Assembly (NCBI GenBank): GCA_937951485.1
Contig: CALEDJ010000058.1
Coordinates: 1 to 64,000, forward strand
Direction of reading: 5' to 3'
From: an uncultured bacterium
GTDB lineage: Bacteria > Hydrogenedentota > Hydrogenedentia > Hydrogenedentales > CAILVY01
DNA length: 64,000 nucleotides
Shown: piece by piece, positions 1-64,000 of the stretch
Position numbering within the stretch: the first letter of the stretch is position 1
Layout: each line of letters opens with the position of its first letter
Program-made: the position numbers and the translations under genes
Notes under the pieces: generated by a model
Told to the model about the DNA's origin: nothing
Databases searched by the model: none
Seen by the model: the letters and a program-made list of their open reading frames with translations, nothing else

Positions 1-216
1 ATAACAGCATACCTCAGGTTTCGCGGCAAACGCCTGCTCCCGCTGGGAGGGGGAATAACAGCATACCTCAGGTTTCGCGGCAAACGCCCTCTCCCTCTGG
101 GAGAGGGAATAACAGCATACCTCAGGTTTCGCGGCAAACGCCTGCTCCCGCTGGGAGGGGGAATAACAGCATACCTCAGGTTTCGCGGTAAACGCCCTCT
201 CCCTCTGGGAGAGGGG
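1..216. repeat. Tandem array of four 54-bp units
   Basis: Four head-to-tail units start at 1, 55, 109 and 163, each beginning ATAACAGCATACCTCAGG. Units 1 and 3 look identical; units 2 and 4 are nearly identical to each other and differ from 1 and 3 in the CTCCC/GGGAG palindromic part. The pattern is therefore A-B-A-B, as if a 108-bp dimer had been duplicated. There are no unique spacers, so it is not a CRISPR array. The array may continue left of the window. Confidence 0.95.
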
Positions 217-397
217 TGGGGTGAGGGGGAACAAAACAGGACACCTTGGCACACGTGTCAATGATGCCTCAAGAATGCCATAGAGAGGTTTTCGTATGGA
301 ATAAGCCCGCCACATCATCTTGATTATTCAACAGGATTTTCCAAGGGTTTCGGGCATGGTCTTTCATCTTCTCAATAATCTGTTTTGGACAACACTG
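1..397 (-). mobile_element. Partial copy of MITE family 1 (left part outside window)
   Basis: Reading the minus strand from 397 down to 1 gives a sequence clearly related to 48030-48353: both open with CAGTGTTGTCCAAAA, then share the CATGCCC/CCCTTG, GATGATGTGGCGGGCTTAT, ATCATTGA and CCAAGGTGTCC blocks and the C-rich CCCTCACCCCACCC segment. The terminal repeat is at 383-397. The other end lies beyond base 1, so no target duplication can be tested. This copy differs from the complete one by holding four 54-bp units internally. No coding capacity. It is inverted relative to the copy at 48 kb. Confidence 0.85.
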
Positions 398-600
398 AAA
401 TCACCTGCAGGATAAGCAATAACCAAGCGGATGTCGTTCTGTCAGTCTATTGGATGGCTGTGAAAAAGCACTGTATGCTGATGTACGCCCAGACCGGCAG
501 TTATCTGGAGACGACGCGACGCCTTGGTATTGACCCGAGAACAGTGAAAGATCACATGGACACAACGTTTCTGGCAGAGATACGGGGACAAGCGCCATAA
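385..600 (+). pseudogene. Fis-type helix-turn-helix fragment (NtrC-family C-terminus remnant)
   Basis: A 71-residue reading frame whose second half (YAQTGSYLETTRRLGIDPRT, then VKDHM) matches the pattern of the Fis-type DNA-binding helix-turn-helix found at the C-terminus of sigma-54-dependent NtrC-like activators. The receiver and AAA+ domains that normally precede it are absent, and the only start is a TTG lying inside the terminal inverted repeat of the adjacent mobile element. The simplest reading is a truncated regulator whose upstream part was lost or displaced at the element insertion site. A small stand-alone Fis-like protein is the alternative. No good ribosome binding site is visible. 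The domain match is from pattern memory and the pseudogene call is inference. Confidence 0.4.
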
Positions 601-916
601 ACCTGAGCGCCCCTGCCGACGTTTCGGCAATCAGCGGCGCCGCCGCGCAACCACCGTCCTCGGGCGCATTGACGGTATGCGGCTTCGGTTTCTGGCATTT
701 TCCATTGGCCAGAACAAACGCGCTTGAGGGTGAAAGCGGCGAAGGCGCGCTTGCAGCCGGTGGGGGTTTTTTGCTTACGCAACTTCGGGGGGCATGTTCA
801 TCTTCGGGCAGTCTTCATGAAAAACGTGTCGAGTGATACGTTTTTCAGTGCTTCTCGTCGCACCTGAATGACCGGGTGAACATTGGGATCAGTCAATGTT
901 TTCAATGATTTTATAA
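601..916. other. Intergenic region without a supported gene
   Basis: No reading frame here has a plausible start, length and family. The only structure seen is a hairpin at 818-847, listed separately, which lies downstream of the minus-strand tRNA. Confidence 0.6.
818..847 (-). terminator. Hairpin downstream of tRNA-Asp, possible bidirectional terminator
   Basis: TGAAAAACGT pairs perfectly with ACGTTTTTCA (10 bp) around a 10-nt loop. The A-run and T-run lie inside the stem, so either strand presents a stem ending in U residues. It sits about 70 nt beyond the 3' end of the tRNA on the same strand. Function is inferred from position only. Confidence 0.35.
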
Positions 917-993
<77 letters not shown>

Positions 994-1098
994 GCGCGAT
1001 GAGATGCGTTCCATGAACGCGATAAACACTATATCATTGCGACATGGATCGTTTCAAGTGGAGGTCGCCCGCACGAGACGACGCCGGCCCTTCATGCA

Positions 1099-1968
1099 TT
1101 ATCCTTTGCCGCCGGTGGTGGCGATGCCTTGGATGAAGGTGCGCTGCGCGAGGAAAAAGAGCGCAATCACGGGCAGGGTAAAAATGCAGGCGCCGGCCAT
1201 AAGTTGCGCCCATTCGCCGCCATAACTGGACATGAACTGCTGGAGGCCATAGGCGAGGGTGTATCGGTTGGGATCGTTGATGTAGAGCAGGGGGCCGAAG
1301 AAATCGTTCCAGGTGCCGAGGAACTGAAAGAGGGCGCAGGTGGCGAGAGCGGGCCTGGCCAAAGGCAGCGACACCTGCCAGAAAATGCGCCACTCGCCGG
1401 CACCGTCAATGCGGGCGGCTTCGGCCAGATCTTCGGGAAGGGTCCGAAAGAACTGGCGCAGCAGGAAGATGTAGAACGCATTGCCGAAGAAGGCCGGCAC
1501 GATGAGGGGAAGATAGGTGCCGTACCAACCGAGCGCGCGGAATAGGGCGAAGACGGGGATCATGGTCACCTGTCCCGGCAGGGCCATGGTCGCAATCAGG
1601 ATAAGAAACAGGGGTTCACGTCCCCGGAATCGGATGCGGGCAAATCCGTAGGCCACGACGGCACTGGACCCGACCGCCCCGATGACGTTGGCGGCGCACA
1701 GGAAGAGCGTGTTTTTCAGGTACAGGGCGAGCGGCACGGTCTGCGCGGCGCGCGCATAGTTGCTCCACTGTACAGGCCGGGGGATGAGGCTTGTAAGAGT
1801 AATAGCGGTCTGGCGGCCTTCCGTGGCAAAAATCTGATCATCGGTTTTGAGTGATGTTGACAGCATCCACAACAGCGGCATGATGAACGGCACGCACAGG
1901 CATACAAGCACCCCATGCACCAGCAGGCGCTGGGCGCGGCTCAGGCGCAGTGGGGCGCTAGTCTTCAT
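1099..1968 (-). CDS. Carbohydrate ABC transporter permease, MalG/UgpE type
   Basis: A 289-residue inner-membrane permease with about six hydrophobic segments. It carries the binding-protein-dependent transport EAA loop, seen as EDLAEAARIDGAGEWRIFWQ followed by VSLPLARPA, which contacts the ATPase. The N-terminal first helix (VLVCLCVPFIMPLLWML) followed by a short periplasmic region is typical of MalG/UgpE. It is the last gene of a three-gene minus-strand operon and overlaps the binding-protein gene by 11 bp, which implies translational coupling. With the MalF-like partner it should form the membrane channel of a sugar or sugar-phosphate importer. No ATPase gene lies in the window, so a shared MsmX/MalK-type ATPase encoded elsewhere is likely. 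Substrate unknown. Confidence 0.93.
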   Translation of the reverse strand: MKTSAPLRLSRAQRLLVHGVLVCLCVPFIMPLLWMLSTSLKTDDQIFATEGRQTAITLTSLIPRPVQWSNYARAAQTVPLALYLKNTLFLCAANVIGAVGSSAVVAYGFARIRFRGREPLFLILIATMALPGQVTMIPVFALFRALGWYGTYLPLIVPAFFGNAFYIFLLRQFFRTLPEDLAEAARIDGAGEWRIFWQVSLPLARPALATCALFQFLGTWNDFFGPLLYINDPNRYTLAYGLQQFMSSYGGEWAQLMAGACIFTLPVIALFFLAQRTFIQGIATTGGKG

Positions 1969-3328
1969 AGCCGAACTCCCGTCGTGACGCGATTTCCCGA
2001 TTGATTTCCCGTTGCAGGCGGGCGAGCGCCGCCTGCGGCGTCAAGGTGCCGCGCATGGCCGAGTCATCCGCACTGAGAATGCGGTCGAAGAGATACACCT
2101 GGTAGGGCACAGGCGGCGTCGGATGCATGTTTTCGCTGGGCAACATGTCCAGAAAAGTCTGGAATTGAGGATGTTCCTCCACATATTTTCGATAGACAGG
2201 CGCCTCGGCGATGGCCGGGGAGAGCGGCAGCCATCCGCCCCAGGTATAGAATTCCGCGGCGCGTTCGGGTTCGGCGATGCCGGACCAGAACTTGATGAAT
2301 TCCCACGCGCCGTCAGGACAACGCGCGCCCACGGGGATGATCATGAAATTGCCGTTTGTCCAGCCGAACAGGGGTTTTCCCCCGGCGGGCGGCGGGATGG
2401 GCGCGGTGTCGTACTCAAGGTACGACGCGTACTGGGCGATCTGCTCGACACGCCATTGCCCATCCACATGAATGGCATAGGAACCGGTGATGAAGGGCCA
2501 GTCAATGTTCCCGATGCCCAGCGCCAGTCCGGATTGAAAACGCACGACCTCATCGAAACCCAATCGCCTTCGGGCTTCGGTCAGGAAGTTCAATGCGGCC
2601 AGGTTTTCCGGAGTGTCAATGAGCACCTCGCCCGTATCCCAATCGTAGAATCCCCCATTGAAGCCCGGCGCAAAAAAATGCAGGCCCATGGGCAGGAATC
2701 CGATACGGGTCAACGCGCCGGAAGCGTCAAATCGGTTCAGTTTGTCTCCCCATGCCATCAGTTCCTCGAGGGTTTCGGGAAAATCGCGCATATCCAGTCC
2801 CGCTTCGCGCAGGTGGTCCAGCCGAATGAAACAGGCCCACGCATTCAGCCCGGTGGTGACGCCATACAAGTCGCCCTTGTAGATGCCGATTTTCTGCACG
2901 GCCGGATAGGCTTCCCGCCGGAAACGATCCCATTCTTCAGGGGTCATGAGGTCGTTCAATTTCATCAGCAGGCCGCTTTCGGCCCATCTGGGGATGACCG
3001 GGTTCCACTGCGCCATGACGTCCGGCGGGTCCCCACCCGCCACGGCAAGCAGGAACTTCGAGTCCGCCGCCGCGCCGGGCACGGAAAGCGGAATTACTTC
3101 GTAGATTTCCTGGCTTTGATTGAAGCGTTCGGCGATGCGCTCCACGATCACTTTCCACTCGGCGGTCCACATATGCCAGAAGCGGACCGGAATCCGTTCG
3201 GGATAACGCCTGGGCTCAGGACCGGGCAGCGCGAAGATCGCGGCCACGCCGGCGAATGCCAGGGCGAATATCAATCCCGTCGCCCATCGCGCGCGTGGAA
3301 CAGACGTATCGCGGGCCTCAGTTTCCAT
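1958..3328 (-). CDS. Extracellular solute-binding protein of a carbohydrate ABC transporter
   Basis: A 456-residue family 1 solute-binding protein (UgpB/MalE-like). After a hydrophobic N-terminal segment (GLIFALAFAGVAAIFAL) it begins with the typical IPVRFWHMWTAEW strand and a RFNQSQEIYEV region, and ends with a C-terminal lobe. No lipobox cysteine follows the hydrophobic segment, so it is probably anchored by an uncleaved signal or released by signal peptidase I, not a lipoprotein. It overlaps both neighbouring permease genes by 11 bp, a compact operon in the order MalF-like, binding protein, MalG-like. This gene order, with the binding protein between the permeases, is less common than binding protein first. 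Likely ligand is a di- or oligosaccharide; the sequence does not say which. Confidence 0.9.
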   Translation of the reverse strand: METEARDTSVPRARWATGLIFALAFAGVAAIFALPGPEPRRYPERIPVRFWHMWTAEWKVIVERIAERFNQSQEIYEVIPLSVPGAAADSKFLLAVAGGDPPDVMAQWNPVIPRWAESGLLMKLNDLMTPEEWDRFRREAYPAVQKIGIYKGDLYGVTTGLNAWACFIRLDHLREAGLDMRDFPETLEELMAWGDKLNRFDASGALTRIGFLPMGLHFFAPGFNGGFYDWDTGEVLIDTPENLAALNFLTEARRRLGFDEVVRFQSGLALGIGNIDWPFITGSYAIHVDGQWRVEQIAQYASYLEYDTAPIPPPAGGKPLFGWTNGNFMIIPVGARCPDGAWEFIKFWSGIAEPERAAEFYTWGGWLPLSPAIAEAPVYRKYVEEHPQFQTFLDMLPSENMHPTPPVPYQVYLFDRILSADDSAMRGTLTPQAALARLQREINREIASRREFGYED

Positions 3329-4184
3329 AATGCACCCATCGCTTGTGCGTGCGGAATATCAGGATGGTGAAAAACATCACGACGACGAAGAGAATCCATG
3401 CCATGGCGCTGGCATAGCCCATGTCGAGGTAACGCCAGGCCCGGTTGAACAGATACAGTGCGTAGAAATGGGTGCTGTCCTCCGGCCCGCCCATCGTCAT
3501 GATGTACGCCTGCGTAAAATACTGGAACGACCCGATCACGCCCATGATCAGATTGAAAAAAATGACCGGCGTAATCATCGGCAATGTCACGTGCCAGGTC
3601 CGCTGCAACGGTCCCGCCCCGTCAATGATGGCCGCCTCGTAGAGCGTCATCGGCACGTCTTTCAGCCCGGCAAGATAGATAATCATGCCGCCGCCCACCG
3701 CCCACAGCGACATGAAGACCAGCGACCAGAACGCCCACGTCGTATCCTGAAGCCATGCCGGACCAACAATGCCGAAGACGCGGAGGAGTCCATTGACCAG
3801 GCCGATTTGCGGATTGAGTATCCAGACGAAAACCACGGAAGTCGCCACTACGGGCACAATGGAGGGGATGTAGAAGATGGTGCGATAGACGCTGATCCCC
3901 CGAATCTCCAGATTGAGCAAAAGGGCCAGCCCCAATCCCGCGGCAATCCCGACCGGCACCGCCACCAGCGCATACTTGAACGTAATCCCCAATGATTTCC
4001 AGAACAACGGGTCGTCGAAGAACAGTTTCCGGTAGTTTGCCAACCCGACCCAAACCGGCGGCGATACGACATCATATCGGGTGAAAGAAAAATAAATGCT
4101 CAGCAGAAAAGGGCCTGCGACGAATACAGTAAACCCAATCAGCCATGGGCTGATAAAGGCATAACCCACCCACTTCTTGCGCAT
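3318..4184 (-). CDS. Carbohydrate ABC transporter permease, MalF/UgpA type
   Basis: A 288-residue permease with six hydrophobic segments. The EAA loop is seen as MTLYEAAIIDGAGPLQRTWH followed by VTLPMITPV. The ORF track starts at 4262, but ATG 4184 (MRKKWVGYAFISPWLIGF) is preferred: it gives the standard N-terminus of the family and is preceded by AAAGGGA. It is the first gene of the three-gene importer operon and overlaps the next gene by 11 bp. Together the products form the transmembrane channel; no ATPase is encoded nearby. The 258 bp upstream separate it from a divergent methyltransferase gene and contain the older copy of MITE family 2, which may therefore sit in or near its promoter. 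Confidence 0.92.
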   Translation of the reverse strand: MRKKWVGYAFISPWLIGFTVFVAGPFLLSIYFSFTRYDVVSPPVWVGLANYRKLFFDDPLFWKSLGITFKYALVAVPVGIAAGLGLALLLNLEIRGISVYRTIFYIPSIVPVVATSVVFVWILNPQIGLVNGLLRVFGIVGPAWLQDTTWAFWSLVFMSLWAVGGGMIIYLAGLKDVPMTLYEAAIIDGAGPLQRTWHVTLPMITPVIFFNLIMGVIGSFQYFTQAYIMTMGGPEDSTHFYALYLFNRAWRYLDMGYASAMAWILFVVVMFFTILIFRTHKRWVHYGN

Positions 4185-4286
4185 ACGGGGTCCCTTTGGC
4201 GCATCGCCGTGCGCGCTTGTGGCGAAGACATTCCCATCTCGCCGACACCATATTCGCCGCACGGACGCAAAAGATCAAGTCACCGG

Positions 4287-4384
4287 AGGCATTTGCGAAA
4301 TGGACATTGTTGATGCCGGCGCCATCGAGAATCCTGGGCGTTCTGTATTTACATGCGAGGCAACAGGTCATTTTGCAGACGCAT
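4287..4384 (+). mobile_element. MITE family 2, older copy A
   Basis: 98 bp that align without gaps to the 98-bp element at 6976-7073; by hand about 71 of 98 positions match, with the left 17 bases identical. The left end AGGCATTTGCGAAATGG is intact; the right end (TCATTTTGCAGACGCAT) has decayed from the inverted repeat. No target duplication remains. It lies in the divergent promoter region of the ABC importer and the methyltransferase. Confidence 0.8.
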
Positions 4385-4442
4385 GAGCGGAATTGTCTTG
4401 GATTTGGCGGGTGTGGCACAATGGGTGCGCTCTTGGGGCGGG

Positions 4443-5081
4443 ATGGAAAACGCTTTTCGCGCGGCGCACGCCGCCGCGGGAGAGGGAGGGAAAGTGTCTG
4501 TGTTTACGCTGACATTTATGAAAGAAGTGCTGCGCGCCAATCGGACGACGGGCGCCATTGCGCCAAGCGGGCGCAGATTGGCCGAATGCGTGACGGAAAT
4601 GGCGCAGATCGCCGGCGAAAAGGTGATCGTCGAATATGGTCCCGGCACAGGGGTATTCACTGAGGTGATCCTTCAGAAGAAGGACCCCGACGCCTTTTTC
4701 ATCGCCTTGGAAGTGAATCCGGAGTTCGTGAGAGCAACGCGTGCGCGATGCCCTGGGGTCACTGTCTATGAGGATTCCGCAGAAAACACTATCAAGTACC
4801 TGCGCGAGGCGGGACATGATCATTGCGATGTGATTGTTTCCGGTCTTCCCTGGACGCGCTTTGACGATTCCCTCCAGGATTCCATTCTGAACGCCACCCA
4901 TGAAGTCCTGCGGCCCGGCGGGCGGTTTGTCACCTTCTCCTATGCGTTCAGTCCCTGGGTGCCGTCCGGGCGCAAGTTTTTCAAGGGAAAACTTCCGGCA
5001 AAGTTTCCCAAAACCACGGTTTCCCGCCCGATTTGGAAAAACTTTCCGCCCTGTTTGGTGTTCACAGCGGAAAAAGAATGA
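4443..5081 (+). CDS. Phospholipid N-methyltransferase-like SAM-dependent methyltransferase
   Basis: About 212 residues from ATG 4443, preceded by a G-rich stretch; the track start at 4353 would run through the MITE and is less likely. The sequence FMKEVLRANRTTGAIAPSGR, followed by EYGPGTGVFTEVIL (SAM-binding motif I) and VSGLPWTRF, matches the family that includes Rhodobacter/Agrobacterium-type phosphatidylethanolamine N-methyltransferase PmtA and the related rRNA dimethylase-like phospholipid methyltransferases. Expected role: methylation of a membrane phospholipid headgroup from S-adenosylmethionine at the cytoplasmic face. Only 87 bp separate it from the downstream ThuA-like gene. Substrate assignment is family-based. 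The C-terminus (PCLVFTAEK) is also typical. Confidence 0.75.
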   Translation: MENAFRAAHAAAGEGGKVSVFTLTFMKEVLRANRTTGAIAPSGRRLAECVTEMAQIAGEKVIVEYGPGTGVFTEVILQKKDPDAFFIALEVNPEFVRATRARCPGVTVYEDSAENTIKYLREAGHDHCDVIVSGLPWTRFDDSLQDSILNATHEVLRPGGRFVTFSYAFSPWVPSGRKFFKGKLPAKFPKTTVSRPIWKNFPPCLVFTAEKE

Positions 5082-5168
5082 ATACGGCGATGGGGGAACA
5101 ATCTTGTCCCGGGGCATGACGGGAATATCATCGAGTGTATTCCTTGGATTCTGGAGGCTTTGACAAAC

Positions 5169-5813
5169 ATGAAATCGGCATTGTTGGTGTGGGGCGGATG
5201 GGACGGCCACGAACCCAGAGAATCCGTGGCGCGATTTGTTCCTTTTCTTGAAAAGGAAGGCTATGCCGTTGAAGTGGCGGATTCTTTGTCGGTCTTCGAG
5301 GACGCGGCGAAGATGAATGCGCTGAATCTTGTAGTGCCCTGCTGGACCATGGGTGCGCTGACGGGGGAACAGGAACGAGGGCTTCTGAACGCGGTGCTGT
5401 CCGGCGTCGGTATTGCCGGCTGGCACGGCGGCATGGGTGATGCTTTCCGCAATAACACCGGTTATCAGTTTATGGTCGGCGGGCAGTTCGTTGAGCATCC
5501 GGGGGGAATTCACGAGTATCTTGTGCACATCACCCGGCCCGATGACCCCATCATGACCGGATTGAAAGACTTCTCCGTTTGCTCAGAGAAGTACTACATG
5601 CACGTGGACCCGTCCAATGAGGTGCTGGCGACAACGACCTTTGACGGCACACACTGCCCCTGGATTGACGGCTGCGTGATGCCGGTCGTATGGAAGCGTC
5701 GTTATGGCGCGGGGCGGGTGTTTTACTCCGCACTCGGTCATGTTGCGTCGGATTTCGACGTGCCGGAATGTTTTACGATCATGGCGCGCGGCATGCTCTG
5801 GGCAAGCCGCTGA
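5169..5813 (+). CDS. ThuA-like domain protein
   Basis: A 214-residue single-domain ThuA protein with a class I glutamine-amidotransferase-like fold ([12 protein letters not shown], then [18 protein letters not shown] and [12 protein letters not shown]). The closing DYSALGH-type motif is seen as [14 protein letters not shown]. There is no signal peptide, so it is cytoplasmic. ATG 5169 is chosen over the TTG at 5160 because GGAG lies at suitable spacing. ThuA proteins act with Gfo/Idh/MocA oxidoreductases in trehalose/disaccharide utilisation in rhizobia, where 3-keto sugars are intermediates. Here the next gene, 41 bp downstream, is exactly such an oxidoreductase, so a joint role in sugar catabolism is a reasonable inference. 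The exact reaction of ThuA is not established from sequence. Confidence 0.85.
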
Positions 5814-5854
5814 ATTTCGCTTGACAGAAAGCGATTTATCACAGGAGAACCCAT

Positions 5855-6958
5855 ATGAAACCCATCAAAGTCGGCGTCATCGGCTGCGGCAACATCAGCA
5901 ACATCTATTTTCAGAACATGAAGCGGTTTCCGATACTGGAACTTGCGGCGTGCGCGGACTTGATCAAGGAGCGCGCCGCTGCAAAAGCGAAGGAGCATGG
6001 TATCCGCAAGGCATGCAGCGTTAAGGAACTCATCGCCGACAAGTCCATCGATCTGGTGGTGAATCTCACCGTGCCCAAGGCGCACACCGACGTGGATGAA
6101 GCGGCGCTGAAAGCGGGCAAGCATGTGTACAGCGAGAAGCCGCTGGCGCTGGATCGCGACGACGGATGCCGGATTCTGGAACTGGCCAGGAAAAAAGGAC
6201 TCCTGGTCGGATGCGCCCCCGACACAATGCTGGGCGCGGGCATTCAAACGGCGCGGAAACTGATTGACGACGGCTGGATTGGTGAACCCGTATCTGCGAC
6301 GGCCTTCATGCAATGCCACGGCCACGAAAACTGGCACCCCGACCCCGAATTCTATTACGAGAAGGGTGGGGGGCCGATGTTCGACATGGGGCCATATTAC
6401 CTCACAGCCCTCATCACGCTGATGGGACCGGTGCGAAGGGTCTGCGCCGCCACGCGCATCACCTTCCCCGAACGCACCATCACCAGCAAGCCCAAACATG
6501 GAAAAGTGGTCAAAGTGGAAGTGCCGACTCACGTCGCCGGCGTCATGGATTTTCAGAACGGCGCCATCGGGACCATTGTCACCAGTTTCGACGTGTGGGC
6601 GGCCACCCTGCCCTGCATTGAGATTCATGGAACGAAGGGATCCATGGGCGTGCCCGATCCCAACGGTTTCGGCGGCGCGGTGATGCTGCGTCGTGCCGGC
6701 GCCCCGGAATGGAAGGAAATCCCGCATTCCCACGGCTACGCCGACCAGTCGCGCGGCGTCGGCGTGGCCGACATGGCCTGCGCCATTCGCGGAACACGCG
6801 CCCATCGCGCCAGCGGACGCCTCGCCTTCCATGTGCTGGACATCATGCAGGCGTTTCATGAATCCTCAGACCAGGGAGCGCATGTCGTGTTGACCACTTC
6901 CTGCGAGCGCCCCGCGCCCATGCCGACCGATCTGCCGGATGGCATCCTGGACCCCTGA
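5855..6958 (+). CDS. Gfo/Idh/MocA family oxidoreductase
   Basis: A 367-residue NAD(P)-dependent sugar or inositol dehydrogenase-like protein. The Rossmann motif VGVIGCGNISNIYF is at residues 5-20, the conserved SEKPLALD (EKP) motif near 95, and the C-terminal alpha/beta domain carries a GGGPMFDMGPYY motif (substrate-binding region). AGGAGA precedes ATG 5855 at good spacing. It follows the ThuA-like gene by 41 bp, likely as an operon, echoing the thuA-thuB pairing of rhizobia. Probable reaction: reversible oxidation of a sugar hydroxyl, possibly at C3; substrate unknown. MITE family 2 copy B is inserted 17 bp after the stop codon and may supply a terminator-like hairpin. Confidence 0.92.
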   Translation: MKPIKVGVIGCGNISNIYFQNMKRFPILELAACADLIKERAAAKAKEHGIRKACSVKELIADKSIDLVVNLTVPKAHTDVDEAALKAGKHVYSEKPLALDRDDGCRILELARKKGLLVGCAPDTMLGAGIQTARKLIDDGWIGEPVSATAFMQCHGHENWHPDPEFYYEKGGGPMFDMGPYYLTALITLMGPVRRVCAATRITFPERTITSKPKHGKVVKVEVPTHVAGVMDFQNGAIGTIVTSFDVWAATLPCIEIHGTKGSMGVPDPNGFGGAVMLRRAGAPEWKEIPHSHGYADQSRGVGVADMACAIRGTRAHRASGRLAFHVLDIMQAFHESSDQGAHVVLTTSCERPAPMPTDLPDGILDP

Positions 6959-6975
6959 TATGATGCGGTGAAAAG

Positions 6976-7073
6976 AGGCATTTGCGAAATGGGCATTCAT
7001 GACGCCGGCCCCATCGAAAATCCCCGGCATTTCCCCTTCGTATGCGAAAAAACAACCCATTTCGCAAATGCCT
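6976..7073 (+). mobile_element. MITE family 2, copy B, with perfect ends and target duplication
   Basis: 98-bp element. The 18-bp terminal inverted repeats are perfect: AGGCATTTGCGAAATGGG at 6976-6993 and its reverse complement at 7056-7073. An 8-bp direct repeat GTGAAAAG flanks it exactly (6968-6975 and 7074-7081), which is the signature of a transposition event. It has no coding capacity and must be mobilised in trans. The insertion is intergenic, after the Gfo/Idh/MocA gene. Confidence 0.95.
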
Positions 7074-7281
7074 GTGAAAAGACATTGCGGCGGTTTGCAT
7101 CCTGATCAGCATTCCTTTATGCTGGACACATGGAAGTGGTGGGTTTCCCCGCCAGGTGTGTGAGATGACGGGGAAAATGAGTTCCATGTAGTGTCGGAGA
7201 AACCGGCCTGCGGGAGCGCGGTTCACAACGCGCCCGACGTTGTGACCGCATGGCCGCTGCGTCTTACAGGGAGGCAGGCGT

Positions 7282-7926
7282 ATGGCGTACCAGGAACATG
7301 TCAAGATGTTGGCGGGGGGCGTAGAAGCGTGGAACGCCTGCCGCCGTTCAGACCCCGCCCTGACCCCCGATTTGAGTGGAATCAACCTTTCCGGACAAAA
7401 TCTTCAGGGGATTGACTTCAACCGGGCGGCACTGGGGAACGCCAATCTTTATGGGGCGAACCTCACCGGAGCAAATTTCACGGGCGCCTATCTCATCGGC
7501 GCAAATCTGTTCAACGCCAACCTCGAAAACGCCAATTTCACGGGGGCCGATCTTACAGGGGTGAAACTCGGGGAAGCCCTCATCCGGGGCGCCTGTTTCC
7601 GCAACGCGATTTTGAACGAAGCCGACCTGCACGGCCGCGATCTGCGCAACATGAACTTCGCCGGCGCGAACCTGTTTCGCGCCAATTTGCGGGAGGTCAA
7701 CTTCGCCGGCGCGAATCTGCGCGACGCTTATCTCGGCGAAGCCTGTCTGTGCATGGCCAATCTGCTGGGCGCCGATGTGGCGGGAGCCACCATGCTTAAC
7801 GCCGACTTGCGGGAGGCGTATCTGCGCGACCTGGATCTCAAAAGCGTCAATCTCGCCGGCGCGAAACTCGACGGCGCATACCTCTCCTTCAAGCAGCGCC
7901 TCGGGCTGTTGATGAGCAGAAGATAA
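7282..7926 (+). CDS. Pentapeptide-repeat protein
   Basis: A 214-residue protein in which, from about residue 30 to 205, nearly every fifth residue fits A(D/N)LXX: for example GANLTGANFTGAYLIGANLF. Such proteins form a right-handed quadrilateral beta-helix. A short helical N-terminus (HVKMLAGGVEAWNACRRSDP) precedes the repeats and a basic tail (FKQRLGLLMSRR) follows. No signal peptide or membrane segment is seen, so it is probably cytoplasmic. Some family members bind DNA gyrase or act as scaffolds, but nothing here points to a partner. The gene converges with the downstream MFS gene, leaving 59 bp between them. Start chosen as given in the track; an AGGCAGGCG sequence lies just upstream. Confidence 0.9.
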   Translation: MAYQEHVKMLAGGVEAWNACRRSDPALTPDLSGINLSGQNLQGIDFNRAALGNANLYGANLTGANFTGAYLIGANLFNANLENANFTGADLTGVKLGEALIRGACFRNAILNEADLHGRDLRNMNFAGANLFRANLREVNFAGANLRDAYLGEACLCMANLLGADVAGATMLNADLREAYLRDLDLKSVNLAGAKLDGAYLSFKQRLGLLMSRR

Positions 7927-7985
7927 GCGCATGTCTCTGCGTGATTGAAGGACTTTTCACGCCCACGTTCGACTGGGCAAAAACG

Positions 7986-9197
7986 CTATGATTGCCGCAG
8001 GGGCGTGGTGCGGGTGACCAGCACATAGGTGGCGATGCGTATCGCGCAGAGAAGGAAAAGGGTGATACGCAGGCCGATTTCGCCGAGGCTTCCCGACAGA
8101 AGGATCAGCGCCGTCATCATGAGGATGCGCCCCAATGCCAGCGGAATCTCCCAGGCACACAGGTACTCGATCCGCTGGGAAGGATCCTCCGCACAACGGT
8201 CAATGACATCGAAGCGCACACTGCTGTGGGGTATGGTGAACAGGGGCATGGAAACGGATCGCAGGAAGCCGAAGAGGATCAGGGTGAACACGCTCAGACG
8301 CATGGAGATAAGCAGTCCCGCAGTCAGCAGCAGGATCACGGACGCCAGCATGGACATGCGTCGTGTGTCGGGCGTGATGAACTGTCCGACAAGGTAAGCG
8401 ACCACAATTCCCGCCAGCGCCTGAAACGCCGCAAAGCCGCCCACGGAGATTTCGCTCCCCGTGCGTACAAACATGAGCAGCGCCAGAAGAAAATGGAAAA
8501 TATTGAAAGTGCCGGCGAGCGTGGCCGAAGCGAGCATCAGGTACTGCCAGTCGCGCTGGTCTCTGCGCGGGAAAAGCGCGCGCCATATCCGGTAGGGCCG
8601 GCGGGTGCGATCCGGAGGAACGCGGACACTCAGCGCGATGGACGCGAGATACAAAAGCACCGCAAGAGCGAAGACCAGCAGATAGCCGCGCTGGCCATTG
8701 GGAGCGAAACGGATAACCACCGCGCTGATCAACGGACCAACAAGATGCGCAATGCCGCTGACCGCGTGCAGCCAGCCGAAAAAGTAATCCCGCTCGCCCG
8801 GTTCGGTCACGTCATAGTTGAACGTGTTCGCCCCGGCGTAGAAAAAGCCCCACGTCACGCCGAGCAGCGCGCCCAGCGGCACCGCATATTCCGCCGACCG
8901 CTCGCGCAACACCAGCAGCGTGCCATAATACAGCGCGTGCAGCGCCAGGCCGATGCGAAACACATGCACCCGGTCCCGCGCCTGTGCATACCACCCCGCC
9001 AGTAAAAACACCACCGGCGTGACGGCGTACACCGCGAGATAATGCCCGCAGACCACATGCAGGTCAAGGCTGTTTATCCACAGATACACCCCCACGAAGA
9101 CCGAGCACAGGGAATCCGCCACGCTGAACATCGCGTTCAATACCAGCACCACCCGCGCCTTGGATTGAAGGGTTTTGCCGCGCATAAACATTAACAT
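7986..9197 (-). CDS. Major facilitator superfamily transporter
   Basis: About 403 residues with 11-12 hydrophobic segments. Starts at ATG 9197 (MLMFMRGKTLQSKARVV), preceded by GGAGAAA; the track start at 9827 runs antisense through rsmE and is rejected. Typical MFS features are the long cytoplasmic loop between helices 6 and 7 (PDRTRRPYRIWRALFPRR) and RDYFFGWLHAVSGIAHLVGP in the N-terminal half. No motif identifies the substrate. The gene is divergent from rsmE, with the 9-bp GTCC repeats between them. Confidence 0.85.
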   Translation of the reverse strand: MLMFMRGKTLQSKARVVLVLNAMFSVADSLCSVFVGVYLWINSLDLHVVCGHYLAVYAVTPVVFLLAGWYAQARDRVHVFRIGLALHALYYGTLLVLRERSAEYAVPLGALLGVTWGFFYAGANTFNYDVTEPGERDYFFGWLHAVSGIAHLVGPLISAVVIRFAPNGQRGYLLVFALAVLLYLASIALSVRVPPDRTRRPYRIWRALFPRRDQRDWQYLMLASATLAGTFNIFHFLLALLMFVRTGSEISVGGFAAFQALAGIVVAYLVGQFITPDTRRMSMLASVILLLTAGLLISMRLSVFTLILFGFLRSVSMPLFTIPHSSVRFDVIDRCAEDPSQRIEYLCAWEIPLALGRILMMTALILLSGSLGEIGLRITLFLLCAIRIATYVLVTRTTPLRQS

Positions 9198-9338
9198 TAG
9201 CGTTTCTCCGGGCGATGAAGCAAAATTAGAAATATAGAAATATTGAATCATAGGACAGAAGACTTGACGCAATGGACGTGATGGACGGAATGTACAGGAG
9301 AACAACGGGGGCGGTGCACTGAGGCTTTCTTTCCGTCC

Positions 9339-9367
9339 ATCTTGTCCATCTTGTCCATATCGTCCAC
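9339..9367. repeat. Short 9-bp GTCCATCTT-type tandem repeat
   Basis: About three imperfect copies of a 9-bp unit (TTGTCCATC) in the intergenic region between the MFS gene and rsmE. A similar 9-bp GTCC-containing repeat occurs at 54533-54590. Function unknown. Confidence 0.6.
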
Positions 9368-9419
9368 AGCGGGCGTTCGTGTTTTGGCCCCCTGCCTTGC
9401 CTTTTGGTATCCTGTGGGC

Positions 9420-10142
9420 ATGGCGCACATGCATCGGTTTTACATACCGCCGGGGATTCCGGCGGGGGAGACGCTGGCGCTTCCGGAGGAGGAAGCGCAT
9501 CACGCGTTGCGCGTGGTGCGGGTGCGGGACGGCGACGAGGTCGCCCTGTTTGACGGACAGGGCCGGGAAATCCTGGGGCGGGCGCGCCGTGTCGGCAAGC
9601 GGGAAGTGGAGGTGGCGGTGGCGTCGGAGCGCACGATTCCGAGGTCGGCGCCATCGCTGGGGGTGGCGATGGCATGGGTGTCGCGGGACAAGGCGGCGGA
9701 GTTCCTGATCGTCCATGGCACGGAGATCGGCGTTGACCGATTCATCTTTTTCGAGGCGGAACGTTCCGAAAGATCGCCGAAGGTGGCGCAGAAATGGACC
9801 CGGCTTGCCGTGGAGACCTGCAAGCAATGCGGCCGCCTCTGGCTGCCGGAGTGCCGCGTCGCCCGCGACATCGCCGAGGCGCTGCAGATGGCCATCGGCA
9901 CGCGCTATTTCGGGGCTTTGCGGCCGGATGCCCCGCCGCTGGGCGCGGCATTCGCAGGCGGCGACGCGACGATCTACGTCGGTCCGGAAGGCGATCTTAC
10001 GGACGCGGAGATAACGACCGCACTGGAATTCGGCGCGGTCCCGTTTTCACTGGGCGATACGGTTTTCCGCTCGGAAATCGCGGCATTCGTCGCCGCGACG
10101 ATTTGCCGGCACCTGCAGGGCTTTCTCGGCGGCGCGCGTTGA
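9420..10142 (+). CDS. rsmE: 16S rRNA (uracil(1498)-N(3))-methyltransferase RsmE
   Basis: A 240-residue SPOUT-class methyltransferase, the usual family length. The N-terminal PUA-like RNA-binding part begins MHRFYIPPG and contains EEEAHHALRVVRVRDGDEV. The SPOUT knot is seen as IYVGPEGDLTDAEI and FSLGDTVFRSEIAA (canonical GPEGGFS...E and LG.RILR.ETA, here with some substitutions such as VFRSE). It methylates N3 of U1498 in 16S rRNA with S-adenosylmethionine. ATG 9420 is chosen because the track start (9342) precedes the conserved N-terminus by 26 residues; ATG 9429 is also possible. It is followed by alaS on the same strand, 105 bp later. Confidence 0.92.
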   Translation: MAHMHRFYIPPGIPAGETLALPEEEAHHALRVVRVRDGDEVALFDGQGREILGRARRVGKREVEVAVASERTIPRSAPSLGVAMAWVSRDKAAEFLIVHGTEIGVDRFIFFEAERSERSPKVAQKWTRLAVETCKQCGRLWLPECRVARDIAEALQMAIGTRYFGALRPDAPPLGAAFAGGDATIYVGPEGDLTDAEITTALEFGAVPFSLGDTVFRSEIAAFVAATICRHLQGFLGGAR

Positions 10143-10247
10143 ACGCCAAAGGGGTGGGGCCAACCATCCGCATGGTGCATCATCAGCCCTGTTTTTGATA
10201 GAGTAGTAACAACTCACCCACTCCGTAACATCCGGGAGATTTTATCC

Positions 10248-12884
10248 GTGAAAAGCGATGCCATACGCGCCAGTTATCTGGAGTTTTTCAAGCAGCGCGG
10301 CCATGTAATTGAGCGCAGCGACACCCTGGTGCCGCGCAATGATCCGACCCTGCTCTTCACCAGCGCGGGCATGGTGCAGTTCAAGCCCTATTACACGGGC
10401 GAAGTGCCGGTTCCCTATCGCCGGGCGGCGACGTCGCAGAAATGCCTGCGCGCGGGCGGCAAAGCCAACGATCTGGACGAGGTGGGCAAAACCTCGCGCC
10501 ATCTCACCTTCTTCGAGATGCTCGGCAATTTCTCTTTCGGCGATTATTTCAAGCGCGAGGCCATCCAATGGGCCTGGGAGTATTCCACCGAGGTGATCAA
10601 GTTTCCCCCGGAAGTAATATGGGTGTCGGTCTTCGAGGAGGACGACGAGGCCTACGCCATCTGGGAGAAGGAAATCGGCATCCCGCCATCGCGCATCGTG
10701 CGGCTCGGCGTCAAGGACAACTTCTGGGGTCCTGCCGGTGATACCGGGGCCTGCGGCCCGTGTTCTGAATTGCTCTATGACCGCGGCAGCCACATTGATC
10801 CATCGGCGACACCAGCGCATGATCCGCATGAGCGTTTTCTGGAGTTCTGGAATCTTGTCTTCCCGCAGTTCGACCAGCAGCCCGACGGTTCGCGGCCGCC
10901 GCTCAAAAATCGCGGCATTGACACCGGCATGGGTTTGGAACGGCTCGCCGCGTTGCTGCAAAACAAAGAAACGGTCTTCGACACTGACGGCATCTTCCCG
11001 ATTATCGAAGCGGCGCAGGCGCTCACCCACGTCAAATATGCGAACAATCCCGTGCCGTACCGCGTTATCGCGGACCACATTCGCGCGCTGTCGTTCATGA
11101 TCGCCGACGGCATCCTGCCGTCGAACGAGGGCCGCGGCTATGTGGAACGACGACTTCTGCGACGTGCGGCGCGTTTTGGCCGGGAACTGGGTTTGGAGAA
11201 GCCGTTCCTGTTCACCCTCTGTCACACGGTGATTGATATGATGGGACACCAGTATCCCGAACTGGTCGAGGGCCGCGTCCACATCGAGAAAATCATCCAC
11301 ACGGAGGAGGAACGCTTCGCGGGCACGCTGGCGCGCGGTATGGACCTGCTCGACGAGTTGTTTGCGAAAATGGACCGCACGGGGGACAGGACGGTCCCGG
11401 GGGAAGAATTGTTCCGGCTCTATGACACCTACGGGTTTCCCTTCGACCTGGCGACGGATATCGCCGATGACCGCGGATTCACCGTGGACCGACAGGGTTT
11501 CGAGGCCGCGATGGCGCGGCAGCGGGAACTGGCGCGCAGCGCGTGGATGGGCAGCGGCCAACAGGCGATCCCACCGGTCTATCGCGCGCTTCATGAAGAA
11601 CTGGGCGATACGGAATTCGTCGGGTATGAATGCACGGAATATGCTGCGACGATCCTCGCGCTGGTGCGCGACGGTCACCGTGTGGAAACGCTGCGCGAAG
11701 GGGAAGAAGGCGAAATCATCCTCGATAAAACGCCGTTCTACGCGGAGTCCGGCGGCCAGGTGGCGGATACGGGGGTGATGGACGCCGTGGAGGGCAACGC
11801 GCATGTCACGGACGTGCAGCGGTATGTGGAAGGATTGGTTGCCCACCGGTGTCGGGTCAATCACGGCGCGCTGCGCGCGGGCGACAAGGTGGAAGCGCGG
11901 GTGGATGCGGAAAAGCGGCGGCGCACGGAATGCCACCACACCGCGACCCACCTTCTGCAGGCGGCGCTGCAGAACGTGCTTGGCGCGCATGTGCACCAGG
12001 CGGGGTCGCTCGTGTGCCCGGACTATTTCCGCTTCGACTTCACCCATTTCGAGGGGATTGGCGCAGAGCGCCTGCAGGACATCGAGCGTCTGGTGAACAG
12101 TTATATCCGGCGCGATGCGCCGGTGCAGGCGCAATACATGCCGCTGGAAGAAGCGCGCGCCGCCGGCGCCATGGCGCTTTTCGGCGAAAAATACGCCGAC
12201 ATCGTCCGCGTGATTCGCATCGAGGACATCAGCATGGAACTGTGCGGCGGCACGCATGTGGGGCGGACAGGCAGTATCGGGTGTTTCAAAATCCTCAATG
12301 AAGCGTCCATCTCCTCCGGCGTGCGGCGCATCGAGGCAGTCTGCGGCGAACCGTGCATCGAAACCATTCAGGTGCGCGACCGGACATTGCTCGGCATCGC
12401 CCATATGCTCAGCGCCAAACCTGATACCTTGGAGGAACGCATCCGCGCCCTGCTGGACGAAAACCGGCGGCTGGCGCGCGATGTCGAGAAATGGAAACAG
12501 GCTGCCGCCACCGGCGCGTCCGTGGATTACATGAGCCAAGTGCGGGAAGTGGATGGCGTGCGGCTGCTGGCAACGCTTGTTGACGGACAGGACGCGGCGG
12601 GGCTGCGCGCGCTGATGGACCACCTCCGCGACAAGTTGGGTTCCGGCGTCGTCGTGCTCGGCGCCGCCGAGGAAGACAAGGCGGCGATTTGCGTCGGGGT
12701 CACCAAAGACCTGACAGGGCGCATCCGCGCCGGCGACATCGTGAAACAAATCGCGCCGATAGTCGGCGGCGGCGGTGGGGGACGCCCCGACATGGCGCAG
12801 GCCGGCGGCAAAGACATCTCAAAACTGCCCGAAGCCATCGCCCAGGTCGGCGATGTGGTGCGCGAACTCCTGAAAAAGAAGTGA
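10248..12884 (+). CDS. alaS: Alanyl-tRNA synthetase
   Basis: An 878-residue class II synthetase of normal length. The catalytic domain (residues 1-240) contains TLLFTSAGMVQFKPYYTG and FEMLGNFSFGDYFK. The editing domain carries the zinc ligands in CHHTATHLLQAAL (HxxxH) and ELCGGTHVGRTG (CxxxH), so deacylation of mischarged Ser/Gly-tRNA should be intact. The C-terminal C-Ala domain ends with a Gly-rich GGGGGGRPDMAQAGG motif. GTG start at 10248 with GGGAGA 9 nt upstream. It joins alanine to tRNA-Ala in the cytoplasm. Single gene, likely constitutive; no T-box is seen in the 105-bp leader. Confidence 0.98.
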   Translation: MKSDAIRASYLEFFKQRGHVIERSDTLVPRNDPTLLFTSAGMVQFKPYYTGEVPVPYRRAATSQKCLRAGGKANDLDEVGKTSRHLTFFEMLGNFSFGDYFKREAIQWAWEYSTEVIKFPPEVIWVSVFEEDDEAYAIWEKEIGIPPSRIVRLGVKDNFWGPAGDTGACGPCSELLYDRGSHIDPSATPAHDPHERFLEFWNLVFPQFDQQPDGSRPPLKNRGIDTGMGLERLAALLQNKETVFDTDGIFPIIEAAQALTHVKYANNPVPYRVIADHIRALSFMIADGILPSNEGRGYVERRLLRRAARFGRELGLEKPFLFTLCHTVIDMMGHQYPELVEGRVHIEKIIHTEEERFAGTLARGMDLLDELFAKMDRTGDRTVPGEELFRLYDTYGFPFDLATDIADDRGFTVDRQGFEAAMARQRELARSAWMGSGQQAIPPVYRALHEELGDTEFVGYECTEYAATILALVRDGHRVETLREGEEGEIILDKTPFYAESGGQVADTGVMDAVEGNAHVTDVQRYVEGLVAHRCRVNHGALRAGDKVEARVDAEKRRRTECHHTATHLLQAALQNVLGAHVHQAGSLVCPDYFRFDFTHFEGIGAERLQDIERLVNSYIRRDAPVQAQYMPLEEARAAGAMALFGEKYADIVRVIRIEDISMELCGGTHVGRTGSIGCFKILNEASISSGVRRIEAVCGEPCIETIQVRDRTLLGIAHMLSAKPDTLEERIRALLDENRRLARDVEKWKQAAATGASVDYMSQVREVDGVRLLATLVDGQDAAGLRALMDHLRDKLGSGVVVLGAAEEDKAAICVGVTKDLTGRIRAGDIVKQIAPIVGGGGGGRPDMAQAGGKDISKLPEAIAQVGDVVRELLKKK

Positions 12885-12984
12885 GCCAAAGGAAAGTTTG
12901 ATTTGAACGCGCCCGTGAGAGGCCGGAATGTTTTCCCATTGCTTGTCTGGTTGATGGGATCGCATGGTTTGAAATTGTTTTTTT

Positions 12985-13067
12985 GCTGGATTCCCGCTTT
13001 CGCAAGAACGACGATTAAGGGTGACCCGTATTTTTATCCGTTATTCCCGCGAAAGCGGGAATCCAGC
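12985..13067. repeat. REP-like inverted repeat with a GAAA-loop hairpin
   Basis: GCTGGATTCCCGCTTTCGC (12985-13003) is exactly inverted at 13049-13067. The right arm itself holds a short hairpin, ATTCCCGC-GAAA-GCGGGAAT (13043-13062). This type of ATTCCCGC...GCGGGAAT palindrome is a common intergenic repeat in many bacteria (Neisseria dRS3-like). It lies between alaS and the phosphodiesterase gene, the 343-bp gap in which nothing else was found. It could terminate alaS transcription. Confidence 0.8.
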
Positions 13068-13227
13068 AATAGCAAGTGTGCTGTAAAGTTAGAGGTGGTG
13101 TGAAACATATGGGAATATAGAATACCTTTGGAGGGATGGTTAGAATGAATTAGGCAATCCCGTCCATCATGGCGAGCGTAGCGAAGCAATCTGTCGCTTC
13201 CATCCGGTCCGGGGAAAGGAAGGCCTT

Positions 13228-14079
13228 ATGCAAAAGAAGTATTGTATAATCATTCTCGGCCTCTTATGTATTACGCCCTCTGCAAATGCCGAAGCCCCCG
13301 CACGTTCCAGGACTGCGGCCTGCGCGCACCGGGGAGACTGCAAGGTCGCCCCGGAAAACACCCTGCCCGCCATTCTTTCCGCGGTGAAGAAAGGCGCGCC
13401 CATGATCGAGTTCGATGTCCAGAAAACAAAAGACGGGCATCTGGTCATCATGCATGATGGCACGGTGGACCGCACGACCAATGGCCGGGGCAAGGTATCC
13501 GATCTGAGTTTTGCGGAAATCCGGGCGCTGGACGCCGGAAGTTGGTTTGCTCCGGAATTTGCCGGCACGCAGGTCCCCACGCTGGAAGAAGTGCTCGATG
13601 CGATTCCGCCGGGCATCCTCTGCAATGTGCACCTCAAGAGCGGGCCGGGCCTCGCGGCGGAAGCCGCGCGTTTGATCCGCGACAAGGGGCGCCTCGCGGA
13701 TTGTTTCCTTGCGTGCACGGAAGAGCAGATTCTGGAGGCGCGTGCGGTGGTGCCGGAGATCATGACCTGCAACATGACCCGGCAAATGGGCAACCGTGCC
13801 TTGTATGTTGAGAACACCATCAGGATTGGCGCGCAATTCATCCAGTTCATCCGGGATCAGTCGCTGGATGGCATCGAAAATGATGTGGCCCGCTGCCATG
13901 CGCACGGCATCCGGGTCAATTTTTACAGCGCGCAGGATGTGCCCACCATCCGCACACTGGCCGAGGCCGGCGTGGATTACATCCTGACCGATGACTTGGA
14001 CCTGTGCATGAAAACGCTTGTGGAATTCCACCGTGAGAAAGAGGAAAAACAAGCGGCGCAACAAACCGCAACGGAGTGA
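13228..14079 (+). CDS. Secreted glycerophosphodiester phosphodiesterase family protein
   Basis: A 283-residue GDPD-family TIM-barrel protein. Signal peptide MQKKYCIIILGLLCITPSANA is followed by the catalytic HRGDCKVAPENT (HRG and the Glu of PEN(T)), IEFDVQKTKDGHLVIMHD (metal-binding E and D, catalytic His) and TVDRTTNGRG. The barrel continues to a GVDYILTDD motif near the end. It should hydrolyse glycerophosphodiesters to glycerol 3-phosphate and an alcohol in the periplasm; the family also includes related phosphodiesterases of other substrates. A 7-bp gap separates it from the next gene, so the two are probably cotranscribed. The start has GGGGAAAGGAAGG upstream. Confidence 0.92.
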   Translation: MQKKYCIIILGLLCITPSANAEAPARSRTAACAHRGDCKVAPENTLPAILSAVKKGAPMIEFDVQKTKDGHLVIMHDGTVDRTTNGRGKVSDLSFAEIRALDAGSWFAPEFAGTQVPTLEEVLDAIPPGILCNVHLKSGPGLAAEAARLIRDKGRLADCFLACTEEQILEARAVVPEIMTCNMTRQMGNRALYVENTIRIGAQFIQFIRDQSLDGIENDVARCHAHGIRVNFYSAQDVPTIRTLAEAGVDYILTDDLDLCMKTLVEFHREKEEKQAAQQTATE

Positions 14080-14086
14080 ATGCCTC

Positions 14087-15229
14087 ATGCCGTATCCGCA
14101 ATTTGACCGCCACGCGCTGCGCATCAAGCCGCTCGCGGAAAGGAAGGACAAGGTGGATATCGTCCGGGACCATGTGCCGCCCACGGCGACGCCCCGCCCG
14201 TTTTCCCCGGAACGGGAGCGCGTCATCGCGGAGACGGCGCAGCGCATCGCATCAGCGCGGGATGCGGGCAAATCACGGATGCTCGCCTTCGGCGCGCACG
14301 CGATCAAGAACGGTCTCGCGCCGGTATTCATCAAACTTATCGAAGACGGCTGGATCACGCATCTCGCCACCAACGGCGCGGGGATCATCCACGACTGGGA
14401 ATTCGCGTTCCAGGGGCACAGCAGCGAGGATGTGCGGCAAAACGTCGCGCGCGGCGAGTTCGGGGTGTGGGAGGAAACCGGGTTTTACCTGAACCTCGCG
14501 ATCATCGTGGGCGCATACCGGGGGATGGGGTACGGCGAAGCGGTCGGCGCATTTGTGCAACACGAAGGGTTGGAGATTCCCTCGGAGCAAGCGCTGGTCG
14601 CAGAAGTCAGGGAATTGGCCGACGCCAACCCCGCCCAGGCCGCCGCCGCCGCCGACCTGCTCGAACGCGCGCGCCGTTTCCAACTGCCAGCGGGATGGAT
14701 GCCCGTCCCGCATCCGTTCAAACAATACGGATTACAGGCCGCCGCATACCGGCTCAATATTCCCTTCACCAGCCATCCCATGTTCGGCCACGACATCATT
14801 TACATCCACCCGATGAACCTGGGGGCTGCCATCGGCCGCGCCGCCGAACGCGATTTCCTCGCCTTTGCGCATGGCGTGAACAACCTCGACGGCGGCGTGT
14901 ACCTGAGCATCGGGTCCGCCGTCATGTCGCCCATGATCTTCGAAAAATCCCTCTCCATGGCCCAGAACCTGCACATCCAGCGCAATGACCACATTCACAA
15001 CCACTACATGTGCATCGTGGACCTCCAGCAATCCCACTGGGACTGGTCCAAAGGCGAGCCGCCCATGGACAACCCCGACTATTACCTCCGCTACAACAAG
15101 TCCTTCAACCGCATGGGCGGCACGATGCGTTATGTGCAGGCCGACAACCGCGATTTTCTACTGGCGCTGGTGCGTGCGTTGGAGAAAATGCCCGCCTCGC
15201 CCGCACCGCCCCCGCCAACAACGCCTTGA
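14087..15229 (+). CDS. Uncharacterised protein, deoxyhypusine-synthase-like family
   Basis: About 380 residues from ATG 14087; the track start at 14018 would overlap the upstream gene. The block MLAFGAHAIKNGLAPVFIKL, followed by THLATNGAGIIHDWEFAFQG and SSEDVRQNVARGEFGVWEETG, is strongly conserved in a widespread bacterial family sometimes labelled deoxyhypusine-synthase-like. Bacteria lack the eIF5A target, and the canonical active-site lysine motif of true deoxyhypusine synthase (VSWGK) is not visible, so the real reaction is unknown. An NAD-binding Rossmann-like fold is plausible. No signal peptide. It follows the phosphodiesterase gene by 7 bp. Family recognition is from memory of the pattern. 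Confidence 0.6.
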   Translation: MPYPQFDRHALRIKPLAERKDKVDIVRDHVPPTATPRPFSPERERVIAETAQRIASARDAGKSRMLAFGAHAIKNGLAPVFIKLIEDGWITHLATNGAGIIHDWEFAFQGHSSEDVRQNVARGEFGVWEETGFYLNLAIIVGAYRGMGYGEAVGAFVQHEGLEIPSEQALVAEVRELADANPAQAAAAADLLERARRFQLPAGWMPVPHPFKQYGLQAAAYRLNIPFTSHPMFGHDIIYIHPMNLGAAIGRAAERDFLAFAHGVNNLDGGVYLSIGSAVMSPMIFEKSLSMAQNLHIQRNDHIHNHYMCIVDLQQSHWDWSKGEPPMDNPDYYLRYNKSFNRMGGTMRYVQADNRDFLLALVRALEKMPASPAPPPPTTP

Positions 15230-15519
15230 AAACGGGTAATATCGGGGATTTGATGGCGGACTTGCATGCCGAAGATTAGCCGGCTGGTCTGGATACCCGG
15301 TTCCAAACGGACATTTCATCCACATGGGCGGCGAGATGCGTTGCGTGACGCCTGATAATGGGGATTTCTTGGGCTTCCCGCTGGGACAGGCAAGGGGTTT
15401 TAGAATCTAAGTTATTATATTGCAACCACTTGGACAGTTCTGTGCATCCCGGATATAATCTTTCCTCATGAGTACTTTTGGTCCATTTCGCAAGGCTTGA
15501 CATAATGCCGTATTTTATG
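15230..15519. other. Intergenic region upstream of vapBC
   Basis: No supported gene. Bases 15481-15493 are an exact inverted match to 13 bp of MITE family 2 copy A (TTGCGAAATGGAC), next to a TTGACA at 15497-15502 that could be the -35 box of vapBC, although no well-spaced -10 box is visible. Confidence 0.5.
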
Positions 15520-15535
15520 ATATGGTTACCCATAT
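15520..15535 (+). promoter_or_regulatory. Palindromic candidate operator of vapBC
   Basis: ATATGGTTACCCATAT is a perfect 6-bp inverted repeat with a 4-bp centre. It overlaps the vapB start codon (15534). VapB-type antitoxins usually repress their own operon by binding such palindromes at the promoter or start. Assignment is inference. Confidence 0.5.
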
Positions 15536-15779
15536 GAAAACGACTATAGATATATCAACAGCGCTTTACGAGGAAGTCCGCCGTCTCGCCCAAGAAGAGA
15601 ATACCACGGTCAAGGCCTTGGTCGAGGAGGGATTGCGCCATACATTGACCGAACATAGACGACGTGTTCCGTTTACGTTGCGCAAGGCCACGTTCAAGGG
15701 CAATGGACTCCAGCCCGAGTTCGCAGGAGCGTCCTGGGACCAGATTCGGCGCTCGGCCTACGAAGGGCGCGGCGGATGA
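15534..15779 (+). CDS. vapB: VapB-type antitoxin
   Basis: An 81-residue protein beginning MKTTIDISTALYEEVRRLAQ, a ribbon-helix-helix DNA-binding N-terminus, followed by ENTTVKALVEEGLRHTL and a C-terminal tail (SWDQIRRSAYEGRGG) typical of VapB antitoxins that wrap the toxin active site. ATG 15534 is chosen over the GTG-type start in the track. It overlaps the toxin gene by 4 bp (ATGA), the usual coupling in toxin-antitoxin operons. It should neutralise the PIN-domain toxin and repress the operon. The leader holds a palindromic operator candidate. AT content of the leader is higher than in its surroundings, consistent with acquired DNA, but this is weak evidence. Confidence 0.85.
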   Translation: MKTTIDISTALYEEVRRLAQEENTTVKALVEEGLRHTLTEHRRRVPFTLRKATFKGNGLQPEFAGASWDQIRRSAYEGRGG

Positions 15780-16207
15780 TTGCCATAGATACGAACCTGC
15801 TCGTCTATGCCCACCGCGAGGATACCGCGTGGCATGACGCCGCCTGCGTATGCCTCAAACAACGGGCGGAAGGCAAAACTCCTTGGGCCATTCCGTGGCC
15901 GTGCATTCACGAGTTTCTCGCGATTGTCACACATCCGCGGATTTACGCGCCGCCCTCCCCGATTGACGTGGCACTCGACCAGGTTGACGCCTGGCTGGAC
16001 TCGCCGAGTTTGGTGCTGATTGGCGAGGCGGACGGACACTGGCCCCACCTTCGCGAAATGCTTCTGAAAGGACGTGTTGCAGGCCCACTGGTGCACGATG
16101 CCCGCGTGGCGGCCCTGTGTATTCAGCACGGGGTGCGGGAGATCTGGACAGCAGACCGGGATTTCGGCCGTTTCCCCGGATTACGTGCGCGCAACCCGTT
16201 GGTATGA
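15776..16207 (+). CDS. vapC: VapC-type PIN-domain ribonuclease toxin
   Basis: A 143-residue PIN-domain protein. The acidic active-site residues are visible: MIAIDTNLLVYA (Asp5), the Glu in CIHEFLAIV, the HDARVAALC motif (Asp) and IWTADRDFGRF (two Asp). It should cleave RNA (initiator tRNA or rRNA in characterised VapC toxins) when not bound by VapB. Overlaps vapB by 4 bp. The length is at the high end of normal and the gene looks intact. It converges with the nitroreductase gene downstream, leaving 49 bp. Confidence 0.92.
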   Translation: MIAIDTNLLVYAHREDTAWHDAACVCLKQRAEGKTPWAIPWPCIHEFLAIVTHPRIYAPPSPIDVALDQVDAWLDSPSLVLIGEADGHWPHLREMLLKGRVAGPLVHDARVAALCIQHGVREIWTADRDFGRFPGLRARNPLV

Positions 16208-16256
16208 GACAGGGCCCCCCCTGCCGGACAGTTGGCGACGGTGCCGGTCGCAATCA

Positions 16257-16799
16257 TCAAAACTTTTCGTGGTGAACAAAATCGTTCAGTTCACGGCGGG
16301 GCGGCGCGGGAGGCGTTTTTGCGGGGCGGCCGATGGGGAGGATGGCGACAACTTCGCAATCTTCCGGGGCGTTGAGAATCTGTCGGGCTTTGTCATGGTC
16401 GAAGAGGCCAAGCACCACAGTTCCCAGGCCGATGGCATGGGCGGCCAGGGCGATGTTCTGCGTCATGATGCCGAGGTCAAACAGGAACCAGTCGCCGAAT
16501 TTCGTGCAGACGTTGCCTTTATAATAACCCGAGTCCTTAAGCCTTCCGCAGACCACCAGCAACATCGGCGCGGCCATCACGGAAGTGCGGCCGGGATTGC
16601 CTTCCGGCAGAGTGTCCTGCAGGGCGCGCTTGACGGATTCATCCCGCACAACAACGATTTCCCAGCATTGCGTGTTCGCCCAGGACGGCGCCCATCGTGC
16701 GGCTTCGAGGAGGGTATCCAGTTCTGAAGGGCTTATCGCAGTTGCCTCGAATTTGCGGATGCTGCGACGGGTCTTGATGATGTCCATAAAGTCAGACAT
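16257..16799 (-). CDS. Nitroreductase family protein
   Basis: A 180-residue FMN-dependent nitroreductase-fold protein. The N-terminal DIIKTRRSIRKFEATAISPS gives the flavin phosphate-binding Arg/Ser residues, followed by AARWAPSWANTQCWEIVVV, and a C-terminal IGRPAKTPPAPPRRELNDFV. An AAGGAG box precedes ATG 16799. It probably reduces a quinone-like or nitro substrate with NAD(P)H; the physiological substrate is unknown. It lies 12 bp after the amidohydrolase gene upstream on the same strand and so forms the third gene of an operon with two amidohydrolases. A second nitroreductase is at 51743-52243. Confidence 0.88.
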   Translation of the reverse strand: MSDFMDIIKTRRSIRKFEATAISPSELDTLLEAARWAPSWANTQCWEIVVVRDESVKRALQDTLPEGNPGRTSVMAAPMLLVVCGRLKDSGYYKGNVCTKFGDWFLFDLGIMTQNIALAAHAIGLGTVVLGLFDHDKARQILNAPEDCEVVAILPIGRPAKTPPAPPRRELNDFVHHEKF

Positions 16800-16811
16800 G
16801 TTCCAATCTCC

Positions 16812-17612
16812 TTACTCTTTGTTTTGTGGGTAGCGTGGCGGTTCCCCGAAAATATGCCGGGTATTTTCCCCGAAAACCTTCCGTTTCGCTTCGTCCGGTG
16901 CGTCCAGCGCCAGCATTTTCAGAAAACTTGCCGATGGCGTCTTGAACGGCAGTCCGGTGCCGAAGAGGACACGGTCCTCGCCCAGATGTTGGATGAGAAA
17001 TCCGATGCTGTTTTCCATGACGGCGGTCATGCGCGACATTTCGAGATAGAGGTTTACACGGCGCATGCGCGCCCAAATCGCGGCGTCCGGCTGCAACGGC
17101 GGCACGGATTCCGTGAGGATAAACGTTGCGATGCGATGCCTTTCGGCGGCGGCGAGCACTTCTTCGATACTGACCGTCGCCTCGATGTCGAGCCAGTGCC
17201 GTTGGCGCGGGTCTTCCACCCGCACCGGGATGGACACGGGCAGGCCCGCCTCGGCGGCGGCCTCGATGAGCCGCGCGGTTTCCGGGTCTTGAAGCGAATA
17301 CCCGTGATGCTTTGGATAGAGCCGCAACCCCTTGAACCCCCAAGCCAGACATTGCCGCAGGTCATGCCGCCATTCGGCGTAGGCCGGGTTGATGGTGGCG
17401 TAGCACCAGAAGCGTTCGGAATGCGGCAGCGTTTCCTCGCGCAGCAGCACATTTCCCATGTGGCTGTCGCGGTATAAGATGGCATCCGCCGACGCGACGC
17501 AGGCGCGCACGATGCCGAAATGGTCCATGATCGCCAGCAGTTCTGAAGCGCGGTTGTGGCGCAGGCGTCGAAACGCATAATGACCGAGAAAGGCGTTGAC
17601 ATCAATAATCAT
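16812..17612 (-). CDS. Amidohydrolase-like protein (TIM-barrel metal-dependent hydrolase)
   Basis: A 266-residue protein with the TIM-barrel amidohydrolase-related pattern: MIIDVNAFLGHYAFRRL at the N-terminus, a WGFKGLRLYPKHHGYSL segment, and a final FGTGLPFKTPSASF segment. The first strand reads DVNAFLGH instead of DxHxH, so the usual N-terminal metal-binding HxH is missing here. This suggests altered metal binding or a diverged function. The gene starts with ATG overlapping the stop of the upstream amidohydrolase gene by 4 bp and is followed 12 bp later by the nitroreductase gene. The two amidohydrolase-like genes probably arose as paralogues acting together. Substrate unknown. Confidence 0.8.
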   Translation of the reverse strand: MIIDVNAFLGHYAFRRLRHNRASELLAIMDHFGIVRACVASADAILYRDSHMGNVLLREETLPHSERFWCYATINPAYAEWRHDLRQCLAWGFKGLRLYPKHHGYSLQDPETARLIEAAAEAGLPVSIPVRVEDPRQRHWLDIEATVSIEEVLAAAERHRIATFILTESVPPLQPDAAIWARMRRVNLYLEMSRMTAVMENSIGFLIQHLGEDRVLFGTGLPFKTPSASFLKMLALDAPDEAKRKVFGENTRHIFGEPPRYPQNKE

Positions 17613-18430
17613 ATCGCCCTCCGGGCCAGAATCCTCTGGAAATTTCGCCCCATCAACCCGGAGAATTCCTCATTGGAGAGTTCGGCGTCCAACGCCTTCG
17701 CCATGCTTCCTTCGTAGGTCATGTCCGTGGCGAACAGCAGTCGCTCCGCGCCAATCGCCGCGACCGTGCGGTCCATCATGTCCTCATCCACCACACTCCC
17801 GGCGATGTCCACATAGACCGACGGCGCGTCGCGCAGATATTTCAGCGCCCACTCCCAGTCGCCGCCGCCGCCGAGATGCGCCTCGATGATCATGGTGCCG
17901 GGATGCTTCCTTGCCGCCGCGGCAAAGTGCGACGCATCGCTGATTTTGGGCTGCCGGGCGCGCGTTTCTGCATCGTTCGGGCGCCCCGCATGCGACAGGA
18001 CCGGCACGCCCCACACTGCGCATCTGTCAAGAATCGGGTCCAGCATCGGATCGTCAAGCCGGTGCTGGTTGTAGAGTTTCACGCCGATGAAGTTCTCGTC
18101 TCGCACCCGTTGCTCGATTTCCTCCATCGCGCGCGGGTCGCCGGGATTCACAAAGCACCATGCGCGCATGTGATTGGGATGCCGGGCCGCCGCCGCCGCT
18201 GCGCGATCATTCGCCCGATGAAACATTTCGTAAGGCTGCGGTCCCGTCACGTTCAGGTCAATGACACAAGAGAGTGTGATGCCCAGTTTGGCATTCGCTT
18301 CAATGATTTGGTCGCAATGCCGGATATCCAGTCCGCCCGCAGGGTCGCCGCGCTCGGATCGCACATGCATGTGGCAGTCAATCACCGGATGCCCCAAGCG
18401 TTTCACGTCTTCAATGGTTCGATACCGCAT
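17609..18430 (-). CDS. Amidohydrolase family protein (amidohydrolase 2 type)
   Basis: About 273 residues from ATG 18430; the upstream non-ATG start of the track adds 12 unlikely residues. Metal-binding first-strand motif VIDCHMHVRSERG is intact (HxH), followed by IGVKLYNQHRLDDP, VLSHAGRPND (His), IIEAHLGGGGDWEW (His) and LLFATDMTYEG (Asp). This set of residues fits a TIM-barrel zinc hydrolase or decarboxylase of the amidohydrolase 2 family. It is the first gene of a three-gene minus-strand operon (4-bp overlap with the next). The paired gene lacks the HxH, so this one is more likely to be the catalytic member. Substrate unknown. Confidence 0.88.
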   Translation of the reverse strand: MRYRTIEDVKRLGHPVIDCHMHVRSERGDPAGGLDIRHCDQIIEANAKLGITLSCVIDLNVTGPQPYEMFHRANDRAAAAAARHPNHMRAWCFVNPGDPRAMEEIEQRVRDENFIGVKLYNQHRLDDPMLDPILDRCAVWGVPVLSHAGRPNDAETRARQPKISDASHFAAAARKHPGTMIIEAHLGGGGDWEWALKYLRDAPSVYVDIAGSVVDEDMMDRTVAAIGAERLLFATDMTYEGSMAKALDAELSNEEFSGLMGRNFQRILARRAI

Positions 18431-18543
18431 ACGGCGTTCACCCGTTCCGCAATGAATCAGCGACAAGGCCTATGATAGGCGATTCATCGCAATGTTTGCA
18501 CCACTTTCTTTGCTGTTGGCTGGTGCCGAAGCAGTTTGAGGCT

Positions 18544-18572
18544 TTGACAGGATTTATGCGTAGGAGTATTAT
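18544..18572 (+). promoter_or_regulatory. Sigma-70-type promoter upstream of the GLUG protein
   Basis: TTGACA (18544-18549) and TATTAT (18567-18572) are separated by exactly 17 bp, a near-consensus housekeeping promoter. The predicted leader to the start at 18675 is about 95 nt. Confidence 0.75.
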
Positions 18573-18674
18573 GCCCGACACCCGGGGGTTAATATGGAAA
18601 AATGTGGGAAAGTATGGGGGCGATATCCGGGGCCGATGTACGCGCCGGTTCGCCGCAAAAAGGGGGGAATCCTC

Positions 18675-21600
18675 ATGAGAACCTGCATGCAATCAAAGCG
18701 CCACGTTGCAAACGCATGGATATTTGTGTGCGTCATGACGTTTTGTTCCCTTGTCGCTCCCTGCGCTTCTGGACAGATTTTGATTGACAGCATCGAAGCA
18801 TTGCAGAAGATTGGCAGCGTTCCGGCGTATCCGTTGCACGGCGACTACCTGCTGACGCAGGACATTGACGCCACGGACACGGCGGCATGGAATGATGGAG
18901 CGGGTTTTGAACCCATCGGAGACGATACCACCCCGTTTACCGGTTTTTTTGACGGCCAGGGCCATGTCATCTCCGGGCTGGTCATCAATCGTCCCGACGA
19001 AGACATGGTGGGGTTGTTCGGTTGTGTGGGTGGCGGCGGCGAGATCAAGGAGGTTGCCTTGGAAGGTGGCATGATTTCCGGAAAAGATGGCGTGGGTGCG
19101 CTGGTCGGAGTGATTATTGCAGGCGGCGTGGCAGGAAATTGCTACGCGGGTACAGCGGTGTTGGGGCGGTTTGCCGTTGGCGGATTGGTCGGGGGCAACC
19201 TTGGCGCTATGACGGAGTGCACAACGGAAAGCATTGTCGAAGGTGAAGATTATATCGGCGGACTGCTTGGACTGAACAATGGTACGCTATCAGGGTGCTC
19301 GGCTGGTGGCGAAGTCACAGGCGATGCAATCGTAGGGGGGCTACTCGGCGCCAACGACGGGGGACTGGTAAGTTCATGCGATGCGGCAACCGAGGTGCGG
19401 GGAAACAGGGCGGTCGGCGGATTGGTGGGCGCGAATACCCCGGGCAGCATGATAACCGAAAGTTATGCGACAGGGTCGGTTGCCGGACACATCGGCGTCG
19501 GGGGTTTGCTGGGATATAACCAGGGTTCGGTGACTGTTTGTTATGCTTCGGGCGCAGCCGTGGGGGATACAGATATCGGTGGATTCGTGGGGTATAACGA
19601 AGACCTGGTGGCGGGATGCTACGCGACCGGCCCAGTGTCGGGCTATTGGGGGGTCGGCGGATTGGTCGGGCGCAACGACGGGCCGGTATCCGTATGTTAT
19701 GCGGCTGGACTGGTCGAAGGCGTTGCCAAAGTGGGCGGATTGATAGGCTACCGGCCAACAGGCGGGGCAGTGTCGGCTTCGTTTTGGGATGTAAAAACCA
19801 GCGGCCAGTACGATTCCGATGGGGGAACCGGTTTTCCTACGGAAGACCTGAGGCATCAGGCGACCTTTACTGCGGCGGGATGGGATTTCATTATTACGTG
19901 GGCAATCCTTGAAGACGTCACCTATCCCTGGTTGCGGGCGCTGCCGCCTGCTTCCGCTACGTTCACGGTGACGCTTCGGTCGGAACACGGCGCCGTTTTG
20001 AGAGAACCGGATGTGAGCGACTATCCCGCCTGGTCAGTGGTGTGGCTGACCGCGACGCCGGACCCTGGCTACGCATTTGCGGGTTGGGCAGGCACCGGCC
20101 TTCCGGGGGAGTCATTGATATTCCACGCCAACCCAATGCCATTTGCCGTTCATCATGATCTTGTGCTGGAGGCCGTATTTCTGCCCATCGGTCCGAAAAC
20201 AGTGGATAGCGTGGCAGATTTGCAGCGAATCGGCAACGATTCCCAGTGGCCTGTCCATTGGTCCTATGTGCTCCAAGACGATATTGACGCCTCCGAAACG
20301 GCGGGATGGAACGAAGGGCGCGGCTTTAGCCCCATAGGGGCATCGGGAATAGCGTTTGCCGGGAAATTTGACGGGCAGGGCCACACCATTTCCGGCCTGG
20401 TCGTTCACCGCCCAGAGGAAGACTACGTCGGACTTTTCGGCGCTGTTGGGAGCGGCGCGGAAATCTTCAATCTTGACCTGGGCGACGGGACGGTTGCAGG
20501 AAAGAACAATGTCGGCGGCTTGGCCGGCCGGAACAGGGGCGCGATGTCCGGATGCCACACCGCATTGGCCGTCGCGGGGAACTATGATGTCGGCGGGCTG
20601 GTCGGCAGGAACGAGGATCCAGGCATGATAACGGATTGCTACGCTTTGGGCACGGTTGCGGGCGGCCGCTTTGCGGGTGGCCTGGTTGGCGCAAATGGCG
20701 GCATGGTCTCCCAAAGTCATGCGGCGGGCGCGGTTTCGGGAACCGATTATGTTGGCGGTCTGATCGGTATCAACGGATTGGAATCCGACGAATGGGGCAC
20801 AATTCTTCCCGGCACGGTGACCAATTGCCATGCAATCGGCGCGGTCTCAGGTAATATCAATATCGGAGGGCTGGTCGGAAAAAACGAATCAGCGTCTGAG
20901 ATAAGCCAGTGCTACGCCACGGGCAGGGTTGAAGGGAATCGCACTCTTGGCGGATTGGCGGGTGCAAACGCAGGGCGGATTACAGACTGCCACGCCGCCG
21001 GCGCGGTCGTTGGCGTGGGAAATAGTGTCGGCGGCTTGGTTGGCGCAAATGATATGGACGGTACGGTGGCGTCATGCCATGCCACGGGAGACGTAGAAAG
21101 CATGGGGGAATATGTTGGTGGTTTGGTGGGGTACAACTGGTACAGCGCACTGACGGGATGTTACGCGACCGGTGCCGTCCGAGGGACAAAAAGCGTCGGC
21201 GGGCTGATCGGGCTGAACCGGGGGGGGGCGGTGGCGCTATGCTATGCGGCGGGCGCGGTTTCGGGATACCTGGAATTGGGGGGCCTGATCGGCTGGCACC
21301 GCGAAGGCACCGTCTTGAAGTCTTTTGCGTCCGGCGCGGTTTGGGGATACAAGCACCTCGGCGGGCTGATCGGCCGTAACGATATGAGCGTGGTGAACGA
21401 TTGCTATGCGCGGGGGGCCGTTTCCGGTTTTGAGGGAATCGGGGGACTGGCGGGATGGAACGCGAGCAGCGAGGTGAAGTATTGCTACGCCGTTGGTGTG
21501 GTTTCCGGCTACGCGGACGTCGGCGGGTTGGTCGGCGAAGATGCCGCCGGCACCGTGACGTCTTCGTTTTGGGACGTGGAAACGAGCGGCCAGGCAAGTT

Positions 21601-22064
21601 CCGCCGGCGGCGGGACCGGGCTGCCCACCGAAGAGATGATGCTGCAAAGCACCTTCGAGACGAGGGGATGGGATTTCACCGAAATCTGGGGGATTCTTGA
21701 AAGCATTTCATATCCTTTCCTCCTTTGGATGCCGGAGGAGCAAGAGCGCTACCACAGCGCGGATCAGGATGCCGACAACATCATCAGTCTTTCCGAGTTA
21801 TTGCGCGTGATCCAGTTCTACAACAGCGGCGGCCTCCACTGCGCCGAACCGCCGGAGAGCACCGAGGACGGCTATGCGCCAGGGGAAGAGCCGGCGCAAG
21901 AGGGTTGCACTCCGCATAGTTCCGACTATAATCCGCAGGATTGGGCGATCAGCCTTTCCGAATTGCTCCGCATCATCCAATTCTTCAATGCCGGCGGCTA
22001 CCACGACTGCCCGGATGCGGCCCCGCCCACGGAGGACGGCTACTGCGTCGGCCTGCCGCTGTAA
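18675..22064 (+). CDS. Giant secreted GLUG-motif repeat protein with duplicated C-terminal module
   Basis: About 1129 residues from ATG 18675 (GGGGGG upstream). A signal peptide ends near CASGQ. Two blocks of GLUG repeats, each starting with an ID-A-W-G-FDGQGH entry module (residues about 35-390 and 508-1010), contain roughly twenty units of the form VGGLVGxNxGxVxxCYAxG. Between them is a divergent InlB-like domain (TVTLRSEHGAVLREP, residues about 428-505). Both blocks end with a SFWDVxTSGQ...GTG motif. The C-terminus carries two copies of an ISLSELLRVIQFYNSGG...TEDGY module with acidic DQDADN residues, a calcium-binding or dockerin-like pattern. It is probably an extracellular adhesin or surface protein. 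A strong promoter precedes it. The family is recognised; the ligand is not. Confidence 0.85.
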   Translation: MRTCMQSKRHVANAWIFVCVMTFCSLVAPCASGQILIDSIEALQKIGSVPAYPLHGDYLLTQDIDATDTAAWNDGAGFEPIGDDTTPFTGFFDGQGHVISGLVINRPDEDMVGLFGCVGGGGEIKEVALEGGMISGKDGVGALVGVIIAGGVAGNCYAGTAVLGRFAVGGLVGGNLGAMTECTTESIVEGEDYIGGLLGLNNGTLSGCSAGGEVTGDAIVGGLLGANDGGLVSSCDAATEVRGNRAVGGLVGANTPGSMITESYATGSVAGHIGVGGLLGYNQGSVTVCYASGAAVGDTDIGGFVGYNEDLVAGCYATGPVSGYWGVGGLVGRNDGPVSVCYAAGLVEGVAKVGGLIGYRPTGGAVSASFWDVKTSGQYDSDGGTGFPTEDLRHQATFTAAGWDFIITWAILEDVTYPWLRALPPASATFTVTLRSEHGAVLREPDVSDYPAWSVVWLTATPDPGYAFAGWAGTGLPGESLIFHANPMPFAVHHDLVLEAVFLPIGPKTVDSVADLQRIGNDSQWPVHWSYVLQDDIDASETAGWNEGRGFSPIGASGIAFAGKFDGQGHTISGLVVHRPEEDYVGLFGAVGSGAEIFNLDLGDGTVAGKNNVGGLAGRNRGAMSGCHTALAVAGNYDVGGLVGRNEDPGMITDCYALGTVAGGRFAGGLVGANGGMVSQSHAAGAVSGTDYVGGLIGINGLESDEWGTILPGTVTNCHAIGAVSGNINIGGLVGKNESASEISQCYATGRVEGNRTLGGLAGANAGRITDCHAAGAVVGVGNSVGGLVGANDMDGTVASCHATGDVESMGEYVGGLVGYNWYSALTGCYATGAVRGTKSVGGLIGLNRGGAVALCYAAGAVSGYLELGGLIGWHREGTVLKSFASGAVWGYKHLGGLIGRNDMSVVNDCYARGAVSGFEGIGGLAGWNASSEVKYCYAVGVVSGYADVGGLVGEDAAGTVTSSFWDVETSGQASSAGGGTGLPTEEMMLQSTFETRGWDFTEIWGILESISYPFLLWMPEEQERYHSADQDADNIISLSELLRVIQFYNSGGLHCAEPPESTEDGYAPGEEPAQEGCTPHSSDYNPQDWAISLSELLRIIQFFNAGGYHDCPDAAPPTEDGYCVGLPL

Positions 22065-22225
22065 GGGGGGTAGTGGCGATCAGCGTAATGGAACCCACCG
22101 TTGCGCTTGGGAAGTCTCACAGACCTGTATCCGTCAGAAATCCCGCAATTTGCGGAAACGCCGCCCCAACGGTAGAATGACGCACCAGTTACCAGGGGTT
22201 TGCAACGATAAGGAACACCAAGATT

Positions 22226-23650
22226 ATGGCACGGAAGAGCACTGCAAAACAGACGATGGCGCTGCTGGTGGGCAACCGGGGCTTTTTCCCCGATGCGTTG
22301 GCCCGGGAAGGCTATGAATTCATGACGAAACTGCTGGCCCAAAAGGGGTACAAGGTGGTTTCGCCTTCCCCGGCGGATACCAAATTCGGCGCGGTGGAAA
22401 CGTGGGAAGACGCGAAAAAGTGCGCGGAGATTTTTCGACTGCACCGCGAAGCCATTGACGGGGTGATCGTCACCCTCCCCAATTTCGGCGACGAGCGCGG
22501 CGTGGCGGACACGCTGAAACTGGCGGGGCTGGATGTGCCGGTGCTGATTCACGCCTGGGGCGACACGGCGGAAAAGATGACCATCAAGCACCGCCGGGAT
22601 TCCTTCTGCGGCAAGATGAGCGTCTGCAATAACCTCGTGCAGTATCGCATCCCCTTCACCTTGACTTTGCAACACACGATGGACCCCGCGACAGAGGCGT
22701 TCGCTCAGGACCTGGAATTCTTTGCAGCGGTCTGCCGTGTGGTGAAGGGCATGCGCAGATGCCGGGTTGGAGCGCTCGGCGCGCGTCCGGCCGCGTTCAA
22801 CACCGTCCGTTACAGCGAGAAACTCCTGCAGGAAAGCGGCATCACGGTCGAGACGCTGGATTTGTCCGAGGCCTTTGGCCGGGCGGAAAAACTCAAGGAT
22901 ACGGACCCGGCGGTGAAGGCGCGCGTACAGGCGATCAGTGAGTATGCGCCGTCCAGGCATGTGCCCAAGGCCGCCATTCTAAAGATGGCGAAGTTCGCGA
23001 TTGTCATGGACGAGTGGATGCAGGCGGCGAGCCTGGACGTGACGGCCGTGCAATGCTGGACCTCCATGGAGGAGTTCTTCGGCGTGGTGCCCTGCACCTG
23101 CATGAGCATGCTGAGCGAGGCGCTGAAATCCTCGGCCTGCGAAGTGGACGTCTGCGGCGCGGTCGCCATGCACGCGCTGGCGCTCGCATCAAGAACCCCC
23201 AGCGCCCTCCTCGACTGGAACAACAACTACGGCGATGACCCCGACAAGTGCGTCGCGTTCCATTGTTCCAACCTGCCCAAGTCCTTTTTCGAATCCGCGG
23301 GCATGGACTACCAGGAAATCATCGCGGGCACCGTCGGCAAGCAGAACACCTACGGCACCATCGTGGGCCGCATCGCGCCGGGGCCGTTCACCTTCGCGCG
23401 CGTCAGCACCTTCGACAACGAAGGCGTCATCGGCGCGTATGTGGGCGAGGGCCGTTTCACGGACGACAAGATGCAGACTTTCGGCGGCTACGGCGTGGTC
23501 GAAATCCCCGATTTGCAGGAACTCCTCCGGCATATTTGTGAAAACGGCTTTGAACACCACGTTGCGATGAACAAGAGCCGCGTCGCGCGGTCGGTCTATG
23601 AAGCCTTCGACACCTATCTTGGATGGGATGTTTACTGGCACGGAGGCTGA
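22226..23650 (+). CDS. L-fucose/L-arabinose isomerase family protein
   Basis: A 474-residue protein of the FucI/AraA fold. It begins with a FALLVGNRGFFP-like strand (ALLVGNRGFFPDALAREGY) and contains IDGVIVTLPNFGDERGVADT, GALGARPAAFNTVRYSE and CWTSMEEFFGVVPCTCMSML, followed by a DWNNNYGDDPDKCVAFHCSN motif near the end. The Glu and Asp metal ligands expected in the family fall in these segments, but a residue-by-residue check was not possible. It would interconvert an aldose and a ketose in the cytoplasm. AAGGAA precedes ATG 22226. It is followed by a secreted ThuA-like gene 60 bp downstream and a sugar permease, suggesting one carbohydrate-use cluster. Confidence 0.82.
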   Translation: MARKSTAKQTMALLVGNRGFFPDALAREGYEFMTKLLAQKGYKVVSPSPADTKFGAVETWEDAKKCAEIFRLHREAIDGVIVTLPNFGDERGVADTLKLAGLDVPVLIHAWGDTAEKMTIKHRRDSFCGKMSVCNNLVQYRIPFTLTLQHTMDPATEAFAQDLEFFAAVCRVVKGMRRCRVGALGARPAAFNTVRYSEKLLQESGITVETLDLSEAFGRAEKLKDTDPAVKARVQAISEYAPSRHVPKAAILKMAKFAIVMDEWMQAASLDVTAVQCWTSMEEFFGVVPCTCMSMLSEALKSSACEVDVCGAVAMHALALASRTPSALLDWNNNYGDDPDKCVAFHCSNLPKSFFESAGMDYQEIIAGTVGKQNTYGTIVGRIAPGPFTFARVSTFDNEGVIGAYVGEGRFTDDKMQTFGGYGVVEIPDLQELLRHICENGFEHHVAMNKSRVARSVYEAFDTYLGWDVYWHGG

Positions 23651-23710
23651 AGAGCCGCTGCCTGACGCCGAGGCGCTGACTATTCCGATCCAGAGGAGAC
23701 GTATCAGATC

Positions 23711-24955
23711 ATGCATTCCATTCGGTTTTGTTTGTTCATGCTGCTCTTGCCCGCAGGCGGCGTGATGAGCCAAGAGATCATCAGGACATCGGCGATTGCG
23801 CCGGATGATCCCCTGTTGCCCGACGGATTTCGTATCGCGGCGCATCTCGATTGCGGCAATCAGACGCAGATCGCGCAAGAAACAGGACCGCGCATCGCGG
23901 TGGTCTCCGGCGAGGCTTATCACTTTCCGGGAATCGAGGGACCGCTGGCTGCGGCAGCCTGTTCCAAAGATCAGGTGGTGATCGCCGTGAGCGGAATGGC
24001 TCCGGATACGGAATACGTGCTTGGGTTCACCTGGTGGGATGCGAACGAGCAAGGACGCGTTCAGTCCGTGCGTTTTCAGGCGGGCGAGGGGGACGGATGG
24101 CAGACGGTGCTGCCGCCGGTGCGCGCCTGCGCATATCTAATGGACAAATCCACCTGGGCGCGGGTGTTGCTGCCCATTACGGAGGAATATCGCGAAGATG
24201 GCCAGGCGCAGGTTGCGTTTGTGCGCGAAGCGGGACCCGATGCGGTCGTCAACGAGATCTGGCTGTTGGAAAGGGCCGAATCTTCCACGCGCAAGCGCGT
24301 GCTGATTGTTACCGGCGACGACTATGTGGGGCACCGTTGGCGTGAAACCGCCCCGTATCTGGCCAATCTGATCCGCGAAGATGAACGCCTGGAGGTTTCC
24401 ATCACGGAATGCCCCGCCATTTATGGTTCGCCGTTGCTCGATTACTACGACGCCACCGTGATTCATTTTAAGGACTATGCCGAGCGCCTGCCGTTGGGAT
24501 CGGAAACACGAACGGGCCTGGAACGCCATATCGCCGGCGGACGCGGCCTGGTCATCACGCATTTCGGGTGCGGCGCGTTTCAGGAGTGGGATGGTTTCGT
24601 GAAGATTGCCGGGCGCGTCTGGAATCCCGCAATGCGCGCCCATGACCCCCACGGCCTTTTTGAAGTGCGCATCGCCGACGCAACGCATCCCATCACCCGT
24701 GACATGGAGGCCTTCACGGTGGAGGATGAACTGTACACCTGCCTCGACGGCGAGACGCCCATCCGCGTATTGTTCGAGGCGACCTCTGTCGTGGACCAGC
24801 AGGTTTATCCGATTGGTTTCGTGGTGGAAGGAACGCCGGGGCGCGTTTTTCACGGCACCCTCGGTCACGATGTCCGCGCGTTCAGCGCGCCCGGCGCGCG
24901 CGCCATGTACTGTCGCGCCGCGGCGTGGACGGCGGGCCTTGACCCCGCACCGTGA
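23711..24955 (+). CDS. Secreted protein with N-terminal beta-domain and C-terminal ThuA-like domain
   Basis: A 414-residue protein with a signal peptide (MHSIRFCLFMLLLPAGGVMS). Residues about 25-190 form an unrecognised beta-rich domain (GMAPDTEYVLGFTWWDANEQ). Residues about 200-410 are a ThuA-like domain: KRVLIVTGDDYVGHRWRETA, YDATVIHFKDYAERL, GRGLVITHFGCGAFQEW and GRVFHGTLGHDVRAF. It differs from the cytoplasmic ThuA at 5169 in being exported and two-domain. Secreted ThuA proteins are frequent in Planctomycetes-like genomes next to sugar oxidoreductases, but their activity is not well defined. Gap to the permease gene is 18 bp, so the two are probably cotranscribed. Confidence 0.82.
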   Translation: MHSIRFCLFMLLLPAGGVMSQEIIRTSAIAPDDPLLPDGFRIAAHLDCGNQTQIAQETGPRIAVVSGEAYHFPGIEGPLAAAACSKDQVVIAVSGMAPDTEYVLGFTWWDANEQGRVQSVRFQAGEGDGWQTVLPPVRACAYLMDKSTWARVLLPITEEYREDGQAQVAFVREAGPDAVVNEIWLLERAESSTRKRVLIVTGDDYVGHRWRETAPYLANLIREDERLEVSITECPAIYGSPLLDYYDATVIHFKDYAERLPLGSETRTGLERHIAGGRGLVITHFGCGAFQEWDGFVKIAGRVWNPAMRAHDPHGLFEVRIADATHPITRDMEAFTVEDELYTCLDGETPIRVLFEATSVVDQQVYPIGFVVEGTPGRVFHGTLGHDVRAFSAPGARAMYCRAAAWTAGLDPAP

Positions 24956-24973
24956 CCAAATGAAAGAGAATGT

Positions 24974-25912
24974 ATGAAACGATTCATCGCAAAGCATTCC
25001 CCGCTGTTCATTCTGGCTGCGTTGTGCCTGCTGCTTGCCGTCATGTCACCGCAATTCCGCAGTTGGGCCAATCTGCAGGATGTCAGCGGCCGCACCGCCG
25101 TCATCGGCATTATCGCGGTGGGGGAATTGCTGGTCATCCTCACGGCCAACATTGACCTGTCCGTCGGCAGCGTCGCGGCCGTCAGCAGCGTGGTGGGCTG
25201 CATGGCGATGAAAGAATGGGACTTCCCGGTGCCGTTGGGCGTGGCGGCGGGCATGCTCACCGGCCTGCTCTGCGGGTGCATCAACGGCTTCTTCGTCACC
25301 AAGGGCCGCATCCCCGCATTCATTGTCACTCTGGGCATGATGATGGCCGCGCGCGGCGCAACGTTGATTCTCTCCGGCGGCAAGCCCGTATTCGGCCTGC
25401 CGGCCTCTTTCGGCTGGTTGGGCGGTTCGGTGGTCTGGTGGATGCCGGTTTGCATCACGCTGGCCGTCGTCATCCTCTTTGCGGTCGTGTTGAACATGAC
25501 GCGCTTCGGGCGCGCCCTCTACGCAACCGGCGGCAGCCTGCAGGCCGCCCGCCTCTCCGGCATCAACGTGGACCGCGTGCGCGCCGGCGCGTTTGCGCTG
25601 TGCGGACTTCTGGCGGGCGCGGCGGGCATGATACTCGCCTCGCGCACCAGCGTCGCCTCGCCCAATGCCGCAGAAATGTATGAATTGGACGCCATCGCCG
25701 CCTGTGTCATCGGCGGCGCAAGCCTGATGGGCGGCGAAGGGGGCGCATTCGCCGCGCTTGCGGGCGCGCTGATCATGATGGTGCTCCGCAATTTCTGCAC
25801 CCTCGAAGACATCAACTTCTATTGGCAGCAGGTCTTGGTGGGCAGCCTTGTCATCGCCCTCGTTTTCTACGACAACCGCCGCAAACGCAAAGCGGGACTT
25901 CTGAGGGATTGA
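24974..25912 (+). CDS. Ribose-type (RbsC family) ABC transporter permease, orphan
   Basis: A 312-residue permease with eight to ten hydrophobic segments and the RbsC/XylH family signatures NIDLSVGSVAAVSSVVG, RFGRALYATGGSLQAARLSG and DAIAACVIGGASLMGGEGG. It would form a monosaccharide import channel in the inner membrane. No cognate ATPase (RbsA) or periplasmic binding protein is present next to it; its neighbours are the ThuA-like gene (18 bp upstream) and yjbQ (36 bp downstream). The partners must be elsewhere, or the gene is a remnant of a broken operon. ATG 24974 is preceded by AAAGAG. Confidence 0.9.
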   Translation: MKRFIAKHSPLFILAALCLLLAVMSPQFRSWANLQDVSGRTAVIGIIAVGELLVILTANIDLSVGSVAAVSSVVGCMAMKEWDFPVPLGVAAGMLTGLLCGCINGFFVTKGRIPAFIVTLGMMMAARGATLILSGGKPVFGLPASFGWLGGSVVWWMPVCITLAVVILFAVVLNMTRFGRALYATGGSLQAARLSGINVDRVRAGAFALCGLLAGAAGMILASRTSVASPNAAEMYELDAIAACVIGGASLMGGEGGAFAALAGALIMMVLRNFCTLEDINFYWQQVLVGSLVIALVFYDNRRKRKAGLLRD

Positions 25913-25948
25913 TTGACCTGAACCGGCAGGCGGGGAGGAGGAATGAAC

Positions 25949-26365
25949 ATGGTGTTTCAGGAATCGTTGACCTTTGACACAAAAAACTCCGGCGACATGC
26001 GCGACATTACCCGGCAGGTGCAGGCCATACTCGACCGGTCAGGCATCCGCACAGGAATTGCCCATGTCTTCAATGTCGGCAGTACGGCCGCTGTCGGCAC
26101 GATTGAATTTGAACCAGGGTTGGAAAAGGACCTGCCCCGCGAATTGGGCCGGCTTTTCCCCCCCGGGCGGCATTACGGCCATGAAGCCGCCTGGCATGAC
26201 GGCAACGGCCATTCCCACTTGCAGGCGACATTGCTGGGACCCGATTGCACCGTGCCCGTTCAGGACGGCCGCCTCAAACTCGGCGTCTGGCAACAACTCT
26301 TCCATTTGGAGTGCGATATCAAGCCTCGCCGCCGCGAAGTCATGGTGACGATTGTCGGCGAATAG
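25949..26365 (+). CDS. yjbQ: YjbQ family protein (UPF0047, secondary thiamine-phosphate synthase)
   Basis: About 138 residues from the second ATG (25949), which has AGGAGG seven nt upstream; the first ATG at 25943 is too close to that site. The family core is visible: GIAHVFNVGSTAAVGTIEFE, HEAAWHDGNGHSHLQATLLG, VPVQDGRLKLGVWQQLFHLE and ECDIKPRRREVMVTIVG. E. coli YjbQ has weak thiamine-phosphate synthase activity. The gene is convergent with a ThiS-ThiF fusion gene, 32 bp away, which raises the possibility of a shared sulfur/thiamine role. Family assignment is firm; the biological role is not. Confidence 0.92.
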   Translation: MVFQESLTFDTKNSGDMRDITRQVQAILDRSGIRTGIAHVFNVGSTAAVGTIEFEPGLEKDLPRELGRLFPPGRHYGHEAAWHDGNGHSHLQATLLGPDCTVPVQDGRLKLGVWQQLFHLECDIKPRRREVMVTIVGE

Positions 26366-26397
26366 TCGGCGCCACCAATCTGGCGTCCTAAGAATTG

Positions 26398-27219
26398 TTA
26401 TTTTTCCGGGTCATCCCCCAGCAGCAGGCGCAGCACGGCGTTGGCCTGGTGGTGCGCGGCCACGCCGACACGCGGCGCCATCAGACCAGTACCGGGCGCG
26501 GCCGCCGTATTCAGGTCGCCCACCACCACCATCGCTTTTCCCATGCGCCGCGTTATCACCGTGTTCGCGGGAAGATGTCCCGCCAGCCCCGACGCGAGTA
26601 CGATGGGCCGGTCCGGAAAGGCGCGCCCATAACTCTCCGCTATCATTGCCTTCACCTCCGCAGTGTCGAAAGCCTCGACCACTACATCCACATCGCCGAA
26701 AATCTGCGGCACGTTTTCGGCGGTCAGCCGTACGCAGTGGGTTTCGATGCGGACATAGGGGTTGATTCGGCGCAGATTGACGGCGCAGGCTTCCGTTTTA
26801 AGCATTCCGATCTGATCAACAAAGTATTGCTGCCGGTTCAAATTGCTCGGCTCTACCACGTCAAAATCCGCCAGGACCAATCGTCCCACCCCGATGCGCG
26901 CCAGCGCCACCGCGACGGCGGAACCCAAGCCGCCCAATCCAGCGATGCCCACCGCGGCTTTTTTCAACACGGCGTGTATGCCGGGCGTATGCCGCGCCGC
27001 CATCAACGCCTCCAACTCCGCTTCGCCGGGCATCTCCCCCCGCCGGATCAGCACCACGGCATCGCCGGGTGACAAGGCACGGTCTTCGTTGATGGGATAT
27101 CCGTTCACGACCATGACATCCGCGTCGGGTTTGTACTGTTGACGCAACGCATACAATGTGCAATGCGCCGGCACGCGGACGGCCTGTTCGCAAAGCATTA
27201 TCTCCATTTCATCCGACAT
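26398..27219 (-). CDS. thiF: ThiS-like domain fused to ThiF adenylyltransferase
   Basis: A 273-residue protein. Residues 1-65 resemble ThiS (VMVVNGYPINEDRALSPGD followed by AVVLIRRGEMP, though with no Gly-Gly tail). Residues 75-270 are a ThiF/MoeB/E1-like domain with GIAGLGGLGSAVAVALARIG, a VEPSNLNRQQYF motif and the KTEA(C) region. It should adenylate a ThiS-type sulfur carrier, activating it for thiazole synthesis. No zinc-binding CxxC pairs are visible, which are also lacking in the clostridial-type ThiF with an N-terminal ThiS-like domain. Convergent with yjbQ. Good family evidence; whether it works for thiamine or another sulfur pathway is not shown. Confidence 0.87.
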   Translation of the reverse strand: MSDEMEIMLCEQAVRVPAHCTLYALRQQYKPDADVMVVNGYPINEDRALSPGDAVVLIRRGEMPGEAELEALMAARHTPGIHAVLKKAAVGIAGLGGLGSAVAVALARIGVGRLVLADFDVVEPSNLNRQQYFVDQIGMLKTEACAVNLRRINPYVRIETHCVRLTAENVPQIFGDVDVVVEAFDTAEVKAMIAESYGRAFPDRPIVLASGLAGHLPANTVITRRMGKAMVVVGDLNTAAAPGTGLMAPRVGVAAHHQANAVLRLLLGDDPEK

Positions 27220-27498
27220 CCGCGAACTCCTTCAAGATCAAGGGACGCAGCCTTTCGTCCCAGAGAGAGAGACAACAGCATACAGGATTCTACGCCGGGC
27301 TGGACAAATTGTGTTGTTCGAGGGACTGTGCTTGTTGTCCTTTTCGTCTTTTCCCTGTGAATTTGTCCCTGCCCTGCATGTATGGTAAAGTTTCCCCAAA
27401 AAATGCGTCGGGGGCATTTATCAAAACATACGATTACCGGCGCGCAGATGCCGGTTCGGGTTATTCTCAACCGAAAACGGACACAGGAGGAAACACAT

Positions 27499-28509
27499 AT
27501 GGTTCGCATTGCGGGTATTGTGGCGTTGTCTTTGGCGTTGCTGGCGGGATACGCCGTCGCCGATGACGATGATTTTATCATGGGCAATTATCACGGCCGG
27601 TTCGATACAGACGCCCGGCAGGCGCGCACCGTGCGCGCCGAGGTTGCCGCGACCGCAAAATTGCGCTATCGCGCCGTGTTCCATATCGGAGGCGAGGGGC
27701 TGGACACCCGGCGGGTGGAAATCACCGGCAAGCGTGACCGGGAGGAAGACAAACACGCCGCGTTCTCCGGGGAAGTGGACCTCGGCGAAGCGTTGGGCGG
27801 TTTGTATGCCATAGAGGGACGCATTGAAAATGAAACCTTCGCTGGAACCCTCAAGGGCAAGGGTCGCCGTGCCGAAACGGCGGCATTCACCCTGAAGCGC
27901 GTCTTTCTGGAACCGCCCACGCGGGGCATGGCGCCCCCGGAAGGGGCCGTTGTCCTCATGGACGGCCAGAGCATGGACGCCTGGCATACGCTGCCGCATT
28001 GGCAACTGCTGGGCGACGGCAGCGCCCAAGTCGTGCCGACCAATCTGGTCAGTAAACAGGAATTCGGCGACGCATTGATTCATGTCGAATTCCTTATCCC
28101 CTTCATGCCCAACGCAACCGGCCAAGCGCGCGGAAACAGCGGCGTTTATGTGCAGGGTCGCTATGAGGTTCAGGTGCTCGACAGTTTCGCGGACCTGCCT
28201 GCAGACAATCTCTGCGGCGGCATCTACAAGAAGGCTGTGCCTTTGGTCTGCGCCTCGCTGCCGCCATTGCAATGGCAGACCTACGACATCACCTTCCGCG
28301 CGCCGCGCTTCGACGCCAACGGCAACAAGATTCAGCACGCGGAAATCACCGTCGTGCACAACGGCATCACCATCCATGACAATGTGGTTCTTGACGGAGT
28401 GACTGCCGGCGGTGTCAGTGCGGAGGAAGCCCCCGCGGGTCCGCTGATGTTGCAGGATCACGGTGATCCTGTCCGTTTCCGCAATATCTGGGTGAAGCCG
28501 CTGGACTAA
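27499..28509 (+). CDS. Secreted DUF1080 (3-keto-disaccharide hydrolase family) protein
   Basis: A 336-residue protein from ATG 27499, which has a perfect AGGAGG; the track start at 27382 is not supported. A signal peptide (VALSLALLAGYAVA) is followed by an N-terminal domain (residues about 25-150) of unknown fold and then a DUF1080 lectin/LamG-like domain beginning VVLMDGQSMDAW, with EFLIPFMPNATGQARGNSGV and GRYEVQVLDSF, then NIWVKPL at the end. PF06439 is named for 3-keto-disaccharide hydrolases, which cleave 3-keto glycosides. That fits the nearby ThuA and Gfo/Idh families. It sits alone upstream of the glycosyltransferase gene. Activity is inferred from the family. Confidence 0.85.
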   Translation: MVRIAGIVALSLALLAGYAVADDDDFIMGNYHGRFDTDARQARTVRAEVAATAKLRYRAVFHIGGEGLDTRRVEITGKRDREEDKHAAFSGEVDLGEALGGLYAIEGRIENETFAGTLKGKGRRAETAAFTLKRVFLEPPTRGMAPPEGAVVLMDGQSMDAWHTLPHWQLLGDGSAQVVPTNLVSKQEFGDALIHVEFLIPFMPNATGQARGNSGVYVQGRYEVQVLDSFADLPADNLCGGIYKKAVPLVCASLPPLQWQTYDITFRAPRFDANGNKIQHAEITVVHNGITIHDNVVLDGVTAGGVSAEEAPAGPLMLQDHGDPVRFRNIWVKPLD

Positions 28510-28593
28510 TCAAAGGTGCCAGTCGCGCCCGGCGGGTATGCGGCGCATGCCGCATGCTTCGCCCAAGCCCGGAGACAGGAAAAAGGGTTGCCC

Positions 28594-29322
28594 GTGCATT
28601 TGTCTTTAATCATTCCCGCGTACAACGAAGAAGACAGGGTCGGTTACACGCTTCAGGTGGTAACGGCCTATCTGGACGCGCAGCCCTATGACGCGGAGGT
28701 CATCGTCGTGGACGACGGGAGCACGGACGCAACCGGCGCGGTGGTGCGCCCGTTCATCGAACGCCAGGGGAAGACGCCGGTACGTTATGTCCGCTACGAG
28801 AAGAACAGGGGCAAGGGCTACGCCGTGCGTTTGGCGATGCTGGAGCATGCCGGGGGGCAATACCGGGTATACTACGACGCCGACGCTTCCACCCCCATCA
28901 CGGAATTGGAGCAAATGTGGCCATATTTTGAAAACGGGGTGGACATTGTCATCGGTTCCCGGGCGTTGCCAGGGTCCGAAATCGCTGTGCGTCAGGCGCG
29001 ATACCGCGAACTGATGGGGCGCACGTACAACCTTATCCTGAGATTGCTCCGGCTTACCCGGTTCAGGGATACGCAATGCGGTTTCAAAGGCTTCACCGCC
29101 GAAGCCTGCGCGGTCGTTTTTCCCCGGCAAACGATCAATCGGTTCAGTTTTGATGCCGAACTGTTGTTCATTGCCTGGAAACACGGACTGCGTATCGTGG
29201 AAATTCCCGTGAAATGGATCAACAGCCCTCGGTCCCGCGTGCGGGTCATCCAGGATTCCGCGAAGATGTTTCTGGACCTCATCACCATCCGTATCAAGGA
29301 CTGGCGGGGCCGTTACGCATAG
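28594..29322 (+). CDS. Family 2 glycosyltransferase (polyprenyl-phosphate glycosyltransferase type)
   Basis: About 242 residues from GTG 28594 (VHLSLIIPAYNEEDRVGYT). The region upstream (AGGAAAAAGGG) fits this start; the GTG at 28516 would add 26 odd residues. Motifs are VIVVDDGSTDATGAVV (nucleotide-binding), YYDADASTPI (DxD) and DTQCGFKGF (acceptor region), typical of DPM1/dolichyl-phosphate glycosyltransferases. It should transfer a sugar from a nucleotide sugar to a polyprenyl phosphate at the membrane. The next gene, read from the other strand with a 29-bp overlap of 3' ends, is an Agl23-type membrane glycosyltransferase that is often found near such enzymes. The shared role is in glycan or glycoprotein assembly. 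Confidence 0.87.
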   Translation: MHLSLIIPAYNEEDRVGYTLQVVTAYLDAQPYDAEVIVVDDGSTDATGAVVRPFIERQGKTPVRYVRYEKNRGKGYAVRLAMLEHAGGQYRVYYDADASTPITELEQMWPYFENGVDIVIGSRALPGSEIAVRQARYRELMGRTYNLILRLLRLTRFRDTQCGFKGFTAEACAVVFPRQTINRFSFDAELLFIAWKHGLRIVEIPVKWINSPRSRVRVIQDSAKMFLDLITIRIKDWRGRYA

Positions 29323-30937
29323 TCCCCCTCCTGGATGCCATGAATGCCTCCCATAAATCCTGCCGGATGTATGCGAGCAGCAGCACACTGGGGCGCAGCG
29401 CATGGTATTCGACCATGTATTCCGATTTCAGCGCGGTGTCCAGCCGTTCCTGCAGCGCCGGATCGGCGATGATAAACGGCGCATCCGGCGGCTCCGGAAA
29501 GCGTGTCCAATATCCCACCCGGCGATAGCCCCGGAGATACCAGGGCAACGGCCAATAGTCGCCATCGGGACGGATGATATTGATGTGCATCGCGCGCCCG
29601 TCGGGATGAATCGCGGCTATCTCGTCCACCCGCCGCACCAGCCGCATCAGCGCGGTACTCGTGTGCGCATAGACATAGGGGTTGCGCGGGTCCGCCGCAT
29701 AGTGCGTGATTCCGAGCATCGTCTGCTGTGCCAACTGCGCCGCACCCGCCAGCATCAGGACCGCAATCACGACCTTCACGGAAAAGGTTCTGCCCAGCCC
29801 CACCAATGCCGCCGCGCCCACCCCGGCCACAATGGTCATCGCATGCAGAAAGACCAGCAAATTCCACGGGGTCTTGTAAGGAATTGCGGAAAATAAAAAT
29901 ACAAGAAAAAGCATATATACAGATAAAAAACGAATAAAATGAATGCTTCCTGCCAACCGAGATATCCCTCCCGCTTCACCCGAATCAAGGGGGCAATCTT
30001 GGAAATTCGCCCGTTTCAGGAGCGACGCGATCACCCCGATTGCCGCCAATCCGACAATGATTCCCTCACTCCATCGGGGGCCGGCGCTGCGATAGGTGAA
30101 GAGCAGCAGATGCAGGTAGTAGTGCCAGGGTTTGTCGTGAATGCCGGAACTGCCCGTGCCGTCCGCGCGGGCGAGGTAGGTGCTGAACGCAAGGATGGAG
30201 TCAATCGGACCGCGGGCATGGGTGAAAAAGGACGAGAACAGCGTGACGGAGACGGCGGCACCCACGGCCAGGCCAACCGCCATGTGCGCCGGGCGAATGC
30301 CTCGGAGGCTTTCGCGCAGGGAAGCCCCTTCCAAAAAGCATGCCAACAGCCATGTGACGACCAGCGCGCCGCCCATCGCTGCGTAAAGAATGACACAGGT
30401 TTCCTTGGTGGCGTGCATCAGCCCGAGGGCCGCACCGCAGGCGGCCGCCCAGCCGAAGCCGGGCCGCTGTACATATCGCCAGCCTGTGACCACTGCCGCG
30501 GTGCCAAAAAAGACCAGCATCGGCTCTTGGATATAGTATCGGCTGTAGAAAACCAGTCCATGCGAAACCGCTGCGAAAAGCGCCGCCCAAAGCGTTGCGG
30601 CGATACCCAGTTCCCGGCGCATCAGCCAGATCAACAGCACCATGCCGAATCCGAAAACCACGGGTATAGTCCGAAAATCGGTTTCGGTGCTTTCCGCCAA
30701 CGTTCGCGCACCGCTCAAGCGGAGGATCGGCAGGGCGCAGTAATATAGCGTCGGCCCGTGATGCTCATGGGGATCGTATTGGTAAATCCCTTTCTCAAGC
30801 AGGATGCCCGTGCGCACGGCCTGGTTGGCTTCGTCGCCGTGCATGGGCCGCGCACCCAACTGTGTCACCCGCAACCACAGTCCCATGGCAGCGATGACTG
30901 CAAAAGTCAGCAAAAAAATAAGGTTGCGCAAATTCAC
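29294..30937 (-). CDS. Agl23-type integral membrane glycosyltransferase (TIGR03663 family)
   Basis: A 547-residue protein with about ten hydrophobic segments. The N-terminus RPMHGDEANQAVRTGILLEK, followed by YDPHEHHGPTLYY, and SRYYIQEPMLVFF are the hallmarks of the TIGR03663 / flippase-activity-associated Agl23-like proteins, a branch of family 39 glycosyltransferases in which the GDE acid residues are catalytic. It should use a lipid-linked sugar donor on the periplasmic side of the membrane. Its 3' end overlaps the 3' end of the convergent GT2 gene by 29 bp, and it lies 12 bp from the minus-strand regulator gene, so the regulator could be cotranscribed with it. The C-terminal third is less conserved. 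Confidence 0.86.
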   Translation of the reverse strand: MNLRNLIFLLTFAVIAAMGLWLRVTQLGARPMHGDEANQAVRTGILLEKGIYQYDPHEHHGPTLYYCALPILRLSGARTLAESTETDFRTIPVVFGFGMVLLIWLMRRELGIAATLWAALFAAVSHGLVFYSRYYIQEPMLVFFGTAAVVTGWRYVQRPGFGWAAACGAALGLMHATKETCVILYAAMGGALVVTWLLACFLEGASLRESLRGIRPAHMAVGLAVGAAVSVTLFSSFFTHARGPIDSILAFSTYLARADGTGSSGIHDKPWHYYLHLLLFTYRSAGPRWSEGIIVGLAAIGVIASLLKRANFQDCPLDSGEAGGISRLAGSIHFIRFLSVYMLFLVFLFSAIPYKTPWNLLVFLHAMTIVAGVGAAALVGLGRTFSVKVVIAVLMLAGAAQLAQQTMLGITHYAADPRNPYVYAHTSTALMRLVRRVDEIAAIHPDGRAMHINIIRPDGDYWPLPWYLRGYRRVGYWTRFPEPPDAPFIIADPALQERLDTALKSEYMVEYHALRPSVLLLAYIRQDLWEAFMASRRGTMRNGPASP

Positions 30938-30949
30938 GAACGGGCATCC

Positions 30950-31885
30950 CTATATTTCCGTCAACACATCATTGGCTTTCAGGGTTTGCCCGATGTCCCG
31001 GCTCCAGACGCAAATCGCACCCTTTTGGTGCTGTGCGGCGTGGCGCATGGCATGCTCCAGGCGCGATAGGAGCACGTCCATCTCTGCGCCGTCCTTGGGC
31101 GCGGACACCATGCCGCAACTGAATGTAAGCGACATTCCCGCCACGGCATCGGCCACCAGCGTAATCTTTTTCTGAATGCGTTTTATGAAAGATTCTGCGC
31201 CGTTTTCATCGGTTTCCGGAAGGAAAACCAGGAAACAATCGCCACGGTATCGCCCTGCAATGTCCATGGACCTCATCCCGTTGAGGATGATACCGGCCAG
31301 GCAGGTCAGCAGCAAGTCACCCATGGGTGCGCCGTTCTCGGTATTGGCCCGCACAAAGTCGTTCAGATGTATCAATATCATGGTTGCCGGACGCCGATAC
31401 CGCGTCACCCTGTCCAGTTCCTGTTTCAGGTCTCTCATGAGGGCGCTGCGGTTGAGCAGATGCGTCATGGGATCCAGGCGCACCAGTTGCTCCAACGCGC
31501 CGCGCCGCGCAAGCACGGCCTGCACCCGGGTTGTCAGCACGACGGGATCAAAAGGTTTGCTGATGCAGTCGTCCACGCCGCCGCGCAAGGCCTCCACCAG
31601 GACATCCGTTTTGTTTTCCGGGGTGAGATAAAAGAACGGGATGTCGCGCGTTGTCGGATTCATCAGCAGTTTTTCCCGCAGGCTGGCGCCGTCCGTCTCG
31701 GCAATATCCAGATCGGCAATGATGGCATCCACCGGCCCTTCCTTGATGCGTTTCAGGGCCTCCCAGCCGTTGCCCGCCGAATGCACGGAAAAGCCCGCCC
31801 GGTTCAGGTAATCCCGAATAATATTCAGCGTGTTGGCGTCATCTTCCACCACAAGAATAGATACAGTCTCTTCATTCCGGTGCAT
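30950..31885 (-). CDS. Response regulator with degenerate GGDEF output domain
   Basis: About 311 residues from ATG 31885 (MHRNEETVSILVVEDD), preceded by GGGGAAG. Residues 10-125 are a CheY-like receiver with VEDD acidic pair, IIADLDIAE (phosphoacceptor Asp region) and the conserved Lys in CISKPFDP. Residues about 145-300 are a diguanylate-cyclase-like domain (DPMTHLLNRSALMRDLKQEL). Its active-site motif is RGDCF (in AGRYRGDCFLVFLPE), not GGDEF, so at least two key positions differ. The domain is probably catalytically dead or altered. No sensor kinase is adjacent. It is upstream, on the same strand, of the Agl23-type gene (12 bp). Confidence 0.85.
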   Translation of the reverse strand: MHRNEETVSILVVEDDANTLNIIRDYLNRAGFSVHSAGNGWEALKRIKEGPVDAIIADLDIAETDGASLREKLLMNPTTRDIPFFYLTPENKTDVLVEALRGGVDDCISKPFDPVVLTTRVQAVLARRGALEQLVRLDPMTHLLNRSALMRDLKQELDRVTRYRRPATMILIHLNDFVRANTENGAPMGDLLLTCLAGIILNGMRSMDIAGRYRGDCFLVFLPETDENGAESFIKRIQKKITLVADAVAGMSLTFSCGMVSAPKDGAEMDVLLSRLEHAMRHAAQHQKGAICVWSRDIGQTLKANDVLTEI

Positions 31886-32113
31886 GGCGCTTCCCCAAGG
31901 GTTACTGGCGACGGTTCTGATGTGCGCAAAGCCTGAGCGCATTCACTCTAATGGACCTCTGCGCCGGGATGCAAGATCACGGCACAAACACTGTAATCCG
32001 GGCCGGAAAGCGCGCCCCTTTCACCGTGAATGGTGTTGATTACCGCTGGAAACGCGGTTAAGATGATCGCAATCGTCAACAGCCTGTCATCGCATAACAG
32101 AGGGAATCATCGA

Positions 32114-33796
32114 ATGGGAATGGGTGTCCAATGCGCAGCCATGTTGATCGCTGCGGGGACTTGCCTCCATGCATACGGGGAAACCGGTCTGCAGGGGTTC
32201 TGGAAACTGGTGGAGAACGCCCGGGATTTTACCGGCCATGCCCGGCATGCGGAGAACCACGGAGTCGTTTTTGACGCAAGCGCGCCGGATGGTCGCCCGG
32301 CAGCCCGTTTTGACGGGCGTTCTGCGTACATGGAAGTGCCGCCGCCGCTGGCGCCGCGACTCGGAACAGGTGATTTTACGCTTTCGCTGTGGATTTGCAC
32401 GGAACCGGCGCTGGATGACGCCCTCGGCGATTTGCTGAGCCAATATGATCCCGACACCCGCCGGGGCTTCAATCTCGGCGTGACCCATTGTTCCGGCGTG
32501 GCGAATTCCCAGCCCAATTATCGAAACCTGCACTTCGGCATTGACAATGCCCGCCAGGACGCCGAGTGGACCGATTGCGGTCGTCCCGGCAACGCCATCC
32601 TCGTCTTCGGATTTGCCGTGCATGAAGGCAATCTCTACGCGGCCACATGCGAGCCGGGTGAAAATGAGTCCGGCCGTGTGTACCGCTACGAGAGCAATGG
32701 CGTCTGGGCGGATTGCGGCAGTCCCGATGCAAGCAACGCAGTCGCGGCGCTTGCCGTTCATGACGGACAACTTTACGCCGGCACATCGTTTTACGACACC
32801 ACCGGATCGGCGTTGCCGCCTTCGCCCAACACCACGCCCGGCGGGAAGGTCTATCGGTATGCCGGGGACAGGGAATGGGTTTTCTGTGGCGGGCTGGAGA
32901 ATCCGGAAACCGGCGCGGCGGCGACGATGGGCGGTCTTGCGGTGTTCCGCGGAAACCTCTACGCGACCACGCTCAAGCAGGATGGATTCGGGCTGTACCG
33001 TTACGAAGGGGGCACAAAATGGACCTATTGCGGGCATCCGGGGCGGCGCGTGCTGAATCCCTGCGCGTTTAACGGCCATCTCTACATGGTTTCCTACGAC
33101 ATGCCCGGCGGGCCATTCCGTTACGATGGAACCGAATGGGCTTATGTGGGCGGCACGATTGACCCGCCCATCCACCAGGACTATTCCTTTGCGGTCTACG
33201 GCGGGCGGCTGCATGTCTCGACCTGGCCGCAGGCCTATGTGTATCGCATGGAGCCGGACGGCCGTTGGACGGCGTGCGGCAAACCCGAAGACGAGTTGGA
33301 AACGATGGGCATGATGGCCTACAACGGCAAACTCTATGTCGGAGCGCTGCCCTCGTCCCACGTCTATCGTTACGACGGCGGCGAGGTCTGGACGCGTTTC
33401 GGGCAGCAACTGGACACCGCCGAAGGAAAATACCGCCGGGCATGGTCCATGGCCATTTACCGGGGTAACCTGTTCTGCGGCACACTGCCTTCGGGGCGGG
33501 TTTTCAGCATCGAGGCGGGCCGGAATGTTACGCATGATCATGCATTGCAGCCCGGCTGGCGGCATGTGGCCGCCGTCCGTGATGCTGCTTACCTGCGGCT
33601 TTATGTGGATGGCAACCTCGTGGGCGAAAGCGCCGCGTTTGACCCCGCGGATTTTGACCTCACCAACGATCAGCCCCTGCGGATCGGATTCGGCGCAGGC
33701 GACTACTTCAACGGCTGGATGCGGAATCTGCGTATCTACGACCGAGCGCTCTCCAAAGATGAGATCTGCCGCCAGTGCGCTGAAGAACTGCGTTGA
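32114..33796 (+). CDS. Secreted LamG-fold protein interrupted by a beta-propeller
   Basis: About 560 residues from ATG 32114, which follows GAGGGA; earlier ATGs add an unlikely tail. The signal peptide MGMGVQCAAMLIAAGTCLHAYG is followed by the first half of a LamG/concanavalin-like domain (FDGRSAYMEVPPPLAPRLGT, FTLSLWICTEP). Residues about 155-460 are propeller-like repeats (VRYRYEG, VYRYESNGVWADCGSP, YRYEGGTKWTYCG). The second half of the LamG domain returns at the C-terminus (GWRHVAAVRDAAYLRLYVDG, FNGWMRNLRIYDRALSKDEI). The propeller is thus nested inside the LamG domain. It is probably an extracellular carbohydrate-binding or structural protein. The architecture is unusual; the individual folds are recognised by pattern. 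Confidence 0.78.
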   Translation: MGMGVQCAAMLIAAGTCLHAYGETGLQGFWKLVENARDFTGHARHAENHGVVFDASAPDGRPAARFDGRSAYMEVPPPLAPRLGTGDFTLSLWICTEPALDDALGDLLSQYDPDTRRGFNLGVTHCSGVANSQPNYRNLHFGIDNARQDAEWTDCGRPGNAILVFGFAVHEGNLYAATCEPGENESGRVYRYESNGVWADCGSPDASNAVAALAVHDGQLYAGTSFYDTTGSALPPSPNTTPGGKVYRYAGDREWVFCGGLENPETGAAATMGGLAVFRGNLYATTLKQDGFGLYRYEGGTKWTYCGHPGRRVLNPCAFNGHLYMVSYDMPGGPFRYDGTEWAYVGGTIDPPIHQDYSFAVYGGRLHVSTWPQAYVYRMEPDGRWTACGKPEDELETMGMMAYNGKLYVGALPSSHVYRYDGGEVWTRFGQQLDTAEGKYRRAWSMAIYRGNLFCGTLPSGRVFSIEAGRNVTHDHALQPGWRHVAAVRDAAYLRLYVDGNLVGESAAFDPADFDLTNDQPLRIGFGAGDYFNGWMRNLRIYDRALSKDEICRQCAEELR

Positions 33797-33876
33797 CAAC
33801 ATGATGTGCCCGTGTCGTGCAGATGCGTCATTCCCGCGCAACCCTTTGATCGGCAAATAGCCCGGCAACTATCCAT

Positions 33877-36066
33877 TCACAAGCCCAGAAGAGTAAAGCC
33901 CTGATAGGTGATCAACGCCCCCAGGTATGCCAGGGTTGTCATATAACTGAAGGTCAAAATAGACCAGCGCCATTGCGCGGTTTCGCGCCGGATGACGAAA
34001 AGCGTGGCGGCGCACTGACAGCATAACGCGAAGAACACAATGATGGAGAGTCCGACCGGGATATTGAACAGTTTCTCGCCATCGCTGCGTTCCACAGCCT
34101 TCAGGCGTTGTGACAAGACCTGATAGGCGCTGTCGTCTTCATATTCCAGGTTGAGGATGGTGGCGAGGGTCGCGATGAAGACTTCGCGCGCGGGGAAACT
34201 GGCGATGACGGCGGTGGCGATACGCCAATCCCAACCCATCGGGCGGAAAACCGGCTCCACCATGCGTCCGAGGCGCCCCAGAAAACTGTTGCGGAGGTGC
34301 GCCCCCGCTTCCTTGTGATCAATTTCCTGGAGCGCCTTGTCGCGCTCGGGGCCTTCCGGCATATGCGCCATGGTTTCGGCGCGCTGCACCTCGAATTCTT
34401 CCTCGATTGTTGCGGAATGCGGGAAATACGCCAGCGCCCAGACGATGACCGCCACCGAGAAAATCAGCGTGCCGGCGCGCACAAGGAATTCACGACCCTC
34501 CCGGTACAGTTTTCGTATCACGGAACGGGGCTGCGGCATTTTGTAACTGGGCATTTCCATAATGAACGGAGATTTCTGGCCCCTGAAAATGGTGCGCTTG
34601 AATATCCAGGCCGCCGGTCCCGTCACGGCAATGCCCAGAATGTACGCGCAAAACAGCGTCAACCCCTGAAGCCCGATGATGCCGCCCAGAAAGCGGCGTT
34701 CCGGAATCAGGGCGGCGATCATGACGGTATAGACCAAAAGACGCGCGGAACAACTCATCAGCGGCGCAACGAGAATGGTGGCGAAACGATCGCGCTGGTT
34801 GTGAATCACGCGGGTGGCGGTGATGCCGGGCACGGCGCAGGCAAAACAGGAGAGCATGGGGATGAAAGACTGCCCGCTGAGTCCGCACCAACTCATGATC
34901 TTGTCCATGAGAAAGGCGGCGCGCGCCATGTAGCCGCAGTCTTCAAGGATGGCGATAAAAAGGCTCAGCAGCAGAATCTGCGGCAAAAACACCACCACGC
35001 TGCCCACCCCCCCGATGATGCCGTCCACCACGAGGCTTCTAAGCATGCCGGAGGGCAATGTACCGCCGACGGCAGTGCCCACCCAGCCGACCATGGCCTC
35101 CACGGCGTGCATTGCAGGCAGCGCGCCCGAATATATGGACTGGAAGACCAGCATCATGATCCCCAGAAAACATAAGGTGCCAAGGACGCGATGCGTCAGG
35201 ACGTCATCAAGGCGGTCAGACCCTGTGACGGGGCGTTCGGAAGGGAGACGGAGCGTCCGGCGCGTGACCTCCTCCGCCCAACGGTAGCGCTCCCGCGCTT
35301 CTGTGGCGGCAAGCGTGATTTCTCCGGATTGCGCCTCCCGCCGCCGTGCGCGGATTAGATTTGCGCATTGCTCCCCCAGCGTCCGCACCAGCCGTTCTTC
35401 GGCATACCCTTCCTCATCCACCAGCACGCGGAAGGCTTCCGCCCTGGGCACTGTGCGGCCGAGCGTTGTCTTGAATTGTTCCAAGTCCGCCGTCAGCGAA
35501 TCCACCGCTTTGGAGAGGCATTCGGGAAAACGGCACACCGGCTGCGCCGGGGGAATGTGGCCTTCCACCATGCGGCGAATCTCACGAAGAAGCGCATCCA
35601 CCCCTTTTCCTATGTGGGCGCACAACGGAACCACGGGTGCGCCGATTTCCCTGGAAAGCGCCTCCAGATCAATGATCACCCCCAGGCGCGCCGCCACATC
35701 CATCATGTTCAGGGCGATAATAATTGGTTTGCCGAGTTCCAGCAACTGGGATACAAAATACAGATTGCGCTCAAGATTGGAAGCGTCCACCACCACCACC
35801 AGCCCGATGACCGGATGTTCGTGCGGCACCTGGTTCAGCAGGATATCCGCGACAATCATCTCGTCAGGCGAACGGGCGGCGAGGCTGTAGGCCCCCGGCA
35901 TGTCAACGATTTCAGCGTCAATGCCGTGCTCGCGCAATTCACCGTGTTTGCGTTCCACAGTGACGCCGGGATAATTCCCCGTGCTGTGTGAGAGGCCGGT
36001 CAGGTCGTTGAATACCGCCGTTTTTCCCACATTGGGATTGCCCACAAGGGCCAGCGCTTTTATCAT
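33877..36066 (-). CDS. feoB: Ferrous iron transporter FeoB
   Basis: A 729-residue GTPase-linked membrane transporter. The N-terminal G domain has LVGNPNVGKTAVFNDLTG (G1), a DMPGAYSL segment (G3) and ALNMMDVAA (G4, NMMD variant of NxxD). It is followed by a helical GDI-like region and about seven to eight hydrophobic segments containing the two Gate domains (LLSLFIAILEDCGYMARAAF and the second half). It imports Fe2+ across the inner membrane. The gene overlaps feoA by 4 bp (ATGA). No feoC is seen; the C-terminus ends at FTLLGL. The operon dtxR-feoA-feoB is read from the minus strand and is probably iron-regulated through the upstream operator. Confidence 0.97.
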   Translation of the reverse strand: MIKALALVGNPNVGKTAVFNDLTGLSHSTGNYPGVTVERKHGELREHGIDAEIVDMPGAYSLAARSPDEMIVADILLNQVPHEHPVIGLVVVVDASNLERNLYFVSQLLELGKPIIIALNMMDVAARLGVIIDLEALSREIGAPVVPLCAHIGKGVDALLREIRRMVEGHIPPAQPVCRFPECLSKAVDSLTADLEQFKTTLGRTVPRAEAFRVLVDEEGYAEERLVRTLGEQCANLIRARRREAQSGEITLAATEARERYRWAEEVTRRTLRLPSERPVTGSDRLDDVLTHRVLGTLCFLGIMMLVFQSIYSGALPAMHAVEAMVGWVGTAVGGTLPSGMLRSLVVDGIIGGVGSVVVFLPQILLLSLFIAILEDCGYMARAAFLMDKIMSWCGLSGQSFIPMLSCFACAVPGITATRVIHNQRDRFATILVAPLMSCSARLLVYTVMIAALIPERRFLGGIIGLQGLTLFCAYILGIAVTGPAAWIFKRTIFRGQKSPFIMEMPSYKMPQPRSVIRKLYREGREFLVRAGTLIFSVAVIVWALAYFPHSATIEEEFEVQRAETMAHMPEGPERDKALQEIDHKEAGAHLRNSFLGRLGRMVEPVFRPMGWDWRIATAVIASFPAREVFIATLATILNLEYEDDSAYQVLSQRLKAVERSDGEKLFNIPVGLSIIVFFALCCQCAATLFVIRRETAQWRWSILTFSYMTTLAYLGALITYQGFTLLGL

Positions 36067-36332
36067 GCGCCAGGCTCCAGTTCAACCAGCGCCGCCTCCG
36101 ATTTGCGCATGGTCAGATACGACCCCCGCACCTGGACCACCATTGGATCACCCAGCGGCGCAAAGCGAACGACCGAGACCTCCGCGCCCCGGCACACGCC
36201 CATCTCCAAAAGGCGTTGCTGAATGGCGCCTGCGCCGGTCACCCGCGCCACTACCCCCCGTTGCCCCCGAAGCAACTGATCCAGGCTTCTGCGTGATCCT
36301 GCTTTAGCGGTGTCTGATGGGGAACCTTGCAT
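36063..36332 (-). CDS. feoA: FeoA domain protein
   Basis: An 89-residue SH3-like FeoA protein from ATG 36332, which has GGAGCAGGA directly upstream. The track's 191-residue frame runs back into an unrelated frame of dtxR and is rejected. Recognisable features are LDQLLRGQRGVVARVTGAGA followed by QQRLLEMGVCRGAEV and a final MRKSEAALVELE strand. FeoA assists FeoB in ferrous iron uptake. It overlaps feoB by 4 bp and follows dtxR by 23 bp, the second gene of a three-gene operon. Confidence 0.93.
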   Translation of the reverse strand: MQGSPSDTAKAGSRRSLDQLLRGQRGVVARVTGAGAIQQRLLEMGVCRGAEVSVVRFAPLGDPMVVQVRGSYLTMRKSEAALVELEPGA

Positions 36333-36355
36333 TCCTGCTCCTGCTTCATGGCGGC

Positions 36356-36856
36356 TCACAAAGAAGCGCCTTGGTGATTCCGCATCTGTTCCCGAACCTT
36401 TTCCGCCAAAGCCGTGTCGCTTAACAGGCAACGCATCAACGCCATCAGGCGGCGCCCGGTGTCCATGCTCATCAGATGCTCCATTTTGCAGGCATCCGCC
36501 ATCGCCATATCGCGGTCCACACCCAACACCTGCTCGAAGAAGCGCGCCAGAATGGAAAAATTCTCCTCCACCAGCGTGGCAATCCGTTTGCCCTCCTCCG
36601 TCAACAACAGGAACCGATGCGGGTCCTCGCCAACCCATCCACGCTTCTTCAACTGGCTCAGGGCCATTGATGCGGCCCCCCGCGATATCTCCAGCATCTC
36701 CGCCACATCCGTCGAACGCGCGTACCCCAACTCACTGCGCAGATGGTCAATCGCCATCAGGTAATGCGCCATGGAATGCGACGGCTTGTTGCGGTCAAAT
36801 TCCCGCCAATAACTGCCGTCGTTCTTCGGTTTGGGAGCAGCGGATTTCGTTGGCAT
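36356..36856 (-). CDS. Iron-dependent transcriptional regulator, DtxR family
   Basis: A 166-residue DtxR/MntR-type regulator. The N-terminal winged helix contains RSTDVAEMLEISRGAASMAL, and the dimerisation/metal-binding part has MAMADACKMEHLMSMDT, with the conserved Cys/Glu/His ligands. There is no C-terminal SH3-like domain fused, but a FeoA protein (an SH3-like fold) is the next gene. It should bind Fe2+ (or Mn2+) and repress the feoAB operon, including itself. An ACTTGT-N6-ACAGGT palindrome covers the -10 box upstream. The first 30 residues (MPTKSAAPKPKND) are a basic tail absent from the family core. Confidence 0.9.
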   Translation of the reverse strand: MPTKSAAPKPKNDGSYWREFDRNKPSHSMAHYLMAIDHLRSELGYARSTDVAEMLEISRGAASMALSQLKKRGWVGEDPHRFLLLTEEGKRIATLVEENFSILARFFEQVLGVDRDMAMADACKMEHLMSMDTGRRLMALMRCLLSDTALAEKVREQMRNHQGASL

Positions 36857-36891
36857 GGGGGCTTCCGTTAATGCGGCTGAACAACACTTCT

Positions 36892-36926
36892 ACTTGTATT
36901 ATAACAGGTTCTGGCTGTTGATCCAA
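36892..36926 (-). promoter_or_regulatory. Promoter and candidate metal-regulator operator of the dtxR-feoAB operon
   Basis: On the minus strand the -10 box TATAAT (36898-36903) is centred exactly in an inverted repeat, ACCTGT-N6-ACAAGT (36892-36909). A weak -35 (TTGGAT, 36921-36926) stands 17 bp upstream. DtxR-family repressors usually bind such a palindrome over the promoter, so negative autoregulation is likely. Promoter and repeat are visible; the binding protein is inferred. Confidence 0.65.
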
Positions 36927-37046
36927 AAAGCGGCGGGGGATTGCGGAACAGCATGTGAAAATGACTCGGCAAGCCATGATTTGACTATGGCCTTCCGGAG
37001 ACCCTAGGCTGGCGTGGTCCCGTGGATGCGCAACGAGAGGGAACGA

Positions 37047-37808
37047 ATGAACGACAGGGATCATGCCTCCGGCGGACAGAAAGCGGCGATGTCCCGCGAA
37101 TCAGCGCCCGCATTTACGCACGATGAAGTCTTTCGCCTCATATCCTTGGCATCGCCGGGGGCGCGAATTCTGGATATTCCCGCCGGGTCCGGGGCCTTCA
37201 CCAACCGTCTGCAGGCTGCGGGATATGACGTGATCGCTTCGGATATTGTTGCGCACCCTGCGGTGCCGCCATCGCGCTTCCGGCAGGCCGACATGAATCT
37301 GCCGCTGCCGTTTGACGATGCCTCCTTCGATGCCGTGGCATCCATCGAAGGACTGGAGCACATTCAACGGCCATTCGATTTTATCCGGGAATGCCGCCGC
37401 ATTCTGCGTTCCGACGGGTTTCTGGTGCTTTCCACACCGAATGTCTCATCCCTGCGATCGCGGTGGCGCTGGTTCCTGACGGGATTCCACAACAAGTGTA
37501 AATATCCCCTGGATGAAACTTTTCCGCAGCCGCGCCATCACATCAACATGCGGTCCTATCCGGAACTGCGCTATATGTTCCACACCAGCGGTTTTCGCAT
37601 CGAATGCGTGCGCACCAACCGGATAAAGCCGGTGAATTGGCTTTATTTGCCTTGGGTACCGCCGGCTTATGCGATCACCCGCCTCGCCATGCGACGGGCG
37701 GCGCGCACGTCGGAACACCGCCGCGTGGTGGGGGAGACCATCGGCCAGATGTTTTCCCGGGCGGTGTTGTTCGGAGAGACGCTGATCGTGGTGGCGCGAC
37801 CGAAATGA
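37047..37808 (+). CDS. Class I SAM-dependent methyltransferase
   Basis: About 253 residues from ATG 37047, with GAGAGGGA upstream. The nucleotide-binding motif ILDIPAGSGAFTNRL is followed by an acidic DIVAHP region, DASFDAVASIEGLEHI and an ILRSDGFLVLSTPN strand, as in Methyltransf_11/UbiE-like enzymes. Residues after 150 include a LYLPWVPPAYAITRL hydrophobic stretch that might form a membrane-associated helix. The substrate is unknown. It is followed, with a possible coupling overlap at a non-chosen start, by the sialidase-like gene 71 bp downstream. Confidence 0.85.
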   Translation: MNDRDHASGGQKAAMSRESAPAFTHDEVFRLISLASPGARILDIPAGSGAFTNRLQAAGYDVIASDIVAHPAVPPSRFRQADMNLPLPFDDASFDAVASIEGLEHIQRPFDFIRECRRILRSDGFLVLSTPNVSSLRSRWRWFLTGFHNKCKYPLDETFPQPRHHINMRSYPELRYMFHTSGFRIECVRTNRIKPVNWLYLPWVPPAYAITRLAMRRAARTSEHRRVVGETIGQMFSRAVLFGETLIVVARPK

Positions 37809-37879
37809 ACACGGCCCAACACAGACCGACACGGACCATTATGGACAGATGCGAAACGATATGGAGAGGAGCGCTTGAG

Positions 37880-39067
37880 ATGAGAGCGGCTATGGGGTGT
37901 TTTTTCTGGCTTCTCCTGGGCCCGGCGGCGTGGGGCGAAACAGCGGTCGCCCCGCCGGGCGTAGTGATTCATCACAGTCCGCAAGCCACCGGCTTGTACA
38001 TCGGATCGCCGAGCATTACGGTGTTGCCCAACGGCGATTACCTCGCTTCTCACGATTACTTCGGCCCGGAGAGCAATGAGCACGAATGCGCCACGGCGCG
38101 GGTGTACAGGTCCGACGACCGCGGCGAAACCTGGCGGCATATTGCGGAACTGCAATGTCTGTTCTGGCCCAAACTCTTCACGCACCGCGGTGCGGTCTAT
38201 ATTCTGGGCGTGGAAAAGCATCACGGGCGCATCGTCATCCGGCGTTCCACAGACGACGGCATGACATGGACCGCGCCCGCCGATGCCGACAGCGGACTTC
38301 TTACGCCCGAAGGGGAATTCCACACCGCGCCGATGCCCGTCATCGAACATGACGGCAGGTTGTGGCGCGCATTTGAGGACGCCATGGGCGGCACGCGGTG
38401 GGGCGAACGTTACCGCGCTTTCATGATGTCCATCCCCGTTGATGCCGACCTGCTCCGCGCGGACAACTGGACCTTCAGCAACGTCGTTGCGCGCCACCCG
38501 GAATGGCTGGGCGGTGATTTCCGGGGCTGGCTGGAAGGCAATGCCGTCGTCACGCGCGACGGCCGGATGGTCAATATCCTGCGCGTGGATACGCCCGCCT
38601 GCCCGGAAAAAGCCGCCATCGTCACCATCAGCGACGATGGCAAAACGGCATCCTTCGACCCTGACACGGGATTCGTTGATTTCCCCGGCGGCGCGAAGAA
38701 ATTCACCATCCGCTACGACAAGGAAAGCGGCCTCTACTGGTCCATCGCCACCATCGTCCCCCAAAAACATCAGGACGCCGGGCGGCCGGGCGGCATCCGC
38801 AACACCCTCGCCCTGACCGCCTCCGCCGACTTGCGCATCTGGGTTGTCCGGTGCATTCTGCTGTACCATCCCGATGTCGCCGCCCACGGTTTTCAATATG
38901 TGGACTGGCAATTCGACGGCGATGATCTCATCGCCGTGTGTCGCACCGCGCACGACGACGGCATCGGCGGCGCACGCAATAACCATGATGCCAACTTTCT
39001 TACCTTCCACCGCATCAAGGATTTTCGCATCCTGACCGGCAAGGATTCCGTGGCGGACTGGCGCTGA
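37880..39067 (+). CDS. Secreted sialidase-like (BNR/Asp-box) protein
   Basis: About 395 residues from ATG 37880 (MRAAMGCFFWLLLGPAAWGE), which has AGGAG eight nt upstream and starts with a clear signal peptide; the ORF track start is much too early. Asp-box motifs SDDRGETW and STDDGMTW, with the SITVLPNGDYLASHDYFGPE strand, place it in the six-bladed propeller sialidase superfamily. Many members of this type in Planctomycetes-like genomes are exo-alpha-sialidase-like glycoside hydrolases or carbohydrate-binding propellers. The catalytic Tyr/Glu and Arg triad could not be confirmed by eye. It is periplasmic or extracellular. Confidence 0.8.
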   Translation: MRAAMGCFFWLLLGPAAWGETAVAPPGVVIHHSPQATGLYIGSPSITVLPNGDYLASHDYFGPESNEHECATARVYRSDDRGETWRHIAELQCLFWPKLFTHRGAVYILGVEKHHGRIVIRRSTDDGMTWTAPADADSGLLTPEGEFHTAPMPVIEHDGRLWRAFEDAMGGTRWGERYRAFMMSIPVDADLLRADNWTFSNVVARHPEWLGGDFRGWLEGNAVVTRDGRMVNILRVDTPACPEKAAIVTISDDGKTASFDPDTGFVDFPGGAKKFTIRYDKESGLYWSIATIVPQKHQDAGRPGGIRNTLALTASADLRIWVVRCILLYHPDVAAHGFQYVDWQFDGDDLIAVCRTAHDDGIGGARNNHDANFLTFHRIKDFRILTGKDSVADWR

Positions 39068-39255
39068 CCTGGAGTGCGCTGTCTGCTCAGCGCTTTTTGC
39101 CGGGCTTTCCAAGTCTCGTTCAATTCAGCCAAAGCGCCGAACAATCGGCGCGCCCCAGATGGTTTTTGAAAACGGTTTTTGTGATGCAGGGGAAAACAAT
39201 CATGCTGATCGAACCGTGTACCGAGGCGTGGGAGAAGAGGGGCGCTTCAAGACGA

Positions 39256-39285
39256 TTGCGGGGCGGGAATAGTGTTGCCTATAAT
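39256..39285 (+). promoter_or_regulatory. Candidate promoter of trxB
   Basis: A perfect -10 TATAAT at 39280-39285 with TTGCGG (39256-39261) 18 bp upstream; the -35 matches poorly. The leader to the start at 39339 is about 45 nt. Apart from this, the 271-bp gap between the sialidase-like gene and trxB shows nothing else. Confidence 0.5.
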
Positions 39286-39338
39286 CGCGTTCCCATGGGG
39301 ATAAAACCGAAACACAGCATCAATAGGGAGTTGCAGGA

Positions 39339-40286
39339 ATGGAAAATGTGTTGATTATTGGTTCCGGGCCGGCGGGCTATACGGCGGCTTTGTACACGGC
39401 GCGGGCGAATCTGTCGCCGTTATGCCTGGAAGGTGAACCCAGCCAGGACATGCTGCCCGGCGGGCAGTTGATGACGACAACGGAGGTCGAGAATTATCCA
39501 GGCTATCCAGAGGGCGTAAGCGGTCCGAAAATGATGGAGGACTTCAAAAAGCAGGCGGAACGTTTCGGTGCGCGCTTCGAATACAAGACTGCCACCAAAG
39601 TGGACTTTTCCACGCGACCGTTCAAGGTATGGGCAGGGGAAGAGTTATTTGAGGCGAAGACCGTGATCATCGCCACCGGCGCGTCCGCGAAATATCTGGG
39701 GCTGGAATCCGAGCAGCATTTCCTGAATCGCGGGGTCTCCGCATGCGCCACATGCGACGGCGCGCTGCCGCGTTTCCGGAACAAGCCGCTCGTTGTGGTG
39801 GGCGGCGGCGACACGGCGATGGAAGAAGCGCTGTTCCTGGCGAATTTCGCCTCCAAAGTGCATGTGGTGCATCGGCGCGATCAATTCCGCGCAAGCAAGA
39901 TCATGGGCGACCGTGTGCTGAAGCACCCCAAGATTACTGTGGAATGGAACAGCGTGGTGGAGGAAATCCTGGGAAACGATCAGGACGGCGTGACGGGGGT
40001 GCGGCTGAAGGATGTCCAGACGGGGGAGACGCGGGAGATCGCCTGCGCGGGCTATTTCGCGGCCATCGGCCACAAACCCAACACGGATATTTTCAAAGGC
40101 ATATTGGAAATGCGCGAGAACGGCTATCTCATCACAAAGCCCGACAGCACCTGCACCAATATCGAAGGCGTCTTCGCCTGCGGCGATGTGCGAGACCCCG
40201 TATATCGGCAAGCCGTCACCGCCGCGGGCAACGGCTGCATGGCGGCCATTGACGCCACCCGCTGGCTGGAAGCCCAGGAAGGCTGA
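39339..40286 (+). CDS. trxB: Thioredoxin reductase
   Basis: A 315-residue flavoprotein, the normal length. FAD-binding motif [20 protein letters not shown], redox-active CATC (in [11 protein letters not shown]), NAD(P)H-binding [15 protein letters not shown], and [20 protein letters not shown] near the end. It reduces thioredoxin with NADPH in the cytoplasm. The ATG at 39339 is preceded by GGGAGTTGCAGGA, although the exact SD spacing is loose. The downstream minus-strand small gene converges with it, with 15 bp between them. Confidence 0.97.
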
Positions 40287-40301
40287 TTCGCTCCGACCTC
40301 G

Positions 40302-40460
40302 TCAGCAGCACTCGAAATGCGTCTGGAAAAACTGAATGATCTGATTGATCAGGCTGAAGATCGCTGAAATCGTGGCGACCACCTGTTGTATGGCGTACAA
40401 CAGGAATTCGTAATCGGCTGCGAGAGCCGGCGTGCCGGTGAAACGTGGGGCGTGTTGCAT
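40302..40460 (-). CDS. Small hydrophobic protein of 52 residues, unknown
   Basis: A short frame, read from ATG 40460 with AAGGAG nine nt upstream; a second ATG at 40478 is possible. The product MQHAPRFTGTPALAADYEFL... contains one hydrophobic/amphipathic helix of about 27 residues (FLLYAIQQVVATISAIFSLI) and ends in Cys-Cys. It is probably a small membrane or amphipathic peptide. The upstream leader has a -10-like TATACT and a perfect 8-bp hairpin, so it probably has its own transcript. It lies downstream of aceA and converges with trxB. The track only shows it fused to a long antisense frame. No homologue is recognised; support is from the SD site, start and amino-acid pattern. Confidence 0.5.
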   Translation of the reverse strand: MQHAPRFTGTPALAADYEFLLYAIQQVVATISAIFSLINQIIQFFQTHFECC

Positions 40461-40507
40461 CGTTTTCTTCTCCTTCATGACGGTGTCACTCCGTTTTCTC
40501 TTGCTTT

Positions 40508-40546
40508 GCCCGGCAGCAATGCCGGGCCAGAACCGTCTCAAGTATA
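40508..40546 (-). promoter_or_regulatory. Leader hairpin and -10 box of the small gene
   Basis: TATACT (minus strand; 40541-40546) is a good -10 candidate; no clear -35 is visible. Between it and the small gene lies a perfect 8-bp hairpin GCCCGGCA-N4-TGCCGGGC (40508-40527). It could be a leader structure controlling translation or a terminator for trxB read-through. Confidence 0.45.
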
Positions 40547-40670
40547 GCAAATGGGGGTGGCTCAATGTGTCCAAATGGTCCGGGCGGACTGACAGAAAAT
40601 CCTCCAATCGGCCCGACCGGGCCAGTCTGGGGGGGGCCTCCATTGGAATCACCGTCAAGGTATATAACCA

Positions 40671-40699
40671 GGCGGGCGCCACGCGCTGCGGCGCCCGCC
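40671..40699 (-). terminator. Hairpin after aceA, candidate terminator
   Basis: GGCGGGCGCC (40671-40680) pairs perfectly with GGCGCCCGCC (40690-40699) around a 9-nt loop. It starts about 21 bases after the aceA stop codon on the minus strand. No U-run follows on that strand, so factor-independent termination is uncertain. Confidence 0.5.
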
Positions 40700-40720
40700 C
40701 ATTTTCAAGTCTGAAAGGTT

Positions 40721-42082
40721 TTATTTGACGGCGAATTGGGCCTCTTCGGTGGAGCCTTCCATAGCGGTAACGGAAGTGGTGCCGCCGGTGATGACGTTCA
40801 GCACGCGGTCGAAGTAGCCGGTGCCCACGAATTTCTGGTGGCTGATCGCACGGTAGCCTTTGTCGGTTTCGTGGGCGAATTCCTCCTCCTGGAAGGAGGA
40901 ATACGCAGCCATGCCTTCCGTCCGGTAGCGATAGGCCAGGTTGAACATGCCCATGTTGAGGGTGTGGAATCCGGCAAGGGTGACGAACTGGAACTTGTAC
41001 CCCATGGCGGCGAGTTCGCGCTGGAATTTCGCGATCACGTCGTCGGGCAGGTTGCGTTTCCAGTTGAAGGACGGGGAGCAGTTGTAACTCAGCAACTTGT
41101 TGGGATAGACCCGCTTGATGCCCTCGGCGAAACGTTTGGCCTCTTCCAGGCTGGGATAGGAGGTTTCGCACCAGATCATGTCGGCATACGGCGCATAGGA
41201 GAGGCCGCGCGCGATGGCGGACTCAACGCCGGGCCGGACCCGATAGAATCCCTCTGGGGTGCGCTCATTGGAAATGATGAAGGGGTGGTCCCGCTCGTCA
41301 ATGTCGCTGGTGATGAAGGTGGCGGCGTCGGCGTCGGTGCGCGCGATAAGCACGGTGGGCACGGCGCAGACGTCGGCCGCGAACCGGGCCGCAATCAGTT
41401 TGGTGATAAACTCCTGTGTGGGAACCAGCACCTTGCCGCCGAGATGTCCGCATTTCTTGGCGGAGGCCAACTGGTCTTCGAAATGCACGCCCGCCGCGCC
41501 CGCGTCAATCATCTGCTTCATGAGTTCATAGGCGTTGAGCGGACCGCCGAAGCCCGCTTCGGCGTCGGCGACTATCGGGGCGAACCAGTAGGGGCCTTCC
41601 TTGCGGCCATCAAGCACCTGCACCTGGTCGGCGCGGCGCAGGGCGTTGTTGATCTTGCGCACCACGGCAGGAACGCTGTTGCTGGGATACAGGCTCTGAT
41701 CGGGGTACATCTCATCGGCGAGGTTGGCGTCGGCGGCGACCTGCCACCCGCTGACGTAAATCGCCTTCAGTCCCGCCTCCACCTGCTGAATCGCCTGATT
41801 GCCGGTCAGTGCGCCGAGCGCGGCGATGAAAGGCTCGGTCTGGAGAAGGTACCAGAGGCGGTCCGCGCCGACCTGGGCGAAGGTGTATTCAATCTTCAGC
41901 GTGCCGCGCGCGCGGAGTACGTCTTCGGGGGTGTAGGGCCGGGTGATGCCGTCCCAACGGGGGTCGTTTGCCCACAGGTCCCGGAGCACGTCCAGGCGAT
42001 CCGGGTCAATGTCGTGGCTCAGGATGATTCTGGCCAGCGCTTTCGCGCGCTCATCCACGGTGCGTCGTTCAATGTATGGCAT
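40721..42082 (-). CDS. aceA: Isocitrate lyase
   Basis: A 453-residue enzyme from ATG 42082 (GGAGGGAAAAG upstream). It shows the family signature [13 protein letters not shown] with the catalytic cysteine (KKCGH), the Mg2+ site [14 protein letters not shown], and the [12 protein letters not shown] strand. It cleaves isocitrate to glyoxylate and succinate, the first step of the glyoxylate shunt. It follows aceB (malate synthase) on the minus strand with 42 bp between them and is probably cotranscribed with it. A hairpin follows its stop codon. Length and residues indicate a complete, active enzyme of the AceA (not PrpB methylisocitrate lyase) type. Confidence 0.97.
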
Positions 42083-42124
42083 GTTTCTTTTCCCTCCATC
42101 CAAGGTGTTTCAGTTCACACAGAT

Positions 42125-43747
42125 TCAGTCCAGATATTCATAGGCGTACAGCGTAAGAAATTCCGCGAGTTCCTCGGATTCCACAAGACAGGTGAAAATT
42201 GCTGCGGCATCCGGGAAACGCCCTCCACTAAAGCGCTCCCGGCCGATTTCTCCCGCGATGCGTTCCAGTTCCTCTTCGATCAGTCCGCGCACCATCGCTG
42301 TGGTCACCTTTTCGCCGGTGTTCAGCACGCCGCGCGGGTGGTGAATCCACTGCCAGACCTGGGTGCGCGAGATTTCCGCCGTGGCGGCGTCTTCCATGAG
42401 GTTGTAGAGCGGCACGCAGCCAAGCCCGCGAATCCACGCCTCGATGTACTGAATGGCGACGCGGATGTTGGTGCGCAGCCCGTCTTCGGTGATTTGCCCG
42501 GTAGGCGGGGTGAGCAGGTCCTGCGCGGTGACCTGGACATCGTCGCGCTGGCGGTCAATTTGATTGGGGGTGGGCATGGCCCGGTCGAACTCTTCGCGGG
42601 CGATGGCCACGAGTCCCGGATGCGCGACCCAGGTGCCGTCGTGGCCGTCGGTCGCCTCCCGGCGCTTGTCGGCGCGGACCTTTTCCATCGCGGCGGCATT
42701 CGCCTCCGGGTCGTTCTTGATGGGGATTTGCGCGGCCATGCCGCCCATGGCGGGCGCGCCGCGCCGGTGACAGGTTTTGATGGTCAGCAGCGAGTAACTG
42801 CGCATGCAGTGCGTGGTCATGGTGACCTGGGCGCGGTCGGGCAGGATGAATTCCGGGTGGCGGCGCATCCGCTTGATCATGCTGAAGATGTAGTCCCAGC
42901 GCCCGCAGTTCAGTCCCGCGGAGTGGTCGCGCAGTTCGTAGAGGATTTCGTCCATCTCGAAGGCGGCGGGCAGGGTTTCAATCAGAACGGTCGCCTTGAT
43001 CGTGCCGCGCGGGATGCCCAGCGCTTCCTGCGCCGCGACAAAAACGTCGTTCCACAGCCGCGCCTCGAGATGACTCTCCATTTTGGGGAGGTAAAAATAG
43101 GGTCCCGAACCCTTTTCAATCAACGCCTTGGCGTTGTGGAAAAAGTACAGGCCGAAATCGAAAAGGCTGCCGGAAATGGGCGCGCCGTCCACAAGCACGT
43201 GCTTTTCAGGCAGATGCCAGCCACGCGGGCGCACGATCAACACGGCCGTTTTCTCGTTCAGCCGGTATTGTTTGCCTTCAGGCGTGGTCAATTCGATTGT
43301 GCCCCGTACCGCATCGCGCAGGTTGATCTGGCCTTCGATCGTGCCCTCCCAAGTCGGGGAATGAGCATCCTCGAAATCGGCCATGAAACAGGAGGTTCCT
43401 GCATTGAGCGCATTAATCACCATTTTCCGGTCCACGGGGCCGGTGATCTCGGTGCGCCTGTCCTGCAAGTCATTGGGCAGCGGCGCGATGCGCCAGTCCG
43501 ATTCCCGGATTTCGCGGGTTTCGGGCAGAAAATCGAGCCGTTCCCCGGCATCCAGGGCGCGCTGTCGCTCCTCGCGGCGCGCAAGCAGTTCCTGGCGGCG
43601 GCCTTCAAACCGCTGTGCCAGATTTGCCACAAACCCCAATGCCTGCGGCGTGAGAATTTCCATAAAGGCCGGGGGGGTCGCGCCTGTAACGTGAACTTGC
43701 CCCGATGCGCCCGAGTCTTTCGCAATAAATGTCGGTGCTATGGCCAT
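42125..43747 (-). CDS. aceB: Malate synthase A
   Basis: A 540-residue malate synthase, close to the normal AceB length. ATG 43747 is chosen, with AGGAAAGG upstream; the track's further N-terminal extension has no support. The barrel contains [33 protein letters not shown] and [20 protein letters not shown]. The catalytic Asp lies in a following [12 protein letters not shown]-linked segment. It condenses glyoxylate with acetyl-CoA to malate. It is the first gene of the minus-strand aceB-aceA operon and is divergent from a LysR regulator across a 147-bp region that holds two matched inverted repeats. Confidence 0.96.
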
Positions 43748-43834
43748 GACTTCCTTTCCTCTCTGTGCCCTTGTTTCCGATGGAGGTTCGTTACTCCCAC
43801 TCCCTTGAACACAGATAAGGTGCAGCATATTCAT

Positions 43835-43881
43835 ATTGAAACCGGGAATATTTCAATGGACATTATTGATTTCATTAATAA
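43835..43881. promoter_or_regulatory. Two inverted repeats between aceB and the LysR gene, candidate operators
   Basis: ATTGAAA-N9-TTTCAAT (43835-43857) and TTATT-N9-AATAA (43863-43881) share the same 9-bp spacing and lie in the divergent intergenic region, 14 bp before the LysR start. They fit the pair of sites a LysR-type regulator often uses for activation of the adjacent divergent gene and repression of its own. Site structure is visible; the binding partner is inferred. Confidence 0.6.
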
Positions 43882-43894
43882 CAGGAGGATCACG

Positions 43895-44827
43895 ATGCCC
43901 ACAGGAAAACTTCCATACAGCCACAATCAATTGCAGCAGTTGCGGGGCTTTTGCCAGACGGCCCGCTGCGGCAGTGTGTCCAAGGCGGCGGCGCAGTTGT
44001 ATTTGAGCCAGCCGAGCGTGTCGCAACAGATCAAGGCGCTGGAGCGGGACTTCGGGGTGAAGTTGTTCGAGCGGCGGAGCACACAGATGGTGTTGACGCG
44101 GGAGGGGGAATTGCTGTTTGATATGGTGGCGCCCATTCTGGACCGTCTGGAAGTCATCAAGGAGGAGTTCAAGAGTCAGCGCGATTCGGCGGATTGGGGG
44201 CGGGTGGACATCGCCGCCGGCGGTTCCACCTTATTGTATGTGCTGCCGGAATACGTCAAACAATTTGTGGCGCAGCATCCCAGGGTGGAATTGAAATTGC
44301 ACAACGTGACGGGCAAGGCCGGATTGGAGCGATTGCGCGCGGGCGAGGCGGATTTTGCCGTGGGACCGTTGCTCGATACGCCGGAAGACCTCAATTTCTT
44401 CCCCATCGTGGCCTACGAGCCGATGTTGATCACCTGTCTCGGGCATCCCCTGGCGAAAAAGAAGCGTATCACCCTCGAAGATATCAGCCGCTATCCCTTG
44501 ATTCTGCCTCCGAGGCACTTGAGCACCTGGCGGGTGGTGGAGTCGGTCTTTGCGGAACACCGACTATCCTATGATGTGTGCCTGGAAGTGGGGGGGTGGC
44601 CGGTGATCAAGAAATACGTCGGGCTGGGTCTCGGCATCTCCATCGTGATGAGCATCTGCCTCCGTGAGAAGGGCGACGAATACCTTGAGGCGCGTCCCGT
44701 CGGCAAATGGTTTCCCAAGCGCACCTACGGCGTCGTGGCCCGCCGCAACAAGAAACTCTCGCGTCATGCCATCCACTTCATCCACATGATGGATCCCAAT
44801 ATCCGGGGTCTGGAGGCGGAGGATTAG
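43895..44827 (+). CDS. LysR-family transcriptional regulator
   Basis: A 310-residue regulator from ATG 43895, with a perfect AGGAGG; the track fuses it to a huge antisense frame. The N-terminal winged helix is QLQQLRGFCQTARCGSVSKA followed by AAAQLYLSQPSVSQQIKALE. The C-terminal effector domain starts at VDIAAGGSTLLYVLP and resembles the CbbR/CysB-like ligand fold. Divergent from aceB, it is the most likely regulator of the glyoxylate-shunt genes. LysR control of aceBA is less common than the IclR control of enterobacteria. The regulated metabolite is unknown. Confidence 0.92.
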   Translation: MPTGKLPYSHNQLQQLRGFCQTARCGSVSKAAAQLYLSQPSVSQQIKALERDFGVKLFERRSTQMVLTREGELLFDMVAPILDRLEVIKEEFKSQRDSADWGRVDIAAGGSTLLYVLPEYVKQFVAQHPRVELKLHNVTGKAGLERLRAGEADFAVGPLLDTPEDLNFFPIVAYEPMLITCLGHPLAKKKRITLEDISRYPLILPPRHLSTWRVVESVFAEHRLSYDVCLEVGGWPVIKKYVGLGLGISIVMSICLREKGDEYLEARPVGKWFPKRTYGVVARRNKKLSRHAIHFIHMMDPNIRGLEAED

Positions 44828-44830
44828 TTC

Positions 44831-44849
44831 CCGGCGGCATGACCGCCGG
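44831..44849 (+). terminator. Hairpin just after the LysR gene
   Basis: CCGGCGG-CATGA-CCGCCGG, a perfect 7-bp stem 4 bases after the stop codon. No U-run follows, so it is only a candidate terminator or attenuator. Confidence 0.4.
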
Positions 44850-45031
44850 CACGGAATTGGTATTTTCGGCAAGACTACATCTATCCATCCTGGATTTCGC
44901 AAAGACCTTCTTCATCGTTTGGTGTTCGATATTCTGGACTCCTTCGGCAGGAATGCGCTATTCTTCCTTTCCCCGGGAAATGAAATCGGGGGGTATTGTT
45001 TCTCCAGTAAAACACCCAAGGTTGATTAGAG

Positions 45032-46090
45032 ATGGGCGAAAAGAAAGAAGTCATATTGTCGGGCATCCGGCCGACAGGCCGTCTGCATTACGGGAATTAT
45101 TTCGGCGCGATCCGCCATTTTCTGCGTCTGCAGGAAACCGATGCGCGGTGTTTTTATTTTATTGCGGACTACCATGCGCTCACGACCATTTCCGAGCCTG
45201 AGAATGTCTTTGAAGAGACCATCAACATGCTGCGCACCTATGTGGCATGTGGACTGGACCCCAACCGTGCCATCATCTACCGACAGAGCGATCTGCCCTG
45301 CACCGCCGAGTTGGCGCTGCTGCTGGGCATGATCACCAATATCGGCCATCTCGAACGCGGCACCACCTACAAAGACAAATTGTCGAAACTGCAGGAGGAC
45401 CCCAAAGCGGAAGGCAATCCGCTGTCCTACGGCCTGCTGGGGTATCCGGTGTTGATGGCTGCGGACATCCTGATTGTCCGTGCCGACCAGGTGCCGGTGG
45501 GCGATGATCAGCGGCAGCATGTGGAAATGGCCATAGACATTGCCCAGAAATTCAATCACCGCTTCGGGGAGACCCTCCACATTCCCCGCGCCGTCGGGCG
45601 CGATGCGTTGCGCCTGCCGGGGTTGGATGGCGCGGAGAAGATGGGAAAAAGCGAACACAATACGCTTGACCTGCTGGACGACAGGGAAACGGTGCTGAAG
45701 AAAATACGCGCCGTGGAAACTTCAACGGATCCGCTGCCGCTGCATAGCGACAGCGACGACCCGGACGTGGTTATTCCCCAGATGCCCGCGGGCGTGGGGG
45801 TGCTCTACCGACTTCTGCATCTGCTCGCTCCGGAAGAGGTTTATCGGGATTTCCTGGGAAAATACCGCCGGCGCGAAAAATTCTACGGGATGCTGAAAAA
45901 CACCCTCGCGGAACATGTCTCGCAGTTTAATGCGCCCATTATTGAGCGCTACAATGATCCTGCCAACAGCCGTGAATTCGTGTTGGCTTTTCTGCGTGAA
46001 AACGCCCGGCGCGTCACACCCATTGCCTTGGAAACTGTCGAAGCGTGCCGGGAGGCCATGGGCATCGGGCACAGCCTTTACCGGGCTTGA
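45032..46090 (+). CDS. trpS: Tryptophanyl-tRNA synthetase
   Basis: A 352-residue class I synthetase of normal length. The N-terminal LSGIRPTGRLHYGNYFGAIR holds the HIGH-type motif (HYGN), the middle PVLMAADILIVRADQVPVGD, and the C-terminal DGAEKMGKSEHNTL carries the KMSKS loop (KMGKS). It attaches tryptophan to tRNA-Trp. The 5' leader (204 bp after the LysR gene) shows no T-box features, so regulation is not visible. Confidence 0.97.
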   Translation: MGEKKEVILSGIRPTGRLHYGNYFGAIRHFLRLQETDARCFYFIADYHALTTISEPENVFEETINMLRTYVACGLDPNRAIIYRQSDLPCTAELALLLGMITNIGHLERGTTYKDKLSKLQEDPKAEGNPLSYGLLGYPVLMAADILIVRADQVPVGDDQRQHVEMAIDIAQKFNHRFGETLHIPRAVGRDALRLPGLDGAEKMGKSEHNTLDLLDDRETVLKKIRAVETSTDPLPLHSDSDDPDVVIPQMPAGVGVLYRLLHLLAPEEVYRDFLGKYRRREKFYGMLKNTLAEHVSQFNAPIIERYNDPANSREFVLAFLRENARRVTPIALETVEACREAMGIGHSLYRA

Positions 46091-46235
46091 TGGGTAAAGT
46101 CCGTCACCGGGGTCGCCACAGCGGACAAAAGCGTTCGCGGGGAGATCAGGGAATAACGCCGGCCTTCCCGTCTCGCATCGAGCGGCGGTCGGCAATCAAC
46201 GCATAAAACCGTGAACAAAAAAGGATTATGCAGCC

Positions 46236-48011
46236 ATGTTCACATCATTCGTGACCCATCTTTTGCTGATCGCCGCTTCTGCCGCTCCCATGGGGGATTA
46301 TTTCGTTTCCCCATCCGGTGATGATGCGAATCCCGGCAGTGAAGAAGCGCCTTTTGCCACGTTGGAGCGCGCCCGCGACGCTGTTCGTGAGCGCATTCGC
46401 CTGGGCCTGCAAAAAGACCTGACCGTGGTGCTTCGGGGCGGCGAGTATGTTCTGGAGGCACCGCTGGTTTTCGGCCCCGAGGATTCCCCGCCGGCGCCAT
46501 TCTTCGTCACCTATGCGGCGTATCCGGGGGAAGAGGCAGTAATGAGCGGGGGGCGCGCCATTACGGGATGGCAGTCCGCGGGAGAGAACCGGTGGACGGT
46601 AACGTTGCCGGACGTGGCGGCGGGTTCCTGGTATTTTCGGCAACTTTTCGCGGATGGGGAACGCCTCCCGAGGGCGCGCTATCCCGACAACGACCAATTG
46701 CTGCGGGTCACTGCCGTGAACGATGCTGTAACGGAGATTGTCTTGAGCGAAGCATTGCCCGTGGAAAATCTGGCTGGCCAGGACGCCGAACTGGTGGTCT
46801 ATCAGAACTGGTCCATTTCGCGGGTCAAAATACAGTCTTCCCAGGGCGCCACGCTCCACATGCAAAACCCCGTGGGATGGATCGGCCACGGCGATGCGAC
46901 GACGGCGAGTCCCGACAAGCCCGCCTATGTCGAAAACGCGTTGGCGTTTCTGAACGTGCCCGGCGAATGGTATCTTGACCGCCACACGGGCGTGCTGACC
47001 TACCAGGGGAAACCCGGCGAAGACCCATCCGCCCGGCGATTCATCGCCCCGAAGTTGGAGCAACTCCTGGTGGCAGCAGGAACACCGGACGCGCCGGTCG
47101 CCAATCTGCGCTTTCGGGGCATTCAGTTTCTGCATACGGAATGGGCGCTGCCGCCTTTCGGGTATCTGGGCATACAGGCGGGGCACCATGGCACCCGCAT
47201 GGACGAAGCCGCCCATGTGCTCCCCGCGGCCCTGCTGTTCACCTATGCCGGAAATTGTTCCCTGGAACGGTGTCGTTTGGCCCACCTCGGGGCGTGCGGC
47301 GTGGCGTTCGGCGCAGGATGCCGGGACAACGCCGTTCTCGGAAGTCTCTTTGAAGACATCGGCGGCAACGGTATCATGAATGGCTGGCGCGGCGACCATC
47401 GTAGTTACCGGATTAATCTGTCCGGAGACGCCTCGCTTTCCGCCGATTGGAAAAATCCCGACGATGTCCCCCGCAACCAGCGCATCGAAGACAACACCCT
47501 GAGACGGTGCGGCGCGGTCAACCATGGATGCGTCGCCATCTTTGATGCCTTTGCGGCGGGCACGAAAATCCGCCACAACCACGTGTACAATATGCCCTAT
47601 ACCGGCATTTCCATTGGCTTCCGGTGGGATACGTCGCCGACCAGTCAGCGGGAGTGTCTGGTGGAATACAATCACATCCACGATGTCATGAAAATGCTTG
47701 CCGACGGCGGGGGGATTTATACCCTGGGATTGCAGCCCGGCACCGTGCTTCGCGGCAACCACATTCATGATGTGCACCGCAGTGCCTATGCCCACGGCGG
47801 CGCCCCCAACAACGGCATCTTTTTCGACGAGGGCAGCAAGGGATTCCTGGTGGAAGGCAACATCATTTACAGAACCAGCGGCGAGGCCATTCGTTTCAAT
47901 CAAACCGACGAGAGGAATATGACGTGGCAAGACAACCATTTTGGTGTTTCTCCGGAAGCCCCGGATTTTCCACATGACGCCGCGCGGCGGGCCGGGCGCC
48001 TGACGCCATAG
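46236..48011 (+). CDS. Secreted right-handed beta-helix protein
   Basis: A 591-residue protein with a short signal peptide (MFTSFVTHLLLIAASAAPMG) and an immediate YFVSPSGDDANPGSEEAPFA entry, as in pectate-lyase-fold proteins of the PbH1/DUF1565 type. Later repeats such as LRGNHIHDVHRSAYAHGG and VEGNIIYRTSGEAIRFNQTD are typical of parallel beta-helices. It may bind or cleave a polysaccharide, but catalytic residues cannot be assigned. No hydrophobic C-terminal anchor is visible. A complete family 1 MITE begins 19 bp after its stop codon. Confidence 0.83.
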   Translation: MFTSFVTHLLLIAASAAPMGDYFVSPSGDDANPGSEEAPFATLERARDAVRERIRLGLQKDLTVVLRGGEYVLEAPLVFGPEDSPPAPFFVTYAAYPGEEAVMSGGRAITGWQSAGENRWTVTLPDVAAGSWYFRQLFADGERLPRARYPDNDQLLRVTAVNDAVTEIVLSEALPVENLAGQDAELVVYQNWSISRVKIQSSQGATLHMQNPVGWIGHGDATTASPDKPAYVENALAFLNVPGEWYLDRHTGVLTYQGKPGEDPSARRFIAPKLEQLLVAAGTPDAPVANLRFRGIQFLHTEWALPPFGYLGIQAGHHGTRMDEAAHVLPAALLFTYAGNCSLERCRLAHLGACGVAFGAGCRDNAVLGSLFEDIGGNGIMNGWRGDHRSYRINLSGDASLSADWKNPDDVPRNQRIEDNTLRRCGAVNHGCVAIFDAFAAGTKIRHNHVYNMPYTGISIGFRWDTSPTSQRECLVEYNHIHDVMKMLADGGGIYTLGLQPGTVLRGNHIHDVHRSAYAHGGAPNNGIFFDEGSKGFLVEGNIIYRTSGEAIRFNQTDERNMTWQDNHFGVSPEAPDFPHDAARRAGRLTP

Positions 48012-48029
48012 CCTGCCGCATCTGACGAT

Positions 48030-48353
48030 CAGTGTTGTCCAAAACAGATTGTCAAGGGAATGAAGGGCTATGCCCGGAACCCTTGAGAATCCTGTGGAAT
48101 CAGGATGATGTGGCGGGCTTATCCTATGCGTAAACCGCTCGGTGGGTATTCCTGAGATATCATTGACCCCGTTACCAAGGTGTCCCGTGTTATCTCCCCT
48201 CACCCCACCCCTCTCCCCGTGGGAGAGGGGGTATATGGCGAAACCTGCGGCATGTTTGTGCTCCCTCTCCCTCCGGGAGAGGGGTGGGGTGAGGGGAAAG
48301 GTTACCATAATAGAAGGCTTTTCCCGGCAATCAGAATATTTTGGACAGCACTG
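48030..48353 (+). mobile_element. MITE family 1, complete copy with 9-bp target duplication
   Basis: 324-bp non-coding element. Terminal inverted repeats of 15 bp match at 14 positions: CAGTGTTGTCCAAAA (48030-48044) and TTTTGGACAGCACTG (48339-48353). The flanks are a perfect 9-bp direct repeat TCTGACGAT (48021-48029 and 48354-48362). Inside is an inverted repeat of 22 bp: a C-rich CCCCTCACCCCACC... block at 48196-48217, with its complement at 48275-48296. A related, inverted copy lies at 1-397. Confidence 0.95.
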
Positions 48354-48464
48354 TCTGACGATGTTTCCTGCCGGGTTCAGAGTCGGCAACACGATGACAG
48401 GGGGACAAATCCCGGTCAAAGGGCATGACCGGCAATGGTTGCGGTGATTGTCGGAGACGCCGCG

Positions 48465-50477
48465 CTATTCCTGCACCCAGCGGATGACCCGCACGTCATG
48501 GGGGGGAATGGACAGGCTGAGATGAACCTCGGATTGTGACCGTTCAAACGGCACCGCTGTCCCCTGCCGAAGGTCGAAACATCCGGTGAGTGTTTCCGCG
48601 ACGTTCCGGACGGTTACACGCCCTTCCCATGTGCCGGTGTCGTTGTTGGATATGACCACGGTGCGCTGCGTGTCGCCTGCCGTGCTCAACCATGCGGCGG
48701 GGGGGCCTTCGACGCGCACGGGTTGCACGGCGCCGACGACCTCGTCGAACAGGCGCAGGGCCACACCGCACAGCGGAGCATGTCCTGCTTCATACCAGGG
48801 CGCAAGGCAGGTATAGACCACACCCTTGTCCAAAGCATGACGCAGAACCAGCGGGTCCCCTGCGGATGTTGTTGCGAGGACCGCCACGTTCGGATTGTCT
48901 GCGGCATGCACCGGAACGAAACGGAACGCCTCATGCGTCATGGGCGCGTTGCGCCACCGCCAGGCGCGTCCGACACGGAGTTCCGGTTGGATGACTGCGC
49001 CGCAGATCCCCGTATCTTCGGGGGTCGCCGTCCCCGCCGCCATGACCAAAGCGCCCCCGTTGCGCACATACGCCATCAGCCGTTCGCGCAAATCCGCGTC
49101 GAGTTGCACCGGCCCCGCGAGTATCAGCACGGGATAGGGAGACAACGCATCAAGACCGGCTGTTGTGGTCAGCACGTCCACAATATCCCCCCAGCGGGAA
49201 TCGCCCATGGCGCGGTAGGGGGACGGGTCCATGCCGGTTTCGTGCATGGCGGCGCGGGCGGTTTGGCGGTCGGTGAAGCGCCCAAAAGGAATGGGGGGAG
49301 GTGCGTAGTATCTGTCCCTGGGTGTGGGAGCGAACTCCGGGGTGATGCATGCCAGCGAAAAGGGGCTGGCGGGCGGGTCGTTTTCCGCGCAGGCGCCGAA
49401 TGGAAAGGGGTCCATCGCAAAAACGCTCCCTGGAAACGCCGCGCCGAACAGCCCGTCCAGACCCCGATCGCCCGGGCGGCAGGGCACCCGCGCGTAGTTC
49501 CAGGCCTCGCCGGTGGTTCGCCAATAGGGCGGCGTCATCCAGCCGTGGTCGTCCGGAAGCAGGAACGCCACAGGCCGGTCGGTTTCGCCGGAAACAATGT
49601 GTTTGACGGTATTCGCAAAAGCATCCACGGCCTGCGCAACAAGCGAGGGCCCTTTGTCGGCGTCCACGAGCAGGTCGCCGCCTTCAATGCGGAAAACCTG
49701 CGCGCCGCTGAAGAAGGACATAAAAAGATGGCGGGTGTACAACGAGGCGGGCAGGTGTTGGACACAACCATGGATAACGCCCCACCAAAGGGAAAGGTCA
49801 ATGCCCCACATGCCCCCGTATTGGCGCGCTGCGCCGCGCGCGAAGGCTATGGCGGTCTGCAAATCCTCGACATCATCGTTGCAACGCTCCACGATGACGC
49901 ATTCCACGCCGTGGGCGGCGTAGTGATGGGCGCTGCCGGCGTATCCGACCATCCCCCAGCGACCCACGCCAGGATAAAGCCGTGACAGGGCCAACGCTTC
50001 GTTCAGATATGCGTCAAAGAGCGCTTTGGCTTCCGCATGGGTGCGCGGTTTGCGGCGAAGCAATTCCTGGGGGAAAGCCACTCCCGCCGAATCATCTTCA
50101 ATCAGATAAAATGCAATGGCATGACCGTCCGTTGCTTCCAACAACCGGCACAGGCTCTGGTCCGGGTCGGGAATCCCCCCGTGGCGGCGCTCCCAATGCC
50201 GGCGGCGGGTTTCGGGATGGCCGGGAATGTCCATAATCGGAACCCATCCGCGACGGCGCAGCGCGCGCATGGTGTCTGCCGTCGCATAGGGCGACACCTC
50301 CACAGCCCAGCACCATCCGCGCGCCGCCAGCCAGTCCAGCACATGCATGTTGGCCGGGGCCGGGTCCATGTCCCAGACAATCCGGAGCGTTTTTTCCATG
50401 GAATCAGACACCCCGGGCGCAACAGTTTCTGAGGCGGTCAGCGTTGCTGTCGGCAGCAGCGTGGAAATGACTGTCAT
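48465..50477 (-). CDS. Glycoside-hydrolase-like protein with a GATase-like domain
   Basis: A 670-residue protein; ATG 50477 has AAAGGG upstream. No clear signal peptide is present, though the first 25 residues are rich in Thr/Ala/Val. Residues about 30-330 look like a TIM-barrel (MHVLDWLAARGWCWAVEVSP, AFYLIEDDSAG). The mid-region around 400-500 contains LMAYVRNGGALVMAAGTATP, like a beta-galactosidase-trimerisation / class I GATase-like domain. The end resembles a beta-sandwich. I cannot assign a specific family or catalytic acid; it may act on a glycoside. It lies 30 bp after the DAHP synthase gene on the same strand and may be cotranscribed with it. Confidence 0.55.
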   Translation of the reverse strand: MTVISTLLPTATLTASETVAPGVSDSMEKTLRIVWDMDPAPANMHVLDWLAARGWCWAVEVSPYATADTMRALRRRGWVPIMDIPGHPETRRRHWERRHGGIPDPDQSLCRLLEATDGHAIAFYLIEDDSAGVAFPQELLRRKPRTHAEAKALFDAYLNEALALSRLYPGVGRWGMVGYAGSAHHYAAHGVECVIVERCNDDVEDLQTAIAFARGAARQYGGMWGIDLSLWWGVIHGCVQHLPASLYTRHLFMSFFSGAQVFRIEGGDLLVDADKGPSLVAQAVDAFANTVKHIVSGETDRPVAFLLPDDHGWMTPPYWRTTGEAWNYARVPCRPGDRGLDGLFGAAFPGSVFAMDPFPFGACAENDPPASPFSLACITPEFAPTPRDRYYAPPPIPFGRFTDRQTARAAMHETGMDPSPYRAMGDSRWGDIVDVLTTTAGLDALSPYPVLILAGPVQLDADLRERLMAYVRNGGALVMAAGTATPEDTGICGAVIQPELRVGRAWRWRNAPMTHEAFRFVPVHAADNPNVAVLATTSAGDPLVLRHALDKGVVYTCLAPWYEAGHAPLCGVALRLFDEVVGAVQPVRVEGPPAAWLSTAGDTQRTVVISNNDTGTWEGRVTVRNVAETLTGCFDLRQGTAVPFERSQSEVHLSLSIPPHDVRVIRWVQE

Positions 50478-50506
50478 TGGAAAAGCCCTTTGGCGTTCCG
50501 GCGTCT

Positions 50507-51559
50507 TCAGAACAATTCCGCGATCCGTTCATGGGTTTCGCGGAGGAGGGCTTCGGTGTTGTCCCAATCGAGGCACGGGTCGGTGATGCTGAGACCGTAC
50601 TCAAGTTTCGTCGGGTCATCAAGCAGTTTCTGATTACCCGCCTTGATGTTGCTTTCCAGCATGGCGCCGATGATGGACTGTGTGCCTTCCAGGCGCTGCG
50701 CGATGACATCGCGCAGCACATGCCCCTGGAGCATATGGCGTTTGCCGCAGTTGGCATGGCTGCAATCCACCATGATCAACGGCGTCATCCCGGCGCGCCG
50801 GAGACATTCCTCCGTTTCAAAGACACTCACTGGGTCATAGTTCGGGCGGCCGCGCCCGCCGCGCAGGATGATGTGCACGGCGGGGTTGCCGCGCGTTGCC
50901 ACGACGCCGGTGTGGCCATCCTCGTCAATGCCGAGGAAATGATGCGGCTGCTGCGCCGAGAGCATGGCGTCCACGGCCACTTGCAGATTGCCGTCCGTGC
51001 TGTTCTTGAATCCGATGGGCATGGACAGGCCGCTTGCCATTTCCCGGTGCTTCTGCGATTCCGAGGTGCGCGCGCCGATGGACGCCCACGTGATGAGGTC
51101 GGCAATGTACTGCGGCACGATGGGGTCAAGCAGTTCGGTGCCGGCGGGCAGACCGATTTCCGCAATGCGCAGCAGGATTTCCCGCGCCTTGCGCAACCCC
51201 GCGGACACATCGTGGCTGCCATCGAGGAATGGATCGCTGATCAATCCTTTCCAACCGACAGTGGTGCGCGGCTTTTCAAAATAGGTCCGCATGACGATAA
51301 AAATGCGGTCTTTCAATTCCTCGCTGAGCGCCTTGAGCCGTCCCGCGTAATCGAAGGCGACATCGGCATCATGGATGGAACACGGTCCCACCACCACCAA
51401 TAGTCGCGGGTCCTTCCGCCCCAGAATATCCAGGACAGCCTGACGCCCCCCGGCCACCGTGTCGGCGGCGGTCTGCGTCATAGGGATATCCGCCTTCAGC
51501 GTGCGCGGCGTGATAAGCGGGGTAATCGCCGTTACGTTAAGATTTTCAAGTCGTATCAT
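50507..51559 (-). CDS. 3-deoxy-7-phosphoheptulonate synthase, class I (AroFGH type)
   Basis: A 350-residue DAHP synthase from ATG 51559; the track start at 51721 is a longer frame with no support. Signature segments are VVVGPCSIHDADVAFDYAGR, MRTYFEKPRTTVGWKGL, EIGLPAGTELLDPIVPQYIA and MVDCSHANCGKRHMLQG. It condenses phosphoenolpyruvate and erythrose 4-phosphate, the first step of the shikimate pathway. Which of the Tyr/Phe/Trp feedback types it is cannot be read from the sequence. The leader of about 180 bp to the nitroreductase gene on the same strand shows nothing recognisable. Confidence 0.96.
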   Translation of the reverse strand: MIRLENLNVTAITPLITPRTLKADIPMTQTAADTVAGGRQAVLDILGRKDPRLLVVVGPCSIHDADVAFDYAGRLKALSEELKDRIFIVMRTYFEKPRTTVGWKGLISDPFLDGSHDVSAGLRKAREILLRIAEIGLPAGTELLDPIVPQYIADLITWASIGARTSESQKHREMASGLSMPIGFKNSTDGNLQVAVDAMLSAQQPHHFLGIDEDGHTGVVATRGNPAVHIILRGGRGRPNYDPVSVFETEECLRRAGMTPLIMVDCSHANCGKRHMLQGHVLRDVIAQRLEGTQSIIGAMLESNIKAGNQKLLDDPTKLEYGLSITDPCLDWDNTEALLRETHERIAELF

Positions 51560-51742
51560 GGTTTTATGAAACTTACTCCAAAGATGAAATGCCGCCGAGA
51601 TCACGTCCCCGCGACCCTTCCGGACCTCATTCTTGGAGGATGCGCGCCGCCCTCTCGCTCGATCAGGGCAATATATCCTACCCTGATGGGGCGCGCGGGG
51701 AATGATGAAGAAGTATATCACATCGGCCGCAGGGCGGTCGCA

Positions 51743-52243
51743 TCAGGCGCCGGTGAAATGCTGCCAATGGATCACATCTTCGAGCGGACGCTTGACGGGA
51801 TTCGGCGTCTCGGATGAATAGCCCAAAGCGATCAGACTGACCAGTTTGTACCCCGCGGGCACGCCCAACAGGGCGCACACCTTTTCCGCATAAGGCTTCT
51901 TGTCACCGGCAACCCAGCAACTCGCGAGACCCAGGGCACGCGCCGCCACCAGAATATTCTGTGTCGCGGCGCAGCCGTCTTCCAGATAGTAGTCCGAATC
52001 TTCGCAGAATACCCCAATGCACGCGGCCGCGTCCGCGATAAACTTGCCGTTGTCCGCAAGTTTCGCCAGACCGCGCAGACCGTCCTCCTCTGTCACCACG
52101 ATGAATTCCCAGGGCTGGGCATTGCGCGCGGTTGCGGCAAGACGGCCACAGTCCACCAAAGTCTCCAAGTCCTCCTTGCTCACCGGGCGTTCTTCATAGG
52201 TGCGCACCGACCGCCGTGTTCGCAGGGCCTCCAAAGCGTCCAT
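51743..52243 (-). CDS. Nitroreductase family protein
   Basis: A 166-residue FMN-dependent nitroreductase-fold protein. The N-terminal ALEALRTRRSVRTYEERPVS carries the flavin phosphate-binding Arg/Ser residues, followed by DCGRLAATARNAQPWEFIVV, VLSIALGYSSETPNPVKRPL-like end and a GLASCWVAGDKKPYAEKV helix. It is of a different branch from the protein at 16257. It should catalyse two-electron reduction with NAD(P)H; the physiological substrate is unknown. Start at 52243 is supported by AAGGAG (reverse of the TCCTTG). Confidence 0.88.
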   Translation of the reverse strand: MDALEALRTRRSVRTYEERPVSKEDLETLVDCGRLAATARNAQPWEFIVVTEEDGLRGLAKLADNGKFIADAAACIGVFCEDSDYYLEDGCAATQNILVAARALGLASCWVAGDKKPYAEKVCALLGVPAGYKLVSLIALGYSSETPNPVKRPLEDVIHWQHFTGA

Positions 52244-52374
52244 GAAACACTCTCCTTGTCCATTCGGGCGTGGCCCGTCTCCCCGGAAACAATCTCAAAG
52301 CAGTATAACATCTTGCGGGTGCACAAGGTGAAAATCGCGCGGCCATGGTGTTTTCGACGCCCGCCTTGTGTGTC

Positions 52375-53457
52375 TTATTGAGGCGCCGATATGGGCAGGC
52401 GCATTTCAAAGCGCGCACCGACGGGGTCCCGGTTGGCTGCCTTGACCGTGCCACCGTGGGCCGTAACGATACGATGCACGATGGAAAGCCCCAGCCCGGT
52501 GCCACCCTCCTTCCTGCTGAAAAAAGGCGCGAAAATATCCGCGCCGGGTTCAAGGTGAATCCCCGGTCCCTCGTCTTCCACCACAAAACAAATCCAATCA
52601 CGATCCTGGCGAATGATGATGTGGACCGTCGTGTTCGCGCTGGAGATTTCCACCGCATTGCGGATGAGATTCGCCAGCGCCTGCGCAAGCCTGCCGGGAT
52701 CGGCCTCTATGGTCGGCGGCGCTTCTTCGTACACGGATTTCACTTCAACCTGCTTTTCCACAGCGATACGCTCGCACAATTGGACGGCGCGCTCCACGAT
52801 TTCCTCCGGATCACAGCGGATGCGGTCAATAGCGAAGGGTCTGGCAAAGCCGAGAAACTGGCCGACCAGTTTCTCCAGATGCCCGGCTTCGTGAAAAATG
52901 GATTCCGCGCGCCGACGCAGGGCTTCCTGCTCCGTCAATTGGCGCATGAGCAGTTCCGCCATGCCGCTGATGACGCCGAGCGGATTGCGGAGTTCGTGCA
53001 CGATGCCCGCGGTGAGTTCGCCGATTTGCGCCAGTTGCCGGCTCAGTTCCGCGGCGCGTTCCAGCCGCCGCACCTCCGTGAGGTCCGCGAACAGCAGGAT
53101 GAGTCCTTCCAGCCCCGACGGCCCCGTGACCGGCGAGGCGGTCATGCCGATGACCCGCTTTTCCGCATCGCGCTCCAAAGTGAGTTCACGCCGCGACATG
53201 GGCTGTCCTGTACGCATCATTTCGGTGATTTCCTCAGCGAATTGCCGAAGCCCCGGCGCATCGCGGTAGGGAATGCCGGGCCGCAGCGCTTCAGTGTCCA
53301 CGCCCAGATGCCGGGCCGCGGCGGGATTGACGGCAACGATGCTGCCGTCTCGATCCAGCGCGACCACGCCGCTGGTGAGGTGCGCGATAATCTGTTCATA
53401 CCATCGAAGGACTTCGGCGGACATCGTGTCCTTGTGATTCCCGCGGGGTGAGGTCAT
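52375..53457 (-). CDS. PAS-domain sensor histidine kinase, NtrB-like
   Basis: A 360-residue cytoplasmic kinase from ATG 53457 (GGAGGATTTGTCC upstream); the track start is antisense to rsmA. Residues about 15-120 form a PAS domain (GVVALDRDGSIVAVNPAAAR), followed by a His kinase domain with IGELTAGIVHELRNPLGVIS (phospho-acceptor His) and HATPase motifs NLIRNAVEISSANTTV (N box), DEGPGIH (G1) and GGTGLGLSIVHRIVTAHGG (G2). There is no transmembrane segment. It is 38 bp from rsmA on the same strand, without an adjacent response regulator, so it is an orphan kinase. Its partner is unknown. Confidence 0.92.
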   Translation of the reverse strand: MTSPRGNHKDTMSAEVLRWYEQIIAHLTSGVVALDRDGSIVAVNPAAARHLGVDTEALRPGIPYRDAPGLRQFAEEITEMMRTGQPMSRRELTLERDAEKRVIGMTASPVTGPSGLEGLILLFADLTEVRRLERAAELSRQLAQIGELTAGIVHELRNPLGVISGMAELLMRQLTEQEALRRRAESIFHEAGHLEKLVGQFLGFARPFAIDRIRCDPEEIVERAVQLCERIAVEKQVEVKSVYEEAPPTIEADPGRLAQALANLIRNAVEISSANTTVHIIIRQDRDWICFVVEDEGPGIHLEPGADIFAPFFSRKEGGTGLGLSIVHRIVTAHGGTVKAANRDPVGARFEMRLPISAPQ

Positions 53458-53495
53458 GGACAAATCCTCCGTGCGCTGCGCCGGGACGCGAACCT

Positions 53496-54386
53496 TTATT
53501 CTATACGGGACCGAATCTCTTTGGCGAGCCGTGCGAATTCCTGCAAAGTCACCGTCTGCGCGCGCCGTTCGGGATCCACACCCGCCGCCACCATTGCTTC
53601 CAGCACGGCATCTTGCGGTGCGCCGAAGTTTCCAGAGCGGGTCAGCGCGTTGCGCAGCGTTTTGCGGCGCTGCGCAAACGCCGCACGCACCACTTTCATC
53701 AAGAACGGCGTGGCCACATCGGGGAATGGCGGCGCTTCGTGGCGCCGGAACCGGACGATGCAACTGTCCACCTTGGGGCGCGGCACGAAACAGGACGCAG
53801 GCACCCGGTGCACGATATCCACTTCCGCATGACATTGCGCTGCCAGCGTCAATACCCCATAATCCGGCGAACCTGCAGGCGCGGTCAGGCGCTGCCCCAC
53901 TTCCTCCTGCAACATTACCACCAGCCGGGAAAAACGCACCGGCGCCTCCAGAAAATGGAAAAGAATGGGCGTGGTGATGTAATACGGCAGGTTGGAAACC
54001 ATCTTGAAGACGGTTCCGCCCGGCAGGTGCTCTTCCAGCAAATGCGCGAGGCTGTGATTGAGAATGTCCCCGCGAAAGAGGCGGACATGCGGCATGGCCC
54101 CGAACTGGTCCTCCAGACACGGCATGAACGACGCGTCTATCTCCACCGCCAGCACGCGCCCGGCCTTTGCCGCGAGACGGCGCGTCAACGCGCCCAGTCC
54201 CGCGCCCACCTCTACCACATCGTCCGAAGCAGACAGGGCCGCCGCATCCACCATGATCCGGTTGATGTTGTCGTCGAGCAACAGATTCTGCCCCAGGGCC
54301 TTCTTGAAGCGGATACCGTAGCGGGCGCACATCTCGCGCAACGGCATGGCCGCGTTGGGGCTTGATTTCGGCGCTTCAGCGGGCAT
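53496..54386 (-). CDS. rsmA: 16S rRNA dimethyladenosine methyltransferase RsmA (KsgA)
   Basis: A 296-residue enzyme; ATG 54386 is the first sensible start. The N-terminal IRFKKALGQNLLLDDNINRI (canonical KxxGQNFLxD) is followed by VVEVGAGLGALTRRLAAKAG (SAM-binding GxGxG), MVSNLPYYITTPILFHFL (NLPY motif) and a C-terminal domain. It dimethylates the adjacent adenosines A1518/A1519 of 16S rRNA. It is followed 38 bp later by the kinase gene. Its 5' end is separated from the divergent peptidase gene by the GTCC repeat region. Confidence 0.96.
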   Translation of the reverse strand: MPAEAPKSSPNAAMPLREMCARYGIRFKKALGQNLLLDDNINRIMVDAAALSASDDVVEVGAGLGALTRRLAAKAGRVLAVEIDASFMPCLEDQFGAMPHVRLFRGDILNHSLAHLLEEHLPGGTVFKMVSNLPYYITTPILFHFLEAPVRFSRLVVMLQEEVGQRLTAPAGSPDYGVLTLAAQCHAEVDIVHRVPASCFVPRPKVDSCIVRFRRHEAPPFPDVATPFLMKVVRAAFAQRRKTLRNALTRSGNFGAPQDAVLEAMVAAGVDPERRAQTVTLQEFARLAKEIRSRIE

Positions 54387-54532
54387 TGGCGTCAACCCCG
54401 GCTTTCCGGCAGGCGGGCGTTCCCGTATACGCAGGATGCACTGAATTTTTTCGCATGCGTTCATGGTACGTCGAGATTCCCGGAATTTTCCAGTTACTGG
54501 TTGTCTTGTTCCCCTCGGCACTTCTCCTGTCC

Positions 54533-54590
54533 TTGCTGTCCTCGTGGTCCTTGCCGCCTTTGCCGTCCCTGCCGTCCCTGCCGTTCTGGC
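54533..54590. repeat. Degenerate 9-bp GTCC-type tandem repeat
   Basis: About five imperfect copies of a 9-bp unit (TGCCGTCCC and variants such as TGGTCCTTG) between rsmA and the divergent peptidase gene. It resembles the repeat at 9339-9367 in unit length and the GTCC core. Confidence 0.55.
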
Positions 54591-54650
54591 GGTTCTCTTT
54601 GAAATACCTGCCCGTTCGCGCTTTTCCCCCGTTTTCGCTATGATGCATCC

Positions 54651-55607
54651 ATGCGTTTCCTTATCATCGCACTGCTTGGCGCAGCCGGCGCTGCCGCGCC
54701 CGTATCTCCGAGCGAACTGCTGATTGTCGAACATCACCCCGACGACGCGGCGCTCGCGGCGCGGAGCCGCACGATTATGGAGGACGCGCTGCGGGAGTTT
54801 GCGCCGCGCCTGCCGCCGGGCGATGCGCCCATCCGGCTGATCATCGCGCACACGTTCCAGGACTTCATGCAACATGCGGGCCGATTTGCCCTGGGCAATG
54901 TGAACGGCATCGCGTATCCGGAGCGGGGGCTGATCGTCGTCAAATCGCCGCGCCTGCGCGCGCGCGGCGACTATGCGGGTACGCTGCGCCATGAACTCGT
55001 GCACATTCTGCTGCACCGCAACACCGACACCGATGCGCTGCCCCGGTGGCTGAACGAGGGCATCGCCATGAGCCTCGCCAATGAGTACTACTGGGCGAGC
55101 ATTATCACCGTGGCGCATATGTTCGTGCGCGGGCGCATCATCGAATACCGCAACCTGGACCTGGCGTTCCTGCGGCCCGGCGAGGAGATGGTCTTCGGCG
55201 ACGCCTACGCGCAGGCGCTGTCCATGACCCGCTACATGCGCAACTGGTTGGGGGAGGACGTGTTCTGGGCCGTGGTGCTCGGCACCCGCGAGATGTCATT
55301 CGGCGACGCGCTCCGCACGTTCGCGGGCAAGTCGCCGCGCGATTTGTGGGACGGCTACCGCCGCTCGCTCTGGCTGGTCGCCATCATCGGCATCATGGCC
55401 TCCGGTTCCTTCTTCACACCGGCGGCCTTCCTGCTGATTGCGGCGTATATCCGGCGGCGGCACAAAGACAAAAAGATCATGCGGCGCTGGGCCGCCGAAG
55501 AGGCCGAGGACGCCGCCGCAGGCATCCGGGTGTTTTCCTGGGATGAGGTGATCGAAGACCCGGATGCATGGAAACAGGGGAGGGGGGAGGAGGAAGACCG
55601 GCCATGA
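54651..55607 (+). CDS. Gluzincin (peptidase MA-like) metallopeptidase
   Basis: A 318-residue protein with a signal peptide (MRFLIIALLGAAGAAAP) and a HELVHILLHRNTDTDALPRW segment followed by LNEGIAMSLANEYYW. HExxH plus downstream Glu in LNEGIA is the gluzincin zinc site of the peptidase MA family. A C-terminal hydrophobic helix (LVAIIGIMASGSFFTPAAFL) anchors it, followed by a charged cytoplasmic tail rich in Glu/Asp (RRWAAEEAEDAAAGI). It is thus probably a membrane-anchored periplasmic peptidase. The stop codon overlaps the next gene's start by 4 bp (ATGA), so the two are translationally coupled. Confidence 0.87.
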   Translation: MRFLIIALLGAAGAAAPVSPSELLIVEHHPDDAALAARSRTIMEDALREFAPRLPPGDAPIRLIIAHTFQDFMQHAGRFALGNVNGIAYPERGLIVVKSPRLRARGDYAGTLRHELVHILLHRNTDTDALPRWLNEGIAMSLANEYYWASIITVAHMFVRGRIIEYRNLDLAFLRPGEEMVFGDAYAQALSMTRYMRNWLGEDVFWAVVLGTREMSFGDALRTFAGKSPRDLWDGYRRSLWLVAIIGIMASGSFFTPAAFLLIAAYIRRRHKDKKIMRRWAAEEAEDAAAGIRVFSWDEVIEDPDAWKQGRGEEEDRP

Positions 55608-56560
55608 CCCGCGTGCGTGTGGCGATCATCGGGGCGCGCGGCATCGGCCGCCACCACGGCAACTGGTGGACCCTGGAAGGCGCGGAAGTCTGCGCCTTTG
55701 CGGGCACAAGTGCCGAATCCGTCGCGGGCACCCGCGAAACCCTGCAAACACTCTTCGGATTCCGGGGCGCGGGTTACGTAGATGTGCGCGAGATGATGCG
55801 GCGGGAATCGCCGGACATCGTGGACGTGTGCTCGCCGCCGGCGTGTCACGCGGATCACGTCCGCGCGGCGCTGGAGGCGGGCTGCGATGTGCTCTGCGAG
55901 AAGCCGCTGGTGTACGACCCGCAGATGACGCCAAAGGCAATGCTGGAAACGGCGCGCGCATTGGCGCAATTGGCCCGCGATAAGGGGCGTCGCCTCGAAC
56001 TTTGCGCGCAATATGCCGTGGGTGCGCGCCATTTCCTGGAACTGTATGCGGCGCACCGAAAAAACGCGCCCATCACGCGCTACATGGGCCGCCTCGAAGC
56101 GCCCGCGCGCGGGCGCGGCCCGGACCCGGTCCGCGTCTGGGTGGACCTCGGCCCCCATCTCATCAGCGTGGCGCTGGCGGCCTTCCCCGGCGCGACGGTG
56201 GATTGGCAGTCCCTGCAGACGCGCTTTGCAGGGTACGAAGCCGAGGCCATGTTTGACCTGATCTTTCCCGACGCCCGGCGCGTGGCCTGCACCCTCTTCA
56301 CCCGCAACCGCACCGAAGACCCGCCCAATATCCGCCATTTCGCCTTCAACGATTTCAGCATTGACGTGGAGGGCCATGCCGATGCGCAGGGCGCATTCGC
56401 GGCCCGGCTGATCACGCCCGGGGAAACCCGCGAATCCCCCGACATGATGCGCCTGCTCATCCGCGATTACCTGCGCGGCGCTGCCGCCGTCTCCGCCAAT
56501 GACGCCGTCACAAATCTGGACATCATGCTCCGCATCCTCGCCGCTGCGCGGCGCGGCTGA
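55604..56560 (+). CDS. Gfo/Idh/MocA family oxidoreductase
   Basis: A 318-residue NAD(P)-dependent dehydrogenase from ATG 55604, which overlaps the upstream stop codon by 4 bp. [20 protein letters not shown] is the Rossmann motif, followed by [20 protein letters not shown] and CEKPLVYDP (EKP motif). The C-terminal half lacks some conserved catalytic residues that can be seen by eye, so its substrate is unknown. It is linked to the peptidase gene by coupling and lies 182 bp upstream of trpB2. It is the second such oxidoreductase in the window (first at 5855). Confidence 0.87.
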
Positions 56561-56742
56561 CAAGTGGAATCCGGGGGGAAGGTTGCTGTACTATTCTTGC
56601 TGCGTCGTTCGCCCGGATATGTTTGCGGGAGGGGGGCCATCATGTCTCGCGGGCGTGTCCCGGATTCGGGATGCATGGCGGCGCGTGGGTGTGGAGGGAA
56701 CGAAGTCTCAACGCGGCGGGAATGCCGCCCGGGAAAGGGACC

Positions 56743-58110
56743 ATGATGCGCAATTACAACATTTTGCTCGATGCCTCGAAAATGCCGGATGCCTGGTACA
56801 ACATCGCGCCCGACCTGCCGTCGCCCCCTCCGCCGCCGTTGCATCCGGGCACCCATCAACCCGTCTCTCCGGACGACTTGGCGGTGTTGTTTCCGCCGGG
56901 GCTGATCGAACAGGAAGCGTCGCAGGAACGGTGGATTTCGATTCCCGGCGAGATCATGGACGCCTACCGGCTCTATCGGCCCACGCCGCTGCGGCGCGCC
57001 TACCGTCTGGAGGAGGCGCTGAAAACCCCCGCAAAAATATTCTATAAAAACGAAAGCGTCAGTCCGTCCGGCAGCCACAAACTCAATACGTCTATTGCGC
57101 AGGCGTACTACAACAAGATTGCCGGAATCAAGGCGTTGACGACGGAAACGGGTGCGGGACAGTGGGGTACGGCGCTGTCCATCGCATGCAGCATGTTTGA
57201 CATGAAATGCACGGTGTACATGGTGCGCGTGAGTTTCGACCAGAAGCCGTACCGTCGCGGCCTGATGCAGACCTACGGCGCGACGGTGCTGCCCAGTCCC
57301 AGCGACACCACCGACTTCGGCAGAAAAATGCTCGCGGAACATCCGGATACCACGGGCAGCCTTGGCATCGCCATTTCGGAGGCGATCGAAGTGGCCGCGA
57401 AGAGCGGCGGGACCGTCAAGTACAGTCTGGGCAGCGTGCTCAATCATGTGCTGCTGCACCAGACAATCATCGGCGAAGAGGCCAAAATCCAGATGGAAAG
57501 CGTGGGCGAGTATCCGGACATCGTCATCGGCTGCGTGGGCGGCGGCTCGAACTACGCCGGCATTGCTTTCCCCTTCGCCCACGACATGCTGGTCAACGGC
57601 AAGAAAATTGATTTCATCGCCGTGGAGCCGACGGCCTGTCCCACGCTCACACGCGGCCCCTACGCCTACGATTTCGGTGACACCGCGGGCATGACGCCTC
57701 TGCTCAAGCAGTACACGCTCGGTCACAACTTCATGCCGCCCGGCATCCACGCGGGCGGGCTGCGTTATCACGGCGTCGCCGTGCTGGTGGCGCATCTGGT
57801 GAAATCGGGGCACATGCGCGCGGCAGCCGTCCGTCAGAATCCCGTGTTTGAGGCGAACACGCTTTTCGCCCGGTGCGAAGGCATTCTGCCCGCGCCCGAA
57901 TCCGGCCACGCCATCCGGGTCGCCATTGACGAGGCGATCAAGTGCCGAGAATCCGGCGAAGCCAAGACTATTCTGTTCAACATGAGCGGACACGGTCATT
58001 TCGACATGACCGCCTACGACGCCTATCTGCGCGGAGAACTCGTTGACTATGAACTTGAAGACGCCATCCTGCAGGAGGGCATCGCCAGCATCCCGAAGGT
58101 CAATGCCTGA
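56743..58110 (+). CDS. trpB: Tryptophan synthase beta-like protein, TrpB2 type
   Basis: About 455 residues from ATG 56743 (GGGAAAGGGA upstream). The PLP-binding lysine lies in [20 protein letters not shown], and a [13 protein letters not shown] phosphate-binding loop follows. The N-terminal extension ([20 protein letters not shown]) and [16 protein letters not shown] are the marks of the TrpB2 (TIGR01415) branch, which often occurs without TrpA. It can make tryptophan from indole and serine, but in TrpB2 families indole salvage or other beta-substitution is likely. No trpA is adjacent. It stands alone, before a convergent SGNH gene. Confidence 0.92.
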
Positions 58111-58191
58111 AACATATGCCGCTGACGCGGATTCCGGCCGGGCCTGTGCGCCCGGCCCTTTCTTTCGGCAATCTCTCCAGACAGGGCTTTA

Positions 58192-59373
58192 TCATGGGAG
58201 TGGGTGGGATGCGTTGCTTTGCTCTTCCTGATGCCGGCGGTCGGAAAGATGCCCATCTGAGCCGTTATGATGGTCTTCAGGGGTGCTTGCTTTGTCAAGC
58301 GCTGCTTTGTCGGAGTTCGCCGACAGCCAGTCTTTGTAATAGGCGTCAATGGCGTTCTGGAGCATTGCCGCGTGGGAGGCGTCGTTGGGGTGGATGCCGT
58401 CGGGTGATATGCCGGACGGCATGGGCGCGGCCGGGTCGCCGCCGGGATAGGGGTCATATTCCGGGGGAAAGCCGGGATAGGGCACGGATTCCGGCGGATT
58501 GCCAAAGCGGTATTGGAGTGTGCCCCAGTTCTGTACATAACCCACGCGGTTCCGGTATGCTGATTGCCGACTTAGTGCTTGCGTGAGCGCCAGTTTGGCT
58601 GCGCCCAGTTCGGTAATCCATGTGTTGAGTTCGAGCGTGCTCGCACCCTGGAAGTCCATCCCCCAGAATGCGGTCGCCGCCGCGTAATCCAGATAATCAT
58701 AATCGGCGAGGACCACCCTGATTTCGGGGCGCACCGCGAGGCAGGCGGTGATAATGGTTTCGATGTTATTCACAATGGGCTGCCAGTAGTCGGCGAGTCG
58801 TTGTTCAGAGGTGCGGCCGCGGAGGTTTGCCAAGGGTTCCGTGCGCACCACGTTGAGAAAATCGTTGCCGCCGATGATGAGATGGACCGCATCAATGGTG
58901 GGATAGGCCGTCAATTCGCCGACAATAGTGGCCAGGTGCTCCGGTTTGGCCCAGTCGGATGCTTTCCGGCCGCCCCAGGCGGTCAACGCGCCCTGGGTGT
59001 CGTTGTGTCCCAATCCGTTGGCCGCCAGCACCGCATCGAAAACGTCATTGGAGGGGAAACCGTCACGGTTTTCCGCGGTAATGGACATGGCCCAACTGTC
59101 GCCCACGATGAGGATGCGCTTGACCTTTTCTGCGGTTCCATCGCTCTTGCTTTCGTCTTTTGCGTCGGTCTTGTTTTTCAGCGCCGGTGTTACGGTGTCG
59201 GCAACGCCCTCCTGATTGCTGGAAAGCGGATCAGTGGTGGCGGCGGGGGCTTGCCTCGGCTCCCGTGCGGGCCTTCCCGCGTCCGCGAATAATATCCCAC
59301 CAGCCAGTGCAATGAACAGAACAACGGACAATGCCCGGCGTCCGTTCGCTCTTCCAGGGAAGGTGCCTGTCAT
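58192..59373 (-). CDS. Secreted SGNH/GDSL-type hydrolase
   Basis: A 393-residue protein from ATG 59373 with GGAG at good spacing. The N-terminal hydrophobic segment ALSVVLFIALAGGILFADAG is a signal peptide or anchor, followed by a Lys/Asp/Thr-rich linker. The catalytic domain carries block I ILIVGDSWAMSI (Ser), block III VHLIIGGNDFLNVV (GxND) and block V SPDGIHPNDASH (His). The acyl esterase or deacetylase probably acts on a polysaccharide or glycolipid outside the cytoplasmic membrane. A C-terminal tail rich in His/Asp/Glu and Ser follows. The gene converges with trpB2, with 81 bp between them. Confidence 0.85.
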   Translation of the reverse strand: MTGTFPGRANGRRALSVVLFIALAGGILFADAGRPAREPRQAPAATTDPLSSNQEGVADTVTPALKNKTDAKDESKSDGTAEKVKRILIVGDSWAMSITAENRDGFPSNDVFDAVLAANGLGHNDTQGALTAWGGRKASDWAKPEHLATIVGELTAYPTIDAVHLIIGGNDFLNVVRTEPLANLRGRTSEQRLADYWQPIVNNIETIITACLAVRPEIRVVLADYDYLDYAAATAFWGMDFQGASTLELNTWITELGAAKLALTQALSRQSAYRNRVGYVQNWGTLQYRFGNPPESVPYPGFPPEYDPYPGGDPAAPMPSGISPDGIHPNDASHAAMLQNAIDAYYKDWLSANSDKAALDKASTPEDHHNGSDGHLSDRRHQEEQSNASHPLP

Positions 59374-59502
59374 TTGATGAACTCCAAAGCATGATTGTTC
59401 GAGACACTCGGAAAGATTGCTTTGATAAAGCAAGGGCGCGGCACCCGTCAGCGCCGCGCCCTCGACATGAATCAACTTTCACTACGCAACACCGATAACG
59501 TT

Positions 59503-60936
59503 TTATTTCCTGCGCCGGTAGGCCAGTGCGCCGGCCCCGGCAATCACGCCGACCAGCAGTCCAAGGCCGATGGCCCCTGCGGCGGGCATCTTCTCACCAC
59601 TGCCGCTCTGGAAAGGATTCAGCACCGCTTCAACGTATTGGGCTCGTGTGCGACCCGCGTTTATCGTGTTGTCGTATTCAACCAGATTTGTAAACGTGTC
59701 GCCATCGGGGTCGCCGGCGGCCGATAAAGGTTCACCTACTGTCGTCAGGGTGGTGTAGGCGCCTGTCAGACCGGCCCCCGCCAGGGCGGCGCGCAACGTG
59801 CTGCTGATGGTCGCAAAGCCTGCAAGCACATGTTCATAGGCTGCCATCCCGAATGGAACATATAATGGCTCGGCGCGGACAATTGCCAGATTGGCCTCAA
59901 AGGTGCACACCGCATCATGCGACAGCGGGTGGTTGCGGTTGCAGATGATCTCTGCAAGCACCGCCAGTTCCCAACTGTCCGGAATACCGGAACCGTCCAC
60001 ATCGTGGGTATCCCAATTCCACCCGAACAGCCCATAGAAGAACGCGCCTTCGGCATCAAAATTGGGGCAAGGCTGCAACAAATCACCACTGCAGGGTTCG
60101 CCTTCCCCTTCGCCTTCCCCTTCGCCCTCCCCTTCGCCCTCCCCTTCTCCTTCGCCTTCCCCTTCGCCTCCGCCCTGGTTCACATCGGGGACACCATCGC
60201 CGGTAATCACCACTGCGTAAATGACATCCCAAGGCCCGCGCACGCTCCACATTGGATAGTCATCTCCGGCATCTGCCGCAATAAGCGCCAAGGTTGCAGC
60301 AGACAATGGGTTGCCATAGGGTCCGGGATAATATGTCCACGCACCGCCATTGACACGATACTCAACAGCGACCGAGCCATCCCCGCCCTTTGTCGAACGC
60401 GTCTCGAACAAATCACCAGGGCTGAGTGCAATCGGAACGTTGCCACCAATAACACCGTTATTGTCGCTTGCCAGCACCCACGTACCCCCGCCGATATCCT
60501 CACGGTATTCGATCCCCGCAATCGCCAGTTGTCCTCCGCCTGAACCCGGCGTGGCATCCATGTCAATCCCGAGATAAAAGCGCTTGCGTTGGAGCGTGGG
60601 TGGGTCTCCGCCAAGGTAGTTGCCATCTGTCGGGACGATACAGCCGCCCTGCACCACATATCCATTTGGTTGCTGTGTGGCATCCGGAATGGCCATGTGT
60701 GTCACGCCACCGTCCAGGGTGAAGACGCCCTTGACGCGACCCGCATTCTGGATTTCGGTGCGCCAGGTTCCATCCCCATTCGGAACCCAGTTGAAATAGT
60801 CCGGCGGCGTCGGAACATTAACAACGCCTACCATGATCCCTGTTTCTCCGGGGAGGCCGGAGTAAACAGCCGTTCCGCCCCACGATGCGCCGGCGATGAC
60901 AAGCATGCCTGCCAGAATCGTCAGTGTCTGCCTCAT
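59503..60936 (-). CDS. Secreted protein with Gly-Glu linker and C-terminal sorting-type tail
   Basis: About 477 residues from ATG 60936 (AAGGAG upstream). A signal peptide (MRQTLTILAGMLVIAGASWG) is followed by a beta-rich domain (residues about 25-250; GIEYREDIGGGTWVLASDNN, RVNGGAWTYYPGPYGNPLSA). A linker of about twelve consecutive Gly-Glu pairs connects to a C-terminal region beginning PCSGDLLQPCPNFDAEGAFF, which ends DGDTFTNLVEYDNTINAGRT followed by an EKMPAAGAIGLGLLVGVIAG helix and YRRRK. Signal-plus-helix-plus-basic tail resembles sorting signals such as PEP-CTERM/MYXO-CTERM. It is probably exported and anchored or processed. Function unknown. Confidence 0.75.
   Translation of the reverse strand: MRQTLTILAGMLVIAGASWGGTAVYSGLPGETGIMVGVVNVPTPPDYFNWVPNGDGTWRTEIQNAGRVKGVFTLDGGVTHMAIPDATQQPNGYVVQGGCIVPTDGNYLGGDPPTLQRKRFYLGIDMDATPGSGGGQLAIAGIEYREDIGGGTWVLASDNNGVIGGNVPIALSPGDLFETRSTKGGDGSVAVEYRVNGGAWTYYPGPYGNPLSAATLALIAADAGDDYPMWSVRGPWDVIYAVVITGDGVPDVNQGGGEGEGEGEGEGEGEGEGEGEGEGEPCSGDLLQPCPNFDAEGAFFYGLFGWNWDTHDVDGSGIPDSWELAVLAEIICNRNHPLSHDAVCTFEANLAIVRAEPLYVPFGMAAYEHVLAGFATISSTLRAALAGAGLTGAYTTLTTVGEPLSAAGDPDGDTFTNLVEYDNTINAGRTRAQYVEAVLNPFQSGSGEKMPAAGAIGLGLLVGVIAGAGALAYRRRK
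60096..60168. repeat. Gly-Glu coding microsatellite
   Basis: About twelve imperfect 6-bp units (GGCGAA/GGGGAA on the minus strand, CCTTCC/CCTTCG on the plus) encode the Gly-Glu linker of the gene at 59503-60936. The units differ at synonymous positions. Length is likely to vary between strains or species. Confidence 0.9.
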
Positions 60937-61410
60937 AATACCGTCTCCTTCGTTGGTGTTAAACGCCGGACAACAGGTTCTTGCCCCACTGTCCAATCAA
61001 ACAACCTGCATTTCAGAATCATGATCTTGCGAAACCCAAATCGCAAGGCATAACCCCTCAGCACAAATACCCTTTGCACCCAGAAACCGCAACCCATTGG
61101 GACTGCAGCTTCCCGATTGCGCCGACGTGACATCTGTTTCAATTGCACATATCTCTTCTTTATCACAAGCAATGATAATGCCAATCGTCGTGCCGCAACT
61201 ATCATTTTTTCCAGCAAAGACTTAGCATAGGCAAGGTGCGGTGGCGGCGTGTCGCAGCATCACAAGAGTGACTCAGAGGTGTCTCAAGAGTGTTGCAATC
61301 GCGACGGACTATGAAGTATAATTATCGCGAAAAAAGCACTTTGGGTCACACGGTAAGTGCAGCATTAAACGGGCAAACACGCGAGGCAGGCTGCTTTTTT
61401 TGAGGTCACA
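60937..61410. other. Divergent intergenic region between the Gly-Glu protein and the DUF1559 gene
   Basis: No gene is supported in this 474-bp gap. The DUF1559-side promoter candidate (61293-61322) is listed separately. For the minus-strand gene no convincing promoter was found. Confidence 0.6.
61293..61322 (+). promoter_or_regulatory. Candidate promoter of the DUF1559 gene
   Basis: TTGCAA (61293-61298) and a perfect TATAAT (61317-61322) are separated by 18 bp. The leader would be about 80 nt to the start at 61411. A T-run (GCTGCTTTTTTTG) lies just before the start codon and lacks a clear stem. Confidence 0.55.
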
Positions 61411-62460
<1,050 letters not shown>

Positions 62461-62525
62461 GCGGTCAGCGGCCCGTTGTGCAATCACGCGGCAGGATTTT
62501 CCTCCGGCCGCTATCGAAGGATGCC

Positions 62526-64000
62526 ATGGAAAAAATGCGCTTGGCGGAGGAAGATCAGGGGTGGCGTCGTCTGCTTGTCTATCTGCCGGTATCTGTTGTT
62601 CTCGTAGTGGGGCTGCTGTTCTCCGCGCTTCTCTATATCGATCTGCATCAAAGGCATGTCCAGCGCACACAATTGGGCTTCGAAGGCGACGTCAGCGCCT
62701 ATATTCTGGCATTCGAACTCAAAGTGCAGGCCACCTTGCGGGAACTTGTCCCGATTGCCTTTCAAATCAGTGATTCACCGCCGCAATCTGCGGAACGATT
62801 CGCCGCAATGATGCAACCGTATTTCGCGCGCAATGTCGGCATTCAAGCCCTGCTGTGGGCGCCCGCCACGAAGAATCCCATTGGGGAATCGCAGACACGG
62901 CCGTTGTCATCGGCAGAGGACCCTCCCGGAGGCGGAACCAGACCACCAGGGGATGGCGCCGCGATGACGGCGGCCAGGGAAGAATGGCGTTTTCCCATCC
63001 AATACATCACGCCCGAAGGGCTGGGAGGGATGGTTGCCGGTTTCGATCTGGCGTCTGATCCCGATATCCAACGGGCGATATGGAACGCTGCGCGTCGCCG
63101 GGAAATGTTTCCTATCTCTGGCGCGGCTGCGTTGCGGCATGCGGCAGGAACCGGCAACGTTATGGGTATTATGCCGGTTTATGACGACTTGACATCGGAT
63201 GCATTCTCCACCGAAGCGGTCGGCAATTTCCGCGGTGTCGTGGCAGGTATTTTTGATGTGGGGAAAATCCTGGACGCGGCGGTCAGACGAGTCAAACCCA
63301 GCGGGGTCAACATCCATATCTTCGATACATACGCGCCCTACGGTTTTCAGTTGCTTGCCGTTCGCCGCGACCCCACCAGCACCCTGCCGGCGGTTGATGT
63401 GCGCGAAGACGATATCATTGCATCCGGATACATCCATTTTCGGCACCTGATAGAATTTGGCACCCGACGCTGGACCGTCTTCTGCACGCCTACAGGCGAG
63501 TATCTGGCGGCAACTCAGTCCTGGTGGCCGTGGGTGGGGGTGGCGGTTGTGCTCTATTTCACCGGCCTGCTCGCTCTGTATCTGATAAAGAACATTGGAC
63601 GAACACGCGAAATCGAAGCCCTGGTGCGACGCCGCACTGCTGAATTGCGTTCGGCCAATGACCGGTTGCGCTGGGAAATCACTGAGCGCAAACGCTTCGA
63701 ACAGGAACGCGACGATCTCCTGCGTCTGCTCGAGGATTCCAACGCGTCGCTTGAACGGCTCAATCACCGGTTGGTCCGCAGCAATGAGGACTTGCAGGAT
63801 TTTGCTTTTGTGGTGTCGCATGACTTGAAAGAGCCGCTGCGAAAAATCCGTGTGTTTGCAGAACGCCTCAAGAGCCGGAGCGAAGAAATGCCGGATGACC
63901 GCCGCGCGGAGTATCTGGAACTTATTCTGGATTCCACGAAACGCATGCAGAGCTTGATTGCCGCCATCCTCGATATCTCGCGGGTCGTAACGCATGGCCA
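62526..64000 (+). CDS. CHASE-domain sensor histidine kinase (3' end cut by the window)
   Basis: The frame starts at ATG 62526 (GAAGGA 5 nt upstream) and runs without a stop to the window end (491 codons), which is why it is absent from the ORF track. After a first hydrophobic helix (LLVYLPVSVVLVVGLLFSAL), residues about 60-280 form an extracellular CHASE-like sensory domain (FEGDVSAYILAFELKVQATL, GIQALLWAPATKNPIGES). A second transmembrane helix lies around 325 (WWPWVGVAVVLYFTGLLALY), then a coiled coil, and the phospho-acceptor helix DFAFVVSHDLKEPLRKIR. The HATPase part lies outside. It is a membrane sensor of an unknown ligand. It follows the DUF1559 gene by 65 bp. Confidence 0.88.
   Translation, partial: MEKMRLAEEDQGWRRLLVYLPVSVVLVVGLLFSALLYIDLHQRHVQRTQLGFEGDVSAYILAFELKVQATLRELVPIAFQISDSPPQSAERFAAMMQPYFARNVGIQALLWAPATKNPIGESQTRPLSSAEDPPGGGTRPPGDGAAMTAAREEWRFPIQYITPEGLGGMVAGFDLASDPDIQRAIWNAARRREMFPISGAAALRHAAGTGNVMGIMPVYDDLTSDAFSTEAVGNFRGVVAGIFDVGKILDAAVRRVKPSGVNIHIFDTYAPYGFQLLAVRRDPTSTLPAVDVREDDIIASGYIHFRHLIEFGTRRWTVFCTPTGEYLAATQSWWPWVGVAVVLYFTGLLALYLIKNIGRTREIEALVRRRTAELRSANDRLRWEITERKRFEQERDDLLRLLEDSNASLERLNHRLVRSNEDLQDFAFVVSHDLKEPLRKIRVFAERLKSRSEEMPDDRRAEYLELILDSTKRMQSLIAAILDISRVVTHG

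Follow-up and report, generated by a model that had tools for sequence, protein, structure and literature searches.

The window, i.e. the whole 64,000-nucleotide stretch of DNA analysed here, opens with a MITE copy (positions 1-397, plus strand, head to tail) whose tail and terminus resemble those of complete copies; because base 1 of the window is also base 1 of contig C58, the left end of this copy is missing. Positions 1-216 are taken up by a tandem array, in which Tandem Repeats Finder recognised 4.0 copies of a 54-bp period with 91% matches and, over 1-215, 2.0 copies of a 108-bp period at 99%. When the units are printed one below the other, units 1 and 3 (1-54 and 109-162) are of type A and units 2 and 4 (55-108 and 163-216) of type B, which confirms both the 54-bp tandem units and the A-B-A-B order with a duplicated 108-bp dimer that an earlier, sequence-only reading of this DNA had proposed. 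Since the array reaches the contig start, four units are a minimum for this copy. Unit 2 contains a 21-bp palindrome, CCCTCTCCC-TCT-GGGAGAGGG (87-107), that forms a hairpin in the fold and has decayed equivalents at 33-53 and 141-161; the last palindrome and its GTGGGGTGAGGGG tail (195-229, plus strand) make up the outer arm of a REPIN-like pair, and the same motif bounds the array in complete copies. The MITE stops at 397 with the terminal inverted repeat CAGTGTTGTCCAAAA (383-397, minus strand, 0 mismatches to the pattern). The adjoining 398-465 belongs to a separate repeat and represents one end of an IS4-like insertion sequence (IS) with the terminus CACAGCCATCCAATAG (minus strand, about 450-465), and no open reading frame of at least 120 aa lies upstream of base 1099 in the window.

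A complete but minimal copy, with one spacer and two palindromes, is found on the minus strand at 48030-48353. Both of its terminal inverted repeats (tail side, 48030-48044, plus strand; head side, 48339-48353, minus strand) match the pattern with 0 mismatches, and its flanks carry the target-site duplication TCTGACGAT (48021-48029 and 48354-48362), identical at 9/9 positions. That 1-397 is kin to this element had also been proposed from the letters, and alignment of 145-398 with 48279-48029 on the minus strand bears it out (78% over 255 bp, E 1.6e-54); the 'about one unit' attributed to the 48-kb copy corresponds to two palindromes that are spaced by 54 bp and enclose a single spacer. The whole element folds into a long hairpin (z -9.9), and its core (48190-48300) folds as the hairpin of an inverted palindrome pair (z -10.4). 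A genome search with the window copy returned, besides itself at 100%, 39 further main loci.

The terminus has 87 matches with at most one mismatch in the 4.55-Mb genome, compared with 3 for a reversed control, and pairing of inward-facing CAGTGYTGTCCAAAA termini yields 32 complete elements of 216-985 bp, a set from which pair L061, with a false left end, is left out. Complete and cut copies combined suggest about 50 or more elements in the genome. Identity between the two flanks peaks at 9 bp (mean 0.72 versus 0.22-0.31 at the other lengths between 4 and 13 bp); a 9-bp duplication of at least 7/9 occurs in 20 of the 32 complete copies (mean 0.8 and maximum 5 in shuffles) and is weak or absent in the other 12. 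These termini, complete elements and sharp 9-bp target duplications therefore define a true MITE family, with terminal inverted repeats, a target-site duplication of fixed length and short members devoid of a transposase gene. Its copies avoid genes: of 30 sites emptied of their copy, 12 are spanned by an open reading frame of at least 200 aa, versus 89% of random positions. Among 68 genomes of the phylum, only G049 contains the terminus, with two exact matches; the element there has the same type of ends, one copy with a related right end and no transposase. One G049 locus (L270, about 1550-2020), in a genome that belongs to another family of the order, is MITE-like with CAGTACTGTCC ends, likewise with no transposase. 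The terminal inverted repeat had 0 matches in a collection of other genomes' contigs, and a literature search with its sequence returned nothing relevant.

All 32 complete copies follow a common plan. The head, which measures about 58 bp (33 bp in L044), and CCCCTCACCCCA are followed by the palindrome CCCTCTCCC-NNN-GGGAGAGGG, then by a spacer (about 30-33 bp), a second palindrome and TGGGGTGAGGGG, and most copies also have a tail of about 165-170 bp; palindrome (21 bp) and spacer (33 bp) add up to the 54-bp period. Two palindromes and one spacer are present in nine complete copies, the 48-kb copy included, and three to nine palindromes in 23 of the 32. The tandem units thus vary among copies in the manner of a minisatellite or VNTR (2-9 palindromes per complete copy), with 1-8 recognisable spacers per array and a usual step of 54 bp, the distance that separates the palindromes of one-spacer copies. 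A CRISPR array was considered and rejected, the spacers within one array being near-identical copies, not unique. A separate origin of the window array, by which the earlier reading would have been undone, fails because array and termini co-occur genome-wide and 23 of the 32 complete relatives exceed two palindromes. Hence, the claim that a mobile element doubles here as a variable-number minisatellite is strongly supported as regards the link between the two, while 'variable-number' holds across paralogous copies of one genome only. Absent from that reading were the palindrome pair that sets the unit, the invertibility of the arrays and the placement of the window copy within insertion-sequence ends.

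What kind of element could give rise to such arrays? We consider it probable (roughly 0.83) that the window starts with an IS4Sa-type MITE which is non-autonomous and in which a REPIN-like pair has become trapped, i.e. two 21-bp palindromes around a 33-bp spacer, and that this element is moved in trans, amplified in place and capable of flipping. Alternatively, the palindromes might be REP or REPIN sequences moved by a RAYT (Y1), the arrays having arisen by repeated REPIN insertion and the surrounding terminal inverted repeats by coincidental nesting. REPINs, which are associated with RAYT, do resemble the present pair in that two inverted palindromes form a hairpin and sometimes occur in tandem clusters (PMC3116915); the long hairpin with z -10.4 accords with this view, as do solo palindromes in contigs C16 and C5 and in the relative G012, which bear the same GTGGGGTGAGGG tail. 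However, the genome contains no Y1_Tnp gene (0 matches, controls positive), MITE termini adjoin 42 of the 47 palindrome clusters present in 2.43 Mb and, unlike in REPINs, the pair is placed between IS4-type terminal inverted repeats with 9-bp duplications. Moreover, the outer REP tail is missing from the inner units, and units are array-specific, which suits in-place duplication better than fresh insertion, and RAYT-driven growth is therefore improbable.

According to the reading of a MITE amplified in place, neighbouring palindromes would serve as direct repeats, at which slippage or unequal exchange would add or remove 54 bp; this step may come in multiples, for example as the 108-bp A-B dimer. 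Spacer identity averages 0.90 within arrays versus 0.73 between them (permutation maximum 0.77) and, because units are so much more alike within than between arrays, each array was amplified separately and in place. Higher-order repeats of 108 bp in the window copy, of 126-127 bp in L044 and L047, and of the A-B-C type in L045 show that more than one unit can be copied at a time. The anatomy thus points to slippage or exchange as the mechanism and suggests that the unit number is unstable at a single locus. Conversely, the array could be old and fixed, spread by elements that already differed in unit number and with little or no change in place, and it speaks for such a history that no locus was seen with two unit numbers in the one genome at hand. 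It is nevertheless quite improbable, given that nearly every array has a private unit sequence (the 0.90 versus 0.73 just described) and that a tree of the flanks, whose branch support is mostly low, requires nine changes between one spacer and several.

In-place change, as the preferred reading has it, extends to orientation. The spacers within any one array all point one way, 8 of the 32 arrays are inverted as a whole, and at least six orientation changes are needed on the flank tree, again with mostly low branch support. The firm case of inversion is offered by the 48-kb copy and by the near-identical L053 and L054, with which it forms a supported clade in that tree. Whereas the outer parts of the 48-kb copy and L053 agree directly (70/70 on the left, 173/180 on the right), the 75-bp inner segment, palindrome-spacer-palindrome (48209-48283), does so only after reverse complementation (73/75 flipped versus 55/81 aligned positions direct). 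The exchange must have taken place in or outside the outer arms, because the palindrome loops invert along with the segment. Neighbouring palindromes would in this case act as inverted repeats between which the inner segment flips; since a palindrome repeats its neighbour in direct as well as in inverted orientation, a single pair would suffice for gain and loss of 54 bp as well as for inversion.

About 34 contig ends fall within elements, and four pairs of them can be re-joined via duplications of 8/9 or 9/9 (C76-C65 and C4-C11 at 9/9), so the assembler evidently broke at the arrays. That array and contig end are themselves an assembly artefact of collapsed repeats is nonetheless highly improbable: for all these contig ends, and a join between C34 near 118 kb and the start of C25 that may be chimeric, extra palindromes are present in 23 complete copies that have unique flanks within their contigs, and many of these copies show duplications on both sides.

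The proposed trapped pair in a mobile MITE calls for a helper, and transposition in trans would fall to an IS4-family DUF4372 transposase that acts on the CAGTGYTGTCCAAAA ends and thereby generates the 9-bp target duplications. Searches of the element's own genome (a 94%-complete assembly) gave no match to DDE_Tnp_1, ISAs1 (PF13808) or Y1_Tnp and found no intact helper, one broken DUF4372 gene being present in a related IS whose ends, CACAGYCATCC, are unlike those of the MITE. PF14294 has matches in 19 of the 68 phylum genomes, and relatives possess intact IS4-family insertion sequences with IS4Sa features, DUF4372 and a DDE transposase. DUF4372 insertion sequences of related genomes end in CACTACTGTCC, CACTGCTGTCC, CAGTAGTGTCC, CAGTGCTGTCC or CACAGTCATCC, and 9-bp duplications are readable in most of their printed flanks. 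One of them, L329, supplies an autonomous element with matching ends: its first 11 terminal bases are identical to those of the MITE (11/11), the match ending there, and it is about 1.33 kb long, with ends CAGTGCTGTCCGGTTAA and the 9-bp duplication TTGTCAAGT. Its 394-aa transposase combines DUF4372 with DDE_Tnp_1 (E 1.3e-29), and a YREK motif is readable in the translation as Y-KS-R-WQV-E-LFFKWI-K. The IS4Sa subgroup is characterised by CA------T ends, direct repeats of 8-10 bp and a size of 1150-1750 bp (PMC2266710). L329, with its CAGTGCTGT ends, 9-bp repeat, length, DDE domain and YREK motif, conforms to this description; the MITE and the relatives' insertion sequences share the CA------T ends and 8-10 bp repeats but, unlike IS4Sa members (PMC2266710), the MITE encodes no transposase. 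The shared end and domains of L329, together with these ends, repeats and sizes, indicate that the helper most likely belonged to the IS4Sa subgroup and is now lost or unassembled.

Some copies are surrounded by insertion-sequence remnants. In C58, C25 and C69 the right end of the MITE joins the same 68 bp of IS end, followed by unrelated DNA; these three copies of the 398-465 flank are about 90% alike and end near 465. A fourth copy of the IS end, at C58:75.7 kb, adjoins the broken DUF4372 transposase (30.3 bits, cut-off 25) of an IS with CACAGYCATCCCATAG ends. The relic at C58:75.0-75.8 kb (L284, about 800-1565) is of the IS4 type, has ends CACAGTCATCCCATAG and CACAGCCCTCCCATGG, and its transposase is split into frames. 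In C60 and C34 (L124), the left end of the MITE joins the other end of the same IS, and C25 and L124 have their outer 9 bp, TAACTGATT, in common. Judging from these few contig ends, the MITE seems to be enclosed by a relic of the IS, with one IS end on either side, and the composite seems to have been copied. MITE duplications are mismatched at the IS-flanked copies, where part of the IS has therefore probably been deleted. A join of C58 to C60 via a 37-bp overlap was rejected, since the duplications of the MITE and those of the IS both disagree. At 18300-18560 of L124 (C34 near 118.3 kb), where the outer 9 bp of the IS halves agree with the C25 start, the array side runs into unrelated DNA, which points either to a chimeric contig or to a genuine rearrangement at the array.

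In at least 13 of the 32 complete copies, an unrelated stretch of 24-44 bp replaces a spacer or a palindrome and has sometimes been amplified with the array. A search for the source of these pieces covered 2.43 Mb of the genome, with 64 shuffles that reached a maximum of 17 bp; only two families of pieces match above this maximum, one of them by just 1 bp, which is weak. One piece, common to three elements, has an 18-20 bp match in a response-regulator-like coding stretch, and another an 18 bp match in a NuoF-like stretch, both labels coming from a reading of the frame. It is conceivable, though unlikely, that host DNA, in pieces of 24-44 bp, is captured by the array in the course of repair or template switching and is amplified there, each element thereby turning into a patchwork with copied gene scraps. 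Individual copies depart from the common plan in other ways. The 216-bp copy in L052 (1045-1260) bears the head sequence at both ends and is thus an almost perfect inverted repeat with a single spacer in between. A second repeat with ends TGTAACATTTYAGCGGA and motif GGCGCTTCGCGCCACCC is nested in the MITE tails of L043, L044 and L049 and is apparently itself a small inverted-repeat element. Partial internal duplications in L047 and L038 join tail to spacer at a TT, as is typical of template switching.

MITEs with inner tandem arrays are already known, namely BrickBuilt, MITEPgRS and the pneumococcal BOX; the present family differs from them in its ends, its unit and the whole-array inversion, and one palindrome pair would be behind both growth and flips. 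BrickBuilt and MITEPgRS (464) of Porphyromonas gingivalis, MITEs with an inner minisatellite, share with the present family a leader, a variable internal tandem direct repeat and a tail, an intergenic location, and terminal inverted repeats that match a full IS (PMC4596501, in its available sections). Their unit is 23 or 41 nt long, the terminal inverted repeat is of the IS5 type (GAGACC...) and the same sections describe no palindrome basis (PMC4596501), in contrast to the IS4Sa-type terminal inverted repeat, the 54-bp unit of palindrome and spacer and the whole-array inversions found here. Assignment to BrickBuilt, with its 23-nt unit and IS5-type ends, was accordingly rejected in view of the 54-bp unit and a terminal inverted repeat that begins CAGTG.... 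The BOX elements of Streptococcus pneumoniae, boxA-(boxB)n-boxC, similarly have fixed outer modules, a variable tandem middle, a stable fold and many copies, a likeness of plan; the available part of that account, however, neither describes the module as a pair of palindromes nor mentions an inversion of the array (PMC3049150). As a natural example the family would be a clear one: a single feature, the palindrome pair, would underlie the gain or loss of units as well as the inversion of segments inside a mobile element of bacteria, and one genome shows dozens of outcomes in parallel. The family also connects an IS4Sa-type MITE with the formation of minisatellites, explains many contig breaks of the assembly, and would be useful as a marker for strain typing and as a system in which to study palindrome instability.

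Two further features of the window were noted in passing. A short-period repeat (TTCGCC / TTCGCCTTCCCC) lies inside long open reading frames at 60097-60174, and an open reading frame of 1156 aa at 18594-22064 contains many GLUG motifs (PF07581).
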